A stretch of 64,000 nt of DNA, taken from NCBI RefSeq assembly GCF_041261445.1, contig NZ_JBGCCU010000003.1, forward strand, positions 248,001 to 312,000, read 5' to 3'. This document shows, one piece after another, positions 1 through 64,000 of the stretch. The notes below the pieces were generated by a model. It was not told where the DNA came from, did no database searches, and saw nothing but the letters and a program-made list of their open reading frames with translations. This DNA comes from Catenulispora sp. EB89. GTDB taxonomy: Bacteria; Actinomycetota; Actinomycetes; Streptomycetales; Catenulisporaceae. The first letter of the stretch is position 1; every line of letters begins with the position of its first letter. The position numbers and the translations under genes were made by a program.

Positions 1-882
1 CTGGACGTTCCGGTATCAGAAGCGGACAACCCCCGAGCGATGCAATACGTCATCGACCACCTGATGCCGGGTACGACCATCCGCCGGCGGGTCGAGGTGT
101 GGAACAAGTCGGAGTCCAGTCTCCACGTCAAGATGTATCCGGACGCGGCCCACATCGCTGACGGGTCCTTCACCGGCGACGACGGTCACACAGTCAGCGA
201 CCTGACCACCTGGACGACGCTGAACGAAGACAGCCTGGACATCCCGCCAGGCGCCCGCGCAGCCGACACCGTGACGATCTCGGTGCCGGACGACGCCGCC
301 CCGGGCGAGCGATACGCGGTGATCTGGGCCGAAGTGGACACACCCGGCACCAGCGGCGTCATCCTCGCCAACCGCGTCGGGACCAGGATCTATCTGTCGG
401 TCGGGGGCCACAACCCTCCCCCGTCGAACTTCACCGTGGACACCCTCACAGCCCAGCGTGACCTCTCGGGCAAGGCACTGGTGCAGGCCATGGTCCACAA
501 CACGGGCGGACGAGCCATCGACCTGTCGGGCGGCCTGACCTTGACCGAGGTCTCGGGCGCACTGTCAGCCGGACCCTATCCCGCCCGGCTGGGCACCACC
601 CTGGCACCGGGACAATCCGAGCCGGTGACGATCCCCGTGACCGACCCGGTCGGAGCCGGCCCGTGGAAGGCCAAAATCGAGCTGAGGAGCGGACTGCTCG
701 ACGAGACCTACCAGGCGCAGATCACGTTCCCGAACTCCGCCGGCTCCGCCGTACCGGCCGCGGCACAACGGGCACTCCACGGAAGCGGCAACCATCTGAC
801 GCTCGCCTTGGGCAGCGGTCTGGCCGCAGCACTGCTTGCCGTAGCCGCACTCACCTATCACCGACACAGAAGAAGAGCCTGA
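1..882 (+). CDS. DUF916-like cell-surface protein with C-terminal membrane anchor (5' truncated by window edge)
   Basis: The frame is open from base 1, so the gene probably starts upstream; the first internal ATG is at 40. The visible part has two beta-sandwich-like blocks. The first contains an 'AMQYVIDHLMPGTTIRRRVEV' type stretch and a 'PGERYAVIWAEV' stretch, resembling the DUF916/peptidoglycan-binding domain of WxL-locus proteins. A second Ig-like domain follows, then a C-terminal hydrophobic helix (about residues 250-273 from the ATG) and a basic tail HRHRRR. The expected role is a membrane-anchored, outward-facing surface protein. The convergent neighbour is a WxL-like protein, the classical partner. 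The family assignment rests on pattern resemblance only. Confidence 0.7.
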   Translation: MDVPVSEADNPRAMQYVIDHLMPGTTIRRRVEVWNKSESSLHVKMYPDAAHIADGSFTGDDGHTVSDLTTWTTLNEDSLDIPPGARAADTVTISVPDDAAPGERYAVIWAEVDTPGTSGVILANRVGTRIYLSVGGHNPPPSNFTVDTLTAQRDLSGKALVQAMVHNTGGRAIDLSGGLTLTEVSGALSAGPYPARLGTTLAPGQSEPVTIPVTDPVGAGPWKAKIELRSGLLDETYQAQITFPNSAGSAVPAAAQRALHGSGNHLTLALGSGLAAALLAVAALTYHRHRRRA

Positions 883-913
883 ACACGCCGGCTGGGCGGT
901 GTTACAACACGTG

Positions 914-1501
914 TCACAACACTGAGTGCGTCAGCGTCCCGGTGTATGTGCCGGCCAGCGCACCGGCCGGCAGGTGAACGATGAGGGTGGGGTTCCACGT
1001 CGCGGAATTGGCGACGAGGCCGACCCCGCTGAGGCTGTACGCCGTTCTGGACGTGCTGAGGCTCTGCGCATTGGCGGCGGTGGCCTGACCGGGGGTGAAT
1101 CTGCTGAGGATCAAGCCAGTGGTCGCGGTGGCGATCCCCGACCAGTAGGACACGTCGACGTTGGGGATCGTTTGGGCGGGCGTGCCGGTGCCGGTGATGA
1201 AGCTGGTGGAGGTCACCGATGCCGTCCACCCCTGGGTGATGATGCCGGACTGGGTGACTTGGACCGCCCCCACGCTTGCGGTGATCGTCCCCCCTGGGGC
1301 AGCGCTGCCCAGCGACGCCGCGGCGGGGACCGTGATCGACAGGGGATCGCCGGCATCGACCACGGCTGCCGCGGTGCTCCGCGCGTTCTCAGTGAACGTG
1401 GTATCCGTGGTCCCGCTATTGGCCGCCGATGCCGGACCGACAATACCCACCGCCGAGAGCACCCCCGCGATCAGTGGGGTGATAAAACTATGTTGGTGCA
1501 T
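914..1501 (-). CDS. Secreted WxL-like surface protein
   Basis: A 195-residue protein with a clear Sec signal peptide, predicted to be cut after 'GIVGPASA'. The mature part is rich in Thr, Ser, Ala and Gly and looks all-beta. A 'GWTASVTSTSF' segment and the ending 'LAGTYTGTLTHSVL' resemble actinobacterial WxL-domain-like cell-wall proteins. It has no membrane anchor or sortase motif. The start is supported by AAGGAAC upstream of the ATG. It converges on the DUF916-like gene 31 bases away; WxL and DUF916 proteins usually co-occur and form surface complexes, so a joint role at the envelope is likely but inferred. Confidence 0.65.
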   Translation of the reverse strand: MHQHSFITPLIAGVLSAVGIVGPASAANSGTTDTTFTENARSTAAAVVDAGDPLSITVPAAASLGSAAPGGTITASVGAVQVTQSGIITQGWTASVTSTSFITGTGTPAQTIPNVDVSYWSGIATATTGLILSRFTPGQATAANAQSLSTSRTAYSLSGVGLVANSATWNPTLIVHLPAGALAGTYTGTLTHSVL

Positions 1502-2538
1502 TCCATGTTCCTTACCGAAGTCCGCACAAGCAGCGCTGATCGCCGAGCTTTGCGAAAGCTACCACCCGCCAGATCACCCGAAGCGTCTCGGCACGCCCGA
1601 AGCTGAATTCATGGAGCCCCGCCGAGTATGCCCGCGTGGCCCGCCGAAATCGACGGCCTGATCCACCCGCATACACGCAGCTCGGCGATGTATCAGCATT
1701 CTGACGAAACAACTGCGCCTGCGCTTCGATCATGTGCTTCCAGGCACTGGTCGGTGAGGAGCCGCTGAAGCTCAAGCCTCGCGCACGACTGCCGCCTGGC
1801 CGAATCGCCAAGTTCACACTGAGGGGGCTCGACTGCTGAATTGGTCGCCGACCATCAAGGCGGCGACCTGCTGGCTCTTGCCGCCGCAGCGGATCGGCGG
1901 AGCATTCAGCACCTGCCTGGTCGACGGCACCGTCCACCCGAACTGGGACTGGAGATCGGTTCGGCGACCTGTACTTAGCCAAGGCCTGCCACCCCAGGCA
2001 TCGAGCCCACCCCCACGACGCCGCGGATCCTGCGCGACCTCAGCGCCCTCACCGTTTCTCAGGTTCCACGGGTTCTGCGATTCGCTCGTCCGACACGCCT
2101 GGCCGTCATTGCGGTGACCTTCACAGCGATGACGCCGTTGAGCCGGGCATGTCGCTGAATGCCGTACCGTCGCCGCGCCAGGACACTGCGGGCTCTGATC
2201 GCACGTCTCGTACCTGGAATGAACGATCACGAGTGGAACGCCGCGCAACTGAACCTGATGCTCCACGGTGCGTTCGGCCGCACGCTGGATGCCGCGCCGG
2301 TCGAGACGATTGCATGCTTCTCGCATGAAGGCTGAGCCGGGCGATCGCTTGCGGATTCACGGGCGTTGAACGGTGCGACGACAGACATGTCGCGTCTTTC
2401 GCTGTGGGTGAACGTCTGCGCGCTTCCCAACGCTACTGGGGCACGCACGGGCTCCCCTCATCCGTCACCATGGAGATGCGATAAGGGGAGCCGTGTGGAG
2501 CACACGCTGCGAGGAGCCTGTTTCGGAGCCGAGCGGTA
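1502..2538. other. About 1 kb without a convincing gene
   Basis: Both strands have only short open frames with Arg/Pro-rich translations and poor codon bias. None has a ribosome site and start that I trust, and I recognise no protein family. The stretch is less GC-rich in places than its neighbours and may be decayed coding sequence, but I found no transposase motif, terminal inverted repeats or tRNA. The promoters of the flanking minus-strand genes probably lie at its left edge. Confidence 0.4.
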
Positions 2539-3324
2539 TCAGCAGCCGTCGGTGTCGGTGCCGTTGCGGCGACGCCGGTAGACGACAGCGGTGCCGGCGA
2601 TGGCCATCGCGCCGAGGCTGAGGCCGACCTGCGGGTTGACCATGGGGACGGCCTGGGTGGGCGGGGCGCCGCCGCACTGGGCGTGGCCGATGATGAGGTT
2701 GAGGCCGTTGAGAGCCGGCAGGAGCGTCAGGTGCACGGCGTTGACTGTCAGGACGCCGTTCGCGTCAGTGCTCTGCTCGTTGAGGATGATCGTGCCGAGG
2801 CCCGGCACCGACACCGAGGTGTTCGGCGCGGCATTCGCCTGCAGGGTGACCGGGACGAGGCTGTCGACCGTGACGGTTCCGCTGGCGATCACGCCCGAAC
2901 CGGTCGCCTTCCCCGGCGCCGCCGGTGCGGTGCACGTGGAGTTGACGCCGGTCACCGACAGGGTGGTCGGCGAGATGGCCGTGGGGATCGGCAGGTTGAC
3001 GTTGAGGCTGTCCACCGTCGCCGAGGCCGAGGAGGTGCCGGCGGTCACGTCGCCTGCCGTCGTGGCGGTCAGCAGAGCGTTGCTCGCGAAGGGACCGACC
3101 GCGATACCGAGCGTGGTCACGGTCCCGGGTCCGGGCGGCCCGGGGAAGTTGGAGTGCGGGGTGGGGGGCACGGCCACCAGGCCGGCGATGGCGTCGGCTG
3201 AAACGACATAGGCATCTGCAACCGGAGCAGCCAGAACGGCCTGTGCCGGCCCGACAGTGCACATCAGGGTGCCGAGGCCGAGCGCCGCTACAGCTGAAAG
3301 GCGGCGGCCTTTGCGTGAACTCAT
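2539..3324 (-). CDS. Secreted choice-of-anchor-type protein with C-terminal membrane segment
   Basis: A 261-residue protein with an N-terminal signal peptide ('LGLGTLMCTVGPAQA') and a Thr/Ser/Ala/Val-rich beta body. It ends in a three-part tail: a short 'PMVNPQVG' segment, a hydrophobic helix and YRRRR near the end. This matches actinobacterial 'choice-of-anchor' proteins, whose C-termini are processed or held by varied transpeptidases. There is no LPXTG; the motif position reads NPQVG. An exosortase-like gene lies 6.4 kb away on the same strand, so this is a possible client, but that is inference. The start has GAAGGG upstream. Confidence 0.6.
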   Translation of the reverse strand: MSSRKGRRLSAVAALGLGTLMCTVGPAQAVLAAPVADAYVVSADAIAGLVAVPPTPHSNFPGPPGPGTVTTLGIAVGPFASNALLTATTAGDVTAGTSSASATVDSLNVNLPIPTAISPTTLSVTGVNSTCTAPAAPGKATGSGVIASGTVTVDSLVPVTLQANAAPNTSVSVPGLGTIILNEQSTDANGVLTVNAVHLTLLPALNGLNLIIGHAQCGGAPPTQAVPMVNPQVGLSLGAMAIAGTAVVYRRRRNGTDTDGC

Positions 3325-3514
3325 CGGGGTGGAGCCCTTCTTCTCGTGGGGATGGCCGTGAGGTCCGATCTCAACGATCGCGGGTGCGTGTACCGCATCC
3401 GTGCAATGACATGCCGATCATGAAATGTCGTATTGGGAATTCAGGCTGATGGCTCAACCGATCAGTGCACCAGGCGCGCCCCGAGACGGAGCGCGCCTGG
3501 TGAGGTCAGCGCCG

Positions 3515-5386
3515 CTACTTCCCGGCAGCCGACGCCTGTCCGGAGATCTGAGCGGGCCGGCCGCGCAGGAACGGGAAGTCGAACAGGTGGTCGTCCAAGA
3601 CCTTGTCATCCGGAACGAAGTTGTTCGCGACCGCTCGCTCGCGCATCGCGGGCAGGGCGCGCAACAGCTGCGTTCCCAAACCGTGTTTGACATAGACGTT
3701 GAGCCAGTAGCCGTCGGCGTAGGGCACTCCCTGGGCGTAGTCGAAGCCGCCGCCCTGCTGCAGACGGGCGAAGACGGGCCCTGAGGAGGTGTCGCCCCAC
3801 CACATGCCGCCTCTGGCCGGGCCGCCGCCCAGAGTCACGACGGCGGACAGGTCGGCGAGTACTGCGGGAGGGACCGGCTGGTCCAGGAACGGGTCGGCCA
3901 GGCCGCCGAGGTCCAGGGAGCGCTGATGTGCGTTCAGGCTGAAGGGAAGCGCTCCGGAGTCCATGACCGCGATCGTTCCGTCCAGGCTCCGGTCCGCGGC
4001 GATCGCCGAGCCGAGGGCGTGGTGGGCGTACTCGAGGTGGTAGCGGTACACGGCCCAGCCGACCAGCTCGCCGGCGCTGACGGCGGAGACCGCGGTCATC
4101 AGGCCGACCGCGCCGGCGATCAGCGCCGCGGTGCGTCCGGTACTCCAAGCGATGAGGACCGCGAGGAACGCCGCACACGCCCCGACGATGACGGTGGTGC
4201 GATGCGCGGTGAAGCTGGATCCGCCCTCCAGCACGGCAACCGCCCCGATCAGCAGCGCGAGCGCCACCCACCGCGCCGAGGCCGGCGGCGCGGCCGTCTT
4301 CTCGGCACCGGTGCGCGGCACGAACAGCGGACGGGCCAGCAGCACCACCGCGATGGGGAAGATCAACTGCCAGCGGAACCGGTTGCCGAAGTCCATCTGC
4401 AGATTCGAGACCTGATACAGCGTGAAGATGATCAGGGCACTGGTGGCGGCCAGGACCACCGGCGTGGCCTCCTGCGCCGGCGACAGCCGCTGGGGCCGCC
4501 CCTGCTCGGAACGGGCGCCGGCGCGGTTGCGCCGCAGCCACTCGGCCAGCACGATCAGCGCGACGAACAACAGGACCTTGACCTGCAGGTCATGGAAGAT
4601 CTTGACAGTGGAGGCGACCACGCTGGTCTGGTCCGCGGTCTTGAGATAGAAGGGGTTGGGGAAGAACTTGCCGAAGTACTCGGCCCGAGCCAGCCAGTAG
4701 ACACCGAGTCCGGCGACGACAGCAGAGGCGTTGACGAGGTCGTCGCGGCGACGGCTGAGGTAGTAGGTCCAGAACTCCGCCACGGCGGCGAACAGGATCC
4801 CCTCCGGACGGCTGAACGCGACCGCGACGGCGAGCAGATGACCGGTCCGGTCCAGACGCCCGCGTAGGTACAGGCGGCCGAACAGGGCACTGATACCCAA
4901 GGCGAAGGAGGTGGTCTCCAGCCCGTCGAGCAGGTGCACGAAGAACAACGGGTTCACCAGGGCGAACCCGGCCAGGACGAGGCGTTGCATGCGCGGGACG
5001 GCCAGGCGGGAGACGACGCGGAGGTAGGCCGCGCCGATGCCCAGGGCGAGGATCTTGAAGAAGAGCTCGGTCGAGAAGCCGAGCAGGGCCGGAATGAAGG
5101 ACAGCGCCGCGTACAGCGGGTTGCTGTACGCCTCGACCTTGTCCTGCGACGTCGGGTTCCAGTTCCAGTGGCCGCGCGTCAGGCTCACGCCATAGCGCCA
5201 GGAGATGAAGGCGTCGTCGACCGTGAACCGGATCAGCAGGAACACAAGGACCGCGGCGCACGCCGCCATCCCGATGTATGCCGCCGTGTAGCCGGCGTCA
5301 CGCGGCGCGATCTCCGACGTCGGTTCGCTCCGCGACGCCGAATCCACGGCGACGGCGGGGGGATCGACGTCGTGAAGTGTTGTCAT
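3515..5386 (-). CDS. Polytopic GT-C glycosyltransferase (arabinosyl/mannosyltransferase-like)
   Basis: A 623-residue protein with a short cytoplasmic N-terminus, about ten membrane helices and a C-terminal extracytoplasmic domain of about 190 residues. The first loop carries the GT-C signature VDDAFISWRYG followed by 'KVEAYSNPLYAALS', as in the mycobacterial AftB-type family. The C-terminal domain has the typical 'DSGALPFSLNAHQRSLDLGG' stretch. Such enzymes use polyprenyl-phosphate sugars as donors outside the membrane. It lies 104 bases downstream of the exosortase/GT2 operon on the same strand and probably finishes the same glycan, perhaps from its own promoter in the AT-richer gap. Donor and acceptor cannot be read from sequence. 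Confidence 0.8.
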   Translation of the reverse strand: MTTLHDVDPPAVAVDSASRSEPTSEIAPRDAGYTAAYIGMAACAAVLVFLLIRFTVDDAFISWRYGVSLTRGHWNWNPTSQDKVEAYSNPLYAALSFIPALLGFSTELFFKILALGIGAAYLRVVSRLAVPRMQRLVLAGFALVNPLFFVHLLDGLETTSFALGISALFGRLYLRGRLDRTGHLLAVAVAFSRPEGILFAAVAEFWTYYLSRRRDDLVNASAVVAGLGVYWLARAEYFGKFFPNPFYLKTADQTSVVASTVKIFHDLQVKVLLFVALIVLAEWLRRNRAGARSEQGRPQRLSPAQEATPVVLAATSALIIFTLYQVSNLQMDFGNRFRWQLIFPIAVVLLARPLFVPRTGAEKTAAPPASARWVALALLIGAVAVLEGGSSFTAHRTTVIVGACAAFLAVLIAWSTGRTAALIAGAVGLMTAVSAVSAGELVGWAVYRYHLEYAHHALGSAIAADRSLDGTIAVMDSGALPFSLNAHQRSLDLGGLADPFLDQPVPPAVLADLSAVVTLGGGPARGGMWWGDTSSGPVFARLQQGGGFDYAQGVPYADGYWLNVYVKHGLGTQLLRALPAMRERAVANNFVPDDKVLDDHLFDFPFLRGRPAQISGQASAAGK

Positions 5387-5490
5387 GCACAGATCGTGAC
5401 ACGGTTTGCTGTGCTATCAGGACATTGGCCGCGAAAACACCGATATATGTGGTTTGTCCAAGATCTCAATGCCCCTATGATCCGCGGCAC

Positions 5491-5682
5491 TCACCGATTG
5501 CCGGGGGCTGTGGTCGGGCATCCGTCGGCGGTCGAGGCTCCGGCTCCGCTCGGCGCGCACTGCACGACGCCGTCCGGAGCCGCAGGATGACCACCGGCGA
5601 AGACGCCGATGGCGACGCCGATCAACGTGGCGAGCACCGCCGCGGACACCGCGACCCGGCCGAGGACGGCGACCCGGCTCAT
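5491..5682 (-). CDS. 63-aa exported or signal-anchored peptide
   Basis: A small gene whose ATG overlaps the stop of the preceding membrane-protein gene as ATGA, so translation is probably coupled. The product has one hydrophobic helix (residues 10-29) after a short basic N-terminus. A 33-residue Gly/Ala/Pro-rich tail follows with two cysteines (C42 and C55) that could form a disulfide outside the cell. I recognise no family. Its position as the last tightly linked gene of the exosortase/GT2 operon suggests an accessory role in the same pathway. The overlap, in-frame stop and sensible topology argue that it is real. Confidence 0.6.
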   Translation of the reverse strand: MSRVAVLGRVAVSAAVLATLIGVAIGVFAGGHPAAPDGVVQCAPSGAGASTADGCPTTAPGNR

Positions 5683-7358
5683 CGCATCTCCCCCGCTTCT
5701 GGATCCACTGCTGTGCTGTCCACTGCTGTGCTATCCAACGCGGCGAGCCCGGCCAACAGCAGTGGGCCGAGGAGCATCGTTCCGTAAAGCACGAAGACCA
5801 TGTGCTTCTCCAGATCGCTTTCTCCTTCGGACAGCATGACGGCCCAGAACTGCGCGACAGTCGCGGCGGCGAACGCGGCCAGCGTCACGCCTACTCCACG
5901 GGCCGCCACGCTCAGGGTGCGCCGCCGAAACAGGAACACTCCGCCGACCAGCCCCGCGCCCCACAGCCCGGGGATCACGACCCAGCGGAACGGCTCGGCC
6001 AGAGTGAACACGGCCGAGGACACGCACACCCTGCATTCCTGTGCGTAGGGCGGCTTTCCCGCGGTGATCGGGTAGTTGCCCAAGTAGGAGGGGCGGGTGG
6101 CCGTCACACCGATCAGCCCCCGGTCTGCGACGCCCAGGAGCCTGACCGGGTGGCCCACGTAGAAGCCGAGGACCTTTCCCAGCGACGCCTTCGCGACGAA
6201 CTGGGGATAGTCCGGCAGGTTGGCGGCGGACTTGGGGTCGACGATCGAGGTTCCCGCCGCCGATGCCAGCGACTCGTCGAGGCCCAGCGCGCGCAGATCC
6301 GCCTTCGGATTCGGGCTGTGCCCCAGGAGCTCCCGGAAGACGGCGTCGTAGACGACGATCTCGTGGAACCAGCGTGGCTGCACCTGTTGGAACGACAGTG
6401 TGCCGAACGACAGGACGGCGCAGGCCGCCATCGCCGGACCCCGGACGGCCAATGCGCTGCCGACGCGGTTGCCGGCGGCTGCGAGCCGGTCGCGCGACGC
6501 GGAGGGACGCATCAGCAGGATCGGTACGACGACGATCAGCAGGCTCGCCATCTGCGTCTTGGCACCGATGGTCCATGCCGTGAGCACTGTGACGATCAGG
6601 ATGTCGGCACCGCGATAGCGCGCCTGGCCGAGCAGACGGAGAAGCGCCGGGATCAGGAGCAGCATTCCGATCAGGGCGGCGGGCTCGCTGAACGGGGAGT
6701 TGAAGTACGGCGCGATCGCGCTGTCGCAGGTGGCCAGCCCGATTCCGGACGCGATCAGGATCCGCAGCCACTTCGGACCGACGAGTTCGTGAACGGTCCA
6801 CGCGATCCCCGCAGCGAAGACAGCGGTGAACACGATCCCCAGCATCCGCAGGTCCAGAGCACCGGGCAGACCGAACAGACCGGTGAGCCACTTGGCGGCC
6901 CACAACGGGACGATCTCAGTGGACAGATATCCCTGCCCGCTGCCTCCGGCCGAGCAGGCCTCGCCGTACCAGGTGTAGGAGTCATAGCGAGGCGTCGTAT
7001 AGGCCCACAACGCCTGGGTGACCGGCAGCGGATGCGGTGCCACGCCGAGTTGGCACAGCAAACGGTGGCCGTCGAAATTGTCGGCGAACCCGATGGCTCC
7101 GCCGGCGTAGAGCCGGACCAGCATCACCAGCGCCCACACCAGGCCGGTGGCCAATGCGCAGTGCTGCTGTGCAACGCTTGTGACGATTCTCTTGGCGGTG
7201 TTCACCGCGGCAACGACCATCGCCTCAACGTCGGGCGCGTCGGGCGCGTCAGACCTTTCGGGCCTGTCGGGCCTGTCGAGCGCGTCCGACGCCACCGCTG
7301 CGACACCGGCCGCGGCCTCGGGCAGGACGGCCTCGTCCGGGACAACCACGGTATCCAT
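5679..7358 (-). CDS. Polytopic membrane glycan-biosynthesis protein, GT-C/WsfD-like
   Basis: A protein of 559 residues from ATG 7358, chosen because the upstream lipoprotein gene stops 5 bases earlier; longer in-frame starts would overlap it heavily. The N-terminus (about 65 residues) is cytoplasmic, acidic and Pro-rich and contains a short DRP/DAP repeat. About 11 membrane helices follow. The first outer loop has 'FADNFDGHRLLCQLG' and several Cys, and a later stretch reads 'NSPFSEPAALIGMLLL', as in WsfD-type hexose transferases and other GT-C-fold proteins. The predicted role is sugar transfer or flipping for an envelope glycan. It is tightly packed between the lipoprotein and the 63-aa peptide. 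Specificity is unknown. Confidence 0.65.
   Translation of the reverse strand: MDTVVVPDEAVLPEAAAGVAAVASDALDRPDRPERSDAPDAPDVEAMVVAAVNTAKRIVTSVAQQHCALATGLVWALVMLVRLYAGGAIGFADNFDGHRLLCQLGVAPHPLPVTQALWAYTTPRYDSYTWYGEACSAGGSGQGYLSTEIVPLWAAKWLTGLFGLPGALDLRMLGIVFTAVFAAGIAWTVHELVGPKWLRILIASGIGLATCDSAIAPYFNSPFSEPAALIGMLLLIPALLRLLGQARYRGADILIVTVLTAWTIGAKTQMASLLIVVVPILLMRPSASRDRLAAAGNRVGSALAVRGPAMAACAVLSFGTLSFQQVQPRWFHEIVVYDAVFRELLGHSPNPKADLRALGLDESLASAAGTSIVDPKSAANLPDYPQFVAKASLGKVLGFYVGHPVRLLGVADRGLIGVTATRPSYLGNYPITAGKPPYAQECRVCVSSAVFTLAEPFRWVVIPGLWGAGLVGGVFLFRRRTLSVAARGVGVTLAAFAAATVAQFWAVMLSEGESDLEKHMVFVLYGTMLLGPLLLAGLAALDSTAVDSTAVDPEAGEMR
7233..7286. repeat. Six 9-bp imperfect tandem repeats
   Basis: Six consecutive 9-mers (units such as GGGCGCGTC and GGGCCTGTC) lie inside the N-terminal tail of the GT-C-like membrane protein. 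On the minus strand they encode Asp-Arg-Pro/Asp-Ala-Pro-like tripeptides. This is probably slippage-prone linker DNA. Confidence 0.75.
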
Positions 7359-7363
7359 CCCAC

Positions 7364-8227
7364 TCACGGCGTCACCGAGCCGAGCGCGCGCAGTGTCCCG
7401 GTCGCCAGTCGGTCCTTGTCCTTCGGACCGATCCAGCAGAACCCTGAGACGGCGCCGGCGTGCGGCCCGTCCCCCGGCGGGGGTTCGGGGTACAGCACCA
7501 GGTCCGGACGATTGGTGAGCGCGGTACCCAGGTACGTCGCCACAGGGGAGACGCATGCGGCAGCGACCTTGGCCACCTTCGTCTTGCGATCGGCCTTCAA
7601 CTCCGTCGCGGTGAACTTGACGTACGGATACACCAGCTCCCAGTTGTGCGGCTGGTCACAGGTGAGCTCGACATCCCCGAAGGAGCAGACCCGGAACCTG
7701 GCGCCGGCCGCCCGGCGCAGGATCTGCTTCAACGGCATGGCGACCGATGCGACCGACGCCGTGGTCCGGGGCCCGACGAGTGCGTCGCAGCGCACCTCGC
7801 GGATTCCGGCGCGCCACTCGTCGTCGCTCGGCAGAATCTGCAGCGGGACGATGTCGCGGAAGATGTCGACGTCGGTCGCGCCGAGGTAGGCGCCCAAGTC
7901 GGACCACTTGCACGCCCCGGCCACCGCGTGCTGGAGCCACAGCGGGCTGGGCCGCTGCTCGGGGGCGGCGACGGCGCCGGTGATCGGCACCACCGCGTAC
8001 GTCTCGCTCTGATGCTCGGACTGGCAGGGCACAGCCGGAGACGTGTCCGACAGCATCATCGGGTCGGTCTGGACCGGCTGGTCCAGCCGGTGGCAGGAGC
8101 CGACGTCCCAGACCGTGGTGAACGTACCGACGCCCATGCCGACGTGTTCGAAGATCGGAGAAGAGGCACAGCCACCGAGTCCGGCGGTCAGCACGGCCGC
8201 GGCCAGCATCGCCATCGCGCGCTTCAT
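7364..8227 (-). CDS. Septum-formation-domain lipoprotein
   Basis: A 287-residue protein with a lipoprotein signal peptide (lipobox LGGC, lipidated Cys20). The mature part has two similar cysteine-containing blocks: 'DVGSCHRL ... VPCQSEHQSETYAVV' and 'FRVCSFGDVELTCDQPHNWELV'. This CxxxH pattern is typical of the actinobacterial 'septum formation' family. Its ATG overlaps the stop of the GT2 gene (ATGA), so the two are co-translated. It should sit on the outer face of the membrane beside the glycan synthase, perhaps as an assembly factor. The family has no established biochemical function, and the role here is inferred from the operon. Confidence 0.75.
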   Translation of the reverse strand: MKRAMAMLAAAVLTAGLGGCASSPIFEHVGMGVGTFTTVWDVGSCHRLDQPVQTDPMMLSDTSPAVPCQSEHQSETYAVVPITGAVAAPEQRPSPLWLQHAVAGACKWSDLGAYLGATDVDIFRDIVPLQILPSDDEWRAGIREVRCDALVGPRTTASVASVAMPLKQILRRAAGARFRVCSFGDVELTCDQPHNWELVYPYVKFTATELKADRKTKVAKVAAACVSPVATYLGTALTNRPDLVLYPEPPPGDGPHAGAVSGFCWIGPKDKDRLATGTLRALGSVTP

Positions 8228-9681
8228 CGGGCGATCGCGTCCGAAGTCTGGGCGTCCTGAGTTCGGGCAACCTGAGTCTGGGCAACCTGAGTTCGGGCGT
8301 CCTGAGTCTGGGCGTCCCGCGAAGCCTGGGCGGAACGGGGAGTAGGGAGCGCCAACTCTGCGTTGCGCCGTGTCTTGGGCCAGGCGGTACGCCCGGTGAC
8401 CAGACGGGCGAAGGCACGCCAGGCGATCGCGTAGCTCAGCCAGGCGTAGCCGACCAGCCCGACGCCGATCGCCCAGGCCTGGCGGCTGCTGAGCCCGCGC
8501 TCGCAGCGCCGGCGATAGACCCAGGCCCAGATCGCGAACTCACCGAACCCGATCACGAAGTACAACGCCAGCATCGCCGCGCCGCCGTCCCGCAGGAACG
8601 TCTCCATGAAGGCCGGGTAGCGCGCCGCGTTCGAGAACAACACGATCAACGGCGCCGGGTAGGCGACCGTGCCGATGATCTGCAACCAGGGCTGCGCCAT
8701 GAAGTAGGTGACTTCCAGGAGCCCTGCGTTGGAGAACTGCGGAGACTGCCAGATCTGCGGCAGGTACCGGACGCACTGCATCGAGCCCTGGGCCCAGCGG
8801 GTGCGCTGGACCAGCAGCGCGCGAAGGCTCCACAGCGCCTCCTGCTCCACCCAGGCGTCCGTGGTGTACGCGATCCGCCACCCGGCCAGCATCAGCCGCA
8901 GCCCGATCTCGTAGTCCTCCAACAGGGCGTTGCCCCACGGAGCACCGGCTTCCTGTGCAGCGGAGTCCAATGCCGACAGACGAACGAGTTGGCCGTTGCC
9001 ACCCAGGTTCACCGTCGCCGACCGTTCACGGAGGATCTGCATCGCGGAGATCGGGCCCCGGAACTCCACATCCTGCAACCGCGCCAGCAGCATGGCCGAC
9101 AGGTTGCTGACGATTCCCTTGCCGGGCAGCGGATGGCGCCGGTCGCGGTTGGACATGCGCACTTCGACTTGCGCCGCACCGTAACGGCGGTCGGCGAACA
9201 CCGCGCTACCGGCACAGACCTCGAACAAGTTCGCCGAGGGACGGCCGTCGGCATCGACCACGCACACCAGCACCCTGTCCCGGTCGGCATCGGTCGCCAT
9301 CGTCCGGCACAGCTCCCGGTAGGCGGCATTGAGGGCATCGCCCTTCCCGGTGCGCGCTTCCGGCATGGTCCGACGCACCAGGCGCACAGCGGCGTCATCG
9401 CGACCCAGCTCCTCCACGATGGACGCGGTGGCGTCCTGCGAAGCGTCATCGATGACCCAGAGCACCGCCAACGGGAACGTCCCCCGGAGGTAGGCCACCG
9501 TGTCGGCGATAACGGCTGCTTCGTCGCGACACGGGACCAGGAAGTGCCACTGGTAATGCGCGGGATCACCGGGCGATCCCGGCGAGCGGTGCAGAAAGCT
9601 GAACACCAGCGCGATGACGTACCACAAGAAGGAGAATCCGAAGACCAGGGAGAGGACGACACAGAGTTCGAGCGGATCCAT
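8224..9681 (-). CDS. Processive-type family 2 glycosyltransferase (membrane polysaccharide synthase)
   Basis: A protein of 485 residues from ATG 9681; an upstream TTG at 9762 would overlap the exosortase gene. An N-terminal helix is followed by a GT-A domain with all four processive GT2 signatures: D78-D79 after 'VLWVI', D143-A-D145, E255-D256 in 'LLEDYEIG', and QRTRW at 292-296. Three or four helices follow, as in cellulose- and hyaluronan-synthase-like enzymes. It should polymerise a nucleotide sugar and extrude the chain; the product is unknown. The C-terminus ends in an odd pentapeptide repeat. It lies 25 bases after the exosortase gene and overlaps the lipoprotein gene. Confidence 0.85.
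   Translation of the reverse strand: MDPLELCVVLSLVFGFSFLWYVIALVFSFLHRSPGSPGDPAHYQWHFLVPCRDEAAVIADTVAYLRGTFPLAVLWVIDDASQDATASIVEELGRDDAAVRLVRRTMPEARTGKGDALNAAYRELCRTMATDADRDRVLVCVVDADGRPSANLFEVCAGSAVFADRRYGAAQVEVRMSNRDRRHPLPGKGIVSNLSAMLLARLQDVEFRGPISAMQILRERSATVNLGGNGQLVRLSALDSAAQEAGAPWGNALLEDYEIGLRLMLAGWRIAYTTDAWVEQEALWSLRALLVQRTRWAQGSMQCVRYLPQIWQSPQFSNAGLLEVTYFMAQPWLQIIGTVAYPAPLIVLFSNAARYPAFMETFLRDGGAAMLALYFVIGFGEFAIWAWVYRRRCERGLSSRQAWAIGVGLVGYAWLSYAIAWRAFARLVTGRTAWPKTRRNAELALPTPRSAQASRDAQTQDARTQVAQTQVARTQDAQTSDAIAR
8239..8313. repeat. Five 15-bp tandem repeats encoding A-(Q/R)-T-(Q/S)-(D/V)
   Basis: The last 29 codons of the GT2 gene contain five consecutive 15-base units. They read, in protein, as AQTQD, ARTQV, AQTQV, ARTQD and AQTSD, forming a polar cytoplasmic tail. 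The near-identity of the units at DNA level indicates recent expansion. Confidence 0.85.
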
Positions 9682-9706
9682 TATGTGGTGAAGATACCCT
9701 TCGAGA

Positions 9707-10315
9707 TCAAGACCGCGATCGCCGATCCCGGCCGACACGAGGTCGCCATTCCCGCGAAACAATCAGGTAATAGACAGCCGAAGCCGCCGCCATGCCCACC
9801 AAAGTGAGAATCGAACCGAACAAGGTGTGACCCCAGCCGAAGCCGGTCTGAACACCCCACCAGACCATCAGGCCGGCGATCATCACCAGCCGCAGCAGAT
9901 TGACGGCGATGAAGACCACTGCCGCGGCCGCAGCCGCGAAACCCAGCTTGACCAACGGCCTGGCGCTGTACGCGGCCATGATCCCGGTGATCATCAGCAT
10001 GGGGGCCAGCAAGAACACGCTGCTGCACCCCAGCGACACGTTCAAGCCCAGCATGTGCTTCGTGCCACCGGTCTCGAACGCGAAGAAGAACGTCTGCCGG
10101 TCGGTGACTGCGACAGCCGAGAATCCCAGCAGCTGGTGGACCGCGCCGGCGGCAAGTCTCGACTCGAAGCCCCGGTAGCCCGCTTCGGCGACGATCAGCA
10201 GCGCCGCCGAACCACACATCAGTCCGGCGAACAGCCACCGGACCACGTGGCGGGCACGCGCCGGGGGCAGTACGGCTCGCAGCGCACCATCCCCAGCGAG
10301 GAAGTCAGCGGACAT
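9707..10315 (-). CDS. Exosortase/archaeosortase-family transpeptidase-like membrane protein
   Basis: A 202-residue polytopic protein (about 6-7 helices) with the three invariant exosortase residues in the right order and setting: Cys97 in 'LGCSSVFLL', Arg142 in 'NLLRLVMI' and His163 in 'WGHTLFGS'. Family members cut a C-terminal LPXTG-like or PEP-CTERM-like signal during export and often pass the protein to a glycan or lipid. In Gram-negatives they sit beside exopolysaccharide genes, as here beside a GT2 synthase. The gene starts 4 bases after the stop of a 54-aa peptide with its own sorting-like signal, which makes that peptide the first substrate candidate. Which exosortase subfamily this is I cannot say. 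Confidence 0.85.
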   Translation of the reverse strand: MSADFLAGDGALRAVLPPARARHVVRWLFAGLMCGSAALLIVAEAGYRGFESRLAAGAVHQLLGFSAVAVTDRQTFFFAFETGGTKHMLGLNVSLGCSSVFLLAPMLMITGIMAAYSARPLVKLGFAAAAAAVVFIAVNLLRLVMIAGLMVWWGVQTGFGWGHTLFGSILTLVGMAAASAVYYLIVSREWRPRVGRDRRSRS

Positions 10316-10319
10316 CCGC

Positions 10320-10484
10320 CTAACGGCCCGACCGCTTCAGAACCATCGTGGACCGGACCAAGCACGCACCGGCGACGACCGCCCCCACAGCGAAGCCCAC
10401 GATGACGGCGATGTTCGGAGCTCCCGTCGCCGCCAGGGCGCCCATTCCGCCCGCTCCCCCGATTGCTCCAACGTGAGCACTCAT
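10320..10484 (-). CDS. 54-aa peptide with LAATG sorting-like signal, putative exosortase substrate
   Basis: A short gene with an excellent ribosome site (AGGAG 8 bases before the ATG) ending 4 bases before the exosortase start. The peptide has 16 mostly Gly/Ala residues, then L17-A-A-T-G21, then a hydrophobic helix (residues 25-43) and a basic tail ending KRSGR. This is the three-part layout of a cell-wall sorting signal, and LAxTG is the class E sortase motif of actinobacteria. It has no N-terminal signal peptide, so the whole protein is almost only the anchor. It could be a minimal substrate, a carrier for a glycan, or a small membrane partner of the exosortase. No named family is recognised. 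Confidence 0.7.
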   Translation of the reverse strand: MSAHVGAIGGAGGMGALAATGAPNIAVIVGFAVGAVVAGACLVRSTMVLKRSGR

Positions 10485-10727
10485 TCCGAATTCTCCTCAT
10501 CCGTGGTCGACCTGCCTCAGATTAGCCACTCGGCATCCCGATACCGTCGCCCAACACGCCACGGAATAAGCCACGAATCCCACCGGTCAGAATCACCCTT
10601 CGCGGTAATACAAAGTACCTACTAGGCCGACAGGGCCAATTTCCCGGAGAACCGCGTTGAGGATTTCGGCGACACGCACCCGACCCCACACAGTGGCATC
10701 GCCCAAAGTGATCGACGCGAGAAACGG

Positions 10728-11855
10728 ATGGTGGACATGGCTGCGGGTTCGAATTCTCTGACCGGGACGGCGGTACTGGTCCTGGGAACTCGGCCGGAGA
10801 TCGTGAAACTGGCCCCCGTCGCGCGCCACCTCCCGGACCGGGTCCGCGTCGTCCACACCGGCCAGCACTACGACCACGACATGTCGGACATCTTCTTCGA
10901 CGAGTGCGAACTGCGCCGTCCCGAAACGACTCTCGCCATCGGGGGCAAGCCCCGCGGTGCACAGATCGGCCTGGCCGTGCAAGCCCTCGACGAGTTGTTC
11001 GGCGCGCAGCGGCCCGCGGTCGTGCTGGTCCAAGGCGACACCAATTCTGTGGTCGCCGGCGCACTGGCCGCCAACGCCCACGACATCCCCCTCATCCACG
11101 TCGAGGCCGGACTGCGCAGCCGCGACCGCCGCATGCCCGAGGAGCACAACCGGATCATCGCCGACCACCTGGCGACCGTTCTGTGCGCGGCCACCGAGCT
11201 CAACGTGGAGAACCTGAGGGCCGAAGGCATCCCCGCCGACCGCATCGCCCTGACGGGGAACACCATCGTCGACGCCGTGAACCAGGCGCTGCCCACCGAA
11301 GGACAGCGCGCGAAGGTACTCGCCGAACACGGACTCCAGGCCGACCGGTTCGTCCTGGCCACCATCCACCGACCGGAGAACACCGACGATCCGGCCATCC
11401 TGACCACCGTCATCTCCGAGTTGGCAGCCCTGGCGACAGCCGGATGGCCGGTACTCTTCCCCGCTCATCCCCGCACACGCGCCGCCCTGTACGCGGCCGA
11501 CTGCCACCACCTGCTGGCCGGCCTCATCGTCACCGAGCCGCTCGGCTACGCCGAGTTCCTGGCGCTGGCCGCCGAAGCGGCATTGGTCGTCTCAGACTCC
11601 GGCGGGGTACAGGAGGAAGTCACCGTCCTGAAAAGACCGCTCATCGTCGTACGACGCTCAACCGAACGTCCAGAAGCGCTGCGCGACTTCGCCAGGCTCA
11701 TGCCGCCGGGAACGCCCATCGCCGACGAAGCCCTCACGATGCTCGCTTCCGCTTCATCGGAGCTGCAGCGCCTGTCCGTTCTGGAGTCTCCCTTCGGCGA
11801 CGCACACGCAGGGGCTCATATCGCGCGCATCGTCGAACGGTTCCTGCGCGCCTAG
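10728..11855 (+). CDS. wecB: Non-hydrolysing UDP-N-acetylglucosamine 2-epimerase
   Basis: A 375-residue protein of normal family length. It converts UDP-GlcNAc to UDP-ManNAc in the cytoplasm. Signature stretches are GTRPEIVKLAPV, 'HTGQHYDHDM', 'VQGDTNSV', 'HVEAGLRSRDRRMPEEHNR', 'LTGNTIVDAV', 'TIHRPENTD' and 'VVSDSGGVQEEV', covering both Rossmann halves and the catalytic acidic and His residues. It is transcribed divergently from the exosortase/GT2 operon with 243 bases between, so it plausibly supplies ManNAc-type sugar for that glycan. The start could be ATG 10728 or ATG 10737; neither has a strong ribosome site. Confidence 0.92.
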   Translation: MVDMAAGSNSLTGTAVLVLGTRPEIVKLAPVARHLPDRVRVVHTGQHYDHDMSDIFFDECELRRPETTLAIGGKPRGAQIGLAVQALDELFGAQRPAVVLVQGDTNSVVAGALAANAHDIPLIHVEAGLRSRDRRMPEEHNRIIADHLATVLCAATELNVENLRAEGIPADRIALTGNTIVDAVNQALPTEGQRAKVLAEHGLQADRFVLATIHRPENTDDPAILTTVISELAALATAGWPVLFPAHPRTRAALYAADCHHLLAGLIVTEPLGYAEFLALAAEAALVVSDSGGVQEEVTVLKRPLIVVRRSTERPEALRDFARLMPPGTPIADEALTMLASASSELQRLSVLESPFGDAHAGAHIARIVERFLRA

Positions 11856-11997
11856 CTCAGACGGATACGAAGGCCCGGCGGTCCTCGTTCAACTTGACCA
11901 AGCCAGTTTTGCTAGGAGTCCTAACCCGACCACGGCCGCGCCCCCCCGTCCGTTCCGTGTCCCAGATCTCGGTGAATTGCACAGATAAGGCGCTTAA

Positions 11998-12270
11998 CTA
12001 CAGCTCAGGACCTTGATCGCGATAAGTGGAACCAGGCGTGGCGCCCGCAGGGCTGCGATGAGGATCCACGCGCGACTCGTGTCCGGCGTTGTCCGCCGCA
12101 TCTTGCACCGCGGCGTGCAGGCTGCCGAACGGGGAGACATCCGGGTAGAGCGTGAAGTCCGGCCTGGTTGGCGCGTCAGGGTTCGCGTTCTCCGGCGAAC
12201 CGAATATCTTGCTCAGCCACCCCGCTCGCGGCCGCCGATGACCTCCTGCGGAAGCGCTCCCTCGTCCCAC
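11998..12270 (-). CDS. Possible overlapping small ORF or frameshifted C-terminus of the zinc-ribbon protein
   Basis: After the stop of the zinc-ribbon gene at 12213, coding-like sequence continues in another frame to a TAG at 11998. It has GC-biased third positions and sensible residues such as 'WLSKIFGSPENANPDAP' and 'FTLYPDVSPFGSL'. It could be a separate 90-residue protein from GTG 12270 (weak TTGGA upstream), overlapping by 58 bases. Alternatively the zinc-ribbon gene is frameshifted near 12216 and the intact protein was about 190 residues. I favour the frameshift slightly. No family is recognised. Confidence 0.35.
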   Translation of the reverse strand: MGRGSASAGGHRRPRAGWLSKIFGSPENANPDAPTRPDFTLYPDVSPFGSLHAAVQDAADNAGHESRVDPHRSPAGATPGSTYRDQGPEL

Positions 12271-12572
12271 AGTCGGTCCAAGACGGTCAGGAAGTTCTCC
12301 ATGCCCTCCGGGTCGTCCGTGGGCGGGTTCTTCATCTCCAGCAGCGGATCCGAGGTGACGACGCGCCCCGCCGCGGGACCCGTCGATCCGGTGTAGGAGT
12401 GGCAGTTCGGGCACCAGACGCACGAGGAGATCGTCGGTGACGACCGGCCGTACGACATCCGGTAATAGCGCCTGATCCCGATTGCGTTGCATACCGGACA
12501 TTGCCGGGCTTCTGGGGGAAGGTCGCGCTGCTCGCGCAACAAAGCCACTTCGTTGTCGGAGTAGGCTCGCAC
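12213..12572 (-). CDS. Zinc-ribbon protein downstream of Rhs, candidate immunity protein
   Basis: A 119-residue soluble acidic protein starting with GTG. It has two CPxC knuckles ('QCPVCNAIG' near residue 24 and 'CVWCPNCHSY' near residue 50) that should bind zinc. The second half has no recognised fold and ends 'EEGALPQ'-like. It lies 118 bases after the stop of the Rhs gene on the same strand. This is where immunity genes of polymorphic toxins sit, so neutralising the metalloprotease tip is a reasonable guess only. A hairpin terminator separates the two genes. TTGACG and TAAGGT boxes lie just before the start, so it may have its own, nearly leaderless, promoter. Confidence 0.6.
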   Translation of the reverse strand: MRAYSDNEVALLREQRDLPPEARQCPVCNAIGIRRYYRMSYGRSSPTISSCVWCPNCHSYTGSTGPAAGRVVTSDPLLEMKNPPTDDPEGMENFLTVLDRLWDEGALPQEVIGGRERGG

Positions 12573-12610
12573 ATTTACACCTTATCAGTACTGGTGGTCG
12601 TCAATAGGGC

Positions 12611-12658
12611 GAGGCCGGAAGGCTGCCCCGCCCCGAAGGGGGAGCCGCTTCCGGCCTC
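12611..12658 (-). terminator. Strong hairpin after the Rhs gene
   Basis: GAGGCCGGAAG at 12611-12621 pairs perfectly with CTTCCGGCCTC at 12648-12658. An inner GGCT/CCCC part of the stem pairs with GGGG/AGC around a short loop. It lies 33 bases past the Rhs stop and ends Rhs transcription, or attenuates it into the downstream gene. Confidence 0.75.
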
Positions 12659-12690
12659 GTCACAGGCCTACCGGAAGGTCACGGGCAGGG

Positions 12691-15600
12691 TCAGAACCCG
12701 AATCTGCCCTTGAGCTCCTCCCACTTCGCCTCGCCGTAGGCCTTGGCCGAAATCTCTCCGCCGGGCACCTTGTACTTCACCCACGCGTCCTGGTGGTAGA
12801 CCTCGTGGAAGAATGTGGTCACTGCCTCCTGGACATTCTCGAGACCGATGTTCGAGAAACGGATGATGGGCTTCCCGGTCACGCCCAGATCCGGGCCGCC
12901 GTACGCGGCCGGCGAAATCCCATAGGCCGGATATCCGTCATCATCGAGAATCACCGGCGTATACTCGAAATCGTATTTCGAGGCCAGATCCCCGAACCCG
13001 GCTCGCCCGAGGATCGCCTTGAAGCGGTCGATGCAGATGATCGGCCCGGTCGGGTACCACGCGGGACGGTTCTTCGGCCCTGACCGGTACGCGTCGGCCG
13101 AATCCGTGGCCGCCTGCGTCTCGGACGCGTCCGTCGCGGCCGCATCACGCTCCCAGCCGGTCAGGCCGCCGATGCCCAGCGCCGCTATCTGCCCGGCCAA
13201 CTGGTCACCGGCCTGGCTGTACAAGTCAGCCAGCTGCGGGCAGCCTTCCTGCCGGAGCAGGTCGGCGATGTGGTACAGCCGGTACGCCGGCCGCACCGGC
13301 ACGTAGGTGTCGAAGAAGTTGCTCCAGCCGCCGTTCTTGCCGGTGGCGGCGTCGTAGACGTCCCCGGCGAGCTTGAACGGCGCCTTGACACCGATCACGA
13401 ACCCGCTGGAGAACTCGTCCCACTGGTGCCCCAGCCAGTCGAAGATGTCGTTGCCACTGGGGTCGGTCAGGTACGTCGGCCCATCGGCCACATAGGCATA
13501 GGACGCGACGTAGGGGTCCCCGACCGCCGAGGAATGCGCATCACGGCTGCTGAACCGGCCCGTGCTCGGGTCCATGATGCGGGCCCGCATATCCAGCTTG
13601 CCCGTGATGCTCTGATCCACCAGCGCACCAGTGAAACCGAACGGCTGAGCCGGCGGAGTCGTAACCAGGCTCTTGACCGTCTGAGAACCGAATGCGTCAT
13701 ACGTGTCGGTGTACTGATCCACCCCGGTCGAGGACAGCAGATCAGAGACCGACCCCAGGTAGTCGTGGGTGTCGTAGAACGCGCCGGTGGTGGTGTGTTC
13801 GGAGGTGATCGTACCCAGCGGGTCATAGTGATAGTCGCCGGTCAGCGCACCACTGCCGGTGGTCATGGTGGCCAGTTGCGGCAGCTGACCGTTCGAGTCC
13901 CATGTCTGAACCCGGTTCAAGCCGCCGCTGACAAAGGTCTTCACCCGGTTGCCGGCGGCATCGTAGGTGAATGTCTTGGCGAGGCCGCCGATGGTCCCGC
14001 CGGACAGCTCGCCAGCGGCGTTGTACGTGAACGTGTTGGTCCCGGCAGCGGTCTGATCGCCGTCGGCATCGTAGGTGTAAGAGGTCGTCGCCGTGCCCTT
14101 GACCGAGGTCGTCAGCTCGTCGGCGGCGTCATACGTGTACGTGGTCGTCGACCCGCCCGCACTCTGCGTCAGCCGGTTGCCGACCTTGTCGTAGGTGTAC
14201 GTGCTGACCGTCGACCCGGACGGGCAGCCCGTCGTCGCCGACGGCGTGGTGCAGGCGCTGGTCAACCGCCCAGCGGTGTCATAGCCGTAGGTGAGCGTGG
14301 AAGCGCTCGCCCCGCTGTGCGTCACTGCGATCGACGTCGGCCGACCGTCCTGGTCCAGCGTCAGGTTCTCCGAAGCCAACGTCGCCGTGCTGCTGGCCGC
14401 CTTGATACCGGTGAGCTGCCCCGCGGCGTCTATCGTGCGGGTCTCGGTGTACCCGACCGTGGCAGGCAGCGCGCTGGAGACCAGGTTGCCGGCGGTGTCA
14501 TAGCCGTAGGTGGTCGTGGCTCCATCCGCGGTCTGCGTGGCCAGCTCGTTGTCCCCGTTGTAGGTGTAAGTGGTGTTCTCACCGTCCGGGTACGTGCGCG
14601 AGGTGACGTTGCCCGCGTTGTCGTAGGCGTACGTGAAACCGGCCTCCGTCGAGGTGCCGGTGACCCCGGTCAGACGCCCGGCCGCGTCATATCCCAAGGT
14701 CCGGGCACCGGTGGCGTCGGTGAGACCGGTCAGGTGGCCGGCCTTGTCGAAGACCTGGGCGACCGCGGTGGTGCCATCGGAATAGGCGGTGTTGGTGACC
14801 AGTCCGCGACCGTCATAGGTGCGGGTCGTGGTCTGACCACGGGCGTTGGTGAACACCACCGCATGGCCGTCGGCGTCGTACGTATACCCGACCGCGTGGC
14901 TCAACGGGTCGGTGACGCCGGTGAGCCGCCGTGCCGCGTCATAGGCGTACGTCGTGACGTGAGCGTTGGCATCGGTACGGGTGACCACATCGCCCACCAC
15001 GTCGTAGCCGTAAGTGGTCGCCCCGCCATCGGGCGCGGTAACCCCGGTCACCCGGCTGTCGGCGTCGTAGGCATAGGTCGTGACCGCGCCGGTCGGATCG
15101 GTGGTCGAGGTCTGCCGGTTGTCGCCGTCGAACGCCGCCGCGTGAACACCGCCGAGCGGGTCCGTCACCGTCGTGGGGTTCCCGGCCGCGTCGTAGCCGT
15201 AGGTGGTGGTGTAGGCGGCGGGATTGCCGCCGGTGACCGTGCCGCGGGGATCGATCGAGGTCACGGTCCGCTCGTCGGCGTCGAAGGTCCACTTCGTCGT
15301 CTCACCGGCCGCGGTGGTCTGCGAGACGTGGTTGCCGTCGGCGTCATAGGCCGCGCTCGAGCGGTTGCCGTCGCGGTCGACGGCCGTCAGCTGCCGGCCG
15401 AGCGCGTCGTAGGTGAAGGTCGCCGCGTGCCCGAGAGCATCGATGGCGGAGGTGACGTCGCCGGTCGCGTCGTAGCCGGTCTTGGTCACCGCCCCCAGCG
15501 GATCGGTGACGCTGACCTTCCGGTTGATGACGTCGTAGGCGGTGGTGCTGACCGCACCGGTCGGATCGGTGACAGTGGTCTGATTGCCGTTGGCGTCGTA

Positions 15601-18084
15601 GCCGAAGGTGGTGGTGTAGGCGGCGGCGTTGGCACCGGTGACATTGCCGCGCGGGGTGACGGTGGCGATGACGCGGTTGGCTTTGTCGTAGGTGCTGCTG
15701 GTCTTGTCGCCGAGGGGGTCGGTGGTCGACAGCAGGTTCCCGTTGGGGTCGTAGGCCTTGGTGACCGTCTTGCCCGCCGCGTCGGTGACGAGCGTGGCCC
15801 GGCCGTCGGCGTCGTAGGCGGTGGTGGTGGCCTTGCCCAGCGGGTCGGTCATGCCGGTCTGCTGCGCGTCGGCGTCGTACGTGTAGGAGGTGGTGTTGCC
15901 CGCCGGATCCTTCACCGTGGCCAACAGGTCGGCCGCGGTGTAGGTGTAGGTGGTCGTGTACGGCGCCGGGTTCGCGCCGGTGAGGTTGCCGCGCGGGTCG
16001 GTCTTGGTGAGGATCCGGCCCGAACCGTCGTAGGTGAAGGTGGTCTTCTCCCCCGCGGCGGTTGTCACCGATGTGCGGTTGCCAGCGCTGTCATAGCCGT
16101 AGGTCGTGGTCTCCCCGCGGGGCGTCGTCTCCGTGGCCAACTCGCCCAGGCCGGTGTAGCTGCGCTTGGCCACACCGCCGTTCGGGTCGGTGGTGGTGGT
16201 CAGCCGGCCCAGGGAGTCATAGGTGTAGCTGGTCTTGTGGTTGTTGCCGTCGGTGTGCGCCGTGACGTTGGCCGCGGCGTCGTAGGTCCAGCTCTCGGCG
16301 TAGGACAGGGGAGCCGGCGCGGTGCGGGTGAGCATGTTGCCGGCGCTGTCGTAGGTCATCGACGTGGTGTTGCCGAGGCGGTCGGTGATGCCGATCTGGT
16401 TCAGGGACTTGTCATAGCTGTAGGAGACCGAGTTGCCGAACGGGTCGATGCTCTGGGTGAGCACGTTGTTGGCGTAGATGTCGGTCCAGACGCCGCCGTT
16501 GGGGTCGGTCATGTCCGATTCTTGGGTGGCGGCCTTCCACACGAAGGTGGTCTTGGCGCCGACCCCGTCGGTCTGACTGCTGACGCGACCAGTAGTCGCG
16601 TCGTAGGTGTTGGTGACCACCGTGTGCGCGAGAGCGTCCTTGACGGTCAGCAGGCGGTTGCTGCTGTCATAGGTGTAGGAGGTGACGCCGCTGCGGACGT
16701 CGGTCACGGCGGTCAGATCGGTGCCGGTGTAGGCATAAGACACCGCGCGGCCGTCTGGGAGCGTCGCCTTCGTCAACAAACCGTTGCTGCCGACAGTGAA
16801 GGTCACCACGCGTCCAGCAGTGTCAGTAACGCTGGCGAGGTGTCCCGAGGAGTCGTAGGCCTCTGACAGGCCATGCCCGGAGGCGTCGAGGATCCCGGTG
16901 AGGCGGCCGTTGGCGTCGAACGTGCGGCTGGTGTGATCGAGGGCGGCGATTGTGAAGCCCGAGGCGGTTTTCACCAGGCTCAGGTGTACCCCGGCTGGTG
17001 GACTGTACGTACCGTCGGGATTCTGTGTGAACGCCATCTGCGAGCCGTCGCTGTCGGACAGGGTCTCGGTGCCGGAACCGGCCGACAGGCGCGCGTCGAA
17101 CTGTGTCGACCAGCCGGTCCCCAACAACCCGGTCGCGGTGCGATCCGAGCGGTAGTTCCGGGTCAGCGCGAACGGCGTGCCCGCCCCGGTCAGTTTCAGG
17201 TCGGTGGCCTGCTGGTAGTAGGCGCCGGTGGCGGTGTTCACCGGGTCGGCTTTGCTGTTCTGCGCGTAGCAGGTGCAGATCCCGGTCTCGGCGCCGGGGA
17301 TGTCCGGGGTGTAGAAGACGGTGACGTTGTTGGAGTAGGTGCCGTTCGGGCTGAAGTCACCGGACGTGGACTCGAACAACACCTGCGCGAAGTAGACCTG
17401 GCCGTCCTTCAACGGACCGCCCGGGGCGTTCCCCAACGACCAGAAGCACCAGTCCGCAGGGTACTGCGACGGCGGCCACCAGCCGTAGCAGTACCCGCCG
17501 GAGGGCTGGCCGTTGTACGTGGTGGGATCGACGTTGGCCGGGATCTCCTGGGAGTAGACCAGGGTCCCGGTCGAGTCGTACACCAGCACCGCGAACTCCT
17601 GCAGGCTGGCCGCGGTGGTACCGGCCGGGATGTGCGTGTCCACATCGAGGGTGATCTCGCCTGGGTACACCAGCGAGTCGCCGACCACCTCGTCCGGATC
17701 CGGCGGCACCACATTCGGCGACACCACCCCGGCGGCGGCATGCCGCGGCAGCGACGGCCGCGCGATCCCCGGCTTGGAATGCACCGGCGGCGTCGGGTGC
17801 GCGGCCAAATCCTTGTCCCGCTTGGCCGCCTGCACCGGCGTCAACCCACCGAGCTGCCTGGCCACCTGCGCATGCCGCTGATCCAACGTCATCGGAATAG
17901 GAGGAGGAGGCGGCTTAGCCGACCTGACCTCGTGACCCGCCGACGAGGACGTCCCCGCTCGTCCGGCGGCAGAGGGCCCGGCAAATGCGGCCGGCGCCTG
18001 GACGCCGACGAGGACCAGGACAGAAGAAAGGAACAGCACAACCCATCGAGACACCACGGCACGCACGGAGATACCAACCCCCAT
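12691..18084 (-). CDS. Secreted Rhs/YD-repeat polymorphic toxin with C-terminal HExxH metalloprotease domain
   Basis: A 1797-residue protein. Its parts are: Sec signal peptide (1-36), unique N-terminal region, DUF6531-type 'DPVNTATGA' near 280, dozens of YD repeats (about 350-1430), and an Rhs core ending 'MRARIMDPSTGRFSSRD' to 'TDPSGND' near 1546. A variable tip of about 251 residues (DNA 12691-13446) follows. The tip carries HEVYH at 1760-1764 with candidate third ligands Glu1777 or Glu1785, so it is probably a zinc protease. YD shells encapsulate toxins; unlike Gram-negative forms, this one is exported by Sec. No VgrG or T6SS gene is nearby. The next gene downstream is an immunity candidate. 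The start codon could also be a GTG shortly downstream. Confidence 0.9.
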   Translation of the reverse strand: MGVGISVRAVVSRWVVLFLSSVLVLVGVQAPAAFAGPSAAGRAGTSSSAGHEVRSAKPPPPPIPMTLDQRHAQVARQLGGLTPVQAAKRDKDLAAHPTPPVHSKPGIARPSLPRHAAAGVVSPNVVPPDPDEVVGDSLVYPGEITLDVDTHIPAGTTAASLQEFAVLVYDSTGTLVYSQEIPANVDPTTYNGQPSGGYCYGWWPPSQYPADWCFWSLGNAPGGPLKDGQVYFAQVLFESTSGDFSPNGTYSNNVTVFYTPDIPGAETGICTCYAQNSKADPVNTATGAYYQQATDLKLTGAGTPFALTRNYRSDRTATGLLGTGWSTQFDARLSAGSGTETLSDSDGSQMAFTQNPDGTYSPPAGVHLSLVKTASGFTIAALDHTSRTFDANGRLTGILDASGHGLSEAYDSSGHLASVTDTAGRVVTFTVGSNGLLTKATLPDGRAVSYAYTGTDLTAVTDVRSGVTSYTYDSSNRLLTVKDALAHTVVTNTYDATTGRVSSQTDGVGAKTTFVWKAATQESDMTDPNGGVWTDIYANNVLTQSIDPFGNSVSYSYDKSLNQIGITDRLGNTTSMTYDSAGNMLTRTAPAPLSYAESWTYDAAANVTAHTDGNNHKTSYTYDSLGRLTTTTDPNGGVAKRSYTGLGELATETTPRGETTTYGYDSAGNRTSVTTAAGEKTTFTYDGSGRILTKTDPRGNLTGANPAPYTTTYTYTAADLLATVKDPAGNTTSYTYDADAQQTGMTDPLGKATTTAYDADGRATLVTDAAGKTVTKAYDPNGNLLSTTDPLGDKTSSTYDKANRVIATVTPRGNVTGANAAAYTTTFGYDANGNQTTVTDPTGAVSTTAYDVINRKVSVTDPLGAVTKTGYDATGDVTSAIDALGHAATFTYDALGRQLTAVDRDGNRSSAAYDADGNHVSQTTAAGETTKWTFDADERTVTSIDPRGTVTGGNPAAYTTTYGYDAAGNPTTVTDPLGGVHAAAFDGDNRQTSTTDPTGAVTTYAYDADSRVTGVTAPDGGATTYGYDVVGDVVTRTDANAHVTTYAYDAARRLTGVTDPLSHAVGYTYDADGHAVVFTNARGQTTTRTYDGRGLVTNTAYSDGTTAVAQVFDKAGHLTGLTDATGARTLGYDAAGRLTGVTGTSTEAGFTYAYDNAGNVTSRTYPDGENTTYTYNGDNELATQTADGATTTYGYDTAGNLVSSALPATVGYTETRTIDAAGQLTGIKAASSTATLASENLTLDQDGRPTSIAVTHSGASASTLTYGYDTAGRLTSACTTPSATTGCPSGSTVSTYTYDKVGNRLTQSAGGSTTTYTYDAADELTTSVKGTATTSYTYDADGDQTAAGTNTFTYNAAGELSGGTIGGLAKTFTYDAAGNRVKTFVSGGLNRVQTWDSNGQLPQLATMTTGSGALTGDYHYDPLGTITSEHTTTGAFYDTHDYLGSVSDLLSSTGVDQYTDTYDAFGSQTVKSLVTTPPAQPFGFTGALVDQSITGKLDMRARIMDPSTGRFSSRDAHSSAVGDPYVASYAYVADGPTYLTDPSGNDIFDWLGHQWDEFSSGFVIGVKAPFKLAGDVYDAATGKNGGWSNFFDTYVPVRPAYRLYHIADLLRQEGCPQLADLYSQAGDQLAGQIAALGIGGLTGWERDAAATDASETQAATDSADAYRSGPKNRPAWYPTGPIICIDRFKAILGRAGFGDLASKYDFEYTPVILDDDGYPAYGISPAAYGGPDLGVTGKPIIRFSNIGLENVQEAVTTFFHEVYHQDAWVKYKVPGGEISAKAYGEAKWEELKGRFGF

Positions 18085-18302
18085 AAATAAGTATCTTTCT
18101 TTACCTGCCGCGCACGCTAAGCGCCGACCCGGGATTCGGCAACGGCATGCTCACTGTGCGAACACGCCACCAAACACCGAGTGAGACAGGCGCTCGAACG
18201 TTGACACTTCGATACGAGGCCGGGGCGGTGTTCAGGGGAGTTTTGAAGCAGGTGACTCATTTGAATCAGGACCTGAATATCCGCGACCCCGCACACCGCA
18301 CA

Positions 18303-18321
18303 CCGCACGCGCGGCGTGCGG
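18303..18321 (-). terminator. Hairpin after the carboxylesterase gene
   Basis: CCGCACGC and GCGTGCGG form a perfect 8-bp stem with loop GCG, 48 bases past the end of the minus-strand esterase gene. It is next to short CGCACAC repeats. Confidence 0.55.
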
Positions 18322-18368
18322 CGGCGGTCGTGTGTGAGGCCTCCGCTGATCGTAGGCGTTTCAGGACG

Positions 18369-20051
18369 TCAGGACGCCCACGGCGCAGTCCGGTTGACCG
18401 CGTCCCAGAACTGGCAGTTGTGCTGCGCCGCGATCGAGCTCGCCGGAACGAGCGTGCTGTCCCCGCCCGCCTGTAGCGACATGACCGGGTTGCCGGGGGC
18501 CGCGAATGGCGTCCAGGGCGGGGTGCCGGGGGCGGTTGGGGTGCCGGTGCGGGCGAAGCCGGTCCATTCGGACAGGACCTGTTGCTGGAGCGCGAGTTGG
18601 TTCGGGTCCAGGGTTGCGGGCACGTCGTGGGCGAGCCTGTTGATGGCGCTGTGGTTGGCGCCGAGGGGCAGTGTTTGGCCTGGGGAGTCCGCGTCGTCGT
18701 CTTCGTAGGCGTAGACCGGGATGGCTCTGGACAGCTTCGCGTAGCTCTGCAGGGAGGGGCACACGCTGAAGGCGTCGGCCATCACTGTTCGGTAGGCGAT
18801 GAACGGGGATGGGGACGGGTAGTGCTGCACCGGGTAGAGCCGGAGCACGGTGGGTGCCAGGGGGCCGAACTGCTGGCGTACCAGTTGCTCGTACTGTGCG
18901 GTCGTGTCGGCGATTACGGGGTGGCCGGGGGTGTTCAGGTAGACGCCGCCGTTGAATTCGTCGCGGCCGACGCCGATGATGGCCTTGACCCGGTTGACGC
19001 GGCCGCGGGCGAAGGCCTGGCTCGCCGACATGGTCAGGGTTGTGCCGTTGACGATCGGGCCGATGGCTCCGCCGCTGGTTGGGTCGAGGCCTTGGCCGCC
19101 GTTGACGACGAGGGTGTCGGCCGGCAGGGCCCGCAGGCAGGCGGCGACGTCGGGGGTGTTCGCGCAGCCGACCTTGGCGGCGAGTTGCGCGCCGAGGTGC
19201 TGGCCCTGGGCCTCGTCCGGGATCGCCGACTTGCAGTCCGCGGGCCACCAGATGGTGTTGACGTCGAAGTTGTAGTAGCCGCTGATGCTGATGCCGCGCT
19301 GGAACAGGCCGTTGGCGGTCGGCGAGGCGATCTGGTCGCAGACGCTGGCGCCGCCCGCGGACTCGCCGAAGATGGTCACGTTGCCGGGGTCGCCGCCGAA
19401 TCCGGCGATGTTGTCCTTGACCCAGCGCAGGGCCGCCTGCTGGTCCTGCAGCCCGAAGTCGCCGCTGTGCGGGCCCAGCGCCTGGTCGGCCAGGAACCCC
19501 ATGACCCCCAGCCGGTACGCCGCGTACACGTAGATGGCCGGGCCGGCGCCGACGAAGTTCGTCCCGTCGTCGTCGCGGGCCTCACCGAGGAACCCGCCGC
19601 CGTGGATCTCGAACATCACCGGCAGCCGCTGGCCCGGCCGCGTGCCCGCCGGCTCCTGGACTTCGAGGAACAGGCAGTTCTCGCTGGTGCCGGGCTGCAC
19701 CTGGCCCGGCGGGAAGCTCGGCACGAGACATCCTGGCCCGCGCTGGGTGGCCTGGTAGGTCGTCGTCCACGGCTGCACCGGCTGCGGCGGGGTCCAGCGC
19801 AGGTTCCCCAGCGGCGGGGCCGCGAACGGGATATCAAGGTACGAGGTCTGCTGGCCGGCGGTGATGCCGCACACCGGGCCGCTGCCGGTCGACACGAGGG
19901 TCCCCGCGGAGCAGGCCGGTGGCGCGGCCGACGGCTGGGCCTGACGTGTGGCCGAATAGCCGAGGCTGGGTACGACGGCCACGACCGCCATCGCGACGGC
20001 GGTGACGACGCCGGCGAAGTACCGTCGACGCCAAAAAGTCCAAGCTTGCAC
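18369..20051 (-). CDS. Secreted type-B carboxylesterase/lipase
   Basis: A 560-residue protein starting with GTG after a good AGGAG site. It has an N-terminal signal or anchor helix (12-32). The type-B alpha/beta-hydrolase markers are 'YLDIPFAAPPLGNLRW', the oxyanion motif HGGGF (150-154), the nucleophile elbow G-E-S231-A-G-G, and a late 'GANHSAIN' with the catalytic His. Paired Cys typical of the family are present. It should hydrolyse carboxylic esters outside the cell; family members include p-nitrobenzyl, feruloyl and xenobiotic esterases, and the substrate is not readable. It stands alone between Rhs and a divergent secreted protein. Confidence 0.88.
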   Translation of the reverse strand: MQAWTFWRRRYFAGVVTAVAMAVVAVVPSLGYSATRQAQPSAAPPACSAGTLVSTGSGPVCGITAGQQTSYLDIPFAAPPLGNLRWTPPQPVQPWTTTYQATQRGPGCLVPSFPPGQVQPGTSENCLFLEVQEPAGTRPGQRLPVMFEIHGGGFLGEARDDDGTNFVGAGPAIYVYAAYRLGVMGFLADQALGPHSGDFGLQDQQAALRWVKDNIAGFGGDPGNVTIFGESAGGASVCDQIASPTANGLFQRGISISGYYNFDVNTIWWPADCKSAIPDEAQGQHLGAQLAAKVGCANTPDVAACLRALPADTLVVNGGQGLDPTSGGAIGPIVNGTTLTMSASQAFARGRVNRVKAIIGVGRDEFNGGVYLNTPGHPVIADTTAQYEQLVRQQFGPLAPTVLRLYPVQHYPSPSPFIAYRTVMADAFSVCPSLQSYAKLSRAIPVYAYEDDDADSPGQTLPLGANHSAINRLAHDVPATLDPNQLALQQQVLSEWTGFARTGTPTAPGTPPWTPFAAPGNPVMSLQAGGDSTLVPASSIAAQHNCQFWDAVNRTAPWAS

Positions 20052-20224
20052 GCTTTACTCCTCAGGACGCCAGGCTTGATCGTCACCGACGATACAGTGG
20101 ATGACGACACTGTGTCATGATCGATGCCTGCGAAAGGACCGCCAAACCCGATACCAGAGGACTGACAACCTGGCGTGCGTCTCGCCCCGTCTAGCAGGTG
20201 ACTGTCGACGAACGGGAGAGACCT

Positions 20225-22252
20225 GTGTCAAAGAACAGCATCACGCGCCGCTCGGCGCGTCGGCGTGCCGCCGCGTTTGGGCTGGTGGTGGCAGCCACCG
20301 CCTCGGCAGGCACGGTGACCGCCTCCGCGGCGGTCAGCACCGCCGCAGCGCCAGCCGTGCCGGCCCGGGTTGCAGCGCATATCAGCACCCTGTCGAACGG
20401 CGACAGGGTCACCGTGCGCGGGTCCGGGGCGCATGCGTCGACGACGGTGACCGCGCCGGATGGACGCTCGGAGCCCGCAGTGCAGATGACCGTGGGCGGG
20501 CACGCCTACGTGATCCCGGTTTCGGTCATCGCGTCGGGTCAGGCCTATGACCCGGCCGCCTACGACGCCGCGGCGATGGCCGGAGCAGTCGGGACAACCG
20601 GGGCAGCCGCCAGCCCTGCGGCCGTCACGCCGCACTATCCGCTCAGCATCCTGGAGATCGACGGCATCGGCCTCGACGGCGCCGCGGCAACCCAGGCGAC
20701 CACCTTCCTTTTCAACACCGACGACTTGAAGCGGTACGCGGCCCCGATCGCGCTGCGCAACGGCGTCGCGCGGGTCGCAGTCCCCAGCGGGAACTACTGC
20801 GCGGTCACGGTCTTCGCCACCTTCGATCCCGCGACCCGCACCAGCACCGAGCACGTCGTGGCCCGGACCGACCTGGCGGTGACCGCCTCGGGCAGCACCA
20901 CGCTGACCGCCGACGAGCGCAGCGCGACGGCGCGGGTCGGGGCCGTCACGCCTCGGCCGGCCACCATCGACGGCGACATCGAGACCATCGATCGGACCGA
21001 CGCCGGCGGGGCCACGGGCGAGGTCCTGACCAGCGGCACCGGCTCCACCTGGGTGGCGCCGCAGCCCGCCGCGCGGGTCGGCGCGCTCGCCTTCCGCGTC
21101 CTGGACGTCGGCGCGGCCGGACCCGCCGGCGCCGACCCGTACCGCTACGACCTCAGCTTCGCGCCGTCCGACCACATCGACGCGAACCAGACCTACCGGC
21201 CGGACCCGTCGCGGATCCAGACCTCCCACAACGTCTTCGCCACCGACGCGGTCAACCCCGCCCACCAGGCCGGCTGGGACCTCGGGGTCAGCGGCCCGAA
21301 CGGCGGCGCCGGGACGCAGCACATCGTCCCCGCCCCCGGACGTCTGACCGACTACATCGGTGTGTCGACCGACGACGTCTTCTGGTTCGCCGAATACATG
21401 CCGGTGGAGAACGCCCCGAACCAGCAGTCAGAGCTCGAATTCGAGGACCTCGGCTTCTACCGGGGCCCGGGCGAGGTTTGGCGCACCTGGGGCCACGGCC
21501 CGCTGACCCCGCAGGTCGGCCAGTACACGAACGGCATGGCCTGCAACGCCTGCGTGGACCCCGCCACCGGCATCACGGACTTCGGCATCACCGAGTTCGC
21601 CGACAGCGACCCGAACAGCGCCGCCCACGACCTCGGCCCCGGCTACACCGCGACGTTCAGCGTCTACCGCGACGGCGTCCAGGTCGCCTCGCAGTCCGGC
21701 TGGCCCCACACCGAACTCCCCGGCACCACCGCCCAGCCCGGCACCTACCGGATGGTCTACGACGCCGACACCACCGGCAGCGGCCTGCCGATGTCGCAGT
21801 CCACGAAGACGCACACCGACATCACCTTCCGCTACGCGCCGGGGTCGGCCGAGCAGGCCGCCCTCCCGGCCGACGACTTCTGCTACGCAGCGAACTTCGG
21901 CGCCACGGGGTGCGAGATCCTGCCGGCGCTGTCGCTGGACTACCAGCTCGCGACCGACGGCTCCGACACCGGCCACCTGCCGGTCCAGCTGCTCGACCTC
22001 GGCGTGGGCCACCAGTCCTACCAGGGCCAGGGCTCGCGCGCGGCGATCACCGGCGCCAGCGTCTCCGTGTCCTACGACGCGGGGAAGACCTGGGTCCCGG
22101 CCGCCGTGGCCCCGGTCGGCGCCGGCCACTACCTGGCGGTGTGGCCCAACAACGCGCCGAAGGGCAGCAGGCCGTGGCTGAAGGTGACGGCGACCGACGC
22201 GATCGGCGGCTCGATCAGCCAGACCGTCGCGAACGCCTACACCATCGGCTGA
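20225..22252 (+). CDS. Secreted protein resembling the non-catalytic parts of S8 peptidases
   Basis: A protein of 675 residues from GTG 20225, preferred because GGGAG lies 8-10 bases upstream; a GTG-type start at 20198 is also open. The N-terminus has RRSARRR and a hydrophobic signal peptide. Next comes a pro-region-like stretch ('ISTLSNGDRVTV ... YVIPVSV'), as before the catalytic domain of large actinobacterial subtilases. It then runs directly into Ig-like and beta-jelly-roll segments ('YPLSILEIDGIGLDGAAATQ', 'WDLGVSGPNGG'). I find no D-T-G, H-G-T or G-T-S-M catalytic motif, so the peptidase module is missing. Function is unknown; a binding or inhibitory role is conceivable. Confidence 0.7.
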   Translation: MSKNSITRRSARRRAAAFGLVVAATASAGTVTASAAVSTAAAPAVPARVAAHISTLSNGDRVTVRGSGAHASTTVTAPDGRSEPAVQMTVGGHAYVIPVSVIASGQAYDPAAYDAAAMAGAVGTTGAAASPAAVTPHYPLSILEIDGIGLDGAAATQATTFLFNTDDLKRYAAPIALRNGVARVAVPSGNYCAVTVFATFDPATRTSTEHVVARTDLAVTASGSTTLTADERSATARVGAVTPRPATIDGDIETIDRTDAGGATGEVLTSGTGSTWVAPQPAARVGALAFRVLDVGAAGPAGADPYRYDLSFAPSDHIDANQTYRPDPSRIQTSHNVFATDAVNPAHQAGWDLGVSGPNGGAGTQHIVPAPGRLTDYIGVSTDDVFWFAEYMPVENAPNQQSELEFEDLGFYRGPGEVWRTWGHGPLTPQVGQYTNGMACNACVDPATGITDFGITEFADSDPNSAAHDLGPGYTATFSVYRDGVQVASQSGWPHTELPGTTAQPGTYRMVYDADTTGSGLPMSQSTKTHTDITFRYAPGSAEQAALPADDFCYAANFGATGCEILPALSLDYQLATDGSDTGHLPVQLLDLGVGHQSYQGQGSRAAITGASVSVSYDAGKTWVPAAVAPVGAGHYLAVWPNNAPKGSRPWLKVTATDAIGGSISQTVANAYTIG

Positions 22253-22422
22253 GAGACAGGCCGGGCAGGATCGAGCCGCGGAACAGCACGCTCGGCGAGG
22301 CGCGGGCCACGAGGGGGCTCCGCTCCCCGACCCGCGTCGGCACCACTATCGGTCCACGCCAGCAGCGCAAACCCGAACGCAGCCGGGAACGCTCCGAGCA
22401 GTTGCGGGGCGCAGGCAAGGAA

Positions 22423-22455
22423 ATACGGGCTCTCACATTCCGTGAGAGCCCGTAT
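22423..22455. terminator. Bidirectional hairpin terminator
   Basis: ATACGGGCTCTCAC and GTGAGAGCCCGTAT form a perfect 14-bp stem with loop ATTCC between two convergent genes. Flanking A- and T-rich bases suit both directions. Confidence 0.9.
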
Positions 22456-22483
22456 CAGTTCCCGCTGATGCTGGACGCGCGCC

Positions 22484-24373
22484 CTACCGCGCGGTCGCGG
22501 TCGCGACCGACGGGTAGGGCGGGTAGACCGGTGTCGGGCTGGTCGTGGTGCAGCTCGTCGGGAGGACGCCGGAGTTGCCGCCGTCATCCGTGACCTTGAA
22601 GTTGCCGCCGTCGCAGCTGTAGCTGGGGGTCTTACCCTGGTTGGCCTGGGCGATGCCGGTGCCGGTGACGTTCTTCAGCGTCACCGAGGCGCCGGTCTGG
22701 TCCTGGAAGGCGAAGGTGCCGGTACCGGCGATGGTGACGGTGTCCAGGTTGACGCCGTTGACGGTGCCCTGGATCCACTGGACGGCCTCGTACGGGCTCT
22801 GCTCGATCAGGGCGTTGGTGACGTTGATCGGGCCGGCGATGGTGGCCTGTTGGGCGTCGAACCACAGGGCGCCGACGCCGAACTTCCAGTTGGGGTCGAG
22901 GTCGCCGTCGCGGAGCATCGTGTTGTTCTGGATCGTGTAGAGGCCCACGGGGGTCGACTTGAAGCGTTGGCCGATGTGGATGCCGCCGCCCTGGCTGATG
23001 CCGCTGTCGACGACCAGGTTGCCGCTGATGGTGTTGCTGTTCCCGCCGTAGCCGGCGATGCCGTTGGCGAGTTGCTGGAGCTGCACCGTGTTGTTGGAGA
23101 TCGTGTCCTGCGAATCCGCCCCGATGCTGGCGTCGGCCCACAGCGCGATGCCGTCGTCGCCGGTGTTGCGGATATTGCTGGTGGTGACGGTCGAGCCGGT
23201 GACGCCGCCGTGCAGGTTGATGCCGTCGGCGGTGGTGTCGCGGATCCGCATGCCGGAGAAGGTCAGGTTCGACATGGGCCCGTCCATCCAGGCCCCGACC
23301 TTCATGTGCTCGATCCACACGTTCGACACGCTGGAGTTGCTCATGGCGCCGCCGATCCCGTTGACCTGCGCGCTGTCGTTGCGGATCTGGACGTTGCCGG
23401 AGATGGCGAAGTTCGACAGGTGCACGTTGGTGCTCGGGTTCGGCGCGGAGTTGCCGTAGAAGCCGGGCGCTGTGCCGGCGACGGTCGAGTACCACATGCC
23501 CGCGCCGGCGATGGTCACATTGTTCACCGCGATGTGGCCGGGGATGTCGAACGTGCCCGGCGGGATCCACACCGTGCCGCCGTGTCCGGCTGCGGCGATC
23601 GCGGCGTTGAACGCGCTCGTCGCGTCGGTCGCGCCGGTCGGGTCGGCGCCCTTGCTGGTCACCGACACCGAGCCGGCGGGCTGGCTCGCGGGTGCGGCCA
23701 CGTTCTCGAAGTCGGCGAGGTCGACGGTGTAGGAGGAGGCCGAGTCCTCGGAGTCGACCTGCAGCTTGAAGGTAGTACCGGCCGGATAGGTCGTGGACAG
23801 GAGCCGGTGGGCCTCGTCGTAGAAGTGGTGCGGCTTGCCGTTGCTGGGGTTGTTGGTGAACGGGTACGTGCCGTAGTACCAGCTGTAGGCGTTGGTCAGC
23901 GTGAAGTCGGTCTGCTTGGCGCCGTTGATGTACAGCGACAGCGGCGCGGTGTAGGTCGAACCGGTCGCCGAATCCGGGATGCTGTAACGGAAATCGATCG
24001 AGTTCGTGGCCACCGGCGTGGTGAAGGTGACGTACCGGCCGGTGCCCTGAAGCGTCACCGCCTTGCGGCCGGACGCCTCGTCGGCGAGTTGGCCCGCGGT
24101 GTAGCTGGGACCGATGACGGTGCCGTTCGTCGGCTCGTGCTCGGCTTCGACTTCGGTGTACGGCAGGTTCGCGCCGCTACCGCCGGTCGCTGCCGCAGCG
24201 CCAGCCGCAGCCGGGGCCGCAGCCGCGTGAGCCGCGTGAGTCGCAGGCGTCGCGACAGCGCTCGAAGCCAGGCTGACCACGGCCACGGGTATCGCGGCGA
24301 CAAGCGTCGCAGCGCTGGCGAACACCACGGTCCGCCGAATCCTTCGGTCAGAAAGAAACACGGTGATCAGCAT
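22484..24373 (-). CDS. Secreted GH87-type alpha-1,3-glucanase (mutanase) with N-terminal CBM
   Basis: A protein of 629 residues from ATG 24373, whose start overlaps the stop of the GH42-like gene (ATGCTGA), implying coupling. It has a signal peptide, an Ala-rich linker, a CBM35/6-like domain ('EVEAEHEPTNGT ... YVTFTTPVATNSIDFRYSIP') and a right-handed beta-helix. The helix has D383 in 'TTADGINLHGG' and D406-D407 in 'NTGDDGIALWA'. The 23-residue spacing equals that of the three catalytic Asp known in Bacillus GH87 Agl-KA. It should cut alpha-1,3-glucan, as in fungal walls or dental and soil polysaccharides. A general pectate-lyase-fold protein is the alternative. Confidence 0.8.
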   Translation of the reverse strand: MLITVFLSDRRIRRTVVFASAATLVAAIPVAVVSLASSAVATPATHAAHAAAAPAAAGAAAATGGSGANLPYTEVEAEHEPTNGTVIGPSYTAGQLADEASGRKAVTLQGTGRYVTFTTPVATNSIDFRYSIPDSATGSTYTAPLSLYINGAKQTDFTLTNAYSWYYGTYPFTNNPSNGKPHHFYDEAHRLLSTTYPAGTTFKLQVDSEDSASSYTVDLADFENVAAPASQPAGSVSVTSKGADPTGATDATSAFNAAIAAAGHGGTVWIPPGTFDIPGHIAVNNVTIAGAGMWYSTVAGTAPGFYGNSAPNPSTNVHLSNFAISGNVQIRNDSAQVNGIGGAMSNSSVSNVWIEHMKVGAWMDGPMSNLTFSGMRIRDTTADGINLHGGVTGSTVTTSNIRNTGDDGIALWADASIGADSQDTISNNTVQLQQLANGIAGYGGNSNTISGNLVVDSGISQGGGIHIGQRFKSTPVGLYTIQNNTMLRDGDLDPNWKFGVGALWFDAQQATIAGPINVTNALIEQSPYEAVQWIQGTVNGVNLDTVTIAGTGTFAFQDQTGASVTLKNVTGTGIAQANQGKTPSYSCDGGNFKVTDDGGNSGVLPTSCTTTSPTPVYPPYPSVATATAR

Positions 24374-26241
24374 CCTGACGGAGTAGGAGTTCCCGACGGC
24401 ACGCCGCCGGCCACCATCGACCACTTGGTCAACGAAGCCGCGGCAAGACTGGCCGAGGCGCACACGCCACCGGAGACCGCTTTCTGCGGAATCGTGGCGC
24501 CGCTCGCGTTGACGAGGTGGTAGCTACCGGAGACCAGGCCGAGCCCGGCCGGGTTCACGGTGATCACGTTGTTGTACGCGGTCCCCGAGGTGATGTCGGC
24601 GATCGTCAGCTGCGCGCTGGTCTTCGCGGCCGCGACGGCCGGGACGATCTGCACGATGCCGCTGTTCGCGAGCTTCGCGTACGCCGGGGCGTACTGTGCC
24701 AGCTGCGAACCGGCCGTCAGCAGGTTTCCGCCGCCGTTCTTGTACGCGGTCAGGTTCGCGTCCACGCCGTTCATCGGCAGGACTGCCTTGTACTGCGAGA
24801 GCTTGACGACCGCGGTGTTGACCTCTTCGCTGGTGACCACGCTGAAGCCGGCCTGGTAGCCGTCCCAGAGGGCTGCGATGGTGTTCTCCGGCGCGCCGAG
24901 GTTGGGGCCGGAGGCGTTGCCATAGGCCGCGGAGGCGTCGATGTACACGGCCACCGGCTGCTGCGGGTACGCCCCGGACAGGCTTTTGATGTTCGCCAGC
25001 CAGTTGGTGTAGATCGGGAAGGCGACGACGTCCTTCTGCGTGCCGTCGTGGATGAAGAAGTCCGTCCCTCCGCCGTTCGGGAGCATCATGCCGTAGTTCC
25101 CGATCCACTTCACCGCCTGCGCCGCGAGCTGCGTGCTGTCACTCGGCGCGGTCCACTCCGTGGCGACGTTCACGCCGTAGGCCCGGCCCATGCTCGCGAA
25201 CAGCAGGTCGATCCCCGAGGACTCCGAACAGTCCTGGATGACGGTGATGTTGTACCTCTTCGCCAGCGAGAACAGGACTTCGGGCACGTTCTCGAACGTC
25301 GCCCAGTTCCCGATGTGGCCGCCGGAGTAGTAGTACAGCGGCGTCGAAGCACTGACTCCGCGCACGTCGGCGGCCAGCTGCCCGTAGATCTGCTGCACAG
25401 TCCACAGCCGGAACAGCTGGTAGACGTTGGCGAGCGCCTGCCCCGGCGTGGCCGCCGGCACCTGCGAGAACGAAGAGTACGAGGTCTTGTTCGCGCTGTT
25501 GAAGGCGCTGATGCTGCTGTACTTCTGCGGCAGGTACACGTTGTGGAACTCGGCGATGTCGGCCGGGGCCCAGCCGTCGACCGCGCCGCTGACCGAGCTC
25601 CCCCAGACCGCGTCGAGCCGGCCGTAGTCCAGGATGCTGCCGCCGTAGCCCGCCTCACCCGCGACGTGCTTGACCGTGTTGGTGACGTAGGTGAGGTAGG
25701 CCGGCTCGTCGGTGGGGTCCCACCAAGCCGGGGTGGTGCTCGCCGCGCCGGTGTTGGTGACCTCGTGGCTGGTGGCCCAGGCGGCGGGGCTGCCCTTCCA
25801 GCCGGAGTACCAGAATATGAGCACCAGACGGACGCCGGCGGCCGAGGCGTTGGAGATCTCCTGGTCCAGCTCGCTGTAGGTGAACGTGCCGTTCGACGGC
25901 TCGACAGCGTTCCAGGACATGTCGATCTCGGCGGAGGTCAGGCCGTCGGCCTTGAGCGCGGCGAAGCTGGACTGCGACCACGGCGTGCCGTTGTTGTCCC
26001 ACTTCAGCTGCGTGGACCAGAACGGAGTGGCCGACGCGGCCGCCTTAGCGACGGGCGCCGCGGGATTGCCGGGCTCGGCGGGCTTGGCCGCGGCCGGCGC
26101 CGCACTAGACGTCCTCGCCGAGGTGGTGGCCTCGGCCGTCACCAACGGCGCGGTGACCAGCGCGACGACCGCGAGCACGGCGCCGACGACGGCCACCGGA
26201 AGCGGTATCGGCAATCGCTTCGTACTTTTCTTGAACTTCAT
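24367..26241 (-). CDS. Secreted GH42-like TIM-barrel glycoside hydrolase
   Basis: A 624-residue protein with a basic N-terminus, signal helix and Ala/Pro linker. A TIM barrel starts at 'PFWSTQLKWDNNGTPW' and contains 'AEIDMSWNAVEPSNGTFTYS' and 'VRLVLIFWYSGWKGSPAAW', the layout of GH42 and related beta-galactosidase barrels. A second alpha/beta domain ('YKAVLPMNG ... LTAYKNGGGNLLTAG') resembles the GH42 trimerisation domain. Likely acid/base and nucleophile Glu residues are in 'DPTDEP'-type and 'ATEWTAP' contexts, but I cannot fix them. Exact substrate is open. It is the first gene of a two-gene operon with the GH87 enzyme. SD AGGGAA precedes the ATG. Confidence 0.7.
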   Translation of the reverse strand: MKFKKSTKRLPIPLPVAVVGAVLAVVALVTAPLVTAEATTSARTSSAAPAAAKPAEPGNPAAPVAKAAASATPFWSTQLKWDNNGTPWSQSSFAALKADGLTSAEIDMSWNAVEPSNGTFTYSELDQEISNASAAGVRLVLIFWYSGWKGSPAAWATSHEVTNTGAASTTPAWWDPTDEPAYLTYVTNTVKHVAGEAGYGGSILDYGRLDAVWGSSVSGAVDGWAPADIAEFHNVYLPQKYSSISAFNSANKTSYSSFSQVPAATPGQALANVYQLFRLWTVQQIYGQLAADVRGVSASTPLYYYSGGHIGNWATFENVPEVLFSLAKRYNITVIQDCSESSGIDLLFASMGRAYGVNVATEWTAPSDSTQLAAQAVKWIGNYGMMLPNGGGTDFFIHDGTQKDVVAFPIYTNWLANIKSLSGAYPQQPVAVYIDASAAYGNASGPNLGAPENTIAALWDGYQAGFSVVTSEEVNTAVVKLSQYKAVLPMNGVDANLTAYKNGGGNLLTAGSQLAQYAPAYAKLANSGIVQIVPAVAAAKTSAQLTIADITSGTAYNNVITVNPAGLGLVSGSYHLVNASGATIPQKAVSGGVCASASLAAASLTKWSMVAGGVPSGTPTPSGC

Positions 26242-26260
26242 CGCATTCCCTGTCTCAGGG

Positions 26261-26298
26261 CAGGCTGAGGCGTGCCACCACAGGGCACTCTCAGCCTG
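26261..26298 (-). promoter_or_regulatory. Leader hairpin upstream of the GH42 gene
   Basis: CAGGCTGAG (26261-26269) pairs with CTCAGCCTG (26290-26298), and inner GTGCC pairs with GGCAC around loop ACCACAG. It lies 20 bases before the start codon, so it is in the 5' leader. It may be an attenuator, an RNA-stability element or an operator. Confidence 0.5.
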
Positions 26299-26503
26299 GT
26301 GGGGGGCGAGTGAAAAGGTGTCTCATGAGTTTTAGCGCACGCTCACATGTGCGTCGAGTGTTTCCGGAAATTAATCTTCAATCATTCGGCAAAGGATGAT
26401 TCAAGAAACTCGATGATCATCGAACCCTTGCCGCAGCTTCCACGGCACTCACCAGCAACTATGTTCATCAGGGCACGACAAAGCCACCAAACGCTTGCGA
26501 GCC

Positions 26504-26513
26504 ATTGCGCAAT
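26504..26513. promoter_or_regulatory. Palindromic LacI-type operator candidate
   Basis: ATTGCGCAAT is a perfect 10-bp palindrome with the central CG typical of LacI-family operators. It is flanked by CTTGCGAG and CTTGCGTTT about 260 bases upstream of the glycosidase operon. No LacI-family gene is in the window. Confidence 0.4.
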
Positions 26514-26647
26514 CTTGCGTTTGATCCGTTGAACACATTCCGAACGCCGGATGCATGGAAACTTACCTGACGCGGACCCCTTAATACACGACTAACGATG
26601 CGCCAAAGTAATTCACCGCACTAAACGATGACAGAAATGCGATCAGC

Positions 26648-28690
26648 TCATCGCGGGTACTGGCCGAACACCTGATGCAGGATGTCCATGTAGACCCCGT
26701 GCCCGCTGGCGCTGGCCCAGGCGGTGGCCGACTCGGCGGCGGTGCCCTCGCCCCACTCGTTGTAGGAGATGATCAGCTGGAACGGGTCTCCGGAGCGGGC
26801 GACCGTGGTCACGTCCTGTTGGAACCGTGCGGGATCGCGCGCAACGGCCGGGGTCTGCGTGTCGTACTTCCAGAACCCAGGTGAGGTCACGGCCGAGTAG
26901 CCGTTCTGAACGTCGAGGTCGTCCACATACTGGTGCCAGCCCTGAGGCTGGTCGGCGCACTGACGGTAGCCGCCGAAGACCTTGAGGACCACGTAGTAGT
27001 GCGCGGTGGCGTTCGCCTGAGCCCAGCGCGTGGCCATGCCGCAGCCGTCCGAGCCGTCGGCGTAGACGAAGATGACCGGCAGGCCGTTGATGTGCAGCCA
27101 CGCCTTCTGGTCAGAGTACTTGCGCAGATAGATCAGGTCGGCGGCGATCTGGGCGGACGAGGGGTCGCCGTAGGCCTCCTGCTCGTAGTACGCCGACCAG
27201 GAGAAGCCGAGCTTCGCCGCCTCGGCCATCAACAGCGGCGTCCGCTTGTCCTCGCGGCGTCCCTGGCCCCACCACGAGATGATCCCGGCCTGGAGCCCGC
27301 CGTACTGCATGTCCCGGATCTGCCGGTCCACGGTCGACACCTGGTCCACGCTGTAGTCGCCGGCGGACGGGGTGTAGTGGCTGCCGTTGTTGGCGAAGTT
27401 CTCGGGATACCAGGGGTAGTAGAAGGCCGCGCGCACCGGGAGCGCGGTGTTGACGATCGTCGAGGAAGGCGAGGGGGAGGACGGGACCGAGCTCGGCTGC
27501 GTCGGCTTCGGCGTCGTGGGGTGTGGGGACGAGGGCGGGTTAGCGGCGGACGTCGCCGGTGCGGACGAACCCGGTGTCGTCGGAGCCGTGGCGGTAGTGG
27601 TGGTGGTCGTGCCGAGGCTGTCGGCGGCTCGCGCCGGGGAGGCGGTCGCGTACCGGATGCCCGCTCCCCCGGCCACGACGGCGAGCGCCACGAATCCCGC
27701 GACGGTCGCCTTGCCCGCGGCGGACAGGGATGCCCAGTGCACGATGCCATGACTGCGCCCGGCCGCCTGACGCACGGTGCGACCCGCGGCACGATTCGCG
27801 GCACGATTCGCGCTACCGCTCCCGGCACGATTCCCGGCACGACTCGCGACGCGCCGACCGAGAGCGGAGGCGGCTCCGGAGCCCACACCCTTCATCGTCA
27901 GCGCCGTCACCGTGACCCGCAGTCCGACGGCGACCGGCACCAACGCCAAGCCCGCCAACAGGAACTCGGCGGGAACCAGGTCCTGCTGGAGCACGCCGCA
28001 GGTCGGGCACTCGCGCACGTGTCGGGCGATGCGCTTGCGCCACAACCCCTCGGGCCGACCGTCCCAGCGCGCGCAGACCCCGGCCAGCTCCGGGCAGCGC
28101 GGCGTGGCGGCCAGCGCACGCACCACCGAGCGCGCCGTCTCCAGCCGTGCCTTGGTCCGGTGCACGAGGACGGCGGCCTTCGAAGCGCTGACGTCCATCG
28201 CGGCCGCCAGTTCGGCCCGCGTCAGATGGCCGGCGGTCTCCAGCCACCACAGCGAGAGCAGCTGCCGGTCTTCGGCGTCCAGCCACCGCGTGGCCTGCGC
28301 CGTTTCCAGCCGCTGCGCGGCGAGACCGAGCGCGGCGATGGTCAGGTCTACGAAGTCGGCCCCCGGATCGGCCAGCGCCTCGGCCTCGTACTGTGCGGCG
28401 TCCGGCGCCGACCGCCGGCGGCTGTCGTGGCGGCGCACCTCGCGCATCGCGATGGCCACCAGCCAGGAGCGGAAGGCCTCGGGATCGCGCAGCTGCGGCA
28501 GGTCGCGCACGGCTTGGAACATGACCTCCTGGACCACGTCGTCCACCTCGACGGAGCGCCGCAGTGCCCGTCCGACGACGTTGTAGACCAGCGGCAGATA
28601 CGCGCCGATCAGCGCGTCCAGGGCCGGTCCGTCGCCGGAGCGGGCTGCTTCGACCGTCCTCGCGTCCGGCGCCCGGTTCGCTTCCGTCAT
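26648..28690 (-). CDS. ECF sigma factor fused through a membrane segment to a GH99/WbsX-like extracellular domain
   Basis: A 680-residue single frame. Residues 12-90 are sigma region 2 ('LIGAYLPLVYNVVGRALR', 'DDVVQEVMF') and 135-185 region 4 with its HTH. At 224-231 lies H-x3-C-x2-C, the zinc anti-sigma signature. Residues 243-266 are hydrophobic, 280-313 an Arg-rich linker, 328-347 a clear membrane helix and 350-415 a Ser/Thr/Pro stalk. Residues 418-680 are a GH99/WbsX-like barrel ('AFYYPWYPENF', 'ISWWGQG', 'GLPVIFVYA', 'YNEWGEGT' with Glu645 and Glu648 at the EWxE position). It may sense glycan outside and release or activate the sigma part. It lies upstream of GH42-GH87. If both hydrophobic parts span, the C-terminus would be inside, so topology needs proof. 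Confidence 0.85.
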   Translation of the reverse strand: MTEANRAPDARTVEAARSGDGPALDALIGAYLPLVYNVVGRALRRSVEVDDVVQEVMFQAVRDLPQLRDPEAFRSWLVAIAMREVRRHDSRRRSAPDAAQYEAEALADPGADFVDLTIAALGLAAQRLETAQATRWLDAEDRQLLSLWWLETAGHLTRAELAAAMDVSASKAAVLVHRTKARLETARSVVRALAATPRCPELAGVCARWDGRPEGLWRKRIARHVRECPTCGVLQQDLVPAEFLLAGLALVPVAVGLRVTVTALTMKGVGSGAASALGRRVASRAGNRAGSGSANRAANRAAGRTVRQAAGRSHGIVHWASLSAAGKATVAGFVALAVVAGGAGIRYATASPARAADSLGTTTTTTATAPTTPGSSAPATSAANPPSSPHPTTPKPTQPSSVPSSPSPSSTIVNTALPVRAAFYYPWYPENFANNGSHYTPSAGDYSVDQVSTVDRQIRDMQYGGLQAGIISWWGQGRREDKRTPLLMAEAAKLGFSWSAYYEQEAYGDPSSAQIAADLIYLRKYSDQKAWLHINGLPVIFVYADGSDGCGMATRWAQANATAHYYVVLKVFGGYRQCADQPQGWHQYVDDLDVQNGYSAVTSPGFWKYDTQTPAVARDPARFQQDVTTVARSGDPFQLIISYNEWGEGTAAESATAWASASGHGVYMDILHQVFGQYPR
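27786..27845. repeat. Five 12-bp tandem repeats in the sigma-fusion linker
   Basis: Units such as GCGGCACGATTC and CCGGCACGACTC are repeated five times. On the minus strand they encode the Asn-Arg-Ala-Ala/Gly-like cytoplasmic linker before the membrane helix. Copy number probably varies between strains. Confidence 0.8.
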
Positions 28691-28843
28691 GCTCGCTTCC
28701 TCCGCTGCCGCTGGCTTGGTGTCGTGCTGTCATAGAAGGGAGGGCCGCGGCGCGCCCGAGCATTGCACAAACTTCGGGACCGACTTCGATCGGTCTGTGA
28801 GGCGGTTGGCGTTCACCCGCGAGGAAGCATGTCGCGGATGGGG

Positions 28844-29638
28844 TCAGTTGGCGCCGATCACCTGGAAGTCCGAGTCCTCGAAGATGTGGTGGATGTTGGT
28901 GCCGATGTCGTGGACCTCGTAGTCCCCGTCCGGCAGCTGGACGACCCGGTCGACGATGCCGCCGGGGTACTTCTGCAGCGCGGTCTGCACGGCCTGGTTC
29001 GCCGTGCCGGCGCCGACGATCGTGCCCTGGCCTTCGGTGTAGTCCGACGGGATCGTGCCGTACGACTGCGAGGTGTTCTGTTGGCCCTGGTGCACGGCGG
29101 CGACGTCGGTCGATGCCGTTGTGTAGGGGCTGTTCGCGGGCTCGACGGTGACTTGGGTGGCGGTGATGGTGGTGCTGTTCACGGTGCCGAGAACGAGGAC
29201 CGCCTCGCCCGGTGTGAGCGCGCCGGCCGTCGTCGTGGTCGGTGTTCCGCCGGCGGCGTCGTCGTATGTGGTCGACGAGTTCTCGTCGATGGTGATGGAC
29301 TCGCCCACGGTCGTCTTCACGGTGAACCCGGTGCCGGTCACGCCGCTGATCGTGCCGGAGGTGCCGCCGGGCTCGTTGGTGCTGCGCGCGTTGGACCCCT
29401 GTCCGCCGCCACCGGCGCCCGCTTGCGAGGTGGGCGAACCGGTGGCGCCGGACGAGGCGGTAGACGAGGCGGTGGACGTGCCGCCCGGCGAGCCGGAGGC
29501 GGTGGCCAGGCCCACGCCGAGCCCGGTCACCGCCAGTACGGCGAGTCCCGCGACAAGGGCGACTTTGCGTCTACGGTTCGAGGTAGCGCCTTCTCCGCGT
29601 TGGTCCTGGTCGCGGTCGGAGTTGAAATCGGTTGCCAT
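28844..29638 (-). CDS. Membrane-anchored protein with DUF5666-like and PepSY-like domains
   Basis: A 264-residue protein. It has an Asp/Arg-rich cytoplasmic N-terminus and a membrane helix (about 26-47), then a Ser/Thr/Gly linker. A small beta-barrel follows ('GTISGVTGTGFTVKTT ... ITATQVTVEP'), of the DUF5666 or OB type. A C-terminal PepSY-like hairpin reads 'AVQTALQKYPGGIVDRVVQL ... YEVHD'. PepSY domains often inhibit or chaperone exported enzymes. GGGGAG precedes the ATG. The sigma-fusion gene follows after 153 bases on the same strand. Function is unknown. Confidence 0.7.
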   Translation of the reverse strand: MATDFNSDRDQDQRGEGATSNRRRKVALVAGLAVLAVTGLGVGLATASGSPGGTSTASSTASSGATGSPTSQAGAGGGGQGSNARSTNEPGGTSGTISGVTGTGFTVKTTVGESITIDENSSTTYDDAAGGTPTTTTAGALTPGEAVLVLGTVNSTTITATQVTVEPANSPYTTASTDVAAVHQGQQNTSQSYGTIPSDYTEGQGTIVGAGTANQAVQTALQKYPGGIVDRVVQLPDGDYEVHDIGTNIHHIFEDSDFQVIGAN

Positions 29639-29757
29639 GAGTCACACTCCCCATTGCGTCTTTTATATAGACGCTGCCTCCGATTGCTCCGCCTTGGATC
29701 AAATTTCAGTGTGAATCACATGAGAACAGACACAGGCCGGACAGCTGCCGCACGCAC

Positions 29758-31323
29758 TCAGCCGGCCGCGGCCTGGATCGCGTTGACGATGTTCGGCCGT
29801 TGCCACTGAGCCGTGTTGCGGTTCATCAGCCCGAACTGGTCGTCACCGGTGCCGGTGTAGCCGTTGTCCCAGACCACGACCTTCTGGCCGTGCTGAGCGG
29901 CGTAGGAGGCGATGTGGGACTCGTAGGCGGCTACCTGGTCGGAGTTGTCGCCGCCGTTGTAGGGCTTCACAGTGGCGCCGAATTCGGTCCAGATCACCGG
30001 GATGCCCTTGCTGGTGAACAGGTTGTAGCCGTTGTCCACGTCGCCGTCGGGCAGGTAGTCCATCGAGCCGTCCCAGGTCAGGTAGTTCGGGGCGGTGGTG
30101 GAGCAGAAGGACCAGGGGTTGTACGTGTGCAGCGACACCGCGATGTTCGCGCCGGCCGGTACCGCGAGGTTGTCCGCGCCGGTCTGGGCGTTGGCGCCGT
30201 AGGGGACCACGATCAGCCAGCGGGTGGCGTCGTTGCCGCCGACCGCTCGGACCGTGTTGACGAAGTCCTGGTTCAGGGTGTTGATCGGCCCCCAGTTGTC
30301 CGACGTGCCGCCGCCGTAGCGGTTGCCGCCGTTGGCGTCCTGGGGCTCGTTCATCGCCTCGAACAGCAGGTGGTCGCCCTCGCCGTTGAAGTAGCCCGCG
30401 ATCTGGCGCCAGAGCGCGATGAACTCCGGTTCGGTGGTGGCCATGCCCGCGGTGCTCGGGACCAGCCAGTTCCCGCCGCCGCCGTCGTGGTGGATGTTGA
30501 CGTCGACGTACATGTTGTCGCTGATCGCCCAGTCCACGACCTGCTTGAGGCGGGCCAGGAAGTTCGGGTCGACGGTGTAGTTCGGGGCGCCGCTGGTCAA
30601 ATGCGGGTACCAGGTCACGGGGATGCGCAGGTAGTTGAACTTGGTCGAGATCAGGTCGATCATCGGCTTGGTCGTCGCCGGGTTGCCCCAGCAGGTCTCG
30701 TCGCAGCTGGTGTCGAAGGAGTTGCCGAGGTTCCAGCCGGCGTGGATCTGCGACCAGAAGCCGCCGCCACCGCCACCACCGGTGCCGTTCACCGTCCATT
30801 TCTGGTTCGCCCCGCCGGTGCAGTCCCAGATCTGGAGGTAGGAGCCGTTCGCGGCGCCGTTCGCGTCGAGACAGCGGCCCGAGTTGGCGTTCGTGACGGT
30901 GCCGTTGGAGTTGACGGTCCACCGCTGAGCGCCGGTGCCGTTGCAGTCGTAGAGCTGGACGCGGGTGCCGTTCGCGGTGCCGGCGCCGGTCACGTCGAGG
31001 CAGCGGCTGGAGTTCGGGTTCAGGATCGACCCGTCCGACCGCGCCTGCCACTGCTGCGCGCCGGTGCCGTTGCAGTCGTAGAGCTGGACCACGGTGCCGT
31101 TCGCTGTACCGGCGCCCTGCGCGTCGACGCATCGGCCACTCTGCTGGCCGACGATCGTGCCGGATGCCGACGCCGCTGTCTTTGCCATGGCCGCCGTCGA
31201 TGCCGAGGCGGTGTTCCACGAAGCCGCCGTCAAGCTCACGGTGGCTACCGCGACCGCGGCGAGCGCCGTGCGCAACCGGCTTCGACGGCGAGGACTGGGA
31301 CGCATGGCGGAGGATCGCATCAT
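29758..31323 (-). CDS. Secreted GH5 endoglucanase-type enzyme with N-terminal ricin-B lectin (CBM13)
   Basis: A 521-residue protein with an Arg-rich N-terminus and signal peptide. A complete CBM13 with three repeats follows (about 54-178, each with 'GRCVDAQG'/'CLDV' and 'QLYDCNGTGAQQW'), then a poly-Gly hinge. The GH5 barrel has 'HAGWNLGNSFD', acid/base E326 in 'FEAMNEPQ' and nucleophile E447 in 'IPVIWTEFGA'. It should cut cellulose or another beta-glucan or mannan outside the cell. GGGAG precedes a double ATG. A palindrome lies 28 bases upstream. The TetR gene upstream faces the same way. Confidence 0.9.
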   Translation of the reverse strand: MMRSSAMRPSPRRRSRLRTALAAVAVATVSLTAASWNTASASTAAMAKTAASASGTIVGQQSGRCVDAQGAGTANGTVVQLYDCNGTGAQQWQARSDGSILNPNSSRCLDVTGAGTANGTRVQLYDCNGTGAQRWTVNSNGTVTNANSGRCLDANGAANGSYLQIWDCTGGANQKWTVNGTGGGGGGGFWSQIHAGWNLGNSFDTSCDETCWGNPATTKPMIDLISTKFNYLRIPVTWYPHLTSGAPNYTVDPNFLARLKQVVDWAISDNMYVDVNIHHDGGGGNWLVPSTAGMATTEPEFIALWRQIAGYFNGEGDHLLFEAMNEPQDANGGNRYGGGTSDNWGPINTLNQDFVNTVRAVGGNDATRWLIVVPYGANAQTGADNLAVPAGANIAVSLHTYNPWSFCSTTAPNYLTWDGSMDYLPDGDVDNGYNLFTSKGIPVIWTEFGATVKPYNGGDNSDQVAAYESHIASYAAQHGQKVVVWDNGYTGTGDDQFGLMNRNTAQWQRPNIVNAIQAAAG

Positions 31324-31350
31324 TGCTCGTCTCCCGAGGCTGAATGCCTT

Positions 31351-31379
31351 CTACCTACTACCTATCAGGTACTAGGTAG
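31351..31379. promoter_or_regulatory. Imperfect 29-bp palindrome upstream of the GH5 gene
   Basis: CTACCTACTACCTA and CAGGTACTAGGTAG match as inverted repeats at 12 of 14 positions around one central base. The site lies 28 bases before the GH5 start, where a repressor would block transcription. The binding protein is unknown; the adjacent TetR is one candidate. Confidence 0.55.
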
Positions 31380-31438
31380 TGATTGGTGTGGAAGGTAGTC
31401 GAGAGCCGACACTGCGGCAAGGGGTATAAGGAAGCTGA

Positions 31439-32080
31439 TCAGAGCCGACCGAAGAGCGCCTCGGCGGCGGCTTCCCACTCCTGGACCAAATCGATGGTCC
31501 CGGGGTCGCGGAGCCATTGCAGCTGCACGCCGTCCATCATGGACACGATCTGGCGCGCGAGCAGTTCCGGCCGGTCCGTCAGCTCCTTGGCGAGCGCGGC
31601 GAACGAGGAGACCACCCGCGCCTGGCGCGCGGCGAAGTAGTCGTGGGCCGGATGGCCCGGGTTCAGCGACTCGACCGCCAGCACCGCGAACAGCCGCACG
31701 ATCTCGGGCTGCCCGGCGTTCCGGCGCATCGTCGCCGCACACAACCGACGCAGATCGACGCCTTCGGGGCCGCCGTCGGACCACTCGTCGGGCACGTGCT
31801 CCTCGTCGACGCCGAGGTGCACGCGCAGCGCCTTGGCGTCCTCGCGGTCGCGGTGCTCCAGGACCGCGACGAGCAGCCCGACCTTGGACCCCACGTAGTG
31901 CAGAAGGCCCGGGACGGTCAGCCCGCACCGATCGGCGACGTCCTGCATGGACAGGCCCCAGAAGCCGCAGTCGGCGATCAGCTCGCAGGTCGCCTCCATG
32001 ATCTGCTGCCGACGCTGGGCCGCCGGCAGCCGAGACCGGGTCCGCCGGGGTCTCGCCGCCGCCTCAGCCACGTTCAACAC
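31439..32080 (-). CDS. TetR-family transcriptional regulator
   Basis: A 213-residue protein starting with GTG after GAAGGGG. The N-terminal HTH (about 22-68) reads 'RRQQIMEATCELIADCGFWG ... LTVPGLLHYVGSKVGLL', a clear TetR signature with the Leu-His-Tyr recognition end. The C-terminal helical ligand domain ('VSMMDGVQLQWLRDP') is of the TetR_C type seen near sugar or efflux genes. It starts 42 bases after the stop of the second FtsX permease, so it is probably in that operon and represses it. A perfect palindrome sits upstream of the operon's first gene. The ligand is unknown. Confidence 0.88.
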   Translation of the reverse strand: MLNVAEAAARPRRTRSRLPAAQRRQQIMEATCELIADCGFWGLSMQDVADRCGLTVPGLLHYVGSKVGLLVAVLEHRDREDAKALRVHLGVDEEHVPDEWSDGGPEGVDLRRLCAATMRRNAGQPEIVRLFAVLAVESLNPGHPAHDYFAARQARVVSSFAALAKELTDRPELLARQIVSMMDGVQLQWLRDPGTIDLVQEWEAAAEALFGRL

Positions 32081-32122
32081 GCCCCTTCGGTGCCCGCCCG
32101 ATCACCTCCACACTACCTCCCG

Positions 32123-35035
32123 CTACGCCTCCGATCGCAGCGCACTGACAACCGTCAGCGGCCTGCGCAGCGCCGCCTCCGCGAACACCGCCAACAGCGC
32201 CACGCCCGGAACCGCGATCGTGGCTGCCGCCACCACCGCCACGTTCGTGTGCACCGCGAGGTGCGCCGAGTTCAGACCGGCCAGTGCGGACAGGTCGACG
32301 GAGCCGGCCAGCAGCGGCACTGTCGCCAGCCCGGTTGCCAGGCCGCCGGCCGTCACCACCAGCAGCACCGGCAACGCCTCCAGGACCGCGATGCGCCGAA
32401 GCCGCGGGCGGCCGAAGCCCATCGTGGCCAGGAACGCCGCCGCGCGGCGGCGCGCCGCCGAACCCGCCGCCAGAGTCAGCAGCACTGCCAGTGCGCACAG
32501 CAGCGCTTCCAACACCGTCTCCCCCGCGTAGACGCGCTCGGTGAGGCGGTCCAGGTCGTTGGTGCCCGCCGCGTCCGCGGGCCCGGCCTCCACCGTGACC
32601 TGGTCGTTGGGCTCCGAGAACAGGCCCGGCCCGCTCAGTGCCGCCAGAGCCTGCGGGCGGCCGGACACCCATACGTCGCTGCGAGCCGGCGCGGAGCCTA
32701 TCTGTGCCTGGAGAATCTTGTAGTCCACCACCAGCACCGCCTCGCCCTTGGGCGCGATGCCCGGCGGGAACGCCGGGGAGTTGGTGACGATGGTGACCGG
32801 CATGCCCGCGTATTGCACGGTGCCCTGGACCGCGCCGTCGGTTCCCGGGGCGACGCCGGAGGTCAGCAGGGCCGGCAGTGGCGGGTGCGCCGGGTTGCTC
32901 TGGCTGTAGTCGGTGGCCGGGCGGCTCGCGGAGGCCTGTTCGAGGGCTGTCAGGGCCCGGTGCAGGCCCGGGGTGTCCAGCGGGGTGCCCTTGATGACGG
33001 TGAGGTAGTCGGCGACATCCAGGCCGACCAGGGTGACCGGCTGGCCGCCACTGCTGTCGCCGCTGCCCCCCGCCGCTCCGGCCGCGAACGACGCGCCGCC
33101 GTCCAGGGACCCGCCGGCCGCGGCGCTGATGCCGGGCATGGCGCGGATCCGGCCCAGGTCGGTGTCGGTGATGCGGGAGCTGCCGAAGCCGGCGAACGGG
33201 TCGGTCACGTGCGCGCCGGCGCCGACCGACGACCACTGGTCGACGTCGCGGGCCACCGACAGCGAACGGGTGAAGGTGGCGCCGAACACCGAGCCGGCCA
33301 GCGTCGCCAGGATCACCACGGCGGCCAGCGGGCCGATCACCGCGTTGCGGCGGGCCGAGGACGTCGCCACGAAGCCGGTCGCGCCGCGTCCCGATCCCAG
33401 TGCCGCCGCCAACGTGATCGGCACCAGCGGGGCCAGCCGCAGCAGCACCACCCCCGCGGCCAGTGCCACGGTCACCGGCAGGGTGGCCACGACCGGGTCG
33501 ATGCCGCTGGTCGCCGAACCCAGGCCGCGCGATCGCAGCGTCATGATCTGCGCGGCCAGCAGCGCCAGCACGATCAGCTCAAGGCCGACCCGCGCCACCG
33601 CGTCCGTCCGGCCGCCGAGCCGGCGCGCGACGAAGCCCGCCGAGCCGGTGCTGCCGCGCAGCGCGGCGGCGGCCTGGCCGGCGCCGAGCACGAACGTCCC
33701 GGCCACCACCGCCACGGCCAGCAGCACGCTGCCGATGTCGAAGGTCGCGTAGCCCGCGGCACATGCCGCTGCCAAAGCCGCCGCCACAGCCGCGGTAGTC
33801 GCGGCGGCGACCTGGTAGCCGACGCCGCGCGAGAGTTGCGGAAGCGAGGCTCCGCGAGCCCGGGCCACGACCAGATCAGCGTGCTGCCGGTGAATCAGCA
33901 GTCGGATAGCCAACGCCAGCACGCCGATGGCGACGGCTGCCAGCGTCGCCAGTCCGAGTGACATGACGACCATGGAGGCGCCGGCGCGGCTCAGGTAGCC
34001 GGACAGGATCGGCGGCAGCGGTGTGCTGACTCCCGGTGCCTTGAGGATGTCGACGCTGAAGTTCGGGTCCTGCGGGTCGGTGATGCGCGGCGAGGCGGGC
34101 AGGTCGGCGCCGCTCTTGACCCGGTTCAGATCGGTGACGATCCCGGCCGCGTTCCCGGTGCTGATCGCATCCTGCTTCAGCGGGAAGCCCCAGCTCAGCG
34201 TCATGCCGGTGCGGACGCCCGCGGCCTGGGCGCCGGCGTCGTCCAGCAGCAGGTCCGAGCGCCAGAACGTCTGCTGTTCGTTCCCGACCATCGTCGTGTC
34301 GACCTGGGGTGTCGCCAGGGCGTTGGCCACGTCGGTGTCCGGATCCGTCCACCACGGGTCGGCCGGGTTGGTGGGCGCGAAGACTCCGGCGATCGTCACC
34401 TTGATCTGCGAGCTCCACAGGTCGGCGGCCAGGACCAGCTGGTCACCGACGCCGACGTGGAGTTTCTGGGCCGCGGCCTGGGAGATCCAACCCCACACCG
34501 TCGGTGCTTGGTCCGAGCCGTCGACCGGTGCGTCGGCCGGTCCCGCGGGCCGGGCGTCCTGGGGCGTCGGCGGGGCTTGGCCGGCGACCGTGCGCAGCTT
34601 GCCGTCGGAACCGTAGGGCGGCCGCAGCCCGAACTTGGGCGGCAGGTCCAGGGTGGTGAGCGTGGCGGCGGTGTGGGTGCCGGTGGTCGTGCTGCCGGGT
34701 CCGGGGCTGACGGCGACCATCGTCGCGGCGCCGAGCACCGCGTGCAGGCTCGCCGGCAGTGCCTGGCCCGCCCAGGCGTCGGCCTCGCCCAGGGCCTGAT
34801 CGCTGGCGACCATCCGGGATTGCGCGTTCAGCTGCGCGGTCTCGGTGACACCGATCCGGATCTGGCCCCCGGCCGAGGCCAGCGCCCCGTGCAGGGCCCG
34901 GGTGCGGTGGACGTCCAGATAGCCGGGGACGGCGAACACCGCCGCCCCGGTCACCGCCACCAGCAGCGCGACCAGCAGCAGGGTGGTGCGGTGCGCCGCG
35001 GCGCCGCGGCGCGCGATGACGTTCACCCTCAACAT
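32123..35035 (-). CDS. FtsX-type ABC transporter permease (970 aa)
   Basis: The start is set at ATG 35035, two bases after the stop of the previous permease; longer in-frame starts would lie inside that gene. One N-terminal helix ('TTLLLVALLVAVTGAAVFAV') is followed by a large extracytoplasmic domain. Two blocks of three or four helices each come next, with a second outer domain between them, the doubled FtsX layout of MacB/LolC-like mechanotransmission permeases. These usually extract lipids, peptides or lipoproteins, powered by a cytoplasmic ATPase. No ATPase gene is adjacent. It forms a translationally linked pair with the 1127-aa permease, probably a heterodimer. Confidence 0.85.
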   Translation of the reverse strand: MLRVNVIARRGAAAHRTTLLLVALLVAVTGAAVFAVPGYLDVHRTRALHGALASAGGQIRIGVTETAQLNAQSRMVASDQALGEADAWAGQALPASLHAVLGAATMVAVSPGPGSTTTGTHTAATLTTLDLPPKFGLRPPYGSDGKLRTVAGQAPPTPQDARPAGPADAPVDGSDQAPTVWGWISQAAAQKLHVGVGDQLVLAADLWSSQIKVTIAGVFAPTNPADPWWTDPDTDVANALATPQVDTTMVGNEQQTFWRSDLLLDDAGAQAAGVRTGMTLSWGFPLKQDAISTGNAAGIVTDLNRVKSGADLPASPRITDPQDPNFSVDILKAPGVSTPLPPILSGYLSRAGASMVVMSLGLATLAAVAIGVLALAIRLLIHRQHADLVVARARGASLPQLSRGVGYQVAAATTAAVAAALAAACAAGYATFDIGSVLLAVAVVAGTFVLGAGQAAAALRGSTGSAGFVARRLGGRTDAVARVGLELIVLALLAAQIMTLRSRGLGSATSGIDPVVATLPVTVALAAGVVLLRLAPLVPITLAAALGSGRGATGFVATSSARRNAVIGPLAAVVILATLAGSVFGATFTRSLSVARDVDQWSSVGAGAHVTDPFAGFGSSRITDTDLGRIRAMPGISAAAGGSLDGGASFAAGAAGGSGDSSGGQPVTLVGLDVADYLTVIKGTPLDTPGLHRALTALEQASASRPATDYSQSNPAHPPLPALLTSGVAPGTDGAVQGTVQYAGMPVTIVTNSPAFPPGIAPKGEAVLVVDYKILQAQIGSAPARSDVWVSGRPQALAALSGPGLFSEPNDQVTVEAGPADAAGTNDLDRLTERVYAGETVLEALLCALAVLLTLAAGSAARRRAAAFLATMGFGRPRLRRIAVLEALPVLLVVTAGGLATGLATVPLLAGSVDLSALAGLNSAHLAVHTNVAVVAAATIAVPGVALLAVFAEAALRRPLTVVSALRSEA

Positions 35036-35037
35036 CG

Positions 35038-38000
35038 TCAGTCCTCCCCGAGGCGCAGCATGGAACCGACGGCGTTGCGCCGGCTGGACGACAGGACCGT
35101 TGCCACACCGAGGCCGAGCGCGGCGACCGCGACGGCGGCGAGTTCGGCCATCGGCACCCACGGATCGGTGATCACCACCGGGGGAACCGCGGGCGATCCG
35201 TCGCGGGTGACCATGACCGCCGGGATCAGCAGGTGTGCGAGCAGCTCGCCGATCGCACAGCCGGCGACCACCCCGACTCCTACGAGGAATGCCAACTCCA
35301 CGGAGGACGCGACCGCGATCTGGCGGCGGGTCGCGCCCAGAGCGCGGACCACGGCGTTCTGGCTGGCGCGCTCGCGCTGCGCCCCGATCAGGTGGACCAG
35401 GAAGTCGATGAGCGCGAACGCCGCGGCGGCCGCCGCGGCCAGCAGGTACGCCGAGCGGACCCCGTTCTGCGCCGGATCCGTGGTCAGGGTTCTGACAGTG
35501 TCGGCCGAGGCCACCACGTTCGCCGGGGTGTCCAGGGCCTGGAGGGCGGCGGCGGTGGCGGCGCCTTGGCCCGGCGCGGTCCGGACCCACCATTCCAGCG
35601 TCGAGTCGGGCACCTGGCTGCCGGTGGCCAGTTCGGTCTGGGCGTTCCAGCGGCCGAGGTCGACCATGATCGCCGGGACGCCGTGGTCGACCCCGGGCAT
35701 GGCCGCGATCTCGCCGACGATGTGGCCGGTGATGCTCTGCGTCCCCACGGTGATCTTCGTGGCGTCGCCGACGTGCTGGCCGGTGGCCTTCAAGAACGCG
35801 GCCGAGGCGACGACCGGCACCGGCGGCAGGTTGTCGACCTGGTGCGGGGTCAGCACCGCGGGGATCGTGCCGTAGCCGACGACCACGTTCGTGTCAGCAC
35901 CCTGCGCACTGATCGTCGACAGGCTCGTGCCGAGGTTCAGGAACGCGCCGCCGCTGCTCACCGTGGAGCCGATGACGCTCTGCTCGGCCGTGGCCAGGGA
36001 GGTCCACGTCCCGGCGGCCGGGGCCGGGATCGGCGCGCCGACCTGGCCGTCGGCGCCGATCGGCCGGGCCGATTCGACGGCGAGCTGGAAGCGGGAGTCC
36101 ATGGTGCCGCCGGTGGGCTGCGCCGTCCCCGGTCCGCCTTGCAGTTCCTGGACGGCCTGCGGCGCCATCGGCGCTGAGACGTCCAGGCTCATCGCGGTCA
36201 GGGCCAGCGGCCAGGCCGGCGTGCCGGCCGAACCGGTTCCCGTTCCGGTTCCGGCGCCCGAGACCGAGCCCGAGCCGAAGTCGAACGGGATCGTCAGATC
36301 GTGCTCCCGACCGTCGACCGGCACCGCGACCGAGGCCTGCGCCTGCTGGCCGAGCCGGCCGGCGACCGACACGGTCAGAGTCGCCGTCGGCGTGTCCGCC
36401 AGGTAGCCGGCCGGCCAGATCATCGTGCTCAGCCCCGGCATCGTGGCCTTGACCCGCAGCGCCAGGCCGGTCGGCCGGCCGGGGATCGGCAGCGTGCGGG
36501 CCGCGGGCTGGCTGCCCAGATCGGCCGCGAGGGCGGCCGCGCCGCCGGGATACAGGTCCGGCCGCAGGTTCACGGTCCCGGCGACCTTGTCCGACTGGAC
36601 CGCCAGCACCGTGACCGAGGTGTCGCTGGTGCCGGCGGTGTCCACGTCCCGGCTCACCAGCATCGCGCTGTCCCCGGCCGGGAGCTGGCCGCCGACCCCG
36701 GAGACCAGGATCCCGGGCTGCTCGTAGCCGGAGGCCCGCAGGTCCGAACCGACGGCGAACGTGCCCTGATCCGTCTGCGCGCGCCGCCAGGACGCGGAGT
36801 AGGACGTGCTGAGCACGGCCATCGCGACGCCGACGACGAGCAGCAGGGCCGGGGTGCCGATGCGGCCGCCGCGGCCGGCGCGCCAGGCGCCGAGTTCGAA
36901 GGAGAACCGGCGGCCGCGGCGGGCCGCGGTCTGCCCGAGCCAGCCGAACAGCGGCACGATGCGCACCGCGATCAGTGCGGCGGCGGCCAGGGCGAAGGCC
37001 GGCGCGGTGACCAGGACCAGGTTGATGCCGGTGCCGGAGCCGTCGGCCGACGGGGTGCCGGCGGCGCCGTAGCGGCGCAGCTGGCTGTAGCCGAGCAGGC
37101 CGAGTGCCACGCATCCGAGTTCCAGAACGCCGCGACGCAGTGTGGCGCCTGCGATGCGGCGGTTGCGGGAGCGGAGGACGTCGGTGTTGGTGCCGCGGAC
37201 GGCGGTGAGGACGAGGGTCGCGGTGCACAGCGCGGCGGTGACCACCGAGGCGGTCCAGGTCGCGGCCTGTGATCCGGCCGCCGAGGTGCCGCTGAACAGG
37301 TGCGGGACGGCCGCCTGGGCGATGAAGGGAGCCAGGACGGCCGCCGGGACGGTGAACACCAGCGCTTCCAGCAGGGCTTGGAAAGCGAGGGTGGGGGCGC
37401 CGGCGCCTCGGGCGCGCATCAGGACGGTGGTGCCGGCGCGGTACTCGACCAGCAGGCTCGCCGACATGACCAGGGCGCACAGGGCGAGCAGCGCGAGCAT
37501 CACGGTGGGGATCAGGGCGCTGGAGGCGACCACGGCCAGGGAGTGTCGCAGCTCGCTGATCTGAGCCGGCGCGCCCAGGGACGCCTCGGTCGCGCTGCCC
37601 AGGCGGGTGTCTTGTTTCAGGGTGCTGACCAGCGCGGTGAGCTGGTCGGAGAACCGCTGGATGCGGGCCTCGCCGATGCCGGCGGGGTCGGGGGAGATCT
37701 GGGCTCGCAGGGTCGACAGGGCCACCGGTGCCGTGGCGCGGTCGAACTCCGCGGCGTCCATCGCGAACGGCCCGTACTGCAGGAACCCGCTGGAGGCGCG
37801 CTGCGGGCGGCTGACCCCGGCGCCGCCGAGCGGGTCGAGCTGCCAGTAGTGGTCGGAGGCGTCGATCGGCTGGTAGATCCCGACGACGGCGATCCGGACC
37901 GCGGTGCCGCTGATCCGGTTCACGACCGTCACCTGTCCGCCGACGGCCAGTTTCAGCTCGTCGGCGGCGGTACGCGGGATCGCGACCTGGATCGGACCGG

Positions 38001-38421
38001 CCGCAGCGCCCTTCGCGGGCCAGGCGCCGGCCAGCAGTTTGGCCTCCTGGTCCAGCCGGTCCACGGCCCAGAACGTCATCAGCGGCGGATCGCCGGTGGC
38101 GGTCTTGCCGGGCAGCGCGTAGGACGTCGACACCTGCGCCACGGTGACGGTGGGATGCGGCAGCGCGCTGGTGTCCTCGGCCAGCGCCGCCAGGGCCGCG
38201 GAGCGCTGCGCCGGATCGGGGCGGCTGTCGAGCTGCGCGGTGAGCTGCCCGGACGCGCGCCACGACGTCAGCGCCTGCTGCGCCGCGGTGTCGCCGGCGG
38301 CGGAGACGAACCGGGCCAGCATCGCCAGCAGCGTCGTGGTGATGACGATGAGCGCGACCACGGCGCTCATCGTCGGCAGCTGTCGCCGGAGCCGGCTGAG
38401 AACCAGCCTGTGCGTCGGCAT
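35038..38421 (-). CDS. FtsX-type ABC transporter permease (1127 aa)
   Basis: A very large permease. It has an N-terminal helix (about 16-38), an extracytoplasmic domain, three helices around 300-380 with 'VLMRARGAGAPTLAFQALLEA' (the FtsX coupling-helix region) and a middle helix set. A second outer beta domain of about 400 residues follows, then C-terminal helices with 'ASQNAVVRALGATRRQIAVASS', the canonical FtsX end. The start has GAGGGGG. It is the first gene of the permease-permease-TetR operon and is divergent from a penicillin-binding protein. The likely substrate is lipophilic or a wall peptide; the sequence does not tell. Confidence 0.85.
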   Translation of the reverse strand: MPTHRLVLSRLRRQLPTMSAVVALIVITTTLLAMLARFVSAAGDTAAQQALTSWRASGQLTAQLDSRPDPAQRSAALAALAEDTSALPHPTVTVAQVSTSYALPGKTATGDPPLMTFWAVDRLDQEAKLLAGAWPAKGAAAGPIQVAIPRTAADELKLAVGGQVTVVNRISGTAVRIAVVGIYQPIDASDHYWQLDPLGGAGVSRPQRASSGFLQYGPFAMDAAEFDRATAPVALSTLRAQISPDPAGIGEARIQRFSDQLTALVSTLKQDTRLGSATEASLGAPAQISELRHSLAVVASSALIPTVMLALLALCALVMSASLLVEYRAGTTVLMRARGAGAPTLAFQALLEALVFTVPAAVLAPFIAQAAVPHLFSGTSAAGSQAATWTASVVTAALCTATLVLTAVRGTNTDVLRSRNRRIAGATLRRGVLELGCVALGLLGYSQLRRYGAAGTPSADGSGTGINLVLVTAPAFALAAAALIAVRIVPLFGWLGQTAARRGRRFSFELGAWRAGRGGRIGTPALLLVVGVAMAVLSTSYSASWRRAQTDQGTFAVGSDLRASGYEQPGILVSGVGGQLPAGDSAMLVSRDVDTAGTSDTSVTVLAVQSDKVAGTVNLRPDLYPGGAAALAADLGSQPAARTLPIPGRPTGLALRVKATMPGLSTMIWPAGYLADTPTATLTVSVAGRLGQQAQASVAVPVDGREHDLTIPFDFGSGSVSGAGTGTGTGSAGTPAWPLALTAMSLDVSAPMAPQAVQELQGGPGTAQPTGGTMDSRFQLAVESARPIGADGQVGAPIPAPAAGTWTSLATAEQSVIGSTVSSGGAFLNLGTSLSTISAQGADTNVVVGYGTIPAVLTPHQVDNLPPVPVVASAAFLKATGQHVGDATKITVGTQSITGHIVGEIAAMPGVDHGVPAIMVDLGRWNAQTELATGSQVPDSTLEWWVRTAPGQGAATAAALQALDTPANVVASADTVRTLTTDPAQNGVRSAYLLAAAAAAAFALIDFLVHLIGAQRERASQNAVVRALGATRRQIAVASSVELAFLVGVGVVAGCAIGELLAHLLIPAVMVTRDGSPAVPPVVITDPWVPMAELAAVAVAALGLGVATVLSSSRRNAVGSMLRLGED

Positions 38422-38448
38422 CGCACCCCCTCGCGCGGAACCCCTGAT

Positions 38449-38465
38449 GCCGGTCGGCGACCGGC
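38449..38465. promoter_or_regulatory. Perfect 17-bp palindrome upstream of the FtsX-FtsX-TetR operon
   Basis: GCCGGTCG and CGACCGGC are exact inverted repeats around one central G, 28 bases before the first permease start. This fits a TetR operator for autoregulation by the third gene of the operon. Confidence 0.55.
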
Positions 38466-38690
38466 CCTTGAGAGCTAGACGTTTTGGCGTGCTCGGCGCG
38501 TTGCGGTTCGAGGCGGATCTTTATCGGGTGGTGGCCGGCGCACCAGCCCACCAGCTCAGTCACGATCGGATCACGGATTCCGATCGGTGCGACCCAGGCC
38601 GGGGGCACGGGCGTCGAAGGGTGTGACAGTGATGGTCACGATGATCGTCAAGACGATCGCCACGATCGGCACCACGGGGGAAGGCGGGCC

Positions 38691-39971
38691 ATGTCGGCTC
38701 TTTCGAAACGCACCGTCATCATCGCCACGGCCGTCGTCGTGGCCGCCGGAGGCGGAACGGCGGTGGCGCTGAGCCGGAGCGGCTCGGACGGAACCCCCAA
38801 GACCAACGCCGCGGCCGACGCCACGCGGACGGTCACGACCACCCCCGCGCCGCCGACCACCTCGGCCGCCCCGTCGGCGACCGACTCGGCGACGTCCACG
38901 GCCACGCCCGGGATGTCCGGGTCGCCGACGCCCACTGCGGCGACCCCGACGTCCGGCGCGTCCGGCGCGTCCGGGGACCCCGGCGCCTTCGCCGACGACG
39001 GCACCACGCCGCTGACCCAGTTCCCGAGCCTCGTGAAGTTCAGCCAGGCCCTGGCCGGCTCCTCCCACGTCGTCACCACGATCGACCCGAAGTACCAGAG
39101 CGCCGCCGCGAGCGCCGTCTCGGCGAAGCCGCTGTCGGCGATGGTCGTCCTGCAGGCCGACACCGGCAAGATCCTGGCCATGGCCAGCAACGGCCCGGCC
39201 GACCTCGCCTACCACGCGGCGCGCGCCCCGGGCTCGACGTTCAAGGTCGTCACGGCCGAGGCCCTGCTGCGCGGCGGGTTGACGCCGAGCTCGCCGGCGC
39301 CGTGTCCGGAGAAGGACAAGAACTACCCGATCACCAATGACGAGACCAGCACCGTCAACCTCCAGGCGACGCTTCGCTGGGGCTTCGTGCACTCCTGCAA
39401 CACCTCCTTCACCGGCCTGTTCGACCAGGCCGCCAACACCCCGGTGTCGCAGGAGTCGACGACCTACTTCGGGCTGAACCAGCCGTGGGACCTGGGTCTG
39501 GGGGCGACGCTCTACGGCGTGGACGGCGGCGCCACGGCCAACGTCCCGCAGGCGAAGGGGCAGGACTTCGCGGCCGAGCTGTTCGGCCAGGGCGCGATCA
39601 CCATGGCGCCGCTGAACATGGCGTCGGTGGCCGCGACGGTCGACGCCGGGCAGTTCCACCAGCCGTTCCTGGTACCCGGCACCACGGCCACCGCGCACGC
39701 GCAGCCGCTGAACGGGACCGTCGACGCCGACTTGAAGAGCATGATGCGCGAGGCCGTGACGGAGGGGACGGCGAGCGGCTCGTTCGGGTCCGTGTCCCCG
39801 CCGGTCAGCGCGAAGACCGGGACGGCGCAGGCCAACGGCGGGGAGGACAGCTGGATGATCGCCTTCCAGGGCGACGTCGCGGTGGCGTGCCTCGTCGAGG
39901 ACGGCGGATACGGTGACAAGGCGGCCGGACCGGAGATCGCCGCGATGCTGAACGCGGCGAACGGACGCTAG
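38691..39971 (+). CDS. Penicillin-binding protein, transpeptidase domain only
   Basis: A protein of 426 residues from ATG 38691; upstream in-frame starts lack domain support. One N-terminal helix (8-28) and a long Ser/Thr/Pro stalk (29-105) precede a penicillin-binding transpeptidase domain. Its three active-site motifs are S182-T-F-K185, S235-C-N237 and K375-T-G-T378. The dimerisation and MTAN-like N-terminal domains of normal class B PBPs are absent, so it resembles the short PbpA/PenP-like forms of actinobacteria. It should cross-link peptidoglycan or act as a beta-lactam-binding sensor outside the membrane. It is divergent from the FtsX operon and followed by its own terminator. Confidence 0.88.
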   Translation: MSALSKRTVIIATAVVVAAGGGTAVALSRSGSDGTPKTNAAADATRTVTTTPAPPTTSAAPSATDSATSTATPGMSGSPTPTAATPTSGASGASGDPGAFADDGTTPLTQFPSLVKFSQALAGSSHVVTTIDPKYQSAAASAVSAKPLSAMVVLQADTGKILAMASNGPADLAYHAARAPGSTFKVVTAEALLRGGLTPSSPAPCPEKDKNYPITNDETSTVNLQATLRWGFVHSCNTSFTGLFDQAANTPVSQESTTYFGLNQPWDLGLGATLYGVDGGATANVPQAKGQDFAAELFGQGAITMAPLNMASVAATVDAGQFHQPFLVPGTTATAHAQPLNGTVDADLKSMMREAVTEGTASGSFGSVSPPVSAKTGTAQANGGEDSWMIAFQGDVAVACLVEDGGYGDKAAGPEIAAMLNAANGR

Positions 39972-39985
39972 AAGCCTGGGAGGGA

Positions 39986-40014
39986 AGCGCAATTCCCTGA
40001 TGGGGAATCGCGCT
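39986..40014 (+). terminator. Hairpin after the penicillin-binding protein gene
   Basis: AGCGCAATTCCC pairs with GGGAATCGCGCT with one mismatch around a TGAT-type loop, 14 bases after the stop codon. Confidence 0.7.
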
Positions 40015-40069
40015 GCGGCCCGCGCGGTTGATCGTCCCCGAAGCGATGGGCTCCGGAGGGGATCAGGAC

Positions 40070-40726
40070 ATGACGCAAAGCACGCAGAGCACGAACACCA
40101 GGGAGCTCTACCTCGCCGCGGCTGAGGTGGTGGCGAAACTGGTGGCGGCGCCCGAGGTGGCAGCCGGGTGGCTTGAGGCGTCCGCATTGCCCAAGCTCAG
40201 CGTGCAGGGGCTGGCCGGGCATCTGGCCGGGCAGATCTTCTTCATTCCGGCGATGCTGGCCGAGCCGGTTCCGGTGGAGCCGGTCATCTCGATCCACGAG
40301 TACTACGCGCGGGTGTCGTGGATCGGATCCGACATCGACTCGCCGTTCAACCAGGCCATCCGGACCGGCGGCGAGCAGGACGCGGCCGGCGGCCCCGGCG
40401 ACCTCGCGGAGCGGGTCGCGACCTGCGTCAAGGAGTTGCGGGCCACGCTGCCGGCGGCGCCGGACCGTGCGGTACGGCGGCCGACGTGGGGCCCCTGGTC
40501 GATCAGCTTCGACGACTTCGTCACGAGTCGGCTGCTGGAGGTGGTCGTGCACAGCGACGATCTCGCGTACAGCGTGGGCATCCCGACGCCCGAGTTCCCG
40601 CCGGCGGCCGTAGAGACCGTCGTCGATCTGCTGTCCCGGATCGCGTTGCGTCGGCACGGCGCGACCGACGTTCTGCGGGCGCTGAGCCGGGCCGAGCGGG
40701 CGCCGGCTTCGATCTCGGCGTTGTGA
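40070..40726 (+). CDS. Maleylpyruvate-isomerase-type mycothiol-dependent protein
   Basis: A protein of 218 residues from ATG 40070, with GGAGGGG just upstream. It is a DinB-like four-helix protein of the mycothiol-dependent maleylpyruvate isomerase family: 'GLAGHLAGQIFFIP' with the first metal His, then 'TSRLLEVVVHSDDLAYSVG' with the H-x2-D pair. Such enzymes use mycothiol and a bound metal for isomerisation or thiol transfer in the cytoplasm. The reaction here is unknown. It agrees with the mycothione reductase found at 51 kb. It is probably monocistronic or leads into the ATPase gene 93 bases on. Confidence 0.8.
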   Translation: MTQSTQSTNTRELYLAAAEVVAKLVAAPEVAAGWLEASALPKLSVQGLAGHLAGQIFFIPAMLAEPVPVEPVISIHEYYARVSWIGSDIDSPFNQAIRTGGEQDAAGGPGDLAERVATCVKELRATLPAAPDRAVRRPTWGPWSISFDDFVTSRLLEVVVHSDDLAYSVGIPTPEFPPAAVETVVDLLSRIALRRHGATDVLRALSRAERAPASISAL

Positions 40727-40819
40727 AGTCGGCGCGAGCTCCGCTGTAAGGCGTCAAAGGTTTACCACGACACGAAGCGGACATGCGGCGTGCGTCGCCG
40801 AGCCAAAGGGAGTGTCCCC

Positions 40820-41260
40820 ATGGAACACGAATCCCGACCGATACCGGACTTCTCCGCTCTCGCCCCGGCTGTGGGGGCCGTCGTGATCAGCGTGCCGGCC
40901 GATCCCGACTACCTCGCGGTCGTCCGATCCGCGTGTGCGCAGGTGGGAGCCAAACTCAGCTGGGGTTTGGCGGAGGTCTCCGATCTGCGGCTGGCGGTCG
41001 ACGAGGCGTGCGGGCTCCTGCTGCGCCATGCCGTCGGCGCGCGGAGCGACGAGGAGGAGGCGAACCTGCGGTGCCGGTTCGCCATCAGCCCCTCGTCGCT
41101 CCGCGCCACGGTGAGTCTGCGGGCCGAGGGCTTCGCCTCGCCCGACACCCAGGAGTTCGGCTGGACGATCGTCACGGCGCTGGTCGACGACTTCACCTGG
41201 AACATCGATGGGGCAACCGCTCACGTGGAGATCGTGAAGAACCGCACGGCGGCGGTGTGA
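40820..41260 (+). CDS. RsbW/SpoIIAB-like HATPase, probable anti-sigma regulatory kinase
   Basis: A protein of 146 residues from ATG 40820, with AAAGGGAG upstream. It has a GHKL-type ATPase fold: N-box helix 'VSDLRLAVDEACGLLLRHA', with the Glu and the position of the Mg-binding Asn replaced by less typical residues. A reduced lid and G-box region ('EGFASPDTQEFGWTIV') follows. It resembles anti-sigma-B-type regulators that bind sigma factors or anti-anti-sigma proteins. The canonical Asn and GxGxG are weak, so ATPase activity is uncertain. No sigma-B-like gene is adjacent. Confidence 0.7.
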   Translation: MEHESRPIPDFSALAPAVGAVVISVPADPDYLAVVRSACAQVGAKLSWGLAEVSDLRLAVDEACGLLLRHAVGARSDEEEANLRCRFAISPSSLRATVSLRAEGFASPDTQEFGWTIVTALVDDFTWNIDGATAHVEIVKNRTAAV

Positions 41261-41287
41261 ACCGTGGGATGGAAAGGAGCGTCACTC

Positions 41288-41692
41288 TCAGGGGTGCGGC
41301 GTCGCGTCGGTCAGCACGTTCACGATGTGCGCGTAACCGAGCAGCTGTCGACGGATCTCCTGCTGCGAATCCAGCGGGCCCTCCGCGGCCGGCGCGCTCG
41401 TCTCGTGAATCTCCGGGATCCGGGTGGTGTCGATGCCACGGGCTTCCAGAACGGAGGCGACGGTGTTGTGCGCCACATCGAGCGCGACCGCGGGATCGTG
41501 CTGGTAGATGCCCTCGACGTTCTGCCATGAATCCTCGATGTACTCCCGGTCGGCATCGGTCAGACATTCGCGATATTCGGCCACGTCGAGGCCGCGGGCT
41601 GCGGAAGACTGCATTCTCGCCGCCTTCACCGATCCGCCTATGACCAGCACGGCGGCCCCGACCAGGAACAGCAGCATCAGGACGGTCACCAT
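41288..41692 (-). CDS. Membrane-anchored small protein, first of three W-x2-V paralogues
   Basis: A 134-residue protein with a perfect AAGGAGG site. One N-terminal helix (2-22) is followed by a soluble helical domain: 'ADREYIEDSWQNVEGIYQHD', 'PAVALDVAHNTVASVLEARG' and a late 'EIRRQLLGYAHIVNVL'. The same order of motifs (W, V/I-x, D/N-P-A, A-x2-L-V, L-x2-Y-x3-L) recurs in the genes at 46994 and 47694, so the three are paralogues. Function is unknown; the domain is common in actinobacteria as hypothetical protein. It converges on the ATPase gene. Confidence 0.65.
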   Translation of the reverse strand: MVTVLMLLFLVGAAVLVIGGSVKAARMQSSAARGLDVAEYRECLTDADREYIEDSWQNVEGIYQHDPAVALDVAHNTVASVLEARGIDTTRIPEIHETSAPAAEGPLDSQQEIRRQLLGYAHIVNVLTDATPHP

Positions 41693-41786
41693 GGTTGTAC
41701 CTCCTTCGGATCCGCGGCCTCATACCCGATTGTGTTGCTTCAAACAGACGACGAACCGACGACGGAACGACGACGAAAGGCGCCTC

Positions 41787-42815
41787 ATGAGATCACCCCG
41801 GATCATGGTCCTCGGCGATTCGCTCGCCAGCGGGATGCACGACGACTACACCTGGCGCTGGCAGCTGGCGCAGCACTTCCGGCGAACGGGCACCCCCGCC
41901 GAGTTCGTGGGTCCGTACACGGGGACGTTCTCGATGTACGACGATCCCGTCCTCCTGGCCCTCGTGGAGGGAAAGCCGATCCCGACCGGCCCGGACGTGC
42001 GGAATCCGATGACCGGCTCCTACCGCGAGGGGCACTTCGAGGGCGGCCACTGCGCCCGGCCGGGATGGACCGCGCACGCCGCGAAAGCGTCGGTCCGAGG
42101 GCACGTCGCCGCCGAGCGCCCGGATTTCCTGCTGGTCCAGCTCGGATTCAACGACCTCGCGACCGTCGGGCCGCCGGAGCAGGCCCTGCGGGACCTGACC
42201 GCCGTCCTGTCCGAGGCCCGCGCCGCCGCACCGGCCCTGGTCATCCTCGTGGCGTCCATCGCGGGTACCACCACCTGGGGCAACGCGTGGTTCCGGGACA
42301 CCATCCGGGACTACAACGCCAAGCTCCCCGCGGTGCTCGCCGCGCTCTCGACCGACGTCTCCCCCGTCGCCCTGGTGGACATGCACAGCGGGTTCGACCC
42401 CGACGCCGACACCTACGACGGCATCCACCCGAACCCGTCCGGCGAGCTGGCCATGGCCAGGAGCTTCGCGGACGCGTTGCTGCGCTTCGGCGTCGGCCAC
42501 GTTCCGCTGGGGCTGCCGCCCACGCGACCGCACGAGCTCCCGCTGGCCGAACCGACGATCGCCGCGACGCGCGCCCGGGACGCGAGCATCCGGCTCACGT
42601 GGAACCGGGTCCGAGGCGCCTCCGCTTATCAGGTGGCGCTCCGCGACGTCACGCTCGGGCAGCCGCGCCAGGTGGGGCCGATCCCGGTGCTGGGCGACCG
42701 CTGGCTGGCCCAGGGGCTGACCGCGGGCCACCTCTACGAATTCGATGTCACTTCGGCGCGCGGCGAAAGGCTCGGACCACGCTCGAAGCCGCTGCGGCTG
42801 ACCGCGGGCCGCTGA
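41787..42815 (+). CDS. SGNH/GDSL-type hydrolase with C-terminal fibronectin-III-like domain
   Basis: A protein of 342 residues from ATG 41787, with GAAAGG upstream. SGNH blocks are block I G-D-S-L ('MVLGDSLASGMH'), block III 'GFNDLATVG' and block V 'DGIHPNPSG' with catalytic Asp/His. A C-terminal domain of about 90 residues ('PTIAATRARDASIRLTWNRV ... YEFDVTS') has the FnIII pattern. FnIII is usual on exported enzymes, but no signal peptide is visible, so export is doubtful unless the start lies elsewhere. It should be an esterase or acyl-hydrolase; the substrate is unknown. Confidence 0.82.
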   Translation: MRSPRIMVLGDSLASGMHDDYTWRWQLAQHFRRTGTPAEFVGPYTGTFSMYDDPVLLALVEGKPIPTGPDVRNPMTGSYREGHFEGGHCARPGWTAHAAKASVRGHVAAERPDFLLVQLGFNDLATVGPPEQALRDLTAVLSEARAAAPALVILVASIAGTTTWGNAWFRDTIRDYNAKLPAVLAALSTDVSPVALVDMHSGFDPDADTYDGIHPNPSGELAMARSFADALLRFGVGHVPLGLPPTRPHELPLAEPTIAATRARDASIRLTWNRVRGASAYQVALRDVTLGQPRQVGPIPVLGDRWLAQGLTAGHLYEFDVTSARGERLGPRSKPLRLTAGR

Positions 42816-43065
42816 CCGCCGGATTCTCCGGCCGGCCCGGCTCCGACAGCCGGCGAGCGTCGCCGCGATATCCCCCTGTTTACCTTCACGCGTCCCGGAC
42901 AGCAGGGGGCCGACTGCCTTGCGACAACCGGCCGTCCGGCACCCGCGCGCCGAACCCGACTCCGGTTCGGTCCGATAAACCCTCCTGCCGGATCAGTACC
43001 TTGTGACAGAGGCGGTCAAAAAGTCACGAAACCACCGCCGCGAGCCTCGACAGCAAGGATCCGCC

Positions 43066-44883
43066 ATGGGATATGGGACAGCGCCGAAGAAGGTCGTACC
43101 GCGCGTCCCCCTCCGGCACGGCGAGGGCAAAAAGGATCATCTGACCAGCTTCGGCGGCCTGGCCGCGCTTTCCCTGGACGCGCTGAGCTCGGTGGCGTAC
43201 GGCCCGGAGGCGATCGTGCTGGTCCTGGCCGCCGCCGGGGCCTCCGCGCTGCGCCTGACGCTGCCGATCACGCTGGCCATCGCCGGGCTGCTGGCGGTGC
43301 TGGTCGTCTCCTACTGCCAGGTCATCGCGGTGCATCCGGACGGCGGCGGCGCCTACGCGGTCGGCAAGAAGGACCTCGGCGGCACGGTCAGCCTGCTGGC
43401 CGCGGCGAGCCTGGTGGTGGACTACGTCCTGACCGTCGCGGTCAGCCTGGCGGCCGGTGCGGCGAGCCTGGCCTCGGTGTTCCCGTCGCTGGCGAGCCAC
43501 GTCCTCGGGCTGGCGCTCACCGGGCTCGTCGTGATCGCCGCCATCAACCTGTGGGGCATCGCCGAGAGCGCCCGGGCCTTCATGCTGCCGATGCTGCTCT
43601 TCCTCGGCGCGGTCTTCGCCGTCATCGGCATCGGCCTGGGCCGCTCGCACCCGGCCGCGGTCGTGGGGACCGCCATGCCGGTGCACGCCGCCGAGGCGGT
43701 GAGCGTGCTGCTGATCCTGAAGGCCTTCGCGGCCGGCTGCTCGGCCCTGACCGGGATCGAGGCCATCGCCAACGGCGTGCCGACGTTCCGCGAACCGCGT
43801 GCCAAGAACGCCCAGCGCACCGAGCTGATGCTGGGCGCGCTGCTGGGCACCATGCTGATCGGGCTCTCGATCCTCATCCACCGGCAGCACGTGGCACCGC
43901 GCGGCGGCGTCACGGTGCTGGCGCAGCTCGCCGCGGGGTCGTTCGGCACCGGCTGGGCCTACTACGCCACCAACATCATCGTCACCCTGGTCCTGGCGCT
44001 GGCCGCGAACACCAGCTTCGGCGGGCTGCCGGTGCTGATGAGCCTGCTGTCCCGGGACAACCGGCTGCCGCACCTGTTCGGCCTGCGCGCCGAACGCCCG
44101 GTGTACCGGTACGGCGTCGTCGCGCTGGCGCTGCTGGCCGGGCTGCTGCTGATCGTCGTGCACGCGGCCACCGACCGGCTGATCCCGCTGTACGCGATCG
44201 GGGTGTTCATCGGCTTCACCATCAGCCAGACCGGCCTGGTCCGGCACTGGTTCGGCGAGCGCCCGCCGCGCTGGTGGCTGCGCGCCGCGCTCAACGGCAC
44301 CGGGGCGATCCTGACCGCGCTGGCCGCCGCCGTGTTCGTGGCGACCAAGTTCACGGAGGGCGCCTGGGTCGTGGTGATCACCGTGCCGGCGTTGATGCTG
44401 CTGTTCGCCCGGATCCAGAGCTACTACACCGCGGTCGGCCACGAACTCGACCTGACCGGAACGCCCCCGCCGCTCACGCCGACCCCCACCCTGGTGATCG
44501 TCCCGGTCGGCAGTGTCAGCAAGCTGACCGAGCACGCTTTGTCCGCCGCGGTCTCCCTGGCGGACGACGTCGTCGCCGTCAGCGTGTGGCCGGACCCCGA
44601 CCAGTGCAAGGAGTTCCGTGCCGCCTGGGACCGGTGGGATCCCGGTGTCCGGCTCGAAACCCTGGTGAGTCCGCACCGGTCCCTGGTCCACCCGATGGTC
44701 GACTACGTCCGCGAAACCGCGAAGGGCGGCCGGCAGATCGCCGTGCTCATCGTCGAGGTTCAGCCACGGCGATGGCGTTACCGCATCCTGCAGAACCAGC
44801 GCGGCCTGCTCTTGGCGACGGTGTTGCGGGCCAGCACCGACGTCGTCATCTGCACGATCCCCTACCGGCTCACCTCGCGGTAG
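43066..44883 (+). CDS. KimA-like APC-superfamily permease with cytoplasmic C-terminal domain
   Basis: A protein of 605 residues from ATG 43066 with AAGGA; GTG 43003 is also in frame. About 12 helices begin after 'HLTSFGGLAALSLDALSSVA YGPEA'-type sequence, matching the APC/KUP-like K+ transporter family of KimA (YdaO) and relatives. A cytoplasmic domain of about 155 residues ('TLVIVPVGSVSKLTEHAL ... VVAVSVWPDPDQ') resembles USP-type regulatory folds. The likely role is K+ or amino-acid uptake; the ion is inferred. It heads an operon with patatin (13-base gap) and PlsC genes. Confidence 0.8.
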   Translation: MGYGTAPKKVVPRVPLRHGEGKKDHLTSFGGLAALSLDALSSVAYGPEAIVLVLAAAGASALRLTLPITLAIAGLLAVLVVSYCQVIAVHPDGGGAYAVGKKDLGGTVSLLAAASLVVDYVLTVAVSLAAGAASLASVFPSLASHVLGLALTGLVVIAAINLWGIAESARAFMLPMLLFLGAVFAVIGIGLGRSHPAAVVGTAMPVHAAEAVSVLLILKAFAAGCSALTGIEAIANGVPTFREPRAKNAQRTELMLGALLGTMLIGLSILIHRQHVAPRGGVTVLAQLAAGSFGTGWAYYATNIIVTLVLALAANTSFGGLPVLMSLLSRDNRLPHLFGLRAERPVYRYGVVALALLAGLLLIVVHAATDRLIPLYAIGVFIGFTISQTGLVRHWFGERPPRWWLRAALNGTGAILTALAAAVFVATKFTEGAWVVVITVPALMLLFARIQSYYTAVGHELDLTGTPPPLTPTPTLVIVPVGSVSKLTEHALSAAVSLADDVVAVSVWPDPDQCKEFRAAWDRWDPGVRLETLVSPHRSLVHPMVDYVRETAKGGRQIAVLIVEVQPRRWRYRILQNQRGLLLATVLRASTDVVICTIPYRLTSR

Positions 44884-44896
44884 GGACGAAAGGAGC

Positions 44897-45778
44897 GTGA
44901 GTCCCACGACGGACAGCACTGATGGAATCGACGCCGGCGCCGGCGCCGCTGCCGGACGGATCGTCTTCGTCCTCGGCGGCGGCGGACACCGGGGCGCGTA
45001 CGAGGTCGGCATGCTGCGGGCCCTGCTGGAAGCCGGGATCAAGCCCGACGCGATCGTCGGGGCCTCGGTGGGAGCGATCAACGGCGCGGTGTTGGCCGCC
45101 GATCCCACTGAAGGAGCCGTGGCGCGCCTGGAAGAGCTCTGGTCCGGGCTCGGCAAGAACGGTGTCTTCGAGGGCTCCCTGACCACGCGGCTCGGCACGG
45201 CACTGCGCAGCCGGACGCACCTGTTCACCAACGAGCCGCTGCGCCGGCGGTTGGAATCCGACCTGCCGGTTCGGTTGATCGAGGACTTGGCGGTGCCGTT
45301 CCAGTGCGTGGCGGCCTCCATCGAGCGCGCCGCAGAGCACTGGTTCACCCGCGGTCCGATCGCCGACGCCGTCCTGGCCTCCTGCGCGGTCCCCGGGCTG
45401 CTGCCGCCGATGGCGGTGGACGGCGAGCACTTCCTGGACGGCGGGATCGTGAACAGCGTGCCGGTCGGGCGGGCGCTCGCGCTCGGGGCCACGACCGTCT
45501 ACGTGCTGCAGGTCGGGCACCTGGAGCGGCCGTTGACGGCGCCGAGCCGGCCCTGGGAGGTGGCGGCGGTGGCGTTCGAGGTAGCGCGCCGACACCGGTT
45601 CACCCGGGACATGGCCGAGCTGCCCGACGACGTCGCCATCCACGTCCTGCCCACCGGCAACGCCACATCGGACGGGGACGGATGGTCGAAGTACGTGCGG
45701 TTCCGCGACTTCAGCCGGACGCAGGCCCGGATCGAGCAGTCGTACCACGCTTCGGCCGCCTATCTGGCCGGGAGGTAG
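44897..45778 (+). CDS. Patatin-like phospholipase
   Basis: A 293-residue protein starting with GTG 6 bases after AAAGGAG. Patatin motifs are the oxyanion loop G-G-G-G-H-R-G ('LGGGGHRGAYEVG'), nucleophile elbow G-A-S-V-G and catalytic Asp in D-G-G ('FLDGGIVNSVP'), giving the Ser-Asp dyad. It should hydrolyse acyl groups from lipids in the cytoplasm or at the membrane. It lies 13 bases after the permease gene and its stop is two bases before the PlsC-type acyltransferase start, so hydrolysis and re-acylation of the same lipid is plausible. Confidence 0.88.
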   Translation: MSPTTDSTDGIDAGAGAAAGRIVFVLGGGGHRGAYEVGMLRALLEAGIKPDAIVGASVGAINGAVLAADPTEGAVARLEELWSGLGKNGVFEGSLTTRLGTALRSRTHLFTNEPLRRRLESDLPVRLIEDLAVPFQCVAASIERAAEHWFTRGPIADAVLASCAVPGLLPPMAVDGEHFLDGGIVNSVPVGRALALGATTVYVLQVGHLERPLTAPSRPWEVAAVAFEVARRHRFTRDMAELPDDVAIHVLPTGNATSDGDGWSKYVRFRDFSRTQARIEQSYHASAAYLAGR

Positions 45779-45780
45779 CC

Positions 45781-46890
45781 ATGGGCATCGGCATACCGGT
45801 TCGCCGTGCGGTACTGCGGTTTCCCTTGCTCCGCCGCACGATCTCGATCCCGGTGCTGTTGTTCTTCACGGCGCTGACGTTCGTTCTGGTCCCGGTCGTC
45901 GGGGTGGTCACGGCGCCCTTCACGCTGCGTCCGGGCGGTCGGGGGCGCGCTTTTCGGTTCTCCGTGTTCCTGGCGGTGTATCTGGTCTCTGAGGTCGGCG
46001 GGTTGGCAGCGTGCGTGGCGATCTGGGGACGCGCGGGCTTTCGCGCGTCGAAGCGGCCTGAGACGTCCGAGTCATCTCAGGCGTATCAGGAGGCGAACTT
46101 CCAGCTGCTGGCTCGCCTGCTCGATCGGCTGTACGCAGCGGCCGGCAGGCTCTACGGACTGCGGATGCAACTGCCGGAGACGGTGGGTCCTTCCCACTCC
46201 GGGAGACCGACGGTGCCGGAACTGCCGCCCGGTCCGCTGATCATCCTGAGCCGGCACGGCGGCCCCGGGGACTCGTTCCTGCTGATCCACGCGCTTCTGG
46301 TCCATGGTCGGCGGCGGCCTCGCATCGTCCTCAAGGACACGCTGGCCCTGGACCCGTTGATCGACGTCGTGCTGCATCGAGTGCCGCACTGTTTCGTCGA
46401 CCCGAATCCTGACGGGCATCCCGAGAACGAACACGGCGAAGACAAGCACGGGGAGAAGACCGCGGCGGAGATCGGACGCCTGGCCGCCGGCATGGGCCCG
46501 GACGACGCGCTGGTGGTCTTCCCCGAGGGTGGGAACTTCACGCCGGGCCGGCGCATCAGGGCCATCATGAAGCTGCGCCGCAGGGGGCTGCGGGATTCCG
46601 CGAACCGCGCTCGTCGGCTGCATCACGTACTGCCGCCGCGGCCGGCGGGGGTGTTCGCGGCGATCGACGCCGCGCCGGACGCCTCGGTCGTCTTCGTCGC
46701 GCACACCGGCCTGGACCATATGGAGTCCGTCGCCGACGTCTGGCACTCGGTCCCGCTGACGAAACCGGTCGAGGCGACCTGGTGGACGATTCCCGCTTCG
46801 CGGATTCCGATCGAGCGGGAGGCTCGCCTGCGCTGGCTGCAGGACAACTGGGCCGAGGTGGACGCCTGGATCGGACAGCACCAGGAATGA
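45781..46890 (+). CDS. PlsC-type 1-acylglycerol-3-phosphate acyltransferase-like protein
   Basis: A 369-residue protein. GGGAGG overlaps the patatin stop and sets the ATG at 45781. One or two N-terminal helices precede the acyltransferase domain, which has H-x4-D ('SRHGGPGDSF') and the 'VVFPEGGNFTPGRR' (FPEG) motif needed for glycerophosphate binding. The family acylates lysophospholipids on the inner leaflet. The domain is longer than usual (an insert with 'NEHGEDKHGEK' before FPEG). A strong terminator follows. It is the third gene of the permease-patatin-acyltransferase operon. Confidence 0.85.
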   Translation: MGIGIPVRRAVLRFPLLRRTISIPVLLFFTALTFVLVPVVGVVTAPFTLRPGGRGRAFRFSVFLAVYLVSEVGGLAACVAIWGRAGFRASKRPETSESSQAYQEANFQLLARLLDRLYAAAGRLYGLRMQLPETVGPSHSGRPTVPELPPGPLIILSRHGGPGDSFLLIHALLVHGRRRPRIVLKDTLALDPLIDVVLHRVPHCFVDPNPDGHPENEHGEDKHGEKTAAEIGRLAAGMGPDDALVVFPEGGNFTPGRRIRAIMKLRRRGLRDSANRARRLHHVLPPRPAGVFAAIDAAPDASVVFVAHTGLDHMESVADVWHSVPLTKPVEATWWTIPASRIPIEREARLRWLQDNWAEVDAWIGQHQE

Positions 46891-46911
46891 GAAGCAGCGC
46901 CTGGGACACGG

Positions 46912-46947
46912 CTGGTGCCGCGCCTCGGCGGGGAGGCGCGGCACCAG
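46912..46947. terminator. Bidirectional hairpin terminator
   Basis: CTGGTGCCGCGCCTC and GAGGCGCGGCACCAG make a perfect 15-bp stem with loop GGCGGG. A T-rich run follows on the plus strand, between convergent genes. Confidence 0.9.
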
Positions 46948-46993
46948 GTCTCTTGCTTGTCTATTAACTTGGCTCTCAACTCGTGGCTACGGC

Positions 46994-47575
46994 CTACGGC
47001 TTGACGCCCGAGCTCTGGGTCGCGCGGGGAACCGTCGCGCCAGGGGCGGCGAGCATGTCCTCGAGCAGGGCCCGGTACTGCATCAGTGCCTTGCGCTCCT
47101 CCTCGGTCGACACCAGCGTCGGGTCGGTCGCCGCGCGCTCGCTGACCGATCTGGCCTGGCGGTAGCCGGGCAGGACGTTTCCGTGCTCGACCGACAGCAG
47201 CGCCAGATGGTCGTCGTCGTCCGTCGCGGGGTAGCCGCGGGCCGCGACCAGCCGGGCGACCAGCTGCTCGGCGCTGGTCAGGGCGAGCGCGGGGTTGTCG
47301 AGGAAGCCGCCTTGCACGTGCTCCCAGGACGTGGTGTAGAAGTCCTGGTCGTCCGCGCTGATCGGTTCCAGGCGCAGCTTCTTGTGCAGGTGGGTGCGCC
47401 GGGCGAGTTCCCGGTCCGCGCCGCGTACACCGCCGTAGTCGGCTCTGACCTGCTCGTATTCGGGCCCGAACGAGGCTCGGATCTGGCGCCTCGCGTGCTC
47501 GCGCCGGGCCGCGTACACCGCGACCGCGACGATGAGGACGAGGACGATGACGGTGACGATCACGCCGATGGTCAT
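46994..47575 (-). CDS. Membrane-anchored protein, second W-x2-V paralogue
   Basis: A 193-residue protein with CAGGAGG upstream. It has an N-terminal helix (4-23) and an Arg-rich juxtamembrane part ('ARREHARRQIRASFGPEYEQ'). The domain of the 41288 gene follows: 'YTTSWEHVQGGFLDNPALAL', 'AEQLVARLVAARGYP', 'ALMQYRALLEDML'. It is divergent from the third paralogue 118 bases away, so both may share control. Function is unknown. Confidence 0.65.
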   Translation of the reverse strand: MTIGVIVTVIVLVLIVAVAVYAARREHARRQIRASFGPEYEQVRADYGGVRGADRELARRTHLHKKLRLEPISADDQDFYTTSWEHVQGGFLDNPALALTSAEQLVARLVAARGYPATDDDDHLALLSVEHGNVLPGYRQARSVSERAATDPTLVSTEEERKALMQYRALLEDMLAAPGATVPRATQSSGVKP

Positions 47576-47693
47576 GGGGGCCTCCTGGAGTCTCGGGGCT
47601 CAGCCATGCCCGCGATACGGCGACCGAAACAGGCTGTTAGGAATCGCGGGCAGGGGTAGCAGGAGGGCCCGAACTCGACGAGGTACGAGAGGC

Positions 47694-48416
47694 ATGAACA
47701 TGACGCATGCGACCGACGAGCACCCTGTCGACGAGAACGCGAGCGAAACCGACTACGAAACCGAGAACGAGTACGAGAACGAGAACGAGAACGAGTACGA
47801 GTACGAGAAGCAGAACGAGTACGAGAACCAGAACCGCGACGAGGGCGACAAGGGCGACGGCGAGACCGTCCACCACGCTCCGGACGAGGCGCACGTCGAA
47901 CGTCAGCTGCAGGACGGGCCGCAGGGTCCGCAGGGTCGTGTGGCGATGGCGGCCGCGGGGATCGACGTGGACCGTCAGTTTCCGGTGGACGCCGTCGATC
48001 AGCACCCTGACGAGGGCCCGGACCCGACCCCCGAAGGCGGCGCGGACAACTTCGACGAAGCTCCTGCCGTGGACGACCCGGGCGGCACCGAGGACCCTGA
48101 CAACGTCGCGGCCGCCGCTCCGGCGCTCGCCACTCCCCCGGGGCCGACGTCCGTCGCCGAGCTGCTGCCGTCCGACGACAAGCACACGTTCCTGAGCCGC
48201 TGGAACACCATCCAGATCGGCTTCGTCGAGGACCCCGCGCAGTCCGTACGCGACGCGGACGCCCTCATCGAGGAGATCTCAGCCGCCTACGTCAACGCGA
48301 TCGCGGAGCGCCGCAACGCGCTGAGCGCCACCTGGCAGAGCGATGCCGGGACCGAGGAGATGCGGCGGGCCGTCCTGCAGTACCGCTCGCTCCTCGGCGT
48401 GATCCTCCCCGGATAG
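47694..48416 (+). CDS. Soluble protein with Glu/Asn/Tyr repeat region and third W-x2-V paralogue domain
   Basis: A 240-residue acidic protein from ATG 47694 (GAGAGG before it). The first 50 residues hold an E-N/E-Y low-complexity repeat. A Pro/Asp/Ala-rich disordered part (50-160) follows, and then the paralogue domain: 'FLSRWNTIQIGFVEDPAQSV', 'DADALIEEI', 'EMRRAVLQYRSLLGVILP'. It lacks the membrane helix of its two relatives. A soluble partner of the membrane paralogue encoded divergently is plausible. Function is unknown. Confidence 0.7.
   Translation: MNMTHATDEHPVDENASETDYETENEYENENENEYEYEKQNEYENQNRDEGDKGDGETVHHAPDEAHVERQLQDGPQGPQGRVAMAAAGIDVDRQFPVDAVDQHPDEGPDPTPEGGADNFDEAPAVDDPGGTEDPDNVAAAAPALATPPGPTSVAELLPSDDKHTFLSRWNTIQIGFVEDPAQSVRDADALIEEISAAYVNAIAERRNALSATWQSDAGTEEMRRAVLQYRSLLGVILPG
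47763..47834. repeat. Imperfect GAGAAC/GAGTAC hexamer tandem repeats
   Basis: About twelve hexameric units encode alternating Glu-Asn and Glu-Tyr pairs. The AT content of the codons is higher than in neighbours. This looks like a slippage-generated, probably variable tract. Confidence 0.85.
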
Positions 48417-48426
48417 GGGAAACGGA

Positions 48427-48464
48427 ATTCGGCCGCCGCAGCCCGAAGGCTGCGGCGGCCGAAT
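48427..48464. terminator. Bidirectional hairpin terminator with CGAA loop
   Basis: ATTCGGCCGCCGCAGCC and GGCTGCGGCGGCCGAAT form a perfect 17-bp stem around tetraloop CGAA, between convergent genes. Confidence 0.92.
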
Positions 48465-48491
48465 GCGTTGGTCGGGGTCCGAAGCGAACCC

Positions 48492-48782
48492 TCAGCGACG
48501 CAGGCCACGGCGCCGGCCAGAGGTGAGACCCCGCTTCCCGGTCACCAGTTCGACGGCACCCAGCAGGACGATCGCCCCGAGGATCGCGGTGATCCACGTG
48601 GAGATGTTGAAGAAGCCCTGGAGGTTCTCGACGTGGAAGACCTTGTCGGCGATCCATCCGCCGAGCAGGGCGCCGACGATGCCGATCACCGTGGTGACGA
48701 TGAGGCCGTGCGGGCTGCCCATGATGCGGTCGGCGATCAGGCCGACGACGAGGCCGAGCACGATCCAAGCGATGATGCCCAT
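48492..48782 (-). CDS. GlsB/YeaQ/YmgE-family stress membrane protein
   Basis: A 96-residue protein with three helices and the family signature: 'IIAWIVLGLVVGLIADRIM', 'VGALLGGWIADKVFH' and a third helix 'ITAILGAIVLLGAVEL'. The Arg-rich tail is somewhat longer than usual. It is also called transglycosylase-associated protein; it is induced by stress in many bacteria with no defined activity. GGAGATCC precedes the ATG. Confidence 0.88.
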   Translation of the reverse strand: MGIIAWIVLGLVVGLIADRIMGSPHGLIVTTVIGIVGALLGGWIADKVFHVENLQGFFNISTWITAILGAIVLLGAVELVTGKRGLTSGRRRGLRR

Positions 48783-48955
48783 GAGGATCTCCGATGTCGT
48801 GGAAGGGATTTCAGCGCCGCCTTACTTCCCGGCGGCCGGCTCCTGCTACCCGCACCTCACGGCATCAACCAGAATAATCAGGCCTACTCCGCAGAATTCT
48901 TGAACCTTTTCCCCGCGGCCGTTATTCGATATTGGACCGGGGCACCAGGCGGCCT

Positions 48956-49243
48956 ATGGCATACGAACTCCGCTCGCGCGGACCCAGAGACCTGATATCC
49001 CTCGCCGCCATCATCATCGCGGCCATCCTCGTCCTCCACATCATCTTCGTGTGGCTGAACGCGAACCAGGGCAACGACATCGTCTCCACCGACGCGGACT
49101 GGGCCGGCTGGCTGGCCACCTGGTTCATCGACCTGTTCACGCCGGCGAACGTCAAGCTCAGGACCTTCCTGAACTACGGACTCGCCGCCCTCTTCTTTCT
49201 GGCCGTCGGCGCGCTTCTGCGCCGCGTGGTGCGCGACCTGTAA
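48956..49243 (+). CDS. Small two-helix membrane protein
   Basis: A protein of 95 residues from ATG 48956 (a TTG at 48932 is in frame). It has a basic N-terminus, a helix (about 16-37), an acidic outer loop 'NANQGNDIVSTDADWAGW', a second helix (about 66-85) and a basic end RRVVRDL. Similar proteins are common hypothetical proteins of actinobacteria. Function is unknown. Confidence 0.65.
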   Translation: MAYELRSRGPRDLISLAAIIIAAILVLHIIFVWLNANQGNDIVSTDADWAGWLATWFIDLFTPANVKLRTFLNYGLAALFFLAVGALLRRVVRDL

Positions 49244-49285
49244 GGGCTGCTGACGGCCAGGACCTGCCTGGTCCGAGGAGGAAGG

Positions 49286-49319
49286 GGGCCCGCCCGGGGG
49301 GGGGATGGCGGGCGGGCCC
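49286..49319. terminator. GC-rich hairpin between convergent genes
   Basis: GGGCCCGCCC and GGGCGGGCCC pair perfectly over 10 bp. The loop contains a G9 run, and the hairpin may compete with G-quadruplex formation. Confidence 0.75.
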
Positions 49320-49369
49320 ACCTCTGCCTGGTGACCCGGATTCGGATCGGCAAACACTCGCCGACCGGG

Positions 49370-50053
49370 TCAGTCCTGCTCGTCGAGGTCGACCGGGGGA
49401 AGGTCGCGCACCTCGTCCTTCGTGAACCGCAGCCGGACCCCGTTCGCGTCGACCTCCGCCATGGCGCCGATCGGGATGGCGACGCGCTTCTTGCCCCACA
49501 GGTGGCCCTCGTCCAGCAGGATGTGCGTCACCGCGTGGTCGGCGGGGTCGACGACCAGGCCCTGGACGCGGCCGATGTCACCGTCGGCGGCGTGGACCGC
49601 TTCGCCGCGCCGCACCTGCACCTCGCCGAACGGCACGCGGTCGTAGGTGACGGTCTGCGGGGCGGACGGCTGTCCGGGCGGCGCCATCGCGCTCGTGCCG
49701 CCGGTCGTGACGCCCGAGCCGCCGACCCCGAGGCCGTACAGCGGCCACGAGAGCAGGTGTTCCTGCTCGTAGCCCCACTCGCCGCGGGCTCCCGTCACGA
49801 AGTCCGTCACCTCCGCGGGCTCGAGCCGGTCGAACTCGGCGCTCGTGCAGCCCAGGCGGATCCGGGTGTCCGTCGAACTCGCCAGGCCGACCGGTACCAG
49901 ACGGCCGCTTTCCGACCCGTGCTTCGTCGTACCGACCACGAGATGGGTCAGCCTCTGGGCGACGGGGTCGACGACGACGCGCTGAAGCTCCCCGCACACT
50001 CCGTCGTCGCACTCGACCTCGCTGCCGATGGTGAACTCCGCGTGAGCGTTCAT
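49370..50053 (-). CDS. Protein with two PRC-barrel domains
   Basis: A protein of 227 residues from ATG 50053. The first PRC-barrel-like block is near 5-70 ('IGSEVECDDGVCGELQRVVV', 'LTHLVVG'). The second is near 130-210 ('VHAADGDIGRVQGLVVDP', 'VTHILLDEGHLWGKKRVAIP'). A Gly/Pro-rich linker lies between. PRC barrels bind RNA or photosynthetic and electron-transfer partners; in actinobacteria these doubled forms are stress-associated. Function is unknown. The next gene upstream on the same strand is 144 bases away. Confidence 0.78.
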   Translation of the reverse strand: MNAHAEFTIGSEVECDDGVCGELQRVVVDPVAQRLTHLVVGTTKHGSESGRLVPVGLASSTDTRIRLGCTSAEFDRLEPAEVTDFVTGARGEWGYEQEHLLSWPLYGLGVGGSGVTTGGTSAMAPPGQPSAPQTVTYDRVPFGEVQVRRGEAVHAADGDIGRVQGLVVDPADHAVTHILLDEGHLWGKKRVAIPIGAMAEVDANGVRLRFTKDEVRDLPPVDLDEQD

Positions 50054-50197
50054 GGTCCGCCTCCGTTGTCTCCGAGCGGCTCTCACCCGCCGACCGTCAC
50101 ATGCGGCCATGACTCGCTGTCGCTGGCCGTCACTGGTCGTCGGCGAACCGCCGGCTCCTGCTGCCCCTTGCGCAGGGAGGCAAACCGCCCCGAACCG

Positions 50198-50851
50198 TCA
50201 GCTCCACTGCTCCGTGGCCGAAGCCTGCTTCTGGATGTCGTCCAGAACCGCCTGGCCGACGCGCTTCGTCTCGCGGCGGTTGAAGAGCGCACCCGCGGCC
50301 GCCCCGGTGAGGAGGGGCCCGAGCGACAGTGCGCTGCGACCGGTTCGGGCCGCCAGCCGACGCGACAGGCGCTTGCGCAGCGGAGAGCCGATCGCCAGGA
50401 CGAAGCCGCCGGGTACCAGCACGGCGCTGCGGCGCTCGCCCCAGGCGACGACGTAGGCCGTCATGCGGCTCACGCTCGTTCCCGGGACGCCGAGGCCGTA
50501 CAGCTCGTGCAGTTCGGCGACGAGCTTGACCTCTATCGCGACCACGGCCACGGTCTCCGCGGCTACCTCCACCGGGAACGCCGGGATGAAGGGCAGGACC
50601 GCCCAGACGCCGACGGTGGCGCCGGTCGCGGCCGTGGCGCGGGACGCGGTGCGGATCAGTTGAGCCGCGACCTCGTCCGGGGCGAGCCCCGGATACTGCT
50701 CGCGCAACGTCTCCTGGCTGCGGACCGGCAGCTTCGGCGCCACGGCCAGCACCTCGTCGAGGAGCTTCTGCCCGGTGAGGATCATCGCCTGCCGGGCCGC
50801 CGATTTGTCGCCCCGCACGTTCAGGGCTGTGGACTTCACCTGTCGGATCAT
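50198..50851 (-). CDS. Hypothetical protein, EcsC-like
   Basis: A protein of 217 residues from ATG 50851. It starts basic and has a central hydrophobic Ala/Gly/Val region ('VGVWAVLPFIPAFPVEVAAE', 'VAVVAIEVKLVAELHELYG'). A second part ('TGRSALSLGPLLTGAAAGAL') is typical of EcsC-type membrane-associated proteins, and the tail is charged. No active-site motif is seen. The assignment to EcsC is by overall feel only. Confidence 0.5.
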   Translation of the reverse strand: MIRQVKSTALNVRGDKSAARQAMILTGQKLLDEVLAVAPKLPVRSQETLREQYPGLAPDEVAAQLIRTASRATAATGATVGVWAVLPFIPAFPVEVAAETVAVVAIEVKLVAELHELYGLGVPGTSVSRMTAYVVAWGERRSAVLVPGGFVLAIGSPLRKRLSRRLAARTGRSALSLGPLLTGAAAGALFNRRETKRVGQAVLDDIQKQASATEQWS

Positions 50852-50948
50852 GCCGTCGCACCTGCTTCCCGTGGCCTTCGGTCGGCGCACGAGCCCTTCC
50901 ATACCCCCGATATCCGGTAATCCACGGTCCGGTTGTGGGGAATGGCCG

Positions 50949-52352
50949 TCAACCGGTCCGCAGCGGAAGATCGAGCAGGGCGTTCTCCACGAGCTCTGAC
51001 ATCGCCGGGTGGATCCAGTACTGGCCGCGCGCGACCGTGGGCGCGTCCTGGCCCAGGCTCATCGCCTGGATCAGCGGCTGGATCAGGACGGACGCCTGCG
51101 GGCCGATGATGTGCGCGCCGAGCAGCCGTCCGGTCTCCGGGTCGGCGAGGACCTTGGCGAAGCCCTCCGGGTCGTTCATCGCCCAGCCGTAGGCGATCGC
51201 CTTGTACTCGCGCCGTCCGACCACGTACGGGACGCCGTCGGACTGGGCCCGCTGCTCGGTCAGGCCCACCGACGCGATCTCCGGCGAGGTGAAGACGGCA
51301 TGCGGCACGAACCGGTGGTCGGCCTCGATCGGCTGGTCGGGATGCGCCAGGTTGTGCGCCACCACCCGGGCCTCGTGGTTGGCGACGTGCTTGAGCTGGT
51401 ACTCCGAGCTGACATCGCCGAGCGCGAACACGCCGGGCACGTTCGTCCGCTGCCGGCCGTCCACCTCGATCCGGCCGTCCGGAAGCGTCGCGATCCCGGC
51501 CGCGGGCAGGTCCAGCCGGTCGGCGTTGGAGCGTCGCCCGACCGCCACGAGGAGTTCGTCGCCTTCGACGACTTCATCGGCGGCGCCGTCGCCATCGCCA
51601 TCTGGACCCTTCATGTGAACGCGGACGACCGCGCCGTCGCGCTCGACCCTGGTGACTTCCCTTCGTTCCCTGAGATCCCACTTCCGTCGGGCGACGTCGG
51701 TGAGCAGCTGCGAGACGTCCCGGTCTTCCCGCCTCAGCATGCCGCCGGATCGGGCGATCACGGTGACCCGCACGCCAAGGGCCGCGAAGACATGGGCGAA
51801 CTCCGCCGCGATCGAACCCGCGCCCAAGATGATCAGCCGCGACGGAAGCTTCTCGACCCGCATGACGGTCTCGTTGGTCAGGAACCCCGCGTCCGCCAAC
51901 CCCGGCACGTCCGGCACGATCGGCCGCGAGCCGGCGGCGATGACGACGCGGTCCGCGCTGATCGTCTCGCCGCCGGCGACCGACAGCGTCTTCGGACCGA
52001 CGAAGCGCGCCTCGCCCTCGAACAGGGTGAGATCCGGGCCACCGGTGCGGCGGTGGTGCAGCCCGTCGGTCGAATGCCGGTCGATCCGGTCGAAGATCCG
52101 GTTCCTGATGTCCTGCCAGCGCACGGCGGGAGCCTGAAGGTCGAGCCCGAACTCCCCCGCCCCGCCGGCGGCCTCGGCCAGGCCCGCGGTGTAGACGAAC
52201 ATCTTCGACGGGATGCAGCCGACGTTCAGACAGGTCCCGCCGAACCCGACCGCCGCGTCGTCGACGAGCGCGACCTTCCAGTCGCGGGGCCGGCGGCCGA
52301 TGACCGAGTCGCCGGATCCGCTGCCGATGACGATCAGCTCGAAATGCTCCAT
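50949..52352 (-). CDS. mtr: Mycothione reductase
   Basis: A 467-residue flavoprotein disulfide reductase with GGAGG before the ATG; longer in-frame starts are not needed. It has an FAD-binding 'LIVIGSGSGD' Rossmann start, the redox pair C41/C46 in 'GGTCLNVGCIPSK', an NADPH domain 'RLIILGAGSIAAEFAHVFAA', and the C-terminal catalytic 'YWIHPAMSELVENAL' His-Glu pair. Wording at the start and end fits mycothione reductase better than lipoamide dehydrogenase. It regenerates mycothiol, the actinobacterial thiol. It is divergent from the first GAF-ANTAR gene. Confidence 0.88.
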   Translation of the reverse strand: MEHFELIVIGSGSGDSVIGRRPRDWKVALVDDAAVGFGGTCLNVGCIPSKMFVYTAGLAEAAGGAGEFGLDLQAPAVRWQDIRNRIFDRIDRHSTDGLHHRRTGGPDLTLFEGEARFVGPKTLSVAGGETISADRVVIAAGSRPIVPDVPGLADAGFLTNETVMRVEKLPSRLIILGAGSIAAEFAHVFAALGVRVTVIARSGGMLRREDRDVSQLLTDVARRKWDLRERREVTRVERDGAVVRVHMKGPDGDGDGAADEVVEGDELLVAVGRRSNADRLDLPAAGIATLPDGRIEVDGRQRTNVPGVFALGDVSSEYQLKHVANHEARVVAHNLAHPDQPIEADHRFVPHAVFTSPEIASVGLTEQRAQSDGVPYVVGRREYKAIAYGWAMNDPEGFAKVLADPETGRLLGAHIIGPQASVLIQPLIQAMSLGQDAPTVARGQYWIHPAMSELVENALLDLPLRTG

Positions 52353-52524
52353 GCCTCCATCATCATCGACACCACTGTCCCCGGGAGTCCTCGCCACCGC
52401 CGCGCGTTCCGAAGCCGGACTCGTCTCGGCGGATCCGCGCCGTCGAGCAAGTCGCCGGACGAACCGCCGGACGAGCCGCGCCACGAGGCCGACTCGGGCC
52501 CGTTCCGCATCGCCGGGGCTCCTC

Positions 52525-52541
52525 GGAACCGCTATCGTTCC
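52525..52541. promoter_or_regulatory. Inverted repeat in the mtr/GAF-ANTAR intergenic region
   Basis: GGAAC-N7-GTTCC lies 24 bases before the GAF-ANTAR start and upstream of mtr on the other strand. GGAAC is also the -35 word of ECF sigma promoters. It is a candidate operator. Confidence 0.3.
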
Positions 52542-52564
52542 GGGCAAGGAAGGGCGATATCTGC

Positions 52565-53275
52565 ATGGTCAGCGCTCAGATGACGACCGTCTTGGCGATG
52601 CTGGACCGGAACACCGGCCAACTCCCGGCCGACGACCGGGCCGCCGCCGAGGCCGCAGCACGCGCCCTGGGCGTCGACGGCATCACCGCCGGGGTCGGCA
52701 CCGGGCCCGCGGGCACGGTCCTGGCCTGGGGCAGCGGGGCCGTCAGCGCCGCGGTCGACCACCTGCAGTTCACCCTCGGCCAGGGCCCGGGCGCCGATTG
52801 CGCGGAAACGGGTCTTCCGGTGCTGGCGCCGGACCTGATGGCGTCCGGCACGCGCTGGCCGGCGTTCACCCCGGCGGCGGCGGCGCTGGGGGTGCGGGCG
52901 GTCTTCGCGTTCCCTTTGAACATCGGGGCGATGAGCGTCGGCACGATGCTGGCGTATCGCGGGGCCGAGGGCTCGTTGAGCGACGGACAGTACGCCGACG
53001 CCGTGGGGCTGGCGATCGCGGTCACCGTCGTGCTGATCGGCCGCCGGTCGGTGCGGGACGGCGGGCCGGACAGCTGGGTCCCGGCCGGATGGGCCGCTCC
53101 GCAGACCTACCGGGCCGAGGTCCACCAGGCCACCGGGATGATCAGCGTGCAGCTCGGCGTCAGCCTCGCCGAGGCGCTGGCCCGGCTGCGGGCCTACGCC
53201 TACAGCCAGGACCGGCTGATCGCCGAGGTCGCCGCCGACGTCGTGGGCCGCCGGCTGCGCTTCGACGGGTTGTAG
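52565..53275 (+). CDS. GAF-ANTAR regulator (first copy)
   Basis: A 236-residue protein. The GAF domain (about 25-160, 'QFTLGQGPGADCAETGLPVL') should bind a small ligand. The C-terminal ANTAR (about 175-230, 'VHQATGMISVQLGVSLAEAL ... LIAEVAADVV') is a three-helix RNA-binding domain that antiterminates by holding two hexaloop hairpins. The 'A-T-G-M' and 'A-A-x-R-L' positions are kept. Target RNA and ligand are unknown. It is followed after 76 bases by a second such gene. Confidence 0.85.
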   Translation: MVSAQMTTVLAMLDRNTGQLPADDRAAAEAAARALGVDGITAGVGTGPAGTVLAWGSGAVSAAVDHLQFTLGQGPGADCAETGLPVLAPDLMASGTRWPAFTPAAAALGVRAVFAFPLNIGAMSVGTMLAYRGAEGSLSDGQYADAVGLAIAVTVVLIGRRSVRDGGPDSWVPAGWAAPQTYRAEVHQATGMISVQLGVSLAEALARLRAYAYSQDRLIAEVAADVVGRRLRFDGL

Positions 53276-53351
53276 CTCTGTTGTGTCCGAACGCGGTGTC
53301 CGATCGCGTGGATGGTGCCGCCGGCAGGGCTGGTGGCCGTATTTTGGAGGC

Positions 53352-54131
53352 ATGGACATGACGCGCGAACGACTGCTCGCCGAGGTGTTCGTCGACACCG
53401 CGGACACGTTGGTGGAGGACTTCGACGTCATCGACTTCCTGCACACGCTCGCCGAGCGCTGTGTGGAGATCCTGGATGTGGACGCCGCCGGCATCATGCT
53501 CTCCGACGCGGCCAAGGTGCTGCACGCCGCCGCGTCCTCCACGGAGAACGCTCGGCTGCTGGAGCTGTTCGAGCTGCAGTCCGAAGCCGGTCCCTGCATC
53601 GACGCCTTCACCACCGGCCGCCCGGTCGTCAACGTCGACCTGTCGGCCAGCGCCGAGCGCTGGCCCCGGTTCGCCGAGGCCGCGCAGGCCACCGGCTTCG
53701 TCTCGGCCCACGCGCTGCCGTTGCGCCTGCGCGAGAAGGTCATCGGCGCGCTCAACCTGTTCTGCGAACGCCCCGGCACCCTGACCGCGGCGGACGTGCG
53801 CAGCGGCCAGGCCCTGGCCGACGTGGCCACCGTCGCCATCCTGGCGCACCGCAGCCTGCGGCACGCCGACCTGCTGGCCGAGCAGCTCCAGTACGCGCTG
53901 ACCAGCCGGATCGCGATCGAGCAGGCCAAGGGGGTGCTGGCCGAGCGGCGCGGCATCAGCGTCGACGAGGCGTTCGCCCTGCTGCGCGGGCACGCCCGCA
54001 GCCACAACCTGCGGCTGTCGGACCTGGCCCGGGAGGTCGCCAACGGCACCTCGGCCGAGGCCGAGTTGCTGGGCACGGCCGGAACGGGCGAGTCGGGCAC
54101 GACGGGCGCGACGGGCACGACGGGTTCCTGA
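53352..54131 (+). CDS. GAF-ANTAR regulator (second copy)
   Basis: A 259-residue protein with TTGGAGG upstream of the ATG. The GAF domain (about 20-165, 'DVDAAGIMLSD', 'LQSEAGPCIDAFTTG') and ANTAR (about 175-235, 'SRIAIEQAKGVLAERRGISV', 'LRGHARSHNLRLSDLAREV') are closer to consensus than in the first copy. The C-terminus is a Gly/Thr/Ser low-complexity tail. The protein pair may bind the same RNAs. No ANTAR-target hairpin pair was identified by eye. Confidence 0.9.
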   Translation: MDMTRERLLAEVFVDTADTLVEDFDVIDFLHTLAERCVEILDVDAAGIMLSDAAKVLHAAASSTENARLLELFELQSEAGPCIDAFTTGRPVVNVDLSASAERWPRFAEAAQATGFVSAHALPLRLREKVIGALNLFCERPGTLTAADVRSGQALADVATVAILAHRSLRHADLLAEQLQYALTSRIAIEQAKGVLAERRGISVDEAFALLRGHARSHNLRLSDLAREVANGTSAEAELLGTAGTGESGTTGATGTTGS

Positions 54132-54165
54132 ACCAGGGGCCGAAGCGCGGCCATCGAGGGAGACG

Positions 54166-54179
54166 GCGAACGCGTTCGC
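54166..54179. promoter_or_regulatory. Perfect 14-bp palindrome
   Basis: GCGAACGCGTTCGC lies 35 bases after the second GAF-ANTAR gene and about 90 bases before the next start. It is a possible operator or weak terminator. Confidence 0.35.
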
Positions 54180-54267
54180 GAAGTCTTGAGCGATACCGTC
54201 TCCGGCGCAGGCGCACCGGGACGACGTTCTACGGGCACGGGATACCTGCCGGGTGCACACTGGCCTT

Positions 54268-54609
54268 ATGCCGAAGAAGCCGCGAACGTCCTGCGAAGGC
54301 CGCCAGTCCAAGAAGCGCCTGCTGCGCACCGTCGTGTTCGTCGCCGGGACGATCGCCCTGGAGACGGCCTACATGCGCAAGCGCGGCTACGCCGTCGGCC
54401 TGAAGACGGTCGTGCGGTGCCGTGCGGGCCACCTGTTCACGACGATCTGGATTCCCGGCGCTTCGCTCAAGGCGGTCCGCCTCGGGACGGTGCGGCTCCA
54501 GTACTGCCCGGTCGGCCGGCACTTCACGTCGGTGCGGCCGGTGAAGGAGGCCGAGCTGACCGAGGAGGTGCGGGAGGCCGCGCAGCAGCACGACGTGCGG
54601 ATTCCCTGA
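54268..54609 (+). CDS. Conserved actinobacterial hypothetical protein with Cys/His motifs
   Basis: A protein of 113 residues from ATG 54268 (GTG 54253 is possible). The basic N-terminus reads 'MPKKPRTSCEGRQSKKRLLR', followed by a hydrophobic 'TVVFVAGTIALETAYMRKRG' that could be a membrane helix. Two C-x-x-G-H/R-like sites follow ('VVRCRAGHLFTT', 'LQYCPVGRHFTSV') that may bind metal. I know similar proteins as uncharacterised in many actinobacteria. There is no strong ribosome site, so a leaderless mRNA is possible. Confidence 0.7.
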   Translation: MPKKPRTSCEGRQSKKRLLRTVVFVAGTIALETAYMRKRGYAVGLKTVVRCRAGHLFTTIWIPGASLKAVRLGTVRLQYCPVGRHFTSVRPVKEAELTEEVREAAQQHDVRIP

Positions 54610-54745
54610 GCCGCTTCCTCTTCCCTGAGCCTGTGGTCGGCGCGCCTGGTACCTCGTCGGCGCACCCGCTACCCCGCGTCCTCGCCTGCTTCACGGCGGC
54701 CCACTACTCTGCCGTTCTCACAGCTTTCGCGCGGAGGACTAGCCA

Positions 54746-55759
54746 ATGACGCAGTGGACGCCAGACCGTCTTGCCGGATACCACCAGCAGGTGTTCGAGC
54801 TCGGCCCCGACCCGGACGGCGAGGGTGCCGTCACGGCGGTGCTCGTGCGGCGCGATCCGCGGAAGGGCGAAGTCGTCCACGGCGCCGTCTTGTACGTGCA
54901 CGGATTCGCCGACTACTTCTTCCAGACGGACCTCGCGGACTTCTTCGCGGCCCGCGGACTCGCGTTCTATGCGCTGGACCTGCGCAAATGCGGCCGGGCG
55001 CGGCACGCGGGCCAGACCGCGCACTACGTGTCGGACCTCGCGTACTACGACGAGGAGCTCGACCGTGCCGTCGAGGTGATCGGCCAGGAGCACCCCGGAG
55101 CCGCGGTTCTCCTCGCGGCGCACTCGACCGGCGGCCTGATCCTGCCGCTGTGGCTGGACCGGCGCCGCCGGAAGGGCGGCGTGGCCCCGGTCGCCGGTAT
55201 GGCGCTGAACAGCCCGTGGTTCGACCTCCAGATCTACCCGGCGGCGCGCCGCGCGGCGTTGACCCAGGGCCTGCGCGTCCTGGCGAAGGTCGCGCCCTTC
55301 CGCGCCCTCAAGCAGCTGCCCGGTGTCTACGGCGCCACGCTGCACTCCAGCGGCACCGGCGAGTGGGAGTTCGACCTCGGGCTCAAGCCGCTGTCGGGCT
55401 TCCCGGTCACGTTCGGCTGGCTGAACGCCGTCCGACGCGGCCATGCCCGGCTGCATCGCGGGCTCGACCTGGGCGGCGTGCCGACGCTGGTCCTCAGGTC
55501 CGACCGGACGCACTTCTCCCGCCGGTATTCGGACGTCAGCGACCGTGCCGACCTGGTACTGGACGTGGAGCAGATCGCCGGACGGACGCCGTGCCTGGGC
55601 GGCCGGTTCACGCTGCTGACGGTGCCCGGGGCACGGCATGACGTCTTCCTCTCGCTGCCCGAGGTGCGCGCGCACGCCTACGCCGGGCTCGGGGACTGGC
55701 TCGACCAGGGCTCGTTCGGCGCCGGGGTCGGGGGCGCACAGGCGCCCACCCCGCAGTAA
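54746..55759 (+). CDS. Alpha/beta hydrolase, monoglyceride-lipase-like
   Basis: A 337-residue protein with GCGGAGG upstream. It has the alpha/beta-hydrolase fold: 'VLYVHGFADYFFQTDLADFF', 'ALDLRKCGRA', nucleophile in 'LLAAHSTGGLI' (S of HSTGG), Asp in 'LVLRSDRTHF' and His in 'ARHDVFLS'. Family members cut lysophospholipids or monoglycerides in the cytoplasm. The C-terminal tail 'GAGVGGAQAPTPQ' is extra. It stands alone and converges on the alcohol dehydrogenase gene. Confidence 0.85.
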   Translation: MTQWTPDRLAGYHQQVFELGPDPDGEGAVTAVLVRRDPRKGEVVHGAVLYVHGFADYFFQTDLADFFAARGLAFYALDLRKCGRARHAGQTAHYVSDLAYYDEELDRAVEVIGQEHPGAAVLLAAHSTGGLILPLWLDRRRRKGGVAPVAGMALNSPWFDLQIYPAARRAALTQGLRVLAKVAPFRALKQLPGVYGATLHSSGTGEWEFDLGLKPLSGFPVTFGWLNAVRRGHARLHRGLDLGGVPTLVLRSDRTHFSRRYSDVSDRADLVLDVEQIAGRTPCLGGRFTLLTVPGARHDVFLSLPEVRAHAYAGLGDWLDQGSFGAGVGGAQAPTPQ

Positions 55760-55780
55760 GGGGTCTGAAGCAATGCGGCC

Positions 55781-56833
55781 TCAGGCCGCAGTGTCCAAAA
55801 CCACGCGGAACCTGGCCTGCCCGGACATCATGTGCTCGTAGGCCTTCGCCGCGTCCGCCAACGGCATCAGCTCCGTCATCGGCCGGATCCCGTGGGCCAG
55901 GCAGAAGCGCAGGTTGTCCTCGTTGTCGCTCGGCGTGCCGGTGAGGCTCCCGACGATGCTGCGGCCGCCGAAGATCAGATCTGAGGTCTGGACCGAGATC
56001 GGGTCGGCGGAGGCGCCGAGGACGACCAGCCGTCCGCGCACGGCCAGCCCCGGAATCAGGGGGCTCATCGAGGCGCCGGAGGACGCCGTGGCGATCACGG
56101 CCGCCGCACCGCCGAGCTCCTGCAGCGCCGCTCCCGGGTCCTGCGCGCTGCTGTCGATGTAGTGGTCGGCCCCGAGCGAGTACGCCAGCTCCGCCTTCTC
56201 GCCGCCGCGCGCGACGGCCGCGACACGGTAGCCGAGCTTGTCGGCGTACTGGAGCGCGAGGTGACCCAGGCCGCCGATGCCCTGCACGGCCACGAGCGCT
56301 CCGGGCACCGCGTCGATCGCGCGCAGGCCCATGAAGGAGGTCAGGCCGGCACACAGCAACGGCGCGGCCTCGTGTGCGGACAGCCCGTCCGGGATCCGCA
56401 CGAGGCCGGTGGCCTTGACGATCACGGACTCCGCGTAGCCGCCGTCGATCGTCGTACCGGTCTGCTGCTGGTTCTGGCAGTACACGAAGTCGCCCCGGCG
56501 GCAGGAGTCGCACACGCCGCAGTGGCCGGCGAGGAATCCGACGCCGACGCGGTCGCCGACCTGCCAGCTGCGGACCTGGCCACCGGCCTGCCCACCGGCC
56601 CGCTCGCCGACCTGCTCGCCGACCGCCTCGATCACGCCGACGATCTCGTGCCCGGGCACGACCGGCACGGACGGATCCGCGCGCAGCCCTTCGACGGCCA
56701 ACGCGTCGGAGTGGCACACACCGCACGCTTCGACCCGCAGCCGGACGAAGCCGGGTCCCGGCTCCTCGGCCTCGCGCTGGACCGCGGCGAAGCTGCGCGA
56801 GCCGCTGACCTGCACTGCTCGGTAGACAGACAT
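55781..56833 (-). CDS. Zinc-dependent alcohol dehydrogenase (MDR family)
   Basis: A protein of 350 residues from ATG 56833 with TTGGAG. MDR markers are catalytic zinc ligands in 'EACGVCHSDA' and 'PVVPGHEIVGV', structural zinc ligands in 'GHCGVCDSCRRGDFVYC', NAD-binding 'GIGGLGHLALQYA', and 'LGADHYIDSS'. It oxidises or reduces primary alcohols/aldehydes. A short Gly/Gln/Val insertion 'GERAGGQAGGQ' before 'SWQVGDRV' is unusual. It is divergent from a TetR gene, which probably represses it. Confidence 0.92.
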   Translation of the reverse strand: MSVYRAVQVSGSRSFAAVQREAEEPGPGFVRLRVEACGVCHSDALAVEGLRADPSVPVVPGHEIVGVIEAVGEQVGERAGGQAGGQVRSWQVGDRVGVGFLAGHCGVCDSCRRGDFVYCQNQQQTGTTIDGGYAESVIVKATGLVRIPDGLSAHEAAPLLCAGLTSFMGLRAIDAVPGALVAVQGIGGLGHLALQYADKLGYRVAAVARGGEKAELAYSLGADHYIDSSAQDPGAALQELGGAAAVIATASSGASMSPLIPGLAVRGRLVVLGASADPISVQTSDLIFGGRSIVGSLTGTPSDNEDNLRFCLAHGIRPMTELMPLADAAKAYEHMMSGQARFRVVLDTAA

Positions 56834-56892
56834 GAGAACTCCAAGGTGTGGAGGAAGCCGGCGAACCCACCGGGCTCTTTCATGATGACCGG

Positions 56893-56945
56893 TCGTCTTG
56901 AAATCCGTCAACCGGAACGACCGGGCTTGACACGACTTAAGACGA
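56893..56945. promoter_or_regulatory. Operator half-sites between the alcohol dehydrogenase and TetR genes
   Basis: TCGTCTTGA (56893-56901) and TTAAGACGA (56937-56945) are inverted repeats with one mismatch. They are 44 bases apart and flank the two divergent -35 elements. TTAAG-type palindromes of this kind are usual TetR sites. The reverse-strand TTGACG at 56906-56911 could serve the dehydrogenase gene. Confidence 0.55.
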
Positions 56946-56956
56946 GCGGCCATATT
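56927..56956 (+). promoter_or_regulatory. Promoter of the TetR gene
   Basis: TTGACA at 56927-56932 and CATATT at 56951-56956 are separated by 18 bases, just before the GGAGG of the TetR gene. This is close to the sigma-70-like consensus. Confidence 0.55.
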
Positions 56957-56973
56957 GGAGATCGGAGGTGGCG

Positions 56974-57561
56974 ATGGCCAGGCAGAGCATGCGAGCGCAG
57001 ATCGTCGACGCGGCCGCGGAGCGGTTCCACACGCACGGCTACAACGCGGCGGGCGTCAAGGACATCACGGACGCGGCCGGCGTCCCAAAGGGCTCGTTCT
57101 ACAACCACTTCGAGAGCAAGGAAGCCCTCGCCGTCACCATCCTGGACCTGTACGGACAGACCAGACGGCTGGAAGACCTCGCCGACGAATCGGTCGCCCC
57201 CCTGGCGCGCCTACGCAGCCACTTCGAGTTCCTGCGCGGGGAGCAGGAGGGCTACGACTACTCCCGCGGATGCCTGCTGGGCAACTTCGGCGCGGAGATC
57301 AGCGACCACAGCGAAGTCCTGCGCGAGCAGGTCCAGCGCGGGTTCACCTACTGGCGCGAGGCCCTGGCCGGGGCGCTGGCGGACGCGGTGCGCCTGGGCG
57401 AGGTCGATCAGAGCCTGGACCCGGAGACGACCGCACTGTTCGTGATGACCGCGTGGGAGGGTGCGCTTCTGGCGGCTCGGACCAGTCGCAGCGGTGCTTC
57501 GTTCGATGCTTTCTTCAGCAACGTCTTCGACCGGCTGTTGCGGTCGCCTGCGGGGTCGTGA
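56974..57561 (+). CDS. TetR-family regulator of the alcohol dehydrogenase
   Basis: A protein of 195 residues from ATG 56974 (GTG 56968 is also possible; GGAGG lies just upstream of both). HTH 'VKDITDAAGVPKGSFYNHFESKEAL' type residues (about 28-52) are canonical TetR. The C-terminal part ('YSRGCLLGNFGAEISDHSE') is of the TetR_C_6/AcuR class, often controlling dehydrogenases of toxic aldehydes or electrophiles. It is divergent from the dehydrogenase. A convergent small gene ends one base after its stop. Confidence 0.9.
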   Translation: MARQSMRAQIVDAAAERFHTHGYNAAGVKDITDAAGVPKGSFYNHFESKEALAVTILDLYGQTRRLEDLADESVAPLARLRSHFEFLRGEQEGYDYSRGCLLGNFGAEISDHSEVLREQVQRGFTYWREALAGALADAVRLGEVDQSLDPETTALFVMTAWEGALLAARTSRSGASFDAFFSNVFDRLLRSPAGS

Positions 57562-57562
57562 C

Positions 57563-57880
57563 TTACGACGCGTCACGGTATCGCTGGGCACTTACAACGG
57601 CGTTCTGAAGAAGCCCCCGCGCGTTTCCCGCGTCGGCCTTACCGACGAGAATCGACAAGAAGTCAGCATCCGGATACCCGGCAACCGCACGATCATCAGT
57701 AGCCCATGCCTGCGAGAAGACAGAGATCATCATCTCGTTGCACGCACTAGCCTGAGCGGCGTCGACAGTTGCGGGATCGGCGTAGAGCTCCCGGGCGGCG
57801 ATCCCCAGCCGGTGGCCCAACGCCAGCAGGAACGCCATCCGGGAATCCGATGCCAGCGCCTCTAGTACTGAGTTTTCCAC
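57563..57880 (-). CDS. Hypothetical helical protein, 105 aa
   Basis: A soluble all-helical, Ala-rich protein starting with GTG. Codon bias is lower than in neighbours. No family is recognised; the pattern 'EALASDSRMAFLLALGHRLG' suggests an amphipathic helix. A short fragment of 31-33 codons in another frame ends 8 bases upstream ('MTDEDFWNLD' and stop) and may be a relic of a longer gene. Confidence that this is a real gene is moderate. Confidence 0.45.
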   Translation of the reverse strand: MENSVLEALASDSRMAFLLALGHRLGIAARELYADPATVDAAQASACNEMMISVFSQAWATDDRAVAGYPDADFLSILVGKADAGNARGLLQNAVVSAQRYRDAS

Positions 57881-58203
57881 GGCTAATCCAGATTCCAGAA
57901 GTCTTCGTCGGTCATGACCGCCTCACCATAGCGCTCACGGGCCACCCAATCCCCCAAAGATCGCGCACGGCGGCGGACCGTGCCGCTTCATGATCCGGTA
58001 CCGACTCAGCGCGCACTCAAACCACGGGTCAGGGGGCCAGCCAGCGGCCCGGTCAGTGTTTTGAAGCGAACGGCCAGTGATTTGAAGCGATCAACGGGTG
58101 ATTGTTGTGTGTGTCATCCCCCGCAGTTACTTTCGACGGTCGGCGGTGTGTGATCACCGGTGGGGTGTGGGGCGTGCGCCCGTTTCTCGAGGAGTTTCGG
58201 CCG
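57881..58203. other. Intergenic region upstream of the giant secreted protein
   Basis: It contains the short ORF fragment described with the 57563 gene (near 57885-57985, minus strand), then AT-richer sequence with a tandem direct repeat (listed separately), and GAGGAG before the 58204 ATG. No other gene is supported. Confidence 0.5.
58054..58090. repeat. Two 16-bp direct repeats, 21 bp apart
   Basis: CAGTGTTTTGAAGCGA (58054-58069) and CAGTGATTTGAAGCGA (58075-58090) differ at one base and sit two helical turns apart. They lie about 115-150 bases before the 58204 start. This is the layout of a dimer or tandem activator-binding site. Confidence 0.75.
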
Positions 58204-61200
58204 ATGTCAAGGTTCAGACATGGTTCTTCCGGCGCAGCCGCACCTCCCCCGGGCATACGCCCGGCGGGTGTGCGGATCAGCTCTCTGACAGGGGTGGTGT
58301 GCGCCGCGCTCGTCGCGGCGCTGGCCCTTCCCGGCGCTCCGCAGGCGGCCGCGGCCACCGGCGACGCCGGCAACGGCAAGGGGCACCACCAGGCTCCGCC
58401 GACGATTCCGGCGGCGGCGCCCCGACCGACGTTGGACAAGAAGGTGCCGCCGGGGGCGGCCGCGACCGGGTCGAGCAGCCCGGCGAGTGCCAAGGGGGCT
58501 GCTGCTGCGCCCAAGGCCGCGCCGGCGAAGACGGCCCCTGATCCGCTGGCGGCGGTGCACAGTGCGGAGACCGCCGATGCCGCCAAGGCCAAGTCCACCG
58601 GCAAGCCGGTGGCGATTCCGGAACTGACGACCGAACGCTCCACGAGTGTGGTCAACCCTGATGGGACCGTGAGCGCCGCGATCTCGCTGGGCCCGCAGCG
58701 CGCGTGGGTGAACAATGCCTGGGCCCCGATCGACACCAGTCTGGCCAAGACCGCGACCGGTTGGTCGCCGAAGGCCGCTCCGGCGCAGATCACCCTGTCC
58801 CCGGGCGGGACCGGGCCGCTGGCCGTGGTCGGTCTGCAGGGCAAGAAGGTCACCGTCACCTGGCCGCTCGGCGCGCTGCCGGCTCCGCAGGTGTCCGGCG
58901 GAAGCGCCGTCTACCCGCAGGTGCTCCCCGGCGTCGATCTGCGGGTCACCGCAGGGCCGGAAGGCATCCGCGAGGTTCTGGTCGTCGCCGACGCCCACGC
59001 CGCGGCCAACCCGGCCCTGCGCACGCTGCGGTTCGGCGTGACCGGCAGCGGCCTGAGCGTCAAAACCGACTCCTCCGGGGCGCTGCTGGCCGTCGATTCC
59101 AAGGGGAAGACCGTCTTCGGTGGGGACGCACCGCAGATGTGGGACTCCTCGACCATCGCCGAGGACCACAAGGCCGTGGCGAACACCACCACCGCCGGCT
59201 CCGATGCCAGCGCACCCGGCATCGCCGACCAGCCCGATCTGGGCTCGAAGACCGCGGTCATGCCGATCCACCTGGCCGGCACGACCGCCGAACTCACCCC
59301 CTCCCAGAGCCTGCTCACCGATCCCGGCACGCACTACCCGGTGTACATCGACCCGACGATCGCGATGCCGACGCTGTACTGCCGCGAGATGTTCGAGGGC
59401 GCGCCGACGATCACCGCCGACTGCGGTGACCCGACCACCAGCGGCAACCTGAACATCATGCGCGCCGGATACGACCCGAACTCCGGCTCGGTGGGCGCGG
59501 TGCGGTCGCTGTTCTCCTTCGACGTCCTCAACGGTCTGACCGGCGACAACCCGTACAACGGCCAGCCCGGCGGCGCCGTCTACGACGACCCCTCCGTTCA
59601 GCCGGGCAACATCCTCAGCGCCAACCTGTCGCTGACCGTCAACAGCGCGCCGAACTGCAACGGCAACCTGTTCGACCTCTACCGCACCGGACCATTCGTC
59701 GGACCGAACTGGAACTCCGACGGCCCGAACTCCGCGGGGGCGTTCGGCAAAGAGGCGATATTCCTCGGCCAGCGTTCGACCAGCTCGTGCAGCCAGGGCG
59801 GGAACATGTCCATCGACGACACCGCCCAGGTGCAGTCGGTGTTCCAGTCCTCCTTCTACGGCGGCGGATCCGGCACCGCCTCGCTCGGCGTGCGCATGGC
59901 CAACGAGGAAGTCGCCGCCAACAACTACTGGTCGTTCTTCTTCACCCGGCCCGGCAACGCCTCGTCCTCGGCCAGTCTGAACGTCACCTACCGGCCCAAC
60001 CCCTACGTGGTCGCGAACAGCCTGACGACCAACCCGCCGATGACCACCTCGGTGTGCCAGCAGGAGCTGGTCAACCCCAGCCAGCCGATCTTCTCCAGCC
60101 CGCCCCCCACGGTCGGCTACATCGGCAAGAACTTCGGCAATCAGGTCCAGCTGTCCGCGCAGCTCGGGGACATCGACGCGAACGGCGTCTACGCGCAGTA
60201 CCAGTTCGCCGACGTCACCTCCGGCAGCGGCAGCAACTCCCTGTTCTTCCCGTCCAGCGGCTGGTACGGCGACTCGGCCCACGGCGCCCAGGCCGCACCC
60301 GGGACCATGCCCATCGCCACCATCACGCAGAACACGACTCCGCTGATCGACGGACACAAGTACCGCTTCGCAGCCTACGTATACGACCCGAACAACGGGG
60401 CCGTCACCGAGCAGAACCCCGCCTGCTACTTCACCGTCGCCTTCAACGCCCCGCAGGCACCGACGATCACCTCGGCACCGGACTTCAGCCCCCTGGGCAC
60501 ACCGGCCAAGTCCGGCATGTACGCCACCATGGCCAGCAGCGCCGGCATCTCGGTCCAGGCCCAGACCGCCGGCGTCAACATCGATCACTTCGAGTACATC
60601 TTCAACAACGACCCCTCGGCGATCCCGGCCACGCCGGCCGGAGCGAACTGCGCCAACTCCGGCAACAGCGGCTGCGTGTCGGCCTCGACCACCGGCACCG
60701 CGCTGGCCGGCAACACCAGCACGGCGACCATCCCGGTCCCGGCCGGAATCACCACCTTCGGCACCAACAGCCTGTGGGTCCGCGCGGTCGACGCCGCCGG
60801 CAACGTCTCTCCCGTCGGCCAGTACGACTTCTACCTGCCCGGCAACCCCACCGCCACGCCGACGCTCGGTGACATCACCGGCGACGGCGTCCCCGACGTG
60901 CTGGCCGTCCAGCCGGTCGACACCACCAAACTCGCCAGCGCCACCAACCCCGAACGCCTGTTGACCTTCCCCGGCAACGCCGACCCCAACGTCACCGGAA
61001 GCGTCAACCAGACCGTCGAAGCCGCCCCACCGACCGCCGCACCCGACGGCGTCACCTGGGCCAACACCCTCATCAGCCACCGCGGAGCCCTGCGCGGCGT
61101 CCCCGTAGACGACCTGTTCGCCTACTCCACCACGAACAAAGCCCTCTACTACTACCTCAACTCCGACATCTTCGGCGGCGTCGTCAAAACCGACATGTTC

Positions 61201-64000
61201 GCCATCAACCAGAAGGTCGTCGTCACCCGACCGCAATGCACACCCGGGCCGACGAACGGCTACTGCGCCAACGGCGCCTACGCTCCCGACTGGTCGAAGG
61301 TCACGCAGATCCTGGCCTTCGGCAACGCGGCCGGCACCAAACCCGGCACCTTCGCCGGACGCACCAACCTCATCACCGTGGAGGATGACGGCAACCACAA
61401 CGCCAACGTCTGGATGTTCTCCGCGGGAGCAGGCCTGGGCCAGTTGGCCAACCCGGTCCTGCTGTCGACCGGCGACACCTCCAAGTTCAACTGGCTCAAC
61501 GCCGACCTGGTCGCGCCCGGCGCCAACCCCGGCCAGACCCTGCCCAACCTGTGGGCCCGCGACCGGTTCACCGGCAATCTCTGGCAGCTCAACAACGCCC
61601 TCAACGCCGCCGGAGTCGAGGACCCGACCAGCCTGGCCAACCAGAGCGCGGCAACCCAGCTCGGCGCCAAGGGTGCCTACGGCATCGACACCTACCCGAC
61701 CCTGTTCGCCGGCGGCCGGCCCAACATCGCCCCCGGCGGCACCCTCGCCGAAAACGGCTACCCCGCGCTGTGGGACGTCCAGAACGACGGACAACTCAAG
61801 TTCCTCCCCGGCGCGGCCGGAGGTCCGATCACCACCACCGGCAACACCTGGCAGACCACGCACACCGCCTGGACCAGTGCCAACGCGATCACCTCGGCCG
61901 ACGGCACCGCCATCACCGCCCCCTCCGGCCCGCTCCTGCTGGGTGAGGGCTACACCAGCGGCAGCCCACAGCTGTGCATGGACCTCCAAAGCGGCGTCGA
62001 CAACCCCAACACCCCGATCTGGACCTGGAACTGCAACGGCCAGAGCGCACAGGGCTGGATCATCAACGGCGACGGCACCATCCGGCTCGGCACCGACACC
62101 ACCAAATGCCTGGAGATCGCCACCAGCGTTCCCCCGTATCAGGTCCTGACCCAAAGCGGCAGCGCGGCCGGCAACTGGGGCGCCAACGCGGGCACCATGG
62201 CCGGAACCCCCGTGCAGCTGAACACCTGCAACGACACCAACGGCCAAGCCGCCGCCAACCAACACTGGATCCTGCGGCCCTCCGCCAACGCCCAGTCGCT
62301 CAACCAAAACGGCTGGTACGACATCTACAACCCCAACTCAGCCCGCTGCCTGGACAACGGATACGACACCACCAACACCAAACAACAGCTGTGGATCTGG
62401 GACTGCCTGGACAACCAAGCCCAGCAGTTCCAGGCACCAGCCGCACCCGGAGGCTGGGACAACGCCAGCGCCGGAGTCCTGGCCTCCTACCCGACCACCC
62501 CACCGAGCACATCGACCACCATCAACGGTGACACCTACTCCCTCGCGGCCACCAAGGTCGGCGACAACTACAGCCTGAACTGGTACATCCCCTACGACGG
62601 CGACTACTTCATCGAATCCACCGTCGGCACCGGACCCGGCAACGGCATCATGCAGGCCAGCATCGACGGCGGCAGCACCCTGCCATACAGCGTCGACAGC
62701 TACACCGCCAACGCCGGCACCGCACCCGCCTACTACGGCGCACAACACCTCACCGCCGGCACCCACACCTTCACGTTCACCGTCACCGGCAAGAACCCCG
62801 CCTCCAGCGGCTACCAACTGGTCCTGACCCACATGAGCCTCGCCCCCGCGCACGGCACGGGACCGGTGAGCGTGCTGAAGACCACTCCGACTCCGACGAA
62901 CGGCGTCGCGCCGCTCGCGGTCAGCCTCGACGCGTCCCAGTCCTACCCGGGCCGCAACGCGATCAGCAGCTACGCCTTCAACTTCGGCGACGGCACCTCG
63001 GTGCCGGCCGGGACCGCCACCACGGCGAGCCACACCTACACCGCGGCCGGAACCTACACGGCCTCCGTCACCGTCACCGACTCCGCGGGGGTCACGACCA
63101 CCGCGACCCAGTCGGTCGTCGTGACCGTCGTGCCGACCGGCCTCACCAGCGCGGACGGCACCACCACCGCGGCGTGCGCCACGACCTCGGCGTCTGCGGC
63201 GACCATGGCCTCGCTCACTCCGACCCTGAGCGCGACCGTCGCCCCGACCCAGGTGGCGCAGTTCGAACTCCGGGACCTCACCGACCCCTCGCTCACCCCG
63301 CCGATCGCCATCGGTGCCGCCGGCTCCAACGGCTCTTCCGGACCGACCTCGAGTACGAAGGCCCCGACGCTGGTCAACGGACACGAGTACGCCTTCGCCG
63401 CACGCGCGAACGACGGATCGGGCAGCATCTCGCCCATCTCGCCGACCTGCTACTTCTGGGCTCTGACCAGCGGGACGCAAGCCACCGCGACGGGTGCGGC
63501 CGGGCTGCCGTTCGACAACACCCTCTACCCAGCGAACAGCCCGCAGACCTGGACCGGACCGCTCACCACCCTCAAGTGGAACAACGGCGACCTCGACGTC
63601 TACCGCAACAGCGACAACGCGCTGATGTGGGGAGCCGGGGTGGCCAACGCGAACAACGTCCTGGCGTTGCAGAACGACGGCAACATCGTCATCTACAGCG
63701 CGCAGCCCAGCATCAGCATCACCGGCTGGCTTTCCGGGACACCGGTGTGGAGCACGAACACCTCCGGGCAGGGCGCCACGTCGGCGTTGCTGGCCGCGGA
63801 CGGCAGTTTCACGGTGCGCAAGGGCACCACGGTGCTGTGGACCGCGCCAATGGCCAGCCATGCCTGGCCGCTCAGCGACGGCCAGGGGCTCACGGCCGCG
63901 GACAACGGCTTCGTCGGGGGCTCCCCGGCGAAACTGGACAACGCCGGCGTGTCGTGGCAGGGCGGCGGCTACGTCGGCTTCGCCGGGACCAACCGGATCG
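58204..64000 (+). CDS. Giant secreted multidomain lectin/carbohydrate-binding protein (3' end beyond window)
   Basis: An open frame of 1932 codons from ATG 58204 (GAGGAG upstream) without a stop. It has a signal peptide, an Ala/Pro-rich region and a sandwich region ('STSVVNPDGTVSAAISLG'). A DNRLRE-like block near 420-600 ('RSLFSFDVLNGL') is followed by an FG-GAP-like Ca site ('LGDITGDGVPDVLAV'). A ricin-B-type lectin runs about 1240-1420, a CBM35/6-like block near 1430-1540, a PKD domain near 1560-1640 ('YAFNFGDGTSVPAG') and a bulb-type lectin near 1780-1870 ('LALQNDGNIVIYS'). It is probably an adhesin or glycan-binding scaffold; its N-terminal region also occurs in actinobacterial Rhs proteins, so a toxin C-terminus beyond the edge is possible. 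Confidence 0.88.
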   Translation, partial: MSRFRHGSSGAAAPPPGIRPAGVRISSLTGVVCAALVAALALPGAPQAAAATGDAGNGKGHHQAPPTIPAAAPRPTLDKKVPPGAAATGSSSPASAKGAAAAPKAAPAKTAPDPLAAVHSAETADAAKAKSTGKPVAIPELTTERSTSVVNPDGTVSAAISLGPQRAWVNNAWAPIDTSLAKTATGWSPKAAPAQITLSPGGTGPLAVVGLQGKKVTVTWPLGALPAPQVSGGSAVYPQVLPGVDLRVTAGPEGIREVLVVADAHAAANPALRTLRFGVTGSGLSVKTDSSGALLAVDSKGKTVFGGDAPQMWDSSTIAEDHKAVANTTTAGSDASAPGIADQPDLGSKTAVMPIHLAGTTAELTPSQSLLTDPGTHYPVYIDPTIAMPTLYCREMFEGAPTITADCGDPTTSGNLNIMRAGYDPNSGSVGAVRSLFSFDVLNGLTGDNPYNGQPGGAVYDDPSVQPGNILSANLSLTVNSAPNCNGNLFDLYRTGPFVGPNWNSDGPNSAGAFGKEAIFLGQRSTSSCSQGGNMSIDDTAQVQSVFQSSFYGGGSGTASLGVRMANEEVAANNYWSFFFTRPGNASSSASLNVTYRPNPYVVANSLTTNPPMTTSVCQQELVNPSQPIFSSPPPTVGYIGKNFGNQVQLSAQLGDIDANGVYAQYQFADVTSGSGSNSLFFPSSGWYGDSAHGAQAAPGTMPIATITQNTTPLIDGHKYRFAAYVYDPNNGAVTEQNPACYFTVAFNAPQAPTITSAPDFSPLGTPAKSGMYATMASSAGISVQAQTAGVNIDHFEYIFNNDPSAIPATPAGANCANSGNSGCVSASTTGTALAGNTSTATIPVPAGITTFGTNSLWVRAVDAAGNVSPVGQYDFYLPGNPTATPTLGDITGDGVPDVLAVQPVDTTKLASATNPERLLTFPGNADPNVTGSVNQTVEAAPPTAAPDGVTWANTLISHRGALRGVPVDDLFAYSTTNKALYYYLNSDIFGGVVKTDMFAINQKVVVTRPQCTPGPTNGYCANGAYAPDWSKVTQILAFGNAAGTKPGTFAGRTNLITVEDDGNHNANVWMFSAGAGLGQLANPVLLSTGDTSKFNWLNADLVAPGANPGQTLPNLWARDRFTGNLWQLNNALNAAGVEDPTSLANQSAATQLGAKGAYGIDTYPTLFAGGRPNIAPGGTLAENGYPALWDVQNDGQLKFLPGAAGGPITTTGNTWQTTHTAWTSANAITSADGTAITAPSGPLLLGEGYTSGSPQLCMDLQSGVDNPNTPIWTWNCNGQSAQGWIINGDGTIRLGTDTTKCLEIATSVPPYQVLTQSGSAAGNWGANAGTMAGTPVQLNTCNDTNGQAAANQHWILRPSANAQSLNQNGWYDIYNPNSARCLDNGYDTTNTKQQLWIWDCLDNQAQQFQAPAAPGGWDNASAGVLASYPTTPPSTSTTINGDTYSLAATKVGDNYSLNWYIPYDGDYFIESTVGTGPGNGIMQASIDGGSTLPYSVDSYTANAGTAPAYYGAQHLTAGTHTFTFTVTGKNPASSGYQLVLTHMSLAPAHGTGPVSVLKTTPTPTNGVAPLAVSLDASQSYPGRNAISSYAFNFGDGTSVPAGTATTASHTYTAAGTYTASVTVTDSAGVTTTATQSVVVTVVPTGLTSADGTTTAACATTSASAATMASLTPTLSATVAPTQVAQFELRDLTDPSLTPPIAIGAAGSNGSSGPTSSTKAPTLVNGHEYAFAARANDGSGSISPISPTCYFWALTSGTQATATGAAGLPFDNTLYPANSPQTWTGPLTTLKWNNGDLDVYRNSDNALMWGAGVANANNVLALQNDGNIVIYSAQPSISITGWLSGTPVWSTNTSGQGATSALLAADGSFTVRKGTTVLWTAPMASHAWPLSDGQGLTAADNGFVGGSPAKLDNAGVSWQGGGYVGFAGTNRI

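Follow-up and report, generated by a model that had tools for sequence, protein, structure and literature searches.

The stretch of DNA analysed here (the window: 64,000 nt of Catenulispora sp. EB89, contig NZ_JBGCCU010000003.1, positions 248,001 to 312,000) is best read as carrying an envelope-polysaccharide operon around an XrtP-like exosortase. We lean, with modest confidence, towards the view that a 54-aa peptide encoded directly ahead of this exosortase is the dedicated substrate of the transpeptidase and links a polymer made by the synthase to the cell envelope. The locus comprises the following features:

2539–3324, minus strand: choice-of-anchor P surface protein with a C-terminal transmembrane (TM) helix and RRRR tail (NF040603, 73 bits versus a cut-off of 27)
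3515–5386, minus strand: 623-aa polytopic protein with no family assignment; DDAFISWRY near the N-terminus
5491–5682, minus strand: 63-aa peptide with an N-terminal hydrophobic segment
5679–7358, minus strand: WsfD-type hexose transferase (NF051875, 342 bits, cut-off 80); the longest frame begins at 7556
7364–8227, minus strand: Septum_form lipoprotein (PF13845, 42.5 bits, cut-off 25)
8224–9681, minus strand: processive GT2 synthase; translation may instead begin at an upstream TTG, at 9762
9707–10315, minus strand: XrtP-like exosortase, 202 aa, with Cys97, N139-L-L-R142 and H163-T-L-F-G167
10320–10484, minus strand: candidate substrate peptide, 54 aa, with a Gly-rich head, LAATG, one TM helix and a basic tail
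10728–11855, plus strand: WecB-type UDP-GlcNAc 2-epimerase, divergent from the operon (TIGR00236, 294 bits, cut-off 210)

The original prediction of an exosortase-like protein with Cys97, Arg142 and His163 held: the protein matches TIGR04178 (exo_archaeo) with 33 bits against a cut-off of 23, and the residues form part of C97, N139-x-x-R142 and H163-x-x-x-G167, the Asn-x-x-Arg and His-x-x-x-Gly set of the superfamily as defined in the available text of PMC1569441. All three residues are retained in 84 of the 85 exosortases from the loci compared. The enzyme is XrtP-like but outside XrtP proper, scoring 98 bits with NF012139 (curated cut-off 200); 42 of the 85 locus exosortases match XrtP at E ≤ 1e-42, and the window enzyme gave no match to XrtG at E ≤ 1. 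An AF2 model (pLDDT 91.6) has five helices of at least 17 residues; it matched nothing in the PDB at E ≤ 0.001, and a sequence search found no PDB relative at E ≤ 1. The tightly linked GT2 was likewise confirmed as a processive synthase. It scores 587 bits with NF053846 (‘XrtP-associated glycosyltransferase’, cut-off 520), and the D,D,D,QxxRW pattern of processive GT2s is present as DD, DAD, ED and QRTRW, invariant in all nine sequences compared; the best related named models, PgaC and EpsU, both score under their cut-offs.

The predicted septum-formation lipoprotein and divergent epimerase were borne out by the scores listed above, with HMM matches to the lipoprotein in 14 of 88 loci. Two polytopic GT-C-like proteins had also been proposed. 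One is the WsfD-type protein (frame 5679–7556), with HMM matches in 15 of 88 loci; the other (3515–5386) is polytopic, but its GT-C-like character is unproven, with no family over its cut-off in profile searches, no PDB relative by sequence and an AlphaFold model from three sequences at pLDDT 41.9. Its relatives in the loci searched are confined to two in which a sortase replaces the exosortase, L087 and L103. The 63-aa ORF, put forward as an exported mini-substrate, does have an N-terminal hydrophobic stretch, but we ruled it out as the substrate, as phmmer matched only the peptide itself in the loci searched. The mini-substrate idea was right in kind and belongs to a different, overlooked ORF, at 10320–10484.

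This 54-aa ORF is preceded by a Shine-Dalgarno sequence (GAGGAG), and its stop codon lies 4 nt ahead of the exosortase start; the two genes adjoin as they do in L022, L024 and L025. Its product ends in a C-terminal sorting signal, with LAATG followed by a hydrophobic stretch and then Lys and Arg. Substrates of sortases are usually secreted and have a signal peptide, whereas the window peptide has no hydrophobic segment before its TM helix and is thus leaderless. It carries Ser at residue 2 and no Tyr anywhere, as does the L039 copy. Its scores are 42 bits with our peptide HMM (1.8e-9 in the class-sample search; partly circular, since the profile contains the window copy) and 14.2 bits with NF058583 (cut-off 65).

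Related peptides share this architecture. Of 86 peptides, 81 carry L(A/P)xTG, and with three exceptions the motif lies 2 to 7 residues ahead of the TM core; the core itself is preceded by a median of 25 residues (86 peptides), and Lys and Arg are more numerous after than before it in all 84 peptides scored. The N-terminus is Met-Tyr in 36 of 40 peptide clusters, and 38 of the 40 have Tyr somewhere among residues 2 to 4; at residues 7–18 Tyr amounts to 0.6%. Few other residues of the head are conserved, and the ratio of nonsynonymous to synonymous rates, at 0.55, is moderately low (122 non-independent pairs). Because our choice of start favoured Met-Tyr among the possible starts, we added a Shine-Dalgarno test as a check and found a match at 85 of 101 chosen starts. 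Starts for L043 and L057 in the main set were set by eye, and nine of the 15 peptides collected later start inside the longest frame, at positions picked by the gene caller or by eye; the gene caller favoured a start further inside L206 that lacks Tyr, and neither L204 nor L206 shows a Shine-Dalgarno match at its Met-Tyr start.

Across 88 GT2 loci (a count that omits L019, on the same contig as L035), the peptide was present in 87 (86 by HMM and L020 by eye), an exosortase in 85 and a WecB within 7.5 kb in 84. The linkage of exosortase and GT2 is thus conserved, and the absence of conservation named in the original prediction as grounds for abandoning it is not what we found, yet XrtP matched in only 1 of 14 genomes of the window's own family. 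The class sample of 394 genomes contained 37 GT2 places, nine with an exosortase. An LAxTG peptide accompanied all nine (eight by HMM and L020 by eye) and, by HMM, none of the other 28. Four of the eight class-sample places with a GT2 over the NF053846 cut-off (G405, G369, G373 and G243) lacked both exosortase and LAxTG peptide across the 16–17 kb fetched, and the synthase can therefore work without either. Four class-sample GT2 loci encode a Met-Tyr protein with LA(L/F)TG near its N-terminus, far from the TM helix, which fits no sorting model. Gene fusions also occur, joining peptide to exosortase in L026 and GT2 to WecB in L022.

The peptide's association with GT2 genes extends beyond exosortase loci. 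The peptide HMM, trained mainly on Met-Tyr peptides, found matches in 201 of the 394 genomes; many of the matches listed belong to far longer frames, a pattern to be expected if they are the tails of bigger surface proteins. We picked by eye 28 short or full-length frames among the matches listed (10 and 18). Fifteen of these picks from the matches listed are leaderless, Tyr-headed LAxTG peptides, and all 15 adjoin a GT2; the other 13 include none beside a GT2 (4–11 kb fetched), and several show signal peptides by eye. Of these 13, L213 is seemingly leaderless, lacks Tyr and lies near a contig end, and L214 and L223 yielded no usable peptide. A scan for Met-Tyr peptides found 158 in 867 kb near GT2 genes versus 28 in 1361 kb elsewhere, in raw counts uncorrected for relatedness. 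A rule-based scan gave 138 in 492 kb near versus 22 in 1297 kb far, a contrast that exosortase ends and choice-of-anchor tails inflate; of the two scans, the Met-Tyr one is cleaner. Comparison of loci shows the genes and the peptide as such, and the peptide's tie to the GT2. Plasmids of Limosilactobacillus and Furfurilactobacillus carry a related GT2, one of them beside WecB; no Met-Tyr peptide was seen at these Firmicutes GT2s or at that of an Alicyclobacillus plasmid.

Some loci depart from the standard arrangement. L087, L096 and L103 have no exosortase match; next to WecB and the peptide, each carries a class E sortase (178.7, 191.9 and 190.8 bits, cut-off 160), and the peptide is kept in all three. 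Their GT2s nest in a group whose other members are mostly exosortase loci (support 99/98; the tree is rooted for drawing only). Class E sortases recognise LAXTG, according to the available part of PMC5148588. From locus comparison we conclude that exosortase and sortase E exchange, apparently on the same peptide, and that LAxTG is tied to a transpeptidase. L106, the only locus without the peptide, has the only one of the 85 exosortases that lacks the Cys and His. L157 falls among exosortase loci in the tree and has no exosortase; its peptide keeps Met-Tyr and lacks LAxTG. The prevalence of sortase E carries little information, with 15 of 16 genomes over the cut-off (the window genome and 15 with a GT2-adjacent peptide and no exosortase match there; G076 falls below) compared with 139 of 197 genomes of the class.

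We weighed this evidence against other roles for the peptide. The exosortase might chiefly perform ordinary protein sorting on the choice-of-anchor P protein (2539–3324), with the peptide an adaptor, inhibitor or pseudosubstrate that restrains it. HMM matches to this surface protein occur in 59 of 88 loci, those inspected end in a TM helix and basic tail, and the L026 fusion provides one peptide per enzyme. We nevertheless judge this unlikely, as the peptide recurs more regularly than the surface protein (87 versus 59 of 88), also accompanies sortase E and GT2s with no nearby exosortase, and carries LAxTG, which is absent from the surface-protein tails inspected (ASG or other motifs). Synthases can have accessory partners, such as IcaD and PgaD, and the peptide might be an uncut, single-span subunit of this kind in which LAxTG is incidental. 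The constant linkage to the GT2 would suit such a role, as would L157 and the 12 of 28 exosortase-less loci in which a Met-Tyr single-span protein without LAxTG near the TM helix lies directly upstream of the GT2. The motif stays next to the TM core in both the exosortase and the sortase E types, and the peptide is missing at the locus of the dead exosortase (L106); both observations make this rather improbable.

Two further readings are less likely still. A secreted or displayed glycopeptide, whose glycosylated head acts as a signalling or antagonistic peptide after release by the transpeptidase, would agree with the small size, Gly-rich head and dedicated enzyme genes, but the partner GT2s resemble processive synthases (best matches PgaC and NodC models, under cut-offs) and the head has few conserved residues beyond the N-terminus; we think it very improbable. 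It is scarcely credible that the 54-aa ORF arose merely by chance from the high GC content of the DNA. The low NF058583 score and missing Tyr are what a chance frame might show, but the ORF has its own Shine-Dalgarno sequence, close spacing to the exosortase and the LAATG, TM helix and basic tail of its relatives, as well as the partly circular HMM scores.

Under the dedicated-substrate proposal, WecB would convert UDP-GlcNAc to UDP-ManNAc, and the GT2 would make and extrude a HexNAc-type polymer that WsfD may decorate outside the cell. The leaderless peptide would span the membrane, exposing its short Gly-rich head on the outer face and keeping its basic tail within. The exosortase, acting as a sortase-like cysteine enzyme, would attack LAAT/G, detach the head from the part anchored in the membrane and pass it to an acceptor. 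The head would functionally belong to the synthase, so that cleavage couples polymer to envelope: the polymer may grow on or be joined to the head through Tyr2 (Ser2 in the window copy), or the head may guide the polymer. Comparison supports a substrate role for the peptide well; we infer its cleavage and topology, the acceptor, the identity of the sugar and glycan attachment to the head. The link between cleavage and glycan is nonetheless better supported than when first predicted. Against the proposal stand the window peptide's lack of Tyr, the choice-of-anchor P protein as a possible main substrate, and the L026 fusion, which fits a regulatory role equally. The NF053846-type GT2 places with no exosortase or LAxTG peptide, the Met-Tyr proteins with LA(L/F)TG far from the TM helix and the merely moderate rate ratio of the peptide also count against it. 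Our literature searches brought up no experimental study of these proteins.

A more specific version of the proposal is possible, which we rate as less likely than not: in actinobacteria, surface polysaccharide would be started on, or joined to, a Tyr or Ser at the N-terminus of a membrane-tethered, leaderless peptide primer of about 55 aa, its head would be exported with the polymer, and sortase E or exosortase would cut LAxT/G and fix the peptide-capped polymer to the wall. The active site of a GT2 is expected to face the cytosol and the head to lie outside, and direct priming on the head would therefore need an unproven topology. If this version is true, the cargo of a sortase would be a polysaccharide in place of a protein, and exosortase and sortase E could replace each other at a single signal. 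Exosortases are named for their presence in exopolysaccharide loci. The candidate peptide would bridge exosortase and polysaccharide, one end tied to the synthase and the other to the transpeptidase; the better-known sortase E offers a yardstick that makes exosortase chemistry testable. The dedicated-substrate proposal also suggests a route by which Gram-positive cells may covalently anchor synthase-made polymers.

Parts of this system have been catalogued. NCBIfam already models Gram-positive exosortases and glycosyltransferases (XrtP, XrtR, XrtS, XrtG and two associated glycosyltransferase models), and the exosortase–GT2 pairing is therefore not the Gram-positive novelty originally proposed: XrtP (NF012139) and NF053846 describe the same enzyme pair. 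Their names do not cover the peptide, the sortase E exchange or the wider tie to GT2s. Part of the peptide family is in NCBIfam as NF058583 (LAXTG small protein), with 40 of the 84 peptides reaching E ≤ 4e-18, our estimate of its approximate cut-off; its name (WW) points to one subgroup. Our literature searches found no paper on the peptide family and none joining LAXTG with an exosortase; two papers mention LAXTG together with a glycosyltransferase, and XrtP did not appear in the papers that our search for exosortases in actinobacteria returned.

Among known systems, SrtE1/E2 and the chaplins of Streptomyces coelicolor share LAxTG, a TM helix and a basic tail with ours, as far as the available text of PMC5148588 goes; the present peptide differs in being leaderless, about 55 aa long and GT2-linked. 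The XrtG system of Firmicutes (TIGR03110, TIGR03111) likewise combines a Gram-positive exosortase, two glycosyltransferases and a protein with a C-terminal signal, but with other exosortase and glycosyltransferase models and, in the portion of PMC12854382 available, a Firmicu-CTERM target rather than LAxTG. EpsH and PEP-CTERM share the Asn-x-x-Arg, His-x-x-x-Gly and conserved Cys and the tie to polysaccharide genes; the accessible text of PMC1569441 gives EpsH at least eight TM helices and Cys-x-Gly, whereas the window enzyme is short, with five helices and C97-S-S. According to the same text, an EpsH mutant left the polymer itself unaffected. The tyrosine-linked S-layer glycans of P. alvei resemble our proposal in WsfD, which transfers glucose onto ManNAc of the exported glycan, and in Tyr as the glycan anchor; in that system, as the available part of PMC2943079 describes it, the glycan is assembled on lipid and then moved to a large S-layer protein.

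The exosortase cluster that the original prediction placed at 3515–11855 contains every member claimed for it: an exosortase-like protein, a processive GT2 synthase, a septum-formation lipoprotein, two polytopic proteins, a 63-aa exported peptide and a divergent epimerase. The 63-aa peptide, proposed as part of the system, had no relative but itself among the loci searched. A 54-aa frame on the same strand as the exosortase had been overlooked; it has its own Shine–Dalgarno sequence, and its stop codon lies 4 nt ahead of the exosortase ATG. The encoded peptide consists of a Gly-rich head without a signal peptide, the motif LAATG, one transmembrane (TM) helix and a basic tail.

2539–3324, choice-of-anchor P protein, matching NF040603 in the family scan
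3515–5386, 623-aa protein with no family over its cut-off in the family scan and a poor AlphaFold model (pLDDT 41.9)
8224–9681, minus strand, GT2 synthase
9707–10315, minus strand, XrtP-like exosortase of 202 aa
10320–10484, minus strand, 54-aa LAxTG peptide

In the family scan, the window exosortase scored 33 bits against the exosortase superfamily model TIGR04178 (cut-off 23) and 98 bits against XrtP NF012139, below its cut-off of 200. The GT2 belongs to NF053846, 'XrtP-associated glycosyltransferase' (587 bits, cut-off 520), and the cluster further matched WsfD (NF051875; 342 bits, cut-off 80), WecB (TIGR00236; 294 bits, cut-off 210) and Septum_form (PF13845). By eye, beside the choice-of-anchor P gene lie genes for two exported- or surface-type proteins (40–882, with a C-terminal TM segment and basic tail, and 914–1501; the 195-aa protein had no relative among the loci searched), and a 1797-aa frame next to the epimerase (12691–18084) is RHS-like and rich in YD-type repeats.

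A GT2-profile scan of named genomes gave at least 477 confirmed relatives, of which 80 loci were kept; these were combined with the window and loci L020–L026 into a set of 88, leaving out L019, which shares a contig with L035. Within 7.5 kb of the GT2, we found the LAxTG peptide in 87 of the 88 loci (86 by HMM and L020 by eye), the exosortase in 85, WecB in 84, choice-of-anchor P in 59, WsfD in 15, Septum_form in 14 and a sortase in 5. Cys97, Arg142 and His163, noted in the exosortase from the window sequence, were retained in 84 of 85 locus exosortases, compared as whole frames. The exception, L106 (11392–11856), has Ser, Arg and Leu at these positions, and this locus, with no peptide near the exosortase, is the only peptide-less one of the 88. 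XrtP matches were sparse, as for an accessory system, occurring in 1 of 14 genomes of the window's own family (E ≤ 1e-6) and in 9 of 394 class-sample genomes (E ≤ 1e-8). A second exosortase in the window genome (L027, contig C19, 9375–12973; TIGR04178, 39.8 bits) adjoins a GT2. Its other neighbours are a deacetylase, PIG-L-like by eye, together with a choice-of-anchor P relative and an epimerase of WecB type (6863–8038); the locus yielded no LAxTG peptide.

The class sample held 37 GT2 places in 34 of the 394 genomes. The LAxTG peptide was present at all nine places with an exosortase (eight by HMM, L020 by eye) and, by HMM, at none of the 28 without. Directly upstream of the GT2 in 12 of these 28 lies a different single-span protein, also starting Met-Tyr, and two further places have a protein starting Met-His. 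At L157, whose GT2 branches among those of exosortase loci, Met-Tyr is kept and neither an exosortase match nor LAxTG was found. At three other loci, L087, L096 and L103, an intact LAVTG peptide was present and no exosortase was found; a sortase beside WecB exceeds the class E cut-off of 160 bits (178.7, 191.9 and 190.8 bits, respectively). LAXTG is the motif recognized by class E sortases (PMC5148588). The GT2s of these loci form one clade within a 16-row group (support 99/98) in which 12 rows have an exosortase and one, L141, has neither enzyme. Because the sortase-type GT2s nest inside this mainly exosortase-bearing group, the simplest reading is that sortase E replaced the exosortase in this lineage. 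Both enzymes occur together at L028 and L040 (class E scores of 204.9 and 202.1 bits), and at L026 (6614–7315) a single 233-aa frame fuses an LPYTG peptide to the exosortase. Amycolatopsis orientalis DSM 40040 has one locus of each type, L104 with the exosortase and L087 with the sortase.

The peptide profile was also run against the 394 class genomes, and 28 places were picked among the matches listed. Fifteen carried further leaderless, Tyr-headed LAxTG peptides with no exosortase match in the fetched stretch. A GT2 adjoined 15 of these 15 and, within the stretch fetched, none of the 13 other short matches. Three of these GT2s, scanned singly, best matched PgaC or NodC models, under their cut-offs, which makes the peptide a partner of several synthase types. 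On a Streptomyces plasmid (L168, 4750–4992), an unlisted Met-Tyr single-span frame overlaps a GT2 start; a deacetylase and WecB are annotated nearby, and no exosortase in the stretch. Plasmids of Limosilactobacillus (L165, with WecB) and Furfurilactobacillus (L167) carry a GT2 adjoining proteins with Ala/Thr-rich repeats; this may be a Firmicutes analogue that lacks the Met-Tyr peptide.

Among the 86 main-set peptides, Tyr was residue 2 in 83 and residue 4 in one; the window copy and L039 have none, with Ser2 in both. L029, read in addition, also starts Met-Tyr. In the 15 other peptides Tyr was residue 2 (11) or residue 3 (4), for L206 only if its longest frame is correct. After clustering at 60% identity, 36 of 40 clusters had Tyr2, one Tyr3, one Tyr4 and two no Tyr; at residues 7–18 the Tyr share was 0.6%. 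Of the 101 starts used, 85 had a Shine–Dalgarno match of 4 or more bases; alternative in-frame starts had one in 38 of 114 cases, and random positions in 23%. Since the conserved Tyr is encoded by both TAC (75) and TAT (7), the codon usage speaks for a conserved amino acid, not a conserved DNA motif.

K and R were more numerous behind than ahead of the TM core in 84 of 84 scored peptides, so that, by the positive-inside rule, the peptide would sit in the membrane with its head outside and its basic tail inside. The exosortase would attack the LAAT/G bond and pass on the head, which, because its N-terminus is kept with GT2s whichever enzyme cuts, would probably act as primer, acceptor or guide for the polymer. 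Four steps we infer: the cutting, the acceptor, the identity of the sugar and the attachment of glycan to the head. Several points count against this scheme. The GT2 active site is expected in the cytosol, on the opposite side from the head; the window peptide lacks Tyr; and the peptide is under moderate selection (ratio 0.55 over 122 pairs). Moreover, the GT2 can dispense with this module: at four of the eight class-sample places over the NF053846 cut-off (G405, G369, G373 and G243), the fetched stretch contains no exosortase and no LAxTG peptide. No sorting model explains the Met-Tyr single-span proteins ahead of exosortase-less GT2s at L142 (4867–5238), L143 (9383–9715), L145 (9627–9977) and L147 (8115–8441), in which LALTG (as in L147) or LAFTG lies near the N-terminus, far ahead of the TM segment.

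NCBIfam already pairs a short exosortase with a GT2 of this type, as the name of NF053846 and the XrtP model NF012139 attest; the name XrtP was not found in papers from a search on exosortase, actinobacteria and XrtP. 'XrtP-associated' seems to overstate the link, because the GT2s of L137, L138, L139 and L140 pass the cut-off with no exosortase match within the 16–17 kb fetched. NF058583 covers part of the peptide family; at a threshold near its cut-off it matches 40 of 84 peptides, the window copy not among them. The literature searched made no mention of the peptide–GT2 tie, the N-terminal Tyr of the peptide or the exchange of exosortase and sortase E. WecB would supply UDP-ManNAc, the established role of its family, and a single 930-aa frame at L022 (2102–4894) that fuses GT2 to the WecB epimerase supports such a supply to the synthase. 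In P. alvei, where an exported glycan is Tyr-linked, WsfD adds glucose to the ManNAc of this glycan (PMC2943079). By analogy with this system, and given the role of the WecB family, a ManNAc-containing product would fit the window locus.
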